Virus record (IMG/VR): IMGVR_UViG_3300050014_000046
Span: 1-24,144 of that record
Source of the DNA: a virus
DNA length: 24,144 nt
Direction: 5' to 3' (one strand)
Within the stretch, counting starts at the first letter, position 1; each line of letters opens with the position of its first letter. Both the position numbers and the translations under genes were made by a program. Positions 1 through 24,144 of this stretch are shown here, piece after piece. Under the pieces are notes generated by a model, which was not told where the DNA came from, ran no database searches, and worked only from the letters and a program-made list of their open reading frames with translations.

Positions 1-69
1 GGCGGCTAAGCCCCGAAAGTTAACTAGGTATAAAATTTCCCAAAAGCATTTCCTTCCGGAGGTAAAGTG

Positions 70-546
70 ATGAATCTGAATATGACAAGTGCTGAATTGG
101 CTAAAATCCTGAAAATGTCGACCCGGAGGGTTAATCAACTTAATAAGGAAGGCATTCTTATCCGGGGAACGGATGGAAATTACTATATGCCAGATGCAGT
201 TGAAGCCTATTATGCGTATAAATTTAAGCCAACTGAAAAGATAAATTACGATATTGAACACACATTATTAGAGAAGGCAAAAAGAGAGACTGCAGAAATA
301 GAATTAGAACTAATGAAGGGCAGTTTGATATATACATCTGAAGTTGAACAGCTCATGGCTAGCATGATTTTAACTTGCAAATCGCGACTACTCACAATGG
401 CGGCTAAATGCGCTCCCAAAATAATCGGGCAAAACCAATTAGCTGTTATCGCTCAGATTATTAACAATGAAGTGTCTGAAGCCCTTGACGAATTAAGGCA
501 AATACCAGCGGAAAAACTTGGAGCGTGTGATGAAACAGACATTTGA
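70..546 (+). CDS. Terminase small subunit (Nu1-like)
   Basis: Probable DNA-recognition subunit of the packaging motor. The N-terminal 45 residues read as a MerR/Nu1-type winged helix (TSAELAKILKMSTRRVNQLN, then a wing around GNYYMP). A charged helical segment (KAKRETAEIELELMKG) follows, as in terminase small subunits that oligomerise on cos or pac DNA. A GTG at 67 is possible, but ATG at 70 sits 7 nt after GGAGG (58-62) and is preferred, giving 158 aa. The 3' end overlaps the terminase large subunit by 17 nt, which supports a packaging role. The 69 nt before it hold only the ribosome binding site and no recognisable gene. The family call comes from domain pattern and position; the recognition site is not identified. 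Confidence 0.82.
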   Translation: MNLNMTSAELAKILKMSTRRVNQLNKEGILIRGTDGNYYMPDAVEAYYAYKFKPTEKINYDIEHTLLEKAKRETAEIELELMKGSLIYTSEVEQLMASMILTCKSRLLTMAAKCAPKIIGQNQLAVIAQIINNEVSEALDELRQIPAEKLGACDETDI

Positions 547-2377
547 GTTTTATAATGAAGATATTCGCATTTACTGGGCTCTGCCTCCCCAGATGACAAT
601 CAGCGAATGGGCTGATAAGAACAGGGTGCTGTCAAAAGAGACATCATCTGAACCAGGAAAATGGCGTACCGATAGAGCGCCTTATTTAAGAGAAATAATG
701 GATGCGGTATCTCATCCTGGAACTGAAAAAATTGTAGTTATGAGCAGCAGCCAAATAGGCAAGTCGGAAGTTATCTTAAATATTATCGGTTATTATGTGG
801 ACGTGGATCCGTGCCCAATGTTGATGATCCAACCCACTGATAATATGGCGGAAGATTTTTCGAAGCGCCGGGTATCATCCCTGATCCGTGACACAAAAGT
901 TTTAACCAATAAGGTGTCTGATAGCAAAAGCCGCGATATAAATAATACTATTCTGATGAAGGTTTTCCCGGGCGGGTTCCTGGCAATGGGCGGTGCCAAC
1001 TCACCAGCTGGGCTGGCCAGCCGCCCGATCAGAATATTACTATGTGACGAAGTTGATCGGTACCCAGACAGCGCCGGATCTGAGGGCGATCCTATTCAGC
1101 TGGCGGAAAAGCGTACTCTCACATTCTGGAACCGGAAAAAGATTTTTGTATCAACCCCAGGTATAAAAGGAACATCCAGAATTGAATTCGAATATCTCTC
1201 CGGTACCCAGGAAGAATGGCGAATGGAATGCCCCTGCTGCGGGGAACCTATTTTTGTAAATCTGTACGGCATGATTTATGAATATCATAAAGACGCCAAA
1301 GACAATTATGTTATTGATGAGATTACATTCCGGTGCCCCCACTGCCTGGATGAATTTAACGAAATCACATGGAAGGACCAACCGGGTAGATGGATTGCGG
1401 AAAATCCTGAGGCCAAAGGATCAAGAAGTTTTAAAATTAATGCCTTCGCCTCGCCATGGGGAACGTGGGATGAAATTATAATGGATTATCTTAAATATAA
1501 AGATGATCCGGACCTGTACAAAGTTTTTGTCAATACGGTTTTGGGAGAGACCTACGAAGTCAAGGGTGAGATTGAAAATGAGGAATACTTAGTTAAACGC
1601 CGCGAAGATTACGCCGCCGAATTGCCGGACGGCGTTTTATTTTTGACTGCTGCCGTGGATACTCAAGACCGCTGGCTGGAATATGAGATCGTCGGCTGGG
1701 GTAAAGGGGAAGAAAGTTGGGGTGTAAAGCATGGAATCGTTATGGGATCCCCGGGCAACAAAGAAACCTGGCAGACCATAGACGATATTCTTAAAAGCAC
1801 GTATCGATTCTCTGATGGCCTGGGGTTGACCGTTGCGTGTGCCTGCGTAGACAGCGGCGGTCACTATACTTCGGCGGTTTATGATTACTGCAAAGGCAAT
1901 GAAAGCCGCCGATTCTTTGCTATCAAAGGCCAGGGCGGAGCGGGGATCCCGCTCGTTTACCGCATCACCAGAACTAAAAAGGAGAACGCAGCGCTGATAA
2001 TTCTTGGCGTTGATGAAGGTAAAACTGCAGTAATAAACAGCCTTAAGCTGCAAACGCCGGGGCAGTTCTATTGTCATTTTCCTAATACTGCAGATTATGA
2101 TGTGAATTATTTTCAAGGGCTTGTTTCTGAGCGCCAGGTACCGCGGAAATATAAGGGGAAGGTTACTATGAACTGGGAAAAAGTATCTCCTGAGGCTCGA
2201 AATGAGCCTTTTGATCTTAGAAATTATGCCCGAGCAGCACTCAAATTAATCAATCCGGTGTTTGAAATGCTGGAAAAACGATTAAATGACACGCGAAACG
2301 GAGAAATCGCAAACAATAATACCTCAAATAAACCGCAAAAAAAATATGGAGCGGTCAAAAAGGGCATCGAATATTAA
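530..2377 (+). CDS. Terminase large subunit (lambda gpA / GpA family)
   Basis: ATPase-nuclease that cuts and pumps phage DNA into the prohead. From ATG 530 the protein is 615 aa, the usual size for the GpA family. A Walker A-like loop SSSQIGKSE has its lysine at residue 78, and a Walker B strand ILLCDEVDR has D173/E174. Two CxxC pairs (CPCC near 235 and CPHC near 270) suggest a zinc knuckle between the motor and nuclease halves. The C-terminal half has acidic stretches (AAVDTQDRWLEYEIVGWG and CVDSGGHYTSAVYDYC) typical of the RNase H-like nuclease. The reading frame is also open from a TTG at 518, but GGAG at 520-523 fits ATG 530 better. It overlaps the small subunit. The call is confident. 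Confidence 0.95.
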   Translation: MKQTFEFYNEDIRIYWALPPQMTISEWADKNRVLSKETSSEPGKWRTDRAPYLREIMDAVSHPGTEKIVVMSSSQIGKSEVILNIIGYYVDVDPCPMLMIQPTDNMAEDFSKRRVSSLIRDTKVLTNKVSDSKSRDINNTILMKVFPGGFLAMGGANSPAGLASRPIRILLCDEVDRYPDSAGSEGDPIQLAEKRTLTFWNRKKIFVSTPGIKGTSRIEFEYLSGTQEEWRMECPCCGEPIFVNLYGMIYEYHKDAKDNYVIDEITFRCPHCLDEFNEITWKDQPGRWIAENPEAKGSRSFKINAFASPWGTWDEIIMDYLKYKDDPDLYKVFVNTVLGETYEVKGEIENEEYLVKRREDYAAELPDGVLFLTAAVDTQDRWLEYEIVGWGKGEESWGVKHGIVMGSPGNKETWQTIDDILKSTYRFSDGLGLTVACACVDSGGHYTSAVYDYCKGNESRRFFAIKGQGGAGIPLVYRITRTKKENAALIILGVDEGKTAVINSLKLQTPGQFYCHFPNTADYDVNYFQGLVSERQVPRKYKGKVTMNWEKVSPEARNEPFDLRNYARAALKLINPVFEMLEKRLNDTRNGEIANNNTSNKPQKKYGAVKKGIEY

Positions 2378-2395
2378 CAAAAAGGGGCTGGTTTT

Positions 2396-2632
2396 ATGTC
2401 AAGTGAACGCTTAAACAACGCGAAAATCCGGTTAAATGCCTACTATGCCGCCGAACTTGCAGTCCTGAGCGGACAAGAATATAAAATTGGCACCAGAACG
2501 ATGAGAAAAGCTGATCTGTCAGTGATCAAGCAGACGATTAAGGAGCTTGAAAACTACGTGACTGAACTGGAGTCTGTTGAGGAGGGAAAAGGCCGGAACC
2601 GAATGATTGGCGTTATTCCAAGGGACATATAA
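2396..2632 (+). CDS. gpW/DUF6148-like head-tail connector protein
   Basis: A small protein of 78 aa that is helical and charged, with the pattern AAELAVLSGQEYKIGTRTMRKADL near residues 18-43. That pattern is typical of the gpW/DUF6148 group encoded between terminase and portal. Family members sit at the head-tail interface; lambda gpW stabilises packaged DNA before tail joining. It lies 18 nt after terL and 24 nt before the portal gene, exactly where lambda W lies. The assignment rests on this position plus the conserved central motif. A direct structural role here is inferred. Confidence 0.75.
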   Translation: MSSERLNNAKIRLNAYYAAELAVLSGQEYKIGTRTMRKADLSVIKQTIKELENYVTELESVEEGKGRNRMIGVIPRDI

Positions 2633-2656
2633 AGGCTATGGGGGAGGTGAGTGAGC

Positions 2657-4231
2657 TTGAACCTGATAGATAAAGCGGTCGAATTCTTTAGCCCTGAGAA
2701 GGCAATGCGCAGAACGGCCGCAAGGAAAGTAGTGGAGGTTTTAAATACCGGTTATTCGGAAGGCGGCGCTTCCAGAACGAAAAAATCTATGCGGGGCTGG
2801 AAGTCGTTATCCTCATCTCCGCAGGAAGATATTGATTTAAACCTCTTTACCTTACGCAACCGATGCCGGGATTTATACATGAATGCTCCCCTGGGCCGCG
2901 GCGCCATACAAACAACCAGGACTAATGTTATTGGTTCGGGATTGCGCTTAAAATCCAGGATCGATTTTAAATTTTTAGGAATGACGGAAGAAGAAGCGGA
3001 CGCATGGGAACAGACAACCGAAAGGGAATTCTCACTATGGGCCGATTCAGTACATTGCGACGCGCTCAGGACAAATAATTTCTATGAGATGCAACAACTT
3101 GCTCAATTGATGTGGCTGCAAAGCGGCGATGCTTTTGTGGTGTTGAAACAGAAGGACCCGCTTCCGTATATGCCTTATGGATTACGGCTGCATTTGATCG
3201 AGGCCGATCGAGTCTGCACACCAAATACGCTTAACAACGTTATCGCAGACGGGCTATTTTCAGTGGAAGGCACGGCGGCAAACGGCAACATGGTGATATC
3301 CGGGATAGAGATTGATGATAGCGGCGCAGTTGTGGCCTATTATATCTGCAACCGCTATCCGCAGTCCTTTTTTATCACCAATAATCTTGCTCCTCTGGCA
3401 TGGACTAGGGTAGAAGCCTTCGGGCCCTTAACGGGCCGTCCAAATGTTCTACAGCTCATGGAATCAGAAAGGGCAGAGCAACGCCGAGGCGTTCCTTTCC
3501 TTGCGCCGGTTATCGAGCCATTAAAACAGCTCACCAGATATACCGAGGCAGAATTGATGGCGGCGGTAGTAACAGGAATGTTTACTGTTTTCGTTAAAAC
3601 CGACGCGCCATCCAGCAGTTCACCGTTTGGCGATCTAATTCCGGATGAGCAACAAGTTGCTGCAGATGATCCGACAGTATATGAGCTCGGCAACGGGGCC
3701 ATAAATGTAATGCATCCGGGCGAGAGTGTGGAAATAGCTAATCCCGGAAGACCTAACACGGCTTTCGACGGTTTTGTTAATTCACTCGCCAGATATATAG
3801 GGGCGGCATTAGAGATCCCACAGGAGCTATTGCAAAAATCATTTCAATCATCTTATTCAGCTGCCCGGGCCGCGCTGCTTGAAGCATGGAAAATGTTTAA
3901 GATGCGCAGGACTTGGATGGCCCAGGACTTTTGCCAGCCAACTTATGATGAGTGGCTTTCCCAGGCGGTATCGATGGGACGGATAAAGGCGCCCAGGTAT
4001 TTTGATGATCCGGTAATTCGAAAAGCTTGGTGCGGAGCTGAATGGAACGGCCCAGCTGCAGGCCAACTCGATCCAGTTAAAGAAGTAAATGCCGCCAAGA
4101 CCCGAGTCGATAATGGATTCTCAACACGGGAACAGGAGACGATGGAAATCAACGGCGGCAATTTTGACAGGAACATTCAACAAGCCAAGCGGGAACAAAA
4201 ACTGATGAAGGAGGCGGGATTAGGTGAGTAA
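2657..4231 (+). CDS. Portal protein (lambda gpB family)
   Basis: Portal ring subunit through which DNA enters and leaves the capsid. At 524 aa it matches the Phage_portal_2 (lambda gpB) family. Family hallmarks include the N-terminal LFTLRNRCRDLYMNAPLGRGAI, the RLHLIEADRVCTPN region, a QQLAQLMWLQSGDAFV segment, the GRPNVLQLMESERAEQRRGVPFLAP loop, and a C-terminal SYSAARAALLEAWKMF helix. GTG 2651 is only 3 nt from GGAGG (2643-2647), so TTG 2657 at 9 nt spacing is preferred; the difference is two residues. It overlaps the protease gene by 8 nt, as in other lambda-type head operons. Confidence 0.94.
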   Translation: MNLIDKAVEFFSPEKAMRRTAARKVVEVLNTGYSEGGASRTKKSMRGWKSLSSSPQEDIDLNLFTLRNRCRDLYMNAPLGRGAIQTTRTNVIGSGLRLKSRIDFKFLGMTEEEADAWEQTTEREFSLWADSVHCDALRTNNFYEMQQLAQLMWLQSGDAFVVLKQKDPLPYMPYGLRLHLIEADRVCTPNTLNNVIADGLFSVEGTAANGNMVISGIEIDDSGAVVAYYICNRYPQSFFITNNLAPLAWTRVEAFGPLTGRPNVLQLMESERAEQRRGVPFLAPVIEPLKQLTRYTEAELMAAVVTGMFTVFVKTDAPSSSSPFGDLIPDEQQVAADDPTVYELGNGAINVMHPGESVEIANPGRPNTAFDGFVNSLARYIGAALEIPQELLQKSFQSSYSAARAALLEAWKMFKMRRTWMAQDFCQPTYDEWLSQAVSMGRIKAPRYFDDPVIRKAWCGAEWNGPAAGQLDPVKEVNAAKTRVDNGFSTREQETMEINGGNFDRNIQQAKREQKLMKEAGLGE

Positions 4232-5411
4232 GCCAAACAAGCGACCATTGAGCAGCCAAACACAAAACAATGGATTTTGGAACTTCGCAGAAAGTGAAGC
4301 CGGCGGCGTTGAGTTAAGAATTGACGGCGTTATCGTAGAGGAAGATGATGCCTGGATTTATGAATGGTTCGGTGAACAAGCAACTTCGCCTAATGCTTTT
4401 AGAGAGGCGCTGAATCAATATAAAGGCAGCAATAAAGACTTAACGGTTTGGATCGACAGTTACGGTGGAAGTGTTTTTGCGGCGGCCGGGATTTACAATG
4501 CCTTAAAAGAGTATGATGGCAAAGTTATAACTAAGGTTGACGGTAAAGCGGTATCAGCGGCCTCGGTTATTGCCATGGCCGGAGATGAAGTGTTTATGTC
4601 GCCGGTATCACTTATGATGATTCACAATCCAATGGGCGGAGTACAAGGATATGCCAGTGATATGCGAAAGTCTGCCGATGTACTTGATGTTATAAAAGAC
4701 ACCATCATTAATGCTTATGCGGTAAAAACAGGAAGACCGAGAAATAAAATAGCCGCCATGATGGATGATGAAACTTATATGAGCGCTAATGTTGCTGTAA
4801 AAGAAGGGTTCGCCGATGGAGTCTTATACCAGGCGGAAGAACCAGGGTTGGAAAATGTAATGAATTTTTCTTATAACCATTTAACCGTGCAGAATTCGAT
4901 GGATGATTCAATGAAAAAGTTCTTTGAAATAGCGAAAGTGATTGACAACGAATCGGCAATTCCGGGGAAAAAGGCAAATAACCCGCCTATTGATCCGGAT
5001 GTTGATATAAAAAACAAGGAGGTAAAGGGTTCAATGGATATTAAAGATGTAACCGATTTAGCGGCACAGTTGCCCGAGATCCATACCCAGGTGCTCAATG
5101 CTGGTGCCACCGCTGAAAGAAAAAGGCTCAAAGCCTTTGACGCCTTAAACGGCAAGGTCGATCCTGAGTATCTTGCAGTGGCAAAATATGAAGACGGCGC
5201 CACAGCTGAAAAAGTATTTTTCAAGGCTATGCAAGAGGGAAAAATGATTGATGCCGCTTATGTTGCCAAGGCTTCTCTCGATGCTGCAAACGCAAACAAG
5301 GTCCCGGGAGCATCTAATGACGATACCAAGCCGGATGAAGTCACAGGGATACTCAACATGGTTAAAGCAGTAGCGAAGAAAACCCTCGGGTTAGAAGGAG
5401 GTACTAAATAA
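4224..5411 (+). CDS. Head maturation protease (ClpP-like, S49/S14 type) with C-terminal scaffold region
   Basis: Prohead protease of 395 aa. Residues about 25-195 are a ClpP-like fold: a WIDSYGGSVFAA strand-loop, catalytic serine S114 in VSAASVIAMAG, catalytic histidine H134 in MMIHNPMGG, and an acidic DDETYMSA segment where the third triad residue is expected. The remaining roughly 200 residues have a linker (NPPIDPDVD) and then a helical, Ala/Lys-rich scaffold-like tail. The start is GTG 4224, 9 nt after GGAGG (4210-4214) and inside the end of the portal gene. Protease and portal adjacency matches lambda B-C. The C-terminal part is probably also made alone (see the nested scaffold at 5034). 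Confidence 0.9.
   Translation: MSKPNKRPLSSQTQNNGFWNFAESEAGGVELRIDGVIVEEDDAWIYEWFGEQATSPNAFREALNQYKGSNKDLTVWIDSYGGSVFAAAGIYNALKEYDGKVITKVDGKAVSAASVIAMAGDEVFMSPVSLMMIHNPMGGVQGYASDMRKSADVLDVIKDTIINAYAVKTGRPRNKIAAMMDDETYMSANVAVKEGFADGVLYQAEEPGLENVMNFSYNHLTVQNSMDDSMKKFFEIAKVIDNESAIPGKKANNPPIDPDVDIKNKEVKGSMDIKDVTDLAAQLPEIHTQVLNAGATAERKRLKAFDALNGKVDPEYLAVAKYEDGATAEKVFFKAMQEGKMIDAAYVAKASLDAANANKVPGASNDDTKPDEVTGILNMVKAVAKKTLGLEGGTK
5034..5411 (+). CDS. Putative nested scaffold protein (lambda Nu3-like internal start)
   Basis: An in-frame ATG at 5034 inside the protease gene is preceded by a full AAGGAGGT (5016-5023), with about 10 nt spacing. It would give a 125-aa protein beginning MDIKDVTDLAAQLPEI. 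The product is helical, charged and Ala-rich, without a catalytic motif, which suits a capsid scaffold. Lambda makes its scaffold Nu3 in the same way from the 3' end of gene C. No separate scaffold gene is present between protease and capsid, which strengthens the case. The internal start is visible; its use and the scaffold role are inferred. Confidence 0.6.
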   Translation: MDIKDVTDLAAQLPEIHTQVLNAGATAERKRLKAFDALNGKVDPEYLAVAKYEDGATAEKVFFKAMQEGKMIDAAYVAKASLDAANANKVPGASNDDTKPDEVTGILNMVKAVAKKTLGLEGGTK

Positions 5412-5809
5412 TGCTGTTAGATACTTTAACTTATGACAATCTGTTTGCCGGTGATTTTGATGTAGTCACCGAACCGATCCTAATCGCAGCAGGACAAACC
5501 ATTGTACGCGGTGATTTGTTGGTAAAACTCGTGTCCGAGAGTATAGCAGTTGCTGACGCAGTAGGCACGGTAAACAGAACGGCCGCGACCAGTTACGTGA
5601 AGGCAAGTGCTGCCGCTACCCAAGAAAGTTTCTATGCGATTGCGGCAGAAGATGTTACAACCGTAGGCTCCACGGCAACAATAATTGGCTACAAGACTGG
5701 TATCTTTAATGAGTTCGCGGTTGGATTCGGCGGTACGGCTACCGCAGACAATTGCCGGGACATCCTGGCTGCTCAGTCAATATTTCTGCAAAAAGCAAAT
5801 AAACAATAA
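5411..5809 (+). CDS. Head decoration protein (lambda gpD-like)
   Basis: A 132-aa capsid-stabilising protein. The N terminus contains the family pattern NLFAGDFDVVTEPILIAAGQ, followed by IVRGDLLVKL and a small beta-rich body ending in ILAAQSIFLQKANK. Proteins of this family bind as trimers on the outer surface of the expanded capsid. The gene begins at the last base of the protease stop region, 8 nt after GGAGG (5398-5402), and ends 13 nt before the major capsid gene. This is the lambda C-D-E order. Confidence 0.85.
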   Translation: MLLDTLTYDNLFAGDFDVVTEPILIAAGQTIVRGDLLVKLVSESIAVADAVGTVNRTAATSYVKASAAATQESFYAIAAEDVTTVGSTATIIGYKTGIFNEFAVGFGGTATADNCRDILAAQSIFLQKANKQ

Positions 5810-5822
5810 GGAGGAAAATTAG

Positions 5823-6878
5823 ATGCCTATTAATATTTATGACCCTCGAGTCATGGACCAGGCCGTCCGGACGTTGCCCACAATTGGAGGATTTTTCCGG
5901 GACAAATTCTTCGGGAGACGTATTGCAGTCCCCGGCGACACCATTGATGTCGATTTTTACAAAGGCAAAAGAAGAATAGCTCCTTTTGTGAATCCTAAGA
6001 GCGCAGCCAAGGCTATTGAAAAAATTGGTTACAAGACCAATACCTTCAAAACTCCCTTGCTCAAGCCCAAAGACGTCACAACGATAGAGGATCTCTCTTT
6101 AAGGCTTCCCGGAGAAGGACTCTATGGGGGATTTTCGGCAGAAGAGCGTGCATTAATGCTGTTGACCAACACCTTGCAAGAATTCAATGATATGAATCTC
6201 CGTCGGGAAGAGTGGATGGCATCCCAGGCAATGCTAACCGGGAAAATCCCAGTTGTTGGCGAGGGAGTCAGTTATGAGATTGATTTTGGATTCACCAACA
6301 AGGAAACACTTTCGGGCACTGATTTGTGGAGCAATGCCGCCAGTGATCCTTTGGCAAAAATTGATGCTTGGGTATTGACCTGCCAGAAAAACGGATATCA
6401 TACCCCTAATGTCGGTCTGATGGCATACGATTCTTTTAACGCTTTTATGAAAAGGCTAACGGCTCTGGGTTATCTGAACCAGCTTAGCGGCAATCTTGAT
6501 CTTGCGCGGTTAAGCCCGGTGCAGCTGTCCGAAAATGTAATCTATGCCGGCAAGATTCTGAAGTATAACATGGATCTATTCATTTATAACGAGTGGTTCC
6601 TTGACGATTGGACCGATCCCACAACTCCGGTCGAGAATCCGATCGTTCCTAATGGGACCGTAATGCTTGCTTCCACCAATGCCAAGACTACGATCTACTA
6701 CGGAGAGATCAAAATTACAGATGCAAATGCTGCAAGCGGATTCCGTTCAATCATAGGCGAAAGAGCGGCTCAGACCTGGATCGAAGAAGATCCAGCTGCC
6801 CGTTACCTCGCTCTGCACAGCCGGCCGCTGCCGTGTCCACAGGAAGTTGATTCCTGGTATGTAGCAACGGTGCTATAA
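5823..6878 (+). CDS. Major capsid protein (lambda gpE family)
   Basis: A 351-aa main shell subunit of the HK97 fold, gpE subfamily. Recognisable parts are the N-terminal NIYDPRVMDQAVRTLPTIGG, the RRIAPFVNPKSAAKAIEK segment, LKPKDVTTIEDLSLRLPGE, and the C-terminal region with ASTNAKTTIYYGEI and HSRPLPCPQEVDSWY. Length matches lambda gpE (about 340 aa). An AAGGAGG site at 5810-5816 gives a good start. Being next to the decoration protein confirms the head module. Confidence 0.93.
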   Translation: MPINIYDPRVMDQAVRTLPTIGGFFRDKFFGRRIAVPGDTIDVDFYKGKRRIAPFVNPKSAAKAIEKIGYKTNTFKTPLLKPKDVTTIEDLSLRLPGEGLYGGFSAEERALMLLTNTLQEFNDMNLRREEWMASQAMLTGKIPVVGEGVSYEIDFGFTNKETLSGTDLWSNAASDPLAKIDAWVLTCQKNGYHTPNVGLMAYDSFNAFMKRLTALGYLNQLSGNLDLARLSPVQLSENVIYAGKILKYNMDLFIYNEWFLDDWTDPTTPVENPIVPNGTVMLASTNAKTTIYYGEIKITDANAASGFRSIIGERAAQTWIEEDPAARYLALHSRPLPCPQEVDSWYVATVL

Positions 6879-6888
6879 GGAGGCCGCT

Positions 6889-7200
6889 ATGATTATAGTA
6901 AAGATAGGCTCGGTAACCCATAACGGGGTCAGTTATGAAATTGGCAAAGAGGTCCCTGGACTGACTGCGGCAGAAGAGCAGCGGCTGCTAGATCTGGGTG
7001 TATGCGAGTCATGGGAACCTGCAGTAGAAGAGGCTAAAACTGAAGATGTAAATACGGATCCAGGTGACAAAGATCCAGGTATCGGTAATACGGATCCAGG
7101 CACTAAAGAAGATCCGCCGGATTTAAACGAGGGGAGCCAGGAACCAGTCAACCTTGAATTCAATCCCGATGAAGCGATAAAAGGGAAGAAGGATAAATAA
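6889..7200 (+). CDS. Small phage head-associated protein with Asp/Pro/Gly repeats
   Basis: A 103-aa protein. Residues 1-45 form a compact domain (VKIGSVTHNGVSYEIGKEVP, then LTAAEEQRLLDLGVCE) of the kind often encoded right after the capsid gene in Firmicutes phages. Residues about 50-103 are a disordered acidic tail with repeated NTDPG/KDPG units. The start has a strong AAGGAGG upstream, and the stop overlaps the next ATG (TAATG). The exact function is unknown. The short domain-plus-acidic-tail layout suggests a capsid or neck accessory role, which is inferred from position only. Confidence 0.65.
   Translation: MIIVKIGSVTHNGVSYEIGKEVPGLTAAEEQRLLDLGVCESWEPAVEEAKTEDVNTDPGDKDPGIGNTDPGTKEDPPDLNEGSQEPVNLEFNPDEAIKGKKDK
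7051..7100 (+). repeat. Short direct repeat inside the 6889 gene
   Basis: The 14-mer aatacggatccagg occurs at 7051-7064 and again at 7087-7100, with a partial copy gatccagg at 7072-7079 between them. It encodes the repeated NTDPG/KDPG units in the acidic tail. Such repeats can expand or contract by slippage, so tail length may differ among relatives. Confidence 0.8.
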
Positions 7201-7517
7201 TGGATAGCCCATTTAAGGCGCAGGTTCAGAAGGATTTGGCCTGCGTCTTTCTCAACCCTGACGAATTTACATCTTTGCACATTATTGATGGCACACAGCT
7301 TCTGATTGTTGTCGATAATGACATGCTTAAGGAAAGGCAGACCAAAAAAGAGTATGCCTATGAGGGAGATATCCTCTTTTATGTCCAAAAAACAATATAC
7401 GGAGATGCTCCAGCAATAGGCCAAATAGTGAACTATGATGGAGAAATATACAGGGTATCTGATTTCCAGGAAGATGATGGATTATATTCTATTACATTGG
7501 TGGCGAATCAATCATGA
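7200..7517 (+). CDS. Putative head-tail joining/attachment protein
   Basis: A 105-aa, probably beta-rich protein (QLLIVVDNDMLKER, then IGQIVNYDGEIYRVSDF and LYSITLVANQ). Size, fold style and location between capsid and tail genes match small head-closure proteins of the lambda gpFII or ATP-binding-sugar-transporter-like group, but no signature motif settles the family. It starts at the last base of the preceding stop and overlaps the next gene by 4 nt, so translation is likely coupled. Confidence 0.6.
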   Translation: MDSPFKAQVQKDLACVFLNPDEFTSLHIIDGTQLLIVVDNDMLKERQTKKEYAYEGDILFYVQKTIYGDAPAIGQIVNYDGEIYRVSDFQEDDGLYSITLVANQS

Positions 7518-8068
7518 TTAAAATCGATGCGCGTGAGCTAAGAAAAACGGAAATGCGTCTGGGGGCTTACAAGTCCAAGGCGCCGACTGTAATCTCACAG
7601 GCCCTAAATCGCGTAGCAGCAAATGCTAAGACAAATATAAACCGCAAAACCAGAGAGACTTATGTAGTCAAGGCAAAAGATGTTAATCAAACGATGTCCA
7701 TAAGGAAGTCTAATCGAGGGAAACTTAATGCGGTTATTACCTCAAAAGGAGGGAGCATGCCCCTTGATAAGTTTAAATTTAGCCCGAAAAATCCCAGTCC
7801 GAAAAGCCCTCAGACTTTAAAAGTAGCGGTAAAAAAAGGTGGAACCAAAGAGTTATTACATGCTTTTGTGGCGGATATAAACGGCAGTAAGATATTTGAA
7901 AGAACAGGAACGGCCAGATTACCTATTCAAAGATTATATGGACCTGCCGTTCCGCTGATGGTTGGAAACGTAGAAGTGCGCCGATTCGTAGAACAGAAGG
8001 CGGTGGCCTTATACAAAGAGAGGCTCGATCACGAGATTAAGCGGGTTATTGAGGGGGGAAGCCAATGA
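7514..8068 (+). CDS. Minor tail protein Z-like (gpZ) neck protein
   Basis: A 184-aa basic protein with the N-terminal pattern LGAYKSKAPTVISQALNRVA followed by TNINRKTRETYVVKAKDV. This is characteristic of the prophage minor tail protein Z family. Lambda gpZ acts at the tail end that docks to the head. ATG 7514 overlaps the previous stop (ATGA). A long Lys-rich central region (FKFSPKNPSPKSPQTLKVAV) is present, as in relatives. The call is reasonably firm; the detailed role in a contractile phage is inferred. Confidence 0.75.
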   Translation: MIKIDARELRKTEMRLGAYKSKAPTVISQALNRVAANAKTNINRKTRETYVVKAKDVNQTMSIRKSNRGKLNAVITSKGGSMPLDKFKFSPKNPSPKSPQTLKVAVKKGGTKELLHAFVADINGSKIFERTGTARLPIQRLYGPAVPLMVGNVEVRRFVEQKAVALYKERLDHEIKRVIEGGSQ

Positions 8069-8532
8069 TTCCAGTATTTTTACAGGATTATCTGGTTGAA
8101 GAGACTAAGCGTCTGTTCGGCGGATTTACTTTAAAAAATATCAACGGAGTAGTTGTCCCCCTTAATATTTACCCTCAGTTTCTTCCCGCACGGAAGGGCA
8201 AAAAAGACGCAGATCAGTATCCCTTCCTTGTTGTGCAGCTAATTGACGGTGAAGACCCGAACGAACTGGACCCTAACCAATGCAGGGTCCTTTTTTATTG
8301 TGGCGTTTGTGATGATGATGTTAATTATCAGGGATATCACGATTGTCTGAATGTGATGCAAAGATTATATGAACATTTGATGAGCAAAAGGATATTTGAT
8401 CACAAATACACGGTTGAATATCCCATTAAATGGTCTGTCACCGAGGAGGATTTTTACCCTTACTATTATGGGGGTTTGGAGACAAACTGGACCGTTGGAA
8501 AGATCTCTAGAGAAGATGATGAATTTGTTTAA
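8065..8532 (+). CDS. Putative tail terminator/completion protein
   Basis: A 155-aa acidic protein, with FLVVQLIDGEDPNE and a Tyr-rich C terminus (TEEDFYPYYYGGLETNWTVG). It lies directly before the sheath gene, where contractile and siphophage genomes place the tail terminator (gpU or Mu gp37-like). ATG 8065 overlaps the previous stop by 4 nt. The function is assigned from position, length and overall pattern, not from a defining motif. Confidence 0.6.
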   Translation: MIPVFLQDYLVEETKRLFGGFTLKNINGVVVPLNIYPQFLPARKGKKDADQYPFLVVQLIDGEDPNELDPNQCRVLFYCGVCDDDVNYQGYHDCLNVMQRLYEHLMSKRIFDHKYTVEYPIKWSVTEEDFYPYYYGGLETNWTVGKISREDDEFV

Positions 8533-8546
8533 AAGGAGTTGATAAA

Positions 8547-10007
8547 ATGCCTTATACCCATGGTGTTTATGTGCAGGAGAACCCTACTTCGGTAGTCGCA
8601 CCCATCACGGCAGACAGTGCGGTACAGGTGATCGTAGGTACTGCCCCGGTAAATCTACTTGCTGATCCTGCAAGTGCCGTAAACAAGCCCATACTGGTAA
8701 ACTCGTTCGCAGAAGCAGTGGCCAAAGTAGGTTATTCTGATGATTTTGATAAATTTACTTTGTGTCAGTCTATTGATGCCAGTTTCAGAGTGTTCAATGT
8801 AGCACCTTTGGTGCTTATTAATGTGCTTGACCCGGCAACCCATAAGCTTCCTGTAGTTGCAACCCTACATGACATTGTAGCCGGCCAGGTATTGATCAAA
8901 GAGGAAGGTATTTTGAAGGCTGGCTTTATCGTTAAGGATGACGGGGCTCTCATAACCTTTTTCCTTAATACTGATTACACCCTCGAATTTGACGATGATG
9001 GTTATATGCTTTTAAAGGTTGTAACAGGTGGTCTGATTGATACCGGCTCGGAAACCAAGCTGTCAATCAATTACAATAAACTTGATCCATCGATGGTGGA
9101 TGCAACTAATATCGTCGGTGGTTACACGGCAGCTACGGGCGTATACAAGGGGCTTGAAAATGTTTCGCAGGTTTATCCTAAGTTTGGCATTGTGCCCGGT
9201 CTAATACTATCCCCCGGGTGGAGTCATGATCCGATCGTAGGCGCAGCATTAACGGCTAAATGTGAAGGGATTAATGGATCTTTCAAGGCTAATTGCTTAA
9301 AAGACATTGACTCATCTACTGAAGGAGTGGTTGAATATTCAGCGGCTCCGGCTTGGAAGAACACAAATTCCTATACTGATAGGCATGATATTGTATGCTG
9401 GCCAATGGTTAAGATAGGGGCTAAAAAGTATTACATGAGTGCTATCCTAGCTGCTCTAATTGCTTATACAGATGCAAATAATGCAGGAGTTCCCTTTGTT
9501 TCGCCTTCAAATAAAAGCTTAAGAATATCTGGGGCTATACTGGCCGATGGAACCGAGGTATTCCTTGACCAACTACAGGCTAATATCCTCAATGGGCAAG
9601 GGATTTGCACCGCGATTAACCTAAATGGGTGGCGTTCCTGGGGAAACAACACTGGCATTTACCCAAGTTCTACGGACATAAAAGATCGTTTTATAGCGGT
9701 TCGGAGGATGTTTGACTGGTGGGGCAATACTTTTATCCTGACTTATTTTCAGAAGGTCGATAGTCCGCTTAATAAACGCTTGATTGAGGCAGTGGTCGAT
9801 AGCGAGAATATCAGAGCAAATGGTTTTAAAGCTCGGTATCAGATTGCTGATGCGTACATCGAATATAGCGTGGCTGAGAACCCGGTTACGGATCTGCTGA
9901 ATGGGAAAATTACCTTCCATCAGTATCTGACACCGTTCCCGCCGGCTGAGACAATCATGAATGTGCTGGAATTTGACCCTGTGGCATTGACCACAGCATT
10001 AGCGTAA
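8547..10007 (+). CDS. Contractile tail sheath protein
   Basis: A 486-aa main sheath subunit, which makes the phage a myovirus. The N terminus (HGVYVQENPTSVVAPITA, then VQVIVGTAPVN) is the usual sheath opening. The C-terminal region (KDRFIAVRRMFDWWGNTF, then LTYFQKVDSPLNKRLIEAVV, and a final FHQYLTPFPPAETIMNVLEF) matches the conserved P2 FI/Mu L-like sheath core. A Shine-Dalgarno AAGGAG lies at 8531-8536. It is followed 16 nt later by the tube gene, the P2 FI-FII order. Confidence 0.94.
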   Translation: MPYTHGVYVQENPTSVVAPITADSAVQVIVGTAPVNLLADPASAVNKPILVNSFAEAVAKVGYSDDFDKFTLCQSIDASFRVFNVAPLVLINVLDPATHKLPVVATLHDIVAGQVLIKEEGILKAGFIVKDDGALITFFLNTDYTLEFDDDGYMLLKVVTGGLIDTGSETKLSINYNKLDPSMVDATNIVGGYTAATGVYKGLENVSQVYPKFGIVPGLILSPGWSHDPIVGAALTAKCEGINGSFKANCLKDIDSSTEGVVEYSAAPAWKNTNSYTDRHDIVCWPMVKIGAKKYYMSAILAALIAYTDANNAGVPFVSPSNKSLRISGAILADGTEVFLDQLQANILNGQGICTAINLNGWRSWGNNTGIYPSSTDIKDRFIAVRRMFDWWGNTFILTYFQKVDSPLNKRLIEAVVDSENIRANGFKARYQIADAYIEYSVAENPVTDLLNGKITFHQYLTPFPPAETIMNVLEFDPVALTTALA

Positions 10008-10023
10008 GGAGGTGTAACCGAAA

Positions 10024-10548
10024 ATGACAGCAGTAAACCCCATTCCAGAAAAAGTAGTCAATTTTAATGTCTATGACGAGGGTGAAAAGCTCGTTGGCGT
10101 GGCTGGCGAGATTACACTTCCCAACCTGGAAGCCATGACCGAGACCATCAGCGGTGCGGGTATTGCGGGAGAGTACGAGAGCGCAACGCCTGGACATTTC
10201 AGGAGCATTACGACAGAGATCCCGTTCCGAACTATCTTAGATCATTCCTTTAAACTGATGGTTCCTGGTGGTAGGACAATCACCCTGCGAGCTTCCCAGC
10301 AGTCTTATGATGTGGCCGGCGGCGAGATCCAGCACCGGGGACTGAAGATCGTTTTAAAGGTTATACCAAAAGGTCTTGACCTTGGCAAACTAGCAGTAGG
10401 CAGTCCGACTGACACCAAAAACAGTCTCGAAGTGCTATACATTAAGATCGTAGAGAACAATAAGACGCTGCTTGAGCTTGATAAACTGAACTTTATTTTT
10501 ATCGTCAACGGCATTGATGTCCTGGCGGCCATCCGGAACCAGATCTAG
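10024..10548 (+). CDS. Tail tube protein (P2 FII-like)
   Basis: A 174-aa tube subunit. The pattern near the N terminus (PEKVVNFNVYDEGEKLVGVAG, then ITLPNLEAMTETISGAGIAG) and the central region (HSFKLMVPGGRTITLRASQQ) match the P2 FII-type tail tube family, which polymerises inside the sheath. A strong AAGGAGGT lies at 10006-10013. Position directly after the sheath supports the call. Confidence 0.92.
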   Translation: MTAVNPIPEKVVNFNVYDEGEKLVGVAGEITLPNLEAMTETISGAGIAGEYESATPGHFRSITTEIPFRTILDHSFKLMVPGGRTITLRASQQSYDVAGGEIQHRGLKIVLKVIPKGLDLGKLAVGSPTDTKNSLEVLYIKIVENNKTLLELDKLNFIFIVNGIDVLAAIRNQI

Positions 10549-10560
10549 GAGGAAAACGAA

Positions 10561-10851
10561 ATGATTGAAAAAATAATATTGTCAAAATCCTATGAATTTG
10601 AGGGTGAGACATACACAGAAATAGATCTGCAGGGTATGAATGACCTGAAAGCAAAAGATCTTAGTGAAATTGATAAGATCTATGCAGGAAAGGGTGGAAA
10701 TCCTGCGCTAAGCGGACTAACACTTGATTATGCGATGATTGTAGCCCACAGGGTGACAAAAAAGCCGATTGAATTATTTGAAAATCTGCCCGCAAGGGAT
10801 GCCATAACATTGAAAAATGAGGTGATATCTTTTTTTTATGGAGAGGGGTAG
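10561..10851 (+). CDS. Tail assembly chaperone, short form (P2 E-like)
   Basis: A 96-aa protein that is the unshifted product of the chaperone gene. It contains KSYEFEGETYTEIDLQGMNDLKAKDL and a helical LTLDYAMIVAHRVTKKPIELFE stretch found in the P2 E / Mu gp41-type tail assembly chaperones that hold the tape measure during tube assembly. It begins after AGGAGG (10547-10552). It ends at TAG 10849-10851, 12 nt after a T8 run. The overlapping -1 frame extends the protein (see the frameshift product). Confidence 0.87.
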   Translation: MIEKIILSKSYEFEGETYTEIDLQGMNDLKAKDLSEIDKIYAGKGGNPALSGLTLDYAMIVAHRVTKKPIELFENLPARDAITLKNEVISFFYGEG

Positions 10852-10991
10852 AGCCAGGAGACGGCAAGGCGCTGAGAAAAATAGCAATCAGCGCTGCTAT
10901 GGCAACGTATACAAGCATAGAATATTTCTTAAATCTCACTTTTGATGAATTCTCTGAAGTGCTGGGTGAAATTATAGAAACAAGCAAGTAG
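10561..10991 (+). CDS. Tail assembly chaperone, -1 frameshift fusion (P2 E+E'-like)
   Basis: Ribosomes slipping back one base on the T8 run (10830-10837) would read the -1 frame from about 10836 to TAG 10989-10991. This adds about 51 residues (LWRGVEPGDGKALRKIAISA, then an amphipathic helix ending ETSK) to make a protein near 143 aa. The added frame contains no stop and has coding character, but no independent ribosome binding site. Tail phages conserve this arrangement (lambda G/GT, P2 E/E+E'), always between tube and tape measure, which is the case here. The slippage is inferred from family precedent and the sequence. Confidence 0.85.
10830..10837 (+). promoter_or_regulatory. Programmed -1 frameshift slippery site (T8)
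   Basis: A run of eight T reads in frame 0 as Ser-Phe-Phe-Tyr (TCT TTT TTT TAT). It allows tandem -1 re-pairing on T TTT TTT, as with the T TTT TTG site of the P2 E gene. The frame 0 stop lies 12 nt downstream and the -1 frame stays open to 10991. Confidence 0.8.
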
Positions 10992-11017
10992 GCGCTCTGA
11001 AAGATGGGCGCCTACTT
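10986..11017 (+). other. Perfect 10-bp hairpin between chaperone and tape measure genes
   Basis: Arms aagtaggcgc (10986-10995) and gcgcctactt (11008-11017) are perfectly complementary around a 12-nt loop. The left arm includes the stop codon of the frameshift product, and the right arm ends 26 nt before the TTG start of the tape measure gene. No T tract follows, so it is not a classical terminator. It may shape RNA processing or limit read-through into the next gene. Confidence 0.6.
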
Positions 11018-11043
11018 AAACACCTGAAAAGAGGCGATACAGA

Positions 11044-12774
11044 TTGGCTAAAACATATCAAACCATGTTCGCGCTCGGAGCTAAAATCGACGCCTCGTTT
11101 GGAAAGTCTTTTTCGAATGCTCAGAGGCAGATTGGTGCTACCAGCAAACAGGCGGAGAGGGCTAATAAAACCTTCGGAGGATTAGGCAGCGCCTTAAAAG
11201 GAGTTGGTGTGGCTGCTCTAGCCTATGTTGGATTCAGCACTCTTAAGGGATTTATTACAGATGGTATTGAGGCCGCCAAGGAAAACGAGAAAACGATGGC
11301 GCAGCTTGGCGCAGTATTAAAATCTACTGGCGGGGCCTCAGGAATGACTGCGAAGAGCATAATGAATCTCACTAATAAATTAAATACCAGCACTACTTTC
11401 ACCAAGGCTTCAATATTGGAGGGTGAAAATCTTTTACTGACTTTCACACATATTGGCAAGAAGGCGTTCCCCCAGGCAACTAAAGCTATGCTTAACATGT
11501 CCATAGCACTAAAAAAGGACGTAAGCAGCAGTGCTATCATGCTGGGTAAAGCCTTAAACGATCCGACCAAGGGCTTAACAGCTTTAAGTAAAGCGGGAGT
11601 ATCCTTCACGGCAGAGCAAAAAAAACAGATCGCGGCAATGCAAAAATCCGGCAATGTAATGGGCGCTCAGAAGATAATTCTTGCAGAATTAAACAAGGAA
11701 TTTGGCGGTAGTGTTGAAGCCCAGGCAAATACAGTTTCAGGACGTATAGCAATAGCTGAAAAGAACCTTAAAAGCATTAGAACAAAAATAGGAAACGCTT
11801 TATTGCCTGCAGTATCAGATTTATTATCTATCGTTCTAAAAAACATGCCCGCTATAAACGCCGGCATGGCAAAAGTAGTAGATGGAGCCAATTGGCTTGC
11901 CAAAGCCATAAAAACAAATGTGATTCCCGGGGTTAAAGAATTAGGGGATGTAATAATCGCTACCAGTCCTATCCTTGCAGCTCTTACTGCTGCATACGTA
12001 ACAAATAAGGCTGTAATAATTGCTACTACCATAATCCAATCTGCTCATAGTGCCGCACTGGCTATAAGCAATGGTTTAATAGCCATACAATGTGCGAGAA
12101 TCGAATATCAATCGGTGGTCGCTGGTGGTGGATCAGCTGTTCTGGGTGTTACAACGGCGGCACAATGGCTATGGAACGCAGCAATGACGGCTAACCCAAT
12201 CGGACTGGTAATAACAGGGGTAGCTGCTTTGGTAGTGGGGATCATAGTCTTAGTGAAAAACTGGGACAAAGTAACAGCGGCAATTAAACGAGCATGGGAA
12301 TGGTTGACGAAATGGAAGGGCTCAAAAGGTTCAAAAGGTAGTGGGACTGTTGATACAGGTGCATTGATGCAGGCCGGCAAAAACGCGCAGGGCACCAACA
12401 ACTGGCGCGGAGGGCTCTCATGGGTAGGCGAAAAAGGTCCGGAGTTGGTAAACTTATCCCGCGGTGCCCAGGTGTATGACCATCAACAGTCAATGGCGAT
12501 GGTCCAGAACATTAAGCAGAGGTTTATACCGGCTAAAGACGCAGCCCAGACGCTTCCTAACAGAAAATCTTTGTCTGAGATGGGCGCAGCGTTGAGGGGG
12601 AGTGCTAACAACATCAGTAATGGTGCACCGATTTTTAAATGTGAGATAACTATCCAAGGCAATGCAGATGAAGGCGTGATCAAAGACGCTGCGGGTATAG
12701 TTGCCAGTGAGTTCAGGAGAATGTACAGAGACATGCAGCGGCAGGATAAACGACTCCAATTCTCGCCAAGTTAG
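11044..12774 (+). CDS. Tail tape measure protein
   Basis: A 576-aa length ruler of the tail. The N terminus (FALGAKIDASFGKSFSNAQ, then QIGATSKQAERANKTFGGLG) is typical of phage tape measure proteins. Residues about 75-250 contain the TMP_2/tail-length segment with ANTVSGRIAIAEKNLKSIR and IGNALLPAVSDLL. Hydrophobic segments follow (ILAALTAAYVTNKAVIIAT and IGLVITGVAALVVGIIVLV), consistent with insertion during DNA entry. The C-terminal GLSWVGEKGPELVNLSRGAQ motif is common in TMPs. The start is TTG 11044. The protein is short for a TMP, implying a short tail. Confidence 0.93.
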   Translation: MAKTYQTMFALGAKIDASFGKSFSNAQRQIGATSKQAERANKTFGGLGSALKGVGVAALAYVGFSTLKGFITDGIEAAKENEKTMAQLGAVLKSTGGASGMTAKSIMNLTNKLNTSTTFTKASILEGENLLLTFTHIGKKAFPQATKAMLNMSIALKKDVSSSAIMLGKALNDPTKGLTALSKAGVSFTAEQKKQIAAMQKSGNVMGAQKIILAELNKEFGGSVEAQANTVSGRIAIAEKNLKSIRTKIGNALLPAVSDLLSIVLKNMPAINAGMAKVVDGANWLAKAIKTNVIPGVKELGDVIIATSPILAALTAAYVTNKAVIIATTIIQSAHSAALAISNGLIAIQCARIEYQSVVAGGGSAVLGVTTAAQWLWNAAMTANPIGLVITGVAALVVGIIVLVKNWDKVTAAIKRAWEWLTKWKGSKGSKGSGTVDTGALMQAGKNAQGTNNWRGGLSWVGEKGPELVNLSRGAQVYDHQQSMAMVQNIKQRFIPAKDAAQTLPNRKSLSEMGAALRGSANNISNGAPIFKCEITIQGNADEGVIKDAAGIVASEFRRMYRDMQRQDKRLQFSPS

Positions 12775-12785
12775 GAGTGATTCAG

Positions 12786-12992
12786 ATGACATATACAACA
12801 GTACAAGGTGATATGTGGGACAGCATAGCAAAGGCCCTTTATGGCGCTGAGAAGTACACCGAGGATTTGATGCAAGCAAATACTGCGTATCTATCTACGG
12901 TTGTTTTTTCAGCCGGGGTAGTGCTAACGGTTCCTGATATAGATGCAACGATTAGCGTTGATACATCATCACTCCCGCCATGGAGGACTTGA
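12786..12992 (+). CDS. Tail protein X (LysM-like)
   Basis: A 68-aa protein whose sequence (YTTVQGDMWDSIAKALYGAE, then a hydrophobic VLTVPD near the C terminus) is the pattern of the P2 gpX/LysM-like tail protein family. GTG 12777 is open, but AGGAG at 12773-12777 overlaps it, so ATG 12786 with 8 nt spacing is preferred. It sits between tape measure and the gpD hub gene, as in other P2-like clusters. Confidence 0.88.
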   Translation: MTYTTVQGDMWDSIAKALYGAEKYTEDLMQANTAYLSTVVFSAGVVLTVPDIDATISVDTSSLPPWRT

Positions 12993-12993
12993 T

Positions 12994-14004
12994 ATGTTAG
13001 CACGCAGAACTGCCATGGATCTTATGTACCAAGGCGTTAATGTTTCAGCTTCTATTGCCAAAGATCTCCTCAGTTTTACTTATACCGATAATGCCAGTGA
13101 TATATCAGATTCAATAAGCATTTCCCTGAAAGATGATACGGGGAAGTGGATCACGGCCTGGGCACCAGGGCTGGGTGATAAAATCAAGGCTTCAATACTG
13201 ACTACAAACTGGTGGAAAGACGGAGAATCGCAAAAACTTGATTGCGGTACCTTTATGGTTGATGATCCGGAATACTCGGGGAGGCCCCGAATATTAACGC
13301 TTAATGCGGCTGCCCTTCCCTCAAATAACGATTTCCGGGATACGGACAAGTCCAAGACGTGGGAAAAAATAACGGTCAGGAAAATAGCGAATGACATTGC
13401 TTATAGTGCTGGACTGGCGCTATATTACGATACTGCTAAGTCATATACTATTTCTTACATTGAACAAAGTGAGCAGCCAGATAGTGCGTTTCTCGCTGAT
13501 ATTTGCTCTAAATACGGACTTTGTCTTAAGGTCTACAATGACAAAATAGTAATCTTCTCTGAAGTAGAATATGAAGCAAAACCAAAGATATGGACAATTA
13601 CCGAAGATAAGGCCCTTAGTTGGAATGCAAAAAAAACGCTTACCGAGACCGGATATGACGCCTGTGTATTGACTTATACGCCGCCATCCTCTGGACAGAA
13701 GTTGCAGTATGCTTTCAATTTAGTACCTTCGCCTAAAAAGATTCTACGGATTAACCATGATGTGGCCAACGTAGCAGAAGCTGAGATTGTGGCAAAGGCC
13801 GAGCTGAGAAAAGCAAACATTAAGCAGTATACTATGTCATTTTCTACGCTAGGGAATGTCTATTTAATAGCTAGTTATCCTGTTATGGTATCTGGATTTG
13901 GTGTTTTTGACGGTAAATATTACATTGATAAGGTTGATCACACTGTTGGCAGTGGCTATACCTCATCGATCGATGTTCACCGGGTGCTGGTAGGAGGATA
14001 TTGA
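12994..14004 (+). CDS. Baseplate hub protein (P2 gpD / late control D family)
   Basis: A 336-aa protein of the gpD family, which forms the trimeric hub at the end of the tail tube and carries the spike. Family features are the N-terminal YQGVNVSASIAKDLLSFTYTD, the repeated beta blades (SISISLKDDTGKWITAWAPG), the mid-region FLADICSKYGLCLKVYNDKI, and the C-terminal YYIDKVDHTVGSGYTSSIDV. The frame is open from 12943, but ATG 12994 lies 7 nt after TGGAGG (12981-12986) and directly after the stop of gene X. It overlaps gene V by one base. Confidence 0.92.
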   Translation: MLARRTAMDLMYQGVNVSASIAKDLLSFTYTDNASDISDSISISLKDDTGKWITAWAPGLGDKIKASILTTNWWKDGESQKLDCGTFMVDDPEYSGRPRILTLNAAALPSNNDFRDTDKSKTWEKITVRKIANDIAYSAGLALYYDTAKSYTISYIEQSEQPDSAFLADICSKYGLCLKVYNDKIVIFSEVEYEAKPKIWTITEDKALSWNAKKTLTETGYDACVLTYTPPSSGQKLQYAFNLVPSPKKILRINHDVANVAEAEIVAKAELRKANIKQYTMSFSTLGNVYLIASYPVMVSGFGVFDGKYYIDKVDHTVGSGYTSSIDVHRVLVGGY

Positions 14005-14480
14005 TGTTAAAAAATATGATCAGAATAGGCAGAATATCGTCCGTAAAGGCTGCAGAAGGAACTGTCAGAGTTGTAATAGATGATCAGCAGGATATGGTTA
14101 CCAATGAATTACCGCTGTTATCTTTTGCATACGATATCCCTTCAATTGGTGATTTGGTTTTGTGTGTGTTCCTGGGCAACGGGATATCAAACGGATTCTG
14201 CCTGGGAAGGTATTTTAATGACGGCAATCCACCGCCAGTAACAAATAAGAATATATGGGCCAAGGATTTTGGTGATGGCACATCAATAAAATACAACAAA
14301 ACCACTCAAGAGCTGACAATCGTCGCGGTAAAGGATCTCAAAATAAACGTTGCAGGAAATCTGACAGTAACTGTTACGGGCGATGTCACGGTTACAGCAG
14401 ATGGCAATATTAAAAACTCAGCCGGAGGATCCAACACGGATATAAGTGATACCAAAACTACTGCTGTTACCCACCATTAG
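14004..14480 (+). CDS. Baseplate spike protein (gpV-like)
   Basis: A 158-aa tail spike. Residues about 1-85 look like the OB-fold of gpV/gp45 proteins (RIGRISSVKAAEGTVRVVID, then IPSIGDLVLCVFLGNGISNG). The C-terminal part is a repetitive beta stretch (LTVTVTGDVTVTADGN), as in the triple-helical spike that pierces the host envelope, ending THH. ATG 14004 lies 6 nt after AGGAGG (13992-13997); an in-frame TTG at 14001 is too close. It overlaps the end of the hub gene (TGATG). Confidence 0.9.
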   Translation: MLKNMIRIGRISSVKAAEGTVRVVIDDQQDMVTNELPLLSFAYDIPSIGDLVLCVFLGNGISNGFCLGRYFNDGNPPPVTNKNIWAKDFGDGTSIKYNKTTQELTIVAVKDLKINVAGNLTVTVTGDVTVTADGNIKNSAGGSNTDISDTKTTAVTHH

Positions 14481-14498
14481 AGAAAGAGAGGCCAAAAT

Positions 14499-14900
14499 AT
14501 GATCGGGTATTTTGGAAAAGACATAATCTTTGAAACATCGGATGATCGCATCTTAACCTTTGCTGGCCTGACGCGGGAAATTGCCAGCCGTTGGGGATCA
14601 CATGATTTAATTGGTGTGAAACCAAGGACGGAGTATATTGGCCCCGGCCTGGACACACTCACTTTTACAGTCAACTTAAACGGCAATAATGGCGTAAAGC
14701 CGCGTACTGAAATGGATCTCTGGCTCGTAAAAGCAAGAGATGGAATTGCTGAAACGTTCGTTATTGGCGATAAACCTCTTGGAGCTGACAAATGGATAGT
14801 CAAGTCCGTGTCGCAAGCATGGAACACCGTATTTAATCTTGGCGAGCTGTTCAGCGGCAAGGTGGACGTAACACTTGAAGAGTATATTTCAACGCTGTAG
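14499..14900 (+). CDS. Tail protein U (P2 gpU-like)
   Basis: A 133-aa protein with the family pattern GYFGKDIIFETSDDRILTF, then SRWGSHDLIGVKPRTEYIGP and the C-terminal VTLEEY. This is the P2 gpU type, found between spike and gpW-like genes. P2 gpU is a tail assembly protein of uncertain location in the particle. GGCCAAAAT upstream gives a weak ribosome site after AGAGAGG. Confidence 0.88.
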   Translation: MIGYFGKDIIFETSDDRILTFAGLTREIASRWGSHDLIGVKPRTEYIGPGLDTLTFTVNLNGNNGVKPRTEMDLWLVKARDGIAETFVIGDKPLGADKWIVKSVSQAWNTVFNLGELFSGKVDVTLEEYISTL

Positions 14901-14912
14901 GGAGGCGATATT

Positions 14913-15224
14913 GTGAGTATAGAGTTAAGTAATGTTGCCCTGCATATTAACCTTGCAGCTGTTGGCGCAGATGAAGTAATTCAGAACGTCAAAACGATCA
15001 TAACTACTCCCGCAGGTACCGTCCCTTTTGATCGTGTATTTGGAATTGACTGGAGTATCTTGGATCTGCCGATCCGGGAGGCAAAGGCCAGGCTGACGGT
15101 TGAGTATATTGAAAAGATTAAGAAATACGAACCCAGGACCAGTGTTAAATCAGTCTCCTTTGTAGTAAATAAACAGGGACAACTTATACCGAAGGTGGTG
15201 ATAGATATTGTCAGTACTCAGTAA
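14913..15224 (+). CDS. Baseplate wedge protein (P2 gpW / T4 gp25-like)
   Basis: A 103-aa wedge protein of the gp25-like family, which initiates sheath polymerisation. It contains the conserved central region (VKTIITTPAGTVPFDRVFGI and PIREAKARLTVEYIEKIKKY) including the EPR motif (YEPRTSVKSV) that marks gp25-like proteins. The GTG start follows GGAGG (14901-14905). It overlaps the J gene by 17 nt, so the two wedge proteins are translated together. Confidence 0.93.
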   Translation: MSIELSNVALHINLAAVGADEVIQNVKTIITTPAGTVPFDRVFGIDWSILDLPIREAKARLTVEYIEKIKKYEPRTSVKSVSFVVNKQGQLIPKVVIDIVSTQ

Positions 15225-16353
15225 TCTACCTGATATTAATTTTGTAAACACATCCGTTGAAATATTGCTGGCCGGTATGATAGCAGATTATGAGGCGGCC
15301 TATTTGGCACAAACAGGAGAAGCAAAAAAACTACAACCGGGAGACCCGGTACGAATATGGATCTATGCTCAGGCATTACGAATCTATCAAGCATATGTGC
15401 TCATCGATGCCACTGCCAAACAGAATCTTTTACGGTATGCGACTGGGGATTACCTGGACAACATGGGGGCTAGATATGGAAATAGAGGGCTCAGACTTAG
15501 CGCAGATAAAGCGGTAGTAGCAGTCAGGTACACATTGTCAGTAGCGCAAACCAGCGTGGTCACCATCCCTGCAGGTACCCGAACAAGTCCTGGGAACGGT
15601 GTGTACTTTGCTACTAAAGAGATAATAGAGATCCTAGCAGGGCAATTATCTATAGATGTATCAGCGGAATGTACTGAGGCGGGAACTTTAGGGAACGGGT
15701 ACACAACTGGACAGATAAATATACTGGTTGATCCTATCCCATACGTTGCAAGCGTTAGCAATATAGACACCAGTCAAGGCGGTTCTGAGGTTGAGGATAA
15801 TGATAGTTACAGAGACCGCCTTTATTTATTGCCAGAAAGTTTCAGCGTAGCTGGTCCTGAAGAGGCTTATAAGTATTTTACTAAGCAGTACAGTTCTTCA
15901 ATAAAGGATGTAAAGGCCACCTCTCCATCTGCTGGAGTAGTTGACGTGAGATTTATCTTGCAAGACGGAGAACTCCCAGGAGAAACTTTGATTGCAGAGG
16001 TACTGGATTATTTAAGTGCTAAAATACGGAGGCCTTTGACAGATAATGTCACTGGTGGAGCTCCTCTAACCGTAAGTTACGATACCTTGCTGACCTACTA
16101 CATCAGCAAGGACAATGCAGCTTTTGCAACGAGTATCCAGAGTGCAGTAAATGCTGCTGTTGCCGATTATAATATATGGCAAAAAAGCAAGATTGGACGG
16201 GACATAAATCCCTCGGAGTTAAACTCAAGAATCCAACAGGCAGGAGCCAAAAGGGCTGTTATAACAAGCCCCGTTTATACGGTGGTTTTAGAAGCGCAGT
16301 TAGCAATTAGCGGAACAATTACTGTAACCTATGGAGGGCTAGAAGATGAGTAA
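15208..16353 (+). CDS. Baseplate protein J-like (T4 gp6-type wedge)
   Basis: A 381-aa protein of the baseplate J family that builds the baseplate rim. Features are the N-terminal NTSVEILLAGMIADYEAAYL, the YATGDYLDNMGARYGNRGLR motif, the VTIPAGTRTSPGNGVYFAT segment, and the core GSEVEDNDSYRDRLYLLPES characteristic of the J-like domain. The start is TTG 15208 with AGGTGG at 15193-15198. It overlaps W upstream and I downstream (8 nt), the standard W-J-I order. Confidence 0.94.
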   Translation: MSVLSNLPDINFVNTSVEILLAGMIADYEAAYLAQTGEAKKLQPGDPVRIWIYAQALRIYQAYVLIDATAKQNLLRYATGDYLDNMGARYGNRGLRLSADKAVVAVRYTLSVAQTSVVTIPAGTRTSPGNGVYFATKEIIEILAGQLSIDVSAECTEAGTLGNGYTTGQINILVDPIPYVASVSNIDTSQGGSEVEDNDSYRDRLYLLPESFSVAGPEEAYKYFTKQYSSSIKDVKATSPSAGVVDVRFILQDGELPGETLIAEVLDYLSAKIRRPLTDNVTGGAPLTVSYDTLLTYYISKDNAAFATSIQSAVNAAVADYNIWQKSKIGRDINPSELNSRIQQAGAKRAVITSPVYTVVLEAQLAISGTITVTYGGLEDE

Positions 16354-16909
16354 TATCTATGATGTTAAATTGCTTGATCTGCTCCCTCCTAATCTGCGTG
16401 GAGATCCAGACATTATAGCTGCCAGTAAAGCTATAGACCCTGAATTCTATGCCCTGGCTAACAGTATCAAAAATGTACTTACTTTTGGTGATATTGATAA
16501 TGCCAGATCAGAGGTCGTTGATAACCTGGCTTGGGAGTTAAATACGGACTTCTACGATGGTTTGCTACCTCTTGAAATTCGCAAAGAGTTGGTCAAGAAT
16601 GCATTGAACCAACATATGACAAAAGGTACTCCCTCGGCTATTGAAGGACTTGTAACGACCCTTTTTGGTGAAGGTGTTGTTGAAGAGTGGTTTGATTATG
16701 CAGGTCAGCCCTACTATTTTAGGGTAATTACAAGTAATTCAGCAGTAACCAGCGATCTAGCAGAACAGTTTACACAGGCTGTAAATAAGGTCAAAAACCT
16801 AAGATCAAGACTGGACCATGTGATTATATCTATGGCTGGAGATATGGCGCTGTATTTTGCAAATGTTGTCCATACCGGTGATAATCTCACAATAGAACAG
16901 GTGGTGTAA
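16346..16909 (+). CDS. Tail protein I (P2 gpI-like)
   Basis: A 187-aa protein with the family patterns LLDLLPPNLRGDPDIIAASK, then VVDNLAWELNTDFYDGLLPL and LVKNALNQHMTKGTPSAIEG. P2 gpI links the baseplate wedge to the tail fibres. It overlaps J by 8 nt and ends 2 nt before the fibre gene, so expression of wedge, connector and fibre is coupled. Confidence 0.93.
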   Translation: MSNIYDVKLLDLLPPNLRGDPDIIAASKAIDPEFYALANSIKNVLTFGDIDNARSEVVDNLAWELNTDFYDGLLPLEIRKELVKNALNQHMTKGTPSAIEGLVTTLFGEGVVEEWFDYAGQPYYFRVITSNSAVTSDLAEQFTQAVNKVKNLRSRLDHVIISMAGDMALYFANVVHTGDNLTIEQVV

Positions 16910-16911
16910 AT

Positions 16912-18372
16912 ATGAGCTTTGGAACTGTTATTTTTACGAATAGAGGTCGGGCATTACAGGTAAAAGCACAGATCGGGACCGCACTTATCTTTACTCGGAT
17001 CGGCGTTGGTGATGGAGCCTTGGGCGGCCAGGCAATTGAAGATTTAAATGCCTTAGTCCATGAAGTAAAGTCGTTGACCTTAAATAAATTTAAGACACTG
17101 ACCGGGGGCAAGGCGGTCGTTGGTGGCGTGTTGTCAAATCAAGCAATTGTGACCGGCTTCTATTGGCGTGAACTCGGGTTATTCGCCACTGATCCAGATC
17201 TGGGCGAAATACTTTACTGTTATGGTAATGCTGGAGCTCTTGCCGAGTATATACCGGCTCCTGGTGGAGCTGAAATACTGGAAAAGCAAGTGGATGTTGT
17301 TACGCTGGTTGGCAATGCATCGAGTGTTAGTGCGACTATAGACCAATCTCTGGTTTATGAAACTCCAGCTGGTGCTCAGGCTAAGGCTGATGCAGCTATA
17401 CCCAAAAGTTTGGCAACCGCAGTGAGTCAATTTTTGGTATCTTCAGCGGTGGGTGTTTGGGCAATAAAAACGATAGCAGAAGTAAAAACTTTGCTTGGAT
17501 TGGGAAGTGCAGCATATACAGCCAGCACAGCTTACGCAACTGCAGCGCAAGGAACTAAGGCAGATGCAGCGTTACAGAACGCTGCCGCCTTTGCCACTGC
17601 GGCACAAGGAACACTTGCGACTAATGCTGCTCCTGCAAGTGATCTTGCTGCGCATAAGGCTGATTATGCGTCTAAATTCTACGACAATGCAGGCGCACAT
17701 AATGGTATTTATAGGGGCAAATATTTAGGCAGTACACCAACAACAGAACAGTATAACGCTATAAGTAGTGGAATATTTACAGATTTATACATTGGCGATT
17801 ATTGGACTATTGGTGGTATAAATTATCGCATAGCGGGGTTTAATTACTTTTATAATGTTGGTGATACCGCCTTAACATTTAACCATGCCATTGTAGTACC
17901 AGACACTCAACTATATCTTGCTACAATGAATGCAACAAATATCACTGATGGCGGATATGTTGGGTCAGTAATGCGAACAGCAAATCTCGCAGCTGCAATA
18001 ACAACGATTAAATCAGCGTTTAGTGGTCACGTGGTTAATCACAGACAACTTTTGACAAACGCAGGAACCTCTGGTAAGGCTAGTGGTTTTGCTTGGTATG
18101 GTTGCGAAGTTGAATTAATGAATGAAGTTATGGTTTATGGTTCAGTAGCTTGGGGCGAAGCTACATACAATAGTGGTTTTAATGTAGGCTCAAGTAATGG
18201 ACAATTGCCATTATTTTTATTGAGGCACGATTTAATTCATAATAGACAGGATTGGTGGTTAAGAGATATAGTATCCGCCACGTACTTCGCTGGTGTGACC
18301 GGCAGCGGCTATGCGGACCGTTACTCCGCATCTAGCTCTATTGGCGTTCGTCCCGCTTTCACCATATCTTAA
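16912..18372 (+). CDS. Tail-collar fibre protein, DGR target with C-type-lectin-like variable tip
   Basis: A 486-aa receptor-binding fibre. Residues 1-about 150 form the DUF3751-like tail-collar attachment domain (VIFTNRGRALQVKAQIG, then FTRIGVGDGAL and GFYWRELGLFATDPDLGEIL). Residues about 150-260 are a low-complexity Ala/Thr shaft with repeated ATAAQGT units. Residues about 260-486 look like a C-type-lectin/formylglycine-enzyme-type ligand-binding domain, with YIGDYWTIGGINYRIAGFN and WWLRDIVSATYFAG. The last 30 codons before the final TISstop are the DGR variable repeat (residues 454-483). The codon use of the distal half is more AT-rich than the head genes. It follows the gpI gene by 2 nt. 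This is the adhesin that the DGR diversifies. Confidence 0.93.
   Translation: MSFGTVIFTNRGRALQVKAQIGTALIFTRIGVGDGALGGQAIEDLNALVHEVKSLTLNKFKTLTGGKAVVGGVLSNQAIVTGFYWRELGLFATDPDLGEILYCYGNAGALAEYIPAPGGAEILEKQVDVVTLVGNASSVSATIDQSLVYETPAGAQAKADAAIPKSLATAVSQFLVSSAVGVWAIKTIAEVKTLLGLGSAAYTASTAYATAAQGTKADAALQNAAAFATAAQGTLATNAAPASDLAAHKADYASKFYDNAGAHNGIYRGKYLGSTPTTEQYNAISSGIFTDLYIGDYWTIGGINYRIAGFNYFYNVGDTALTFNHAIVVPDTQLYLATMNATNITDGGYVGSVMRTANLAAAITTIKSAFSGHVVNHRQLLTNAGTSGKASGFAWYGCEVELMNEVMVYGSVAWGEATYNSGFNVGSSNGQLPLFLLRHDLIHNRQDWWLRDIVSATYFAGVTGSGYADRYSASSSIGVRPAFTIS
18271..18360 (+). repeat. DGR variable repeat (VR)
   Basis: The 90-bp region pairs without gaps with the TR at 18939-19028. It differs at 17 positions, all where TR has A (17 of 28 adenines, none of 62 other bases). 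In frame, all 12 Asn codons of TR and one Asp are replaced: N to Y, G, T, G, S, Y, D, R, Y, S, S, I in order, and D to A. The frame is the fibre gene. The invariant parts (VSAT at the start and GVRP near the end) fit a lectin-fold scaffold with exposed variable positions. Homology ends exactly at 18360, where VR and TR diverge at non-A bases. Confidence 0.98.
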
Positions 18373-18374
18373 AT

Positions 18375-18395
18375 CCGCACCCCTTGTGGGTGCGG
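18375..18395 (+). promoter_or_regulatory. Hairpin downstream of VR (DGR homing cis element)
   Basis: ccgcaccc / gggtgcgg form a perfect 8-bp stem with a 5-nt loop (cttgt), 14 nt past the end of VR and just after the fibre stop. DGR targets carry such a hairpin/cruciform after VR (8-bp stem in phage BPP-1) to promote homing. No copy follows TR. A terminator is unlikely because no T tract follows; the next bases are the ribosome binding site of the accessory gene. Confidence 0.85.
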
Positions 18396-18410
18396 TAGGA
18401 GGAAATATTA

Positions 18411-19046
18411 ATGTCGGTGTTAAAAAGAAAAAGGAAAGAATCGCAGTTTGAAGTATTCCATCATTTTTACAAAGTAAGAAAAGATATGACTGATTTGCTG
18501 TTACGAGACTTTGGGTATAGTACCAAAAAGTCTGAACAATGCCTAGAAAAGATATTTGGTGGACGTTCTTATGATGAATTAAAGGATAGTGAAAAACAAC
18601 ACTACAATACTAGAAAAAATAAAACTGAAGCATTTGAAGAATGGTTCATAATAGACCAAAGACAAGTTGTAATGGATTGTCTAAGAAGTATTCAAGAAAA
18701 CGTATTTATCGCAAATAGCATATATCCGTTATACCTAGAGGAACTTGTTGAGAGACGAATACATCAAGATAGGGCAATCGGACAATGCTATAGACTTTTA
18801 CAAGAACTTCAATATGCGATAGAAACTTTGCCTGTTGACATTAATGTTTATCTCCGATTTGCAGAAGGAATAGAAAAAGAAATAAATCTTATAAAAGGTT
18901 GGAGAAAATCAGACAATAAATTTAAAGGGGCATTCTCTGTATCCGCCACGAACTTCGCTAATGTGAACAACAACGGCAATGCGAACAATAACAACGCATC
19001 TAACTCTAATGGCGTTCGTCCCGATTTCGATACTGCAATTAAATAG
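18411..19046 (+). CDS. DGR accessory protein containing the template repeat
   Basis: A 211-aa protein. Residues 1-176 are helical and charged, with MSVLKRKRKESQFEVFHHFY at the N terminus and QCYRLLQELQYAIETLPVDI followed by LIKGWRKSDNK near 130-170. This resembles the non-BPP-type accessory (four-helix, Avd-equivalent) proteins of Firmicutes DGRs. Such proteins bind the RT and RNA in other DGRs. Residues 177-206 are encoded by the TR itself, giving an Asn-rich tail (NNNGNANNNNASNSN). The start follows AGGAGG (18397-18402), right after the hairpin. It is not a typical 120-aa Avd, so the family call comes from pattern and context. The region is AT-rich relative to the structural genes. Confidence 0.82.
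   Translation: MSVLKRKRKESQFEVFHHFYKVRKDMTDLLLRDFGYSTKKSEQCLEKIFGGRSYDELKDSEKQHYNTRKNKTEAFEEWFIIDQRQVVMDCLRSIQENVFIANSIYPLYLEELVERRIHQDRAIGQCYRLLQELQYAIETLPVDINVYLRFAEGIEKEINLIKGWRKSDNKFKGAFSVSATNFANVNNNGNANNNNASNSNGVRPDFDTAIK
18939..19028 (+). repeat. DGR template repeat (TR)
   Basis: The 90-bp donor of the VR, in the same orientation 668 bp downstream. It has 28 adenines, 24 of them in 12 AAC/AAT codons, the usual design that avoids stops when A is mutated to any base. It is in frame inside the accessory gene and ends 18 nt before that gene's last codon base. The 3' flank (gatactgcaa) differs from that of VR (accatatctt), as expected for the TR/VR boundary. Confidence 0.98.
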
Positions 19047-19072
19047 GCATTTGACCGTTTTGCAGAAAAGAA

Positions 19073-19091
19073 AGGAGAGGGTGTCCTTCCT
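19073..19091 (+). promoter_or_regulatory. Hairpin covering the ribosome binding site of the RT gene
   Basis: aggagagg (19073-19080) can pair with ccttcct (19085-19091) through a gtgt loop with one bulged G, giving 7 base pairs. The pairing hides the only Shine-Dalgarno in front of the RT and suggests low or conditional translation. The pairing is visible; the effect is inferred. Confidence 0.5.
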
Positions 19092-19092
19092 C

Positions 19093-20280
19093 ATGGTAAA
19101 TACTAAACACGACACTGCTTCTTACGAGAACTGTAGTTATAAGCGTGAAATATTTAATTCTAACAATTTATATGATTCATTTATTAAAGCAAAGCGTGGT
19201 AGTGATTGGAAGCCACAGGTACAAAAATACGAGATGAGTTTTTTAAGTGAATTGGCAAAATTACAAAAAGAACTCGAAGAAAAAACATTTAAACTTCTTC
19301 CATCTTCTGAGTTTATATTAAACGAAAGGGGTAAAACAAGATTAATATCTGGTGAGCAAATCCACGATAGAATAGCAAAAGGGTGTTTAAGTGATGGAGA
19401 GTTACTCCCTTCTATTAGAAAGTATTTAGCATATGATAATGGAGCAAGTTTAAAAGGAAAAGGTATAGATTTTACACGTAAAAGATTTGATGTACATTTA
19501 AGAAAATACTATCAACAAAATCAAAGTAATGACGGCTATATTTTATTAATTGATTTTACTAAGTATTTTGATAATATTCGGCACGAAGACTTTATTAACA
19601 TTTTTAAAAAGATTGGTATTGATAAAAATGCGTTATGGTTACTTAAAAAAACTGTTGAGAAATCAAGGGTTGACGTGTCTTATATGACCGATAATGAATA
19701 TTTAGTATGCATGGATACAGTATTTAACTCACTTGAGTACCAACAAATAAATAAAAATACACTTATGGGTGAAAAGTTTATGGGCAAGCATTTAAATATA
19801 GGCGACCAAGTTGCTCAAGTAGCTGGAATTACTTATCCCATGTCAATAGATAACTATATAAAAATAGTTAAAGGTGTTAAATTTTATGGAAGGTACATGG
19901 ATGATAGTTATATAATTCATAATGATAGAGAATATTTAAAAGAATTACTAAGCGAAATAATTGACGTCGCTAAAGATATTGGAATCACTATAAATGCAAA
20001 CAAAACTCACATTTACAAACTGTCTAGTTATTGGAAATATTTACAAATTCAATATTCTCTTACTGATACTGGCAGAATAATTAAAAAAATAAATCCAAAA
20101 AGGCTTACAACTATGCGTAGGAAACTAAAGAAGTTGGCATCAGTTTTACCTAAAAAAGACTTTGAAAATTTATATAATTCATGGTTTAACAATCATTATA
20201 AAATTATGAGTAAACAACAAAGACAAAATATAAACAACTTATATGATAAGTTAAAGGAGGAATATTATGTACAAGATTAA
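19093..20280 (+). CDS. DGR reverse transcriptase
   Basis: A 395-aa RT. The palm has a catalytic Asp in ILLIDFTKYFD (D154) and a YMDD box in FYGRYMDDSYIIH (D270, D271). The motif-4 box reads IGDQVAQ (G237-Q242), where DGR RTs typically have GxxxSQ; the Ser is Ala here. Downstream motifs are GITINANKTHI and WKYLQIQYSL. Length and lack of extra domains (no maturase or endonuclease) fit DGR RTs rather than group II introns. The reading frame is open further upstream from 18979, but that part overlaps the TR gene in another frame. ATG 19093 is chosen; GTG 19081 is an alternative. Strongly AT-rich. Confidence 0.93.
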   Translation: MVNTKHDTASYENCSYKREIFNSNNLYDSFIKAKRGSDWKPQVQKYEMSFLSELAKLQKELEEKTFKLLPSSEFILNERGKTRLISGEQIHDRIAKGCLSDGELLPSIRKYLAYDNGASLKGKGIDFTRKRFDVHLRKYYQQNQSNDGYILLIDFTKYFDNIRHEDFINIFKKIGIDKNALWLLKKTVEKSRVDVSYMTDNEYLVCMDTVFNSLEYQQINKNTLMGEKFMGKHLNIGDQVAQVAGITYPMSIDNYIKIVKGVKFYGRYMDDSYIIHNDREYLKELLSEIIDVAKDIGITINANKTHIYKLSSYWKYLQIQYSLTDTGRIIKKINPKRLTTMRRKLKKLASVLPKKDFENLYNSWFNNHYKIMSKQQRQNINNLYDKLKEEYYVQD

Positions 20281-20575
20281 ATTATCAAATGGTACTGAAT
20301 TAAGCAACCTTGAATTAAATGGAAATAATTATATTTCAAAAGTAATTATAGAAGATTCTATTTTTGAAAATAATTTAACTGTCGTTACCATTTATGACAC
20401 TGATGCTGAAACTGAAACTAATTGTCTAGACATGAAATTAGTGCAAAACATAATTGTAGATGGGAGTTCATGGTTTATTTTAACTAAAAAGACATTAGAA
20501 GAAAAAAGAACTGAATCAGTTGATAAAGATATTGATGATATTATAGATATTATGGCCACAATGTTGGGGGTGTAA
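20267..20575 (+). CDS. Hypothetical phage protein downstream of RT
   Basis: A 102-aa protein, beta-rich at the start (YKIKLSNGTELSNLELNGNN) and acidic-helical at the end (SVDKDIDDIIDIMATMLG). AAAGGAGG (20253-20260) lies 7 nt before the start, and the first 14 nt overlap the end of the RT gene. Similar small proteins are common after tail fibre genes in Firmicutes phages. Tail-tip or fibre chaperone roles are possible but unproven. Same AT-rich composition as the DGR. Confidence 0.6.
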   Translation: MYKIKLSNGTELSNLELNGNNYISKVIIEDSIFENNLTVVTIYDTDAETETNCLDMKLVQNIIVDGSSWFILTKKTLEEKRTESVDKDIDDIIDIMATMLGV

Positions 20576-20576
20576 A

Positions 20577-20726
20577 ATGAAAGTTGATGAATTAAAAGCA
20601 AAACTAATTGCTAAAAAAGACAAAGAAGATGCAATCAAGGACAAGTACATTGGAAAAAACAAGGTTGAGAAATTAACCGACAAAAAACGAATTGACAGGA
20701 TAGAGGAATTGCTTAATATTGAGTAA
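20577..20726 (+). CDS. Small lysine-rich hypothetical protein
   Basis: A 49-aa protein (MKVDELKAKLIAKKDKEDAI at the N terminus, RIDRIEELLNIE at the end). It is almost wholly helical and about one-quarter lysine. It starts 1 nt after the previous stop, with GGGGG of the preceding codons as a possible ribosome site. Tight coupling and coding character support a real gene. Function unknown. Confidence 0.6.
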   Translation: MKVDELKAKLIAKKDKEDAIKDKYIGKNKVEKLTDKKRIDRIEELLNIE

Positions 20727-20798
20727 TTAGTGTTGCCTGAGTTCGGGCACAGGTAGAGGCATTGTTGCCTAAATAGAAGTATTGGGGGAAGCATCGGC

Positions 20799-20963
20799 AT
20801 GAATGAAAGTAGTATTTGCACAGAGCTGATTGCCCTACTGGAGATGGAGAGTGAGACGATCGATAAGCAAAATAAAATTATCGCCAAACTCGCGAATGAG
20901 AATTTTGAGCAGGAGAATTTTATCGCAGTATTGATGAGAGAACCTGTTTCGCTGTCTGAATAG
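20799..20963 (+). CDS. Small acidic helical phage protein
   Basis: A 54-aa protein (MNESSICTELIALLEMESET at the start, ENFIAVLMREPVSLSE at the end) with heptad-like hydrophobic spacing that suggests a coiled coil. GGGGGAAG (20784-20791) gives a good ribosome site 7-8 nt before the ATG. Size and position after the tail fibre block recall other uncharacterised late phage proteins. Function unknown. Confidence 0.55.
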   Translation: MNESSICTELIALLEMESETIDKQNKIIAKLANENFEQENFIAVLMREPVSLSE

Positions 20964-20993
20964 CGATAGTTGAAGCGTCTTTGATGAACAGTT

Positions 20994-21011
20994 GACTAAT
21001 TATGCGCAGCA
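20994..21011 (+). repeat. 18-bp direct repeat, copy 1
   Basis: gactaattatgcgcagca occurs here and again at 21428-21445, exact over 18 bp. The two copies bracket a terminator and the 119-aa gene. Confidence 0.9.
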
Positions 21012-21015
21012 AGTA

Positions 21016-21040
21016 AACGCCCAAGAGGGGCGTTATTTTT
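21016..21040 (+). terminator. Rho-independent terminator
   Basis: aacgccc / gggcgtt form a 7-bp stem with loop aagag, followed by attttt. It ends transcription of the fibre/DGR/small-gene block ahead of the 21074 gene, or works as an antitermination-controlled pause in the late operon. Confidence 0.8.
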
Positions 21041-21073
21041 ATGGCAAGGTAAAAAGGAAATGGAGGAATCTTT

Positions 21074-21433
21074 ATGAGCCTAACTACAGACCCCCAACAT
21101 CCTGGTTTAAAACGGGGAGTTGATGAAAGCCCACGCGAACAAAATAAGGCTTATTTAGTTTTGTCAGATGAGGAACGGGCAAAAGGCTTTGTGAAACCTT
21201 ACCGTGAATCTTATAAGCATTTAGAATGCGGCGCCACAACCAGTATGAATAGGGTAATAGCTGAGACATATGCACGGGACCCCTATTTCTACGGTGCAAC
21301 ATACTGCGTCCATTGTCAGAAGCATAGACCGCTTTCGGAGTACGTCTGGGAGCCGGATGGCGAAACTATGGACCCACACAAGTGGCCAGAGGAGGAGCAT
21401 CAGCGCATCGCTACATTGAGGGCGAAGGACTAA
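21074..21433 (+). CDS. Hypothetical phage protein with a CxxC zinc-like motif
   Basis: A 119-aa cytoplasmic protein. It has a lone C52 and a CVHC pair (C78, C81) followed by a KHRP loop, which could bind zinc. The N-terminal part is hydrophilic (DPQHPGLKRGVDESPREQNK). TGGAGG (21061-21066) precedes the ATG. It stands alone behind a terminator and is bracketed by an 18-bp repeat, so it looks like a moron inserted into the late region. No function is recognised. Confidence 0.7.
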   Translation: MSLTTDPQHPGLKRGVDESPREQNKAYLVLSDEERAKGFVKPYRESYKHLECGATTSMNRVIAETYARDPYFYGATYCVHCQKHRPLSEYVWEPDGETMDPHKWPEEEHQRIATLRAKD

Positions 21434-21445
21434 TTATGCGCAGCA
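21428..21445 (+). repeat. 18-bp direct repeat, copy 2
   Basis: The second exact copy of gactaattatgcgcagca. It includes the stop codon of the 21074 gene (gac taa). Distance between copies is 434 bp. Confidence 0.9.
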
Positions 21446-21521
21446 GGGTTATATCATCTTTTGAAATAGCATAATAGATAAAATGAAAGTGTTCTTGAAT
21501 GGCGGTGGTAGGATGAATTTC

Positions 21522-21845
21522 ATGGATTTACCAGTGAGCGGGGAAATATCAGCATATTCGTATATGGTGGAACGCGGGAAACCTGCGGCAATGTTACCTG
21601 TTCATGAGCGTGATGCTGAGAATGCTATAAGATTTATTAAAGAAACCTTCGGCCTAAATACCTATTTGGAAGATCTGGCAGAAGGTTGGAAAACTCTCTG
21701 GATTTATAAATATGAGCACGTTTTAAGCATAATTAGGATATTGCCACAGGCTCCGGAAACCATTTTAGATCATTGGATTTTAGGAAAACTATTTGGGTAT
21801 GAAGAAGCAGCTATACATGACTTCATATCCTCTAAATCTTCCTAA
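21522..21845 (+). CDS. Hypothetical phage protein
   Basis: A 107-aa protein from ATG 21522. Frame-open ATGs at 21483 and 21513 lack a ribosome site, whereas GGTAGG (21507-21512) sits 9 nt before 21522. It contains a helical C-terminal half (ETILDHWILGKLFGYEEAAI) and a central LEDLAEGWKTLWIYKYEHVL segment. No domain is recognised. It converges with the minus-strand zinc-ribbon gene and overlaps it by 14 nt. Confidence 0.7.
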   Translation: MDLPVSGEISAYSYMVERGKPAAMLPVHERDAENAIRFIKETFGLNTYLEDLAEGWKTLWIYKYEHVLSIIRILPQAPETILDHWILGKLFGYEEAAIHDFISSKSS

Positions 21846-21969
21846 AATCGGTTTTACTACAGTTGGGGCAAGGTGGAAGTGTATCAGTGCTATCATCTAG
21901 TCTTACAATTTGGCCGCAATTAGTGCATTGATAGCTTCCTTTCCCGGGCTTTTCTCCAGTAGTTGGCAT
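21832..21969 (-). CDS. Small zinc-ribbon protein (hidden minus-strand gene)
   Basis: A 45-aa protein (MPTTGEKPGKGSYQCTNCGQ at the start, PPCPNCSKTDFRKI at the end). It has two CxxC knuckles (C15/C18 and C34/C37), the layout of short zinc-ribbon proteins with a GEKPGKG lead-in. A perfect AAAGGAGGTGA lies 6-7 nt upstream on the minus strand. It is the only clear minus-strand gene between head and lysis genes, so it should have its own promoter and is probably a moron expressed in the lysogen. A DNA or RNA contact role is a guess. Confidence 0.85.
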   Translation of the reverse strand: MPTTGEKPGKGSYQCTNCGQIVRLDDSTDTLPPCPNCSKTDFRKI

Positions 21970-22050
21970 ATATTGTCACCTCCTTTCAATTAGTTAATAG
22001 GCTTACAAAGTGTAGACTTCGACAGCAGACAGGAAAAACCTGTAAAACAA

Positions 22051-22081
22051 ATGACAAATTCTAACAGGCCGCTCTTATAAA
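22051..22081 (+). promoter_or_regulatory. Weak candidate promoter before the lysis genes
   Basis: atgaca (22051-22056) and tataaa (22076-22081) are spaced 19 bp apart in an otherwise gene-free stretch (21970-22160). The -35 is imperfect and the spacing long. The stretch also has a small inverted repeat acagg/cctgt (22029-22043). Confidence 0.25.
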
Positions 22082-22119
22082 TTACCAAGCGATTGGGATT
22101 TTGAGAGCGGGTACACGGG

Positions 22120-22143
22120 CCGCCAGAGTAGGCGGTATTTTTT
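22120..22143 (+). terminator. Terminator-like hairpin before the lysis genes
   Basis: ccgcc / ggcgg (5-bp stem, loop agagta) followed by tatttttt. It lies between the moron region and the lysis cassette, so late antitermination or a promoter must act across or below it. Confidence 0.65.
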
Positions 22144-22160
22144 ATGGGGAGGTGGTTATA

Positions 22161-22520
22161 TTGAATGAAACCCAGGAAGAAATAACTGCCAAAATTGTAG
22201 CGCAAGCGGCTACAGCTACAGCACTAGCGGTATCACAGGCAGCGCAGGCGGCGGCAATGGTGATCGCCAAAGAGAATAACACGGCTTTAACTGCAATCGC
22301 TGTGCTGCAGACGGAAATGACTGTCCTTAAAAACCAACAGACATCCTTTGAACTGGAAATTAACCGCAAAATGGACAACTTGAGCCCTAAATTTGACAAA
22401 ATATTTAACAAGCTCGATGAAGTAACGCAAGGCAGGCCAACCTGGGCAGTAGCTGGCATAATGGGTGCTTTGTTTAGTTTGTGCGTGGGATTAATTGTTT
22501 TTGTTATGTCAAGTATGTAA
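22161..22520 (+). CDS. XhlA-like phage membrane protein
   Basis: A 119-aa protein from TTG 22161, with GGGAGGTGG at 22147-22155. Residues 1-85 are a long Ala-rich then charged coiled coil (TALAVSQAAQAAAMVIAKEN, then INRKMDNLSPKFDKIFNKLD). A single TM segment (WAVAGIMGALFSLCVGLIVF) is followed by a short tail. This is the XhlA/haemolysin-type layout found next to amidase and holin in Bacillus-type prophages. The frame is open upstream to 22101, but that part lies inside the hairpin. Confidence 0.78.
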   Translation: MNETQEEITAKIVAQAATATALAVSQAAQAAAMVIAKENNTALTAIAVLQTEMTVLKNQQTSFELEINRKMDNLSPKFDKIFNKLDEVTQGRPTWAVAGIMGALFSLCVGLIVFVMSSM

Positions 22521-22533
22521 AGGGGTGTAGGCA

Positions 22534-22860
22534 GTGAAAAGCTTTTTTAATTCTCCTTACAATTTCAGTTTCAAGGATCTGATAGCAGCGGTGTTCATCG
22601 GGTCCTTTCTTTATTTCTGTTGGAAGGCCTCAGACAACAGCCAGGCACTGGAATTGGTGCAATCTCTCGTTTCACTTGTCGGCATCATCCTGGGCGGATA
22701 CTTTGTACAGGAGGGCGCGGCAATGTACTTTCAGCGGAGCCAAAACACCGACACTACTCAACGTCAGCAGTATTCTAGTACAAAAGTGACTTCGACCATA
22801 AACACTTCCCCCACTCCGGATCCGGCGCAGGCAGAGCAAGGGGAAGCAGGACCGCTATGA
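22534..22860 (+). CDS. Two-TM small phage membrane protein
   Basis: A 108-aa protein with GTG start 22534. It has two predicted TM segments (DLIAAVFIGSFLYFCW and LVQSLVSLVGIILGGYFV) and a hydrophilic tail rich in Thr/Ser/Gln. The position between an XhlA-like gene and the amidase suggests a lysis accessory or holin-like role. No decisive motif is present. It overlaps the next open frame by 4 nt. Confidence 0.62.
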   Translation: MKSFFNSPYNFSFKDLIAAVFIGSFLYFCWKASDNSQALELVQSLVSLVGIILGGYFVQEGAAMYFQRSQNTDTTQRQQYSSTKVTSTINTSPTPDPAQAEQGEAGPL

Positions 22861-22874
22861 GAAAGGAGAAATTT

Positions 22875-23573
22875 ATGCAAATACAACAAGCTCTGAGCCC
22901 CAACTTTACAAAGGGCAGGCGAGGAAAGAAAACCATCGCCATTGTGGATCATATCACGGCCGGTTTATATCCGGGTACTTTATCCTGGATGCGTAACCCG
23001 GAAGCTAAAGCCAGCGCCAACTATCTCGTGACCCGCACCGGCTTAATATTGCAGATGGTAAGCGATGAAGATACGTCCTGGGCAAGCGGATTGGTGGTAC
23101 ATCCTAACTGGCCCTTATATGATGGCACGAATCCCAATTACTACGTAATCAACATCGAGCACGAGGGCTTCCAGGACCAGGGAGGGGAAGGTAACTTAAC
23201 AGAGTTGCAATACCAGGCATCGTTGTGGCTGCATAAGTATCTGATCGATAAACATAGCTTGCCGATCACTGTCGACACAATCATAGGCCACTATCGCATT
23301 GACAGCGTAAATCGCCCAAATTGTCCGGGGCCAATGTTCCCATGGAAAAAGTTGTTTGCAGACCTACAATCGAAAGGAGTTGTTGAGGACATGAAGTTAG
23401 GAATCGAGATCCCAGAAGTGCTGGTAGATCTTGAAGGTGGAGTTGTTGATAACTCAGTGATTCTCAATGTTGATGGCAAGGATACGACGTACATTCCTGC
23501 CATCGCACTGAGAGCCGTTGGGATGACGGTTGCGTGGGATGCACCTACAAAGACTGTCAAGATTACAAAATAG
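22875..23573 (+). CDS. Endolysin: N-acetylmuramoyl-L-alanine amidase with a CuAO-N-like C-terminal module
   Basis: A 232-aa peptidoglycan amidase of the amidase_2/T7-lysozyme type, cutting the lactyl-L-Ala bond. Likely zinc ligands are H26 (IVDHITAG), H139 (IGHYRID) and C150 (NCPGP). Other family parts are ASANYLVTRTGLILQMV and YYVINIEHEGF. Residues about 195-232 (VDGKDTTYIPAIALRAVGMT, then VAWDAPTKTVKITK) look like a copper-amine-oxidase-N-type binding module, probably for the cell envelope. A start at 22857 overlaps the previous stop, but AAAGGAG (22862-22868) favours ATG 22875. It is the late lysis gene, followed by a holin candidate. Confidence 0.93.
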   Translation: MQIQQALSPNFTKGRRGKKTIAIVDHITAGLYPGTLSWMRNPEAKASANYLVTRTGLILQMVSDEDTSWASGLVVHPNWPLYDGTNPNYYVINIEHEGFQDQGGEGNLTELQYQASLWLHKYLIDKHSLPITVDTIIGHYRIDSVNRPNCPGPMFPWKKLFADLQSKGVVEDMKLGIEIPEVLVDLEGGVVDNSVILNVDGKDTTYIPAIALRAVGMTVAWDAPTKTVKITK

Positions 23574-23590
23574 ATAGGGAGGTAAACAAA

Positions 23591-24007
23591 GTGAGTACAG
23601 CAATATTTACAGTGTTAGGTTCAATCATTGCTCTGGTATTGGCAGACGCCCTATTTGGTATCATTCTGAGCATCAAGGCGGGCAAATTCGATGTGCGGAA
23701 ACTACCTCAGTTCCTGGCCACAAATCTACTGCCGTACGCAGGAGGCCTGCTGGTATTGGCGCTGACATCGCTCTTTGCCGGGGATTATAGTACGCAGGTA
23801 ATCGCTATATTTGGGGCCGCTGCCCTCGTAACTGGAGCTAAGTTCGTTGCGGAAATAATAGATAAGGCTACGCAGATATTTGGAAAACTCGAAATACCCA
23901 GTCAGACGATAGACATAAAGGCATATTTAGCATCGTTAGATGATGAAATAATCAAAACTCTTGGAGAGGCAATCGTTGATGCAATACAGAAAAAAACGAC
24001 CGGGTAG
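23591..24007 (+). CDS. Putative phage holin
   Basis: A 138-aa membrane protein starting at GTG 23591, 7 nt after AGGGAGG (23577-23583). Two or three TM segments (ILGSIIALVLADALFGIILS-like opening, LLPYAGGLLVLALTSLFAGD, then VIAIFGAAALVTGAKFVAEI) are followed by a charged helical C-terminal tail (FGKLEIPSQTIDIKAYL). Size and topology suit a holin controlling endolysin release. It ends the plus-strand block; open frame upstream to 23534 overlaps the amidase in a different frame and is not used. Confidence 0.78.
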   Translation: MSTAIFTVLGSIIALVLADALFGIILSIKAGKFDVRKLPQFLATNLLPYAGGLLVLALTSLFAGDYSTQVIAIFGAAALVTGAKFVAEIIDKATQIFGKLEIPSQTIDIKAYLASLDDEIIKTLGEAIVDAIQKKTTG

Positions 24008-24009
24008 CG

Positions 24010-24051
24010 AGAGGGGATGATCCTCTGTCTGCGGGGGCCTAATCAGCCCCC
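24010..24051 (+). other. Two hairpins at the end of the lysis block
   Basis: agagg / cctct (24010-24026) and ggggg c / g ccccc (24033-24051, 6-bp GC stem). Neither is followed by a T tract on either strand, so a terminator role is uncertain. The second contains the stop of the minus-strand gene. Confidence 0.45.
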
Positions 24052-24144
24052 AAAAACTTTCCGCCTGATATATTCCGCGGCGCTTATCCCGGCCTGTTTA
24101 GCCATATCTTGCACTATTCCCCACTCGTAATCCGACATTTTAAT
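24043..24144 (-). CDS. Partial minus-strand ribbon-helix-helix-like protein (3' end)
   Basis: The minus frame reads IKMSDYEWGIVQDMAKQAGI, then SAAEYIRRKVFGG and a TGA. The last 31 residues from the ATG at 24138 match the helix pattern of short ribbon-helix-helix regulators (Arc/MobC/CopG-like), in which the beta strand lies just upstream. The frame stays open to the window edge, so the real start is probably outside. It could be a transcription regulator or antitoxin; transcription converges on the holin gene. Confidence 0.5.
   Translation of the reverse strand: MKMSDYEWGIVQDMAKQAGISAAEYIRRKVFGG

Follow-up and report, generated by a model that had tools for sequence, protein, structure and literature searches.

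A complete avd-TR-RT diversity-generating retroelement directed at the tip of a phage tail fibre

Our analysis of a 24,144-base stretch of one IMG/VR virus record (hereafter the window) identifies, with a probability we put at about 0.96, a complete avd-TR-RT diversity-generating retroelement (DGR) that rewrites the tip of a phage tail fibre. In agreement with an earlier note on this DNA, which had proposed a complete DGR acting on a contractile-tail fibre, the window holds a repeat pair that differs at adenines only, a reverse transcriptase (RT), an Avd-like protein, a hairpin behind the variable repeat (VR) and the fibre gene itself (Table 1). DGRs on phage fibres are a well-known kind and more than 30,000 DGRs have been catalogued (PMC8144416); the window belongs to a large family that forms a variant lineage, set apart by its hairpin loop, by an RT with AQ in motif 4 and by an RNA scaffold at the template repeat (TR) that enters the RT gene.

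On the + strand the genes run terminase, portal, capsid, tail sheath (phrog_23), late-control-type tail protein, gp25, baseplate J, tail protein I and fibre, and 3' of the fibre come the hairpin, the Avd-like gene, the TR and the RT. Sheath, baseplate J, gp25, tail protein I and a Phage_tail_fib domain are all present and by their family assignments support a contractile-tail module, in line with the contractile-tail fibre of the earlier note. No integrase was seen within the 24-kb window, whose closest genome matches are uncultured Clostridia and Lachnospiraceae bins.

Table 1. Features of the DGR locus and its surroundings, in coordinates of the window
Feature	Position	Strand	Description
Virus record (window)	24,144 bases, one record	+	strand on which gene order is given
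Tail-fibre target gene	16912..18372	+	486 aa; Phage_tail_fib N-terminus, DUF6273-like C-terminal domain with VR
VR	18271..18360	+	12 diversified codons; 17 mismatches to TR, 16 of them diversified sites
Fixed IMH difference	VR 18355..18357; TR 19023-19025	+	VR GCT (C at 18356), TR GAT (A at 19024)
Post-VR hairpin/cruciform	18375..18395	+	8-bp stem CCGCACCC/GGGTGCGG, pentaloop CTTGT
Avd-like accessory gene	18411..19046	+	211 aa; helical core about residues 6-172, disordered TR-encoded tail
TR	18939..19028	+	12 AAY codons, 28 A
TR 3' RNA scaffold	19017..19147	+	7 helices, from TR 3' end over RT ribosome-binding site into RT codons 1-19
DGR RT	19093..20280	+	395 aa; YMDD; motif 4 IGDQVAQ (AQ, not SQ)
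Conserved ORF	20267..20575	+	102 aa; overlaps RT stop

VR and TR are 90-bp direct repeats of 81% identity, and a recount returned the 17 differences reported before, all of them at TR adenines (17 of 28, against 0 of 62 other TR bases; hypergeometric P = 2.3e-11) and distributed as A>G 8, A>T 5 and A>C 4. The comparison also bears out that all 12 asparagine (AAY) codons are changed in VR. Since AAY can reach 15 amino acids and zero stops, the number of possible tips is 15^12 (1.3e14), a figure whose arithmetic we found to be right. What we had to correct is the count of 13 variable residues: the thirteenth is a fixed difference, and it is 16 adenines in 12 codons that are diversified. Among 47 relatives that share the 3' end, the VR base opposite this TR adenine is C in 45, T in 2 and A in none; their TRs read GA(T)TT at the site, and elsewhere in TR about 60% of the adenines differ in VR. 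Because VR lacks the A in 47/47, we read the GAT/GCT mismatch as a fixed IMH/IMH* difference and not as a diversified site. A search for further VRs across the whole record found only this TR and VR.

That the DGR family is active is clear from four pairs of contigs from close relatives, in which VR diversifies and TR and flanks stay fixed. Outside VR these pairs show 0/10,431 (L019/L024), 0/9,088 (L164/L165), 0/2,680 (L132/L134) and 1/6,572 (L111/L113) differences; within VR they show 17 (16 at TR A), 15 (13 at TR A), 20 (19 at TR A) and 15 (all at TR A), respectively. Changes at non-A positions in related strains were what the earlier note had named as evidence against its claim; in the pairs 87-100% of VR differences fall at TR adenines, and the claim survives because otherwise identical contigs vary in VR largely at these bases. 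This diversification was seen in close relatives and not in the window phage itself, whose own cassette would, we infer, be active too. The same cassette occurs in L003, where 2 of 2,648 bp differ and TR is unchanged, on a contig that starts 6 bp after VR; a break at this place is what an assembler would produce at a mixed site. A degenerate VR pattern run over IMG/VR for a second VR allele of the exact phage matched only the L003 TR.

Could VR and TR be diverged ends of tandemly duplicated genes, their adenine bias owed to chance or to selection on Asn codons? TR does resemble a coding duplicate, being part of an open frame that shares the phase of VR, but the A-only mismatches (P=2e-11) and their recurrence in about 70 RT-adjacent loci speak against it, and the paired contigs, different in VR while identical in the remainder, refute it; we give such a duplication practically no chance. 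More deserving of attention, although still unlikely, is that a formerly active cassette has come to rest in the window phage, with VR now fixed and RT idle. Decay is known in the family: what is left of RT in L047 is its last ~90 residues, placed immediately behind the fibre; in L050 a deletion has removed the stretch from avd into RT; and in Lactobacillus phage JCL1032 a fibre tip resembling a VR occurs with no RT match. In the window, however, no damage is seen in RT, Avd, TR, hairpin or scaffold, the same cassette is found in a second phage with a differing lysis module, RT dN/dS in relatives is 0.03-0.17 (purifying selection), and the assembly break of L003 at VR fits allelic variation. 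Hence, we favour the complete DGR over a frozen one.

An accessory gene had also been claimed, and the ORF between hairpin and RT does qualify as the Avd gene of a DGR. By sequence its match to Avd (phrog_3206) is weak (E=3e-4); the AF2 model has a helical core of high confidence and residues 173-211 at pLDDT below 50, Foldseek gives weak matches to the S23 family and to BPP-1 Avd (4dwl), and an Avd-annotated relative exists in Roseburia phage Shimadzu. The ORF passes through TR in the VR frame, which raises the option that the Asn-rich tail encoded there is a functional domain and that TR is also under protein-level selection. The Avd frame of about 30 relatives likewise crosses TR and stops 9-30 nt beyond; yet in L004, L013-L016, L030 and L163, and in the majority of SQ relatives, it ends before TR, and disorder is predicted for the tail. 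On these grounds we reject a coding role for the tail, which is, to judge from the reading frames, dispensable, and we consider double duty of TR as protein and template very unlikely.

As for the RT, whose assignment the earlier note had right, its conserved start is the ATG at 19093 and not the upstream ATG at 18979 within TR, so that 64 nt separate it from the TR end. It has an RVT_1 domain (E=3e-12) and YMDD, belongs to the DGR clade and finds its best solved relative in the 8ub7-8ube set (titled 'Reverse transcriptase'; E=4e-31), group II intron RTs following at 1e-14. We take 8ub7 to be BPP-1 bRT. Motif 4 departs from the common form: [ILV]GxxxSQ has been described as almost exclusive, not absolute, for DGR RTs, and its SQ was proposed as the cause of adenine mutagenesis (PMC3521204). 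Here the motif reads IGDQVAQ, and in a tree of 90 RTs AQ (49) and SQ (41) interchange by at least four changes of state. When we compared A-specificity over the 74 DGRs whose motif 4 could be read, in which about 60% of TR adenines and 0.5% of other sites differ, AQ DGRs (566/948 TR adenines, 13/2,461 other sites) and SQ DGRs (532/898 and 11/2,582) had the same spectrum, from which it follows that adenine specificity does not require the motif-4 serine. This natural S-to-A set answers, for the serine, the above proposal, and since SQ is only almost exclusive and A-specificity is unchanged, AQ does not bar the window from DGR membership.

The post-VR hairpin of the earlier note is real (P=0.004 against dinucleotide shuffles; DNA-fold z = -3.9). 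Its stem shows double changes at 8/8 pairs among 32 sequences, with a covariation of 0.823 as opposed to 0.185 in shuffled and <=0.2 in slid alignments, and over 64 distinct DGRs a strong hairpin lies 3' of VR in 77%, 3' of TR in 3% and in shuffles in 4%. Together with the fixed GCT/GAT difference, the locus has both the IMH/IMH* pair and the VR-side hairpin of a DGR. Its loop, however, falls outside the published class of phage DGR hairpins, which carry a 4-nt GRNA loop and of which the BPP-1 member drops homing to near background if given a CTTT loop or one lengthened by 2 nt (PMC3240598). Of the 64 DGRs, 31 carry the loop CTTGT and 9 the loop CTCGT. This is a family trait and no artefact, since the same pipeline recovers the known loops in controls (GAAA for BPP-1 and Dulem virus 34, GGAA for Taranis). 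A conserved pentaloop (CTTGT/CTCGT) on a covarying stem is therefore common to the family and departs from the GRNA tetraloop type, so that the loop on which BPP-1 homing depends also exists in another form, conserved just as well.

Covariation also reveals an RNA scaffold at the 3' side of TR. We aligned 31 sequences, starting at the TR 3' end and reaching to about RT codon 20, and obtained 7 helices that comprise 29 pairs, with double changes at 16/29 and a covariation of 0.428 (0.160 shuffled, <=0.09 slid). The RT gene contains helices 5-7, and GAAAGGAG, which should be the RT ribosome-binding site, takes part in helices 1 and 4; the scaffold also has a UACG-capped hairpin at 19119-19130. 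Support comes from covariation, as the folding energy of the single window sequence is no better than that of shuffles (z=0.17). A covariance model finds the scaffold at the same TR-adjacent place in DGRs outside the training set, including SQ lineages and Acutalibacter phage Fontainebleau; it has no match in BPP-1, Faecalibacterium phages or Shimadzu, and an Rfam search returned no family. In BPP-1 a corresponding structured spacer between TR and brt recruits RT and Avd (PMC12875486, citing Handa 2025). By analogy the scaffold may do the same, and it could pit RT translation against templating. Being compact and overlapping the RT gene, it delimits a minimal template RNA suited to reconstitution. 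In open-access papers, with partial coverage of DGR RNA structure and RT mutants, we found no earlier account of the pentaloop, the AQ motif 4 or the RT-entering scaffold.

The fibre itself matches PF12571 (E=5e-7) and phrog_7037 (E=4e-49) and has VR at its C-terminus. DUF6273 is found in 38/47 homologous fibre C-termini, a DUF6273-like domain is reported to resemble C-lec (PMC10743442), and the AF2 model (pLDDT 85) matches phage receptor-binding and DUF6273 proteins among the predicted structures of BFVD. The C-type-lectin fold suggested earlier for the fibre tip is likely but only partly supported, as solved C-type lectins match weakly in Foldseek. Whether the next gene downstream, too, forms part of the DGR is a separate matter: the 102-aa ORF family adjoins RT in more than 50 relatives, sits between fibre and avd in L100/L111/L120 and, both in L050 with its decayed DGR and in phage JCL1032, adjoins the fibre. 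As it is kept beside the fibre where the DGR is gone, we set it aside as a DGR component; it is a fibre-linked gene, possibly a fibre chaperone, that is not DGR-specific.

Our preferred scheme for the DGR, then, would have the TR transcript, held by the structured 3' RNA overlapping the RT start, recruit RT and Avd, whereupon RT may copy TR and place random bases opposite adenines. The cDNA would be installed in place of VR, where the shared 3' IMH and the pentaloop cruciform just past the fibre stop codon mark the site; TR may be spared for having no cruciform and for its IMH* (GAT, not GCT). By analogy with BPP-1, such rewriting could alter receptor choice and allow the host to be switched. 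A bolder synthesis would give the lineage a target-site code of its own (YTYGY-type pentaloop cruciforms read by co-adapted machinery), take its AQ RT to show that adenine mutagenesis does without the motif-4 serine, and place the ribosome-binding site and first codons of RT within the 3' scaffold of the TR RNA, a single transcript then being either translated into RT or used as template. This synthesis is tentative and, taken as a whole, somewhat doubtful to our minds.

Compared to known systems, the window is laid out like the DGR of Bordetella phage BPP-1 (mtd-avd-TR-brt), with the order fibre or receptor protein, avd, TR and RT, A-only TR/VR differences, a C-terminal VR, a hairpin 3' of VR and structured RNA 3' of TR. 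It differs in its loop (CTTGT pentaloop versus the GRNA tetraloop GAAA), in AQ instead of SQ, in an intergenic TR-RT spacer of 64 nt, so that the scaffold enters the RT gene, in a DUF6273 rather than Mtd target and in a larger Avd with an N-terminal extension. The GGAA after VR in the Faecalibacterium phage Taranis and the GAAA of Dulem virus 34 contrast with the window's pentaloop in the same way. The DGR of Acutalibacter phage Fontainebleau (ON453893) has a pentaloop (CTTGC), a scaffold model match (E=8e-12) and relatives of both the Avd and the post-RT ORF, although its RT is SQ and 40% identical and its tail genes are different. Roseburia phage Shimadzu (LR596903) shares the order baseplate J, tail protein I, fibre, Avd and RT as well as a pentaloop (CTCGT), but differs in an SQ RT of about 28% identity, a longer VR and no scaffold model match. 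Finally, the DGRs and tentaclins of Faecalibacterium phages (PMC11792537, PMC10743442) likewise have VR in a DUF6273 domain and homologous RTs, these being 25-29% identical to that of the window and unaccompanied by a scaffold model match.

Though the DGR cassette of the window is identical to that of contig L003, the lysis regions of the two differ, so the DGR block is common to phages whose lysis modules were exchanged. The conserved 102-aa ORF beside RT, for which neither a Pfam nor a PHROG match was found, is placed after RT in lineages whose RT motif 4 ends in AQ and between fibre and avd in those where it ends in SQ. Since it is also retained behind the fibre in the DGR-less phages L050 and JCL1032, its position varying by lineage, we regard this ORF as probably a fibre-linked gene.

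Features of the window and of compared loci
Feature	Coordinates	Remarks
102-aa ORF	window 20267-20575	overlaps RT stop
Lysis region	window 21014-24004
Lysis region	L003:2649-4693
TR of L014	L014:1182-1271	four substitutions at adenines relative to near-twin L013
Decayed DGR	L047:4725-6129	VR-like fibre tip, then RT remnant
Decayed DGR	L050:2-930	VR-like fibre tip, then deletion from avd start into RT end

Some of the L014 TR substitutions recur in its own VR; the TR was either overwritten or self-edited, or else the contig is an assembly chimera. In L020 the avd frame is broken ~160 nt before TR, by sequencing error or through Avd loss, while TR, VR and RT look intact despite this. Just downstream of VR, two phages 94.6% identical (L156, L160) share hairpin stem and flanks and differ in loop orientation (ACAAG vs CTTGT), as if a cruciform had flipped.

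Among cultured phages, Lactobacillus phage JCL1032 carries a structural protein (ORF23-24) that ends in a VR-like tip and whose annotation mentions a possible link with host specificity; a search for RT in this phage found none, and the protein is therefore likely a frozen DGR target.
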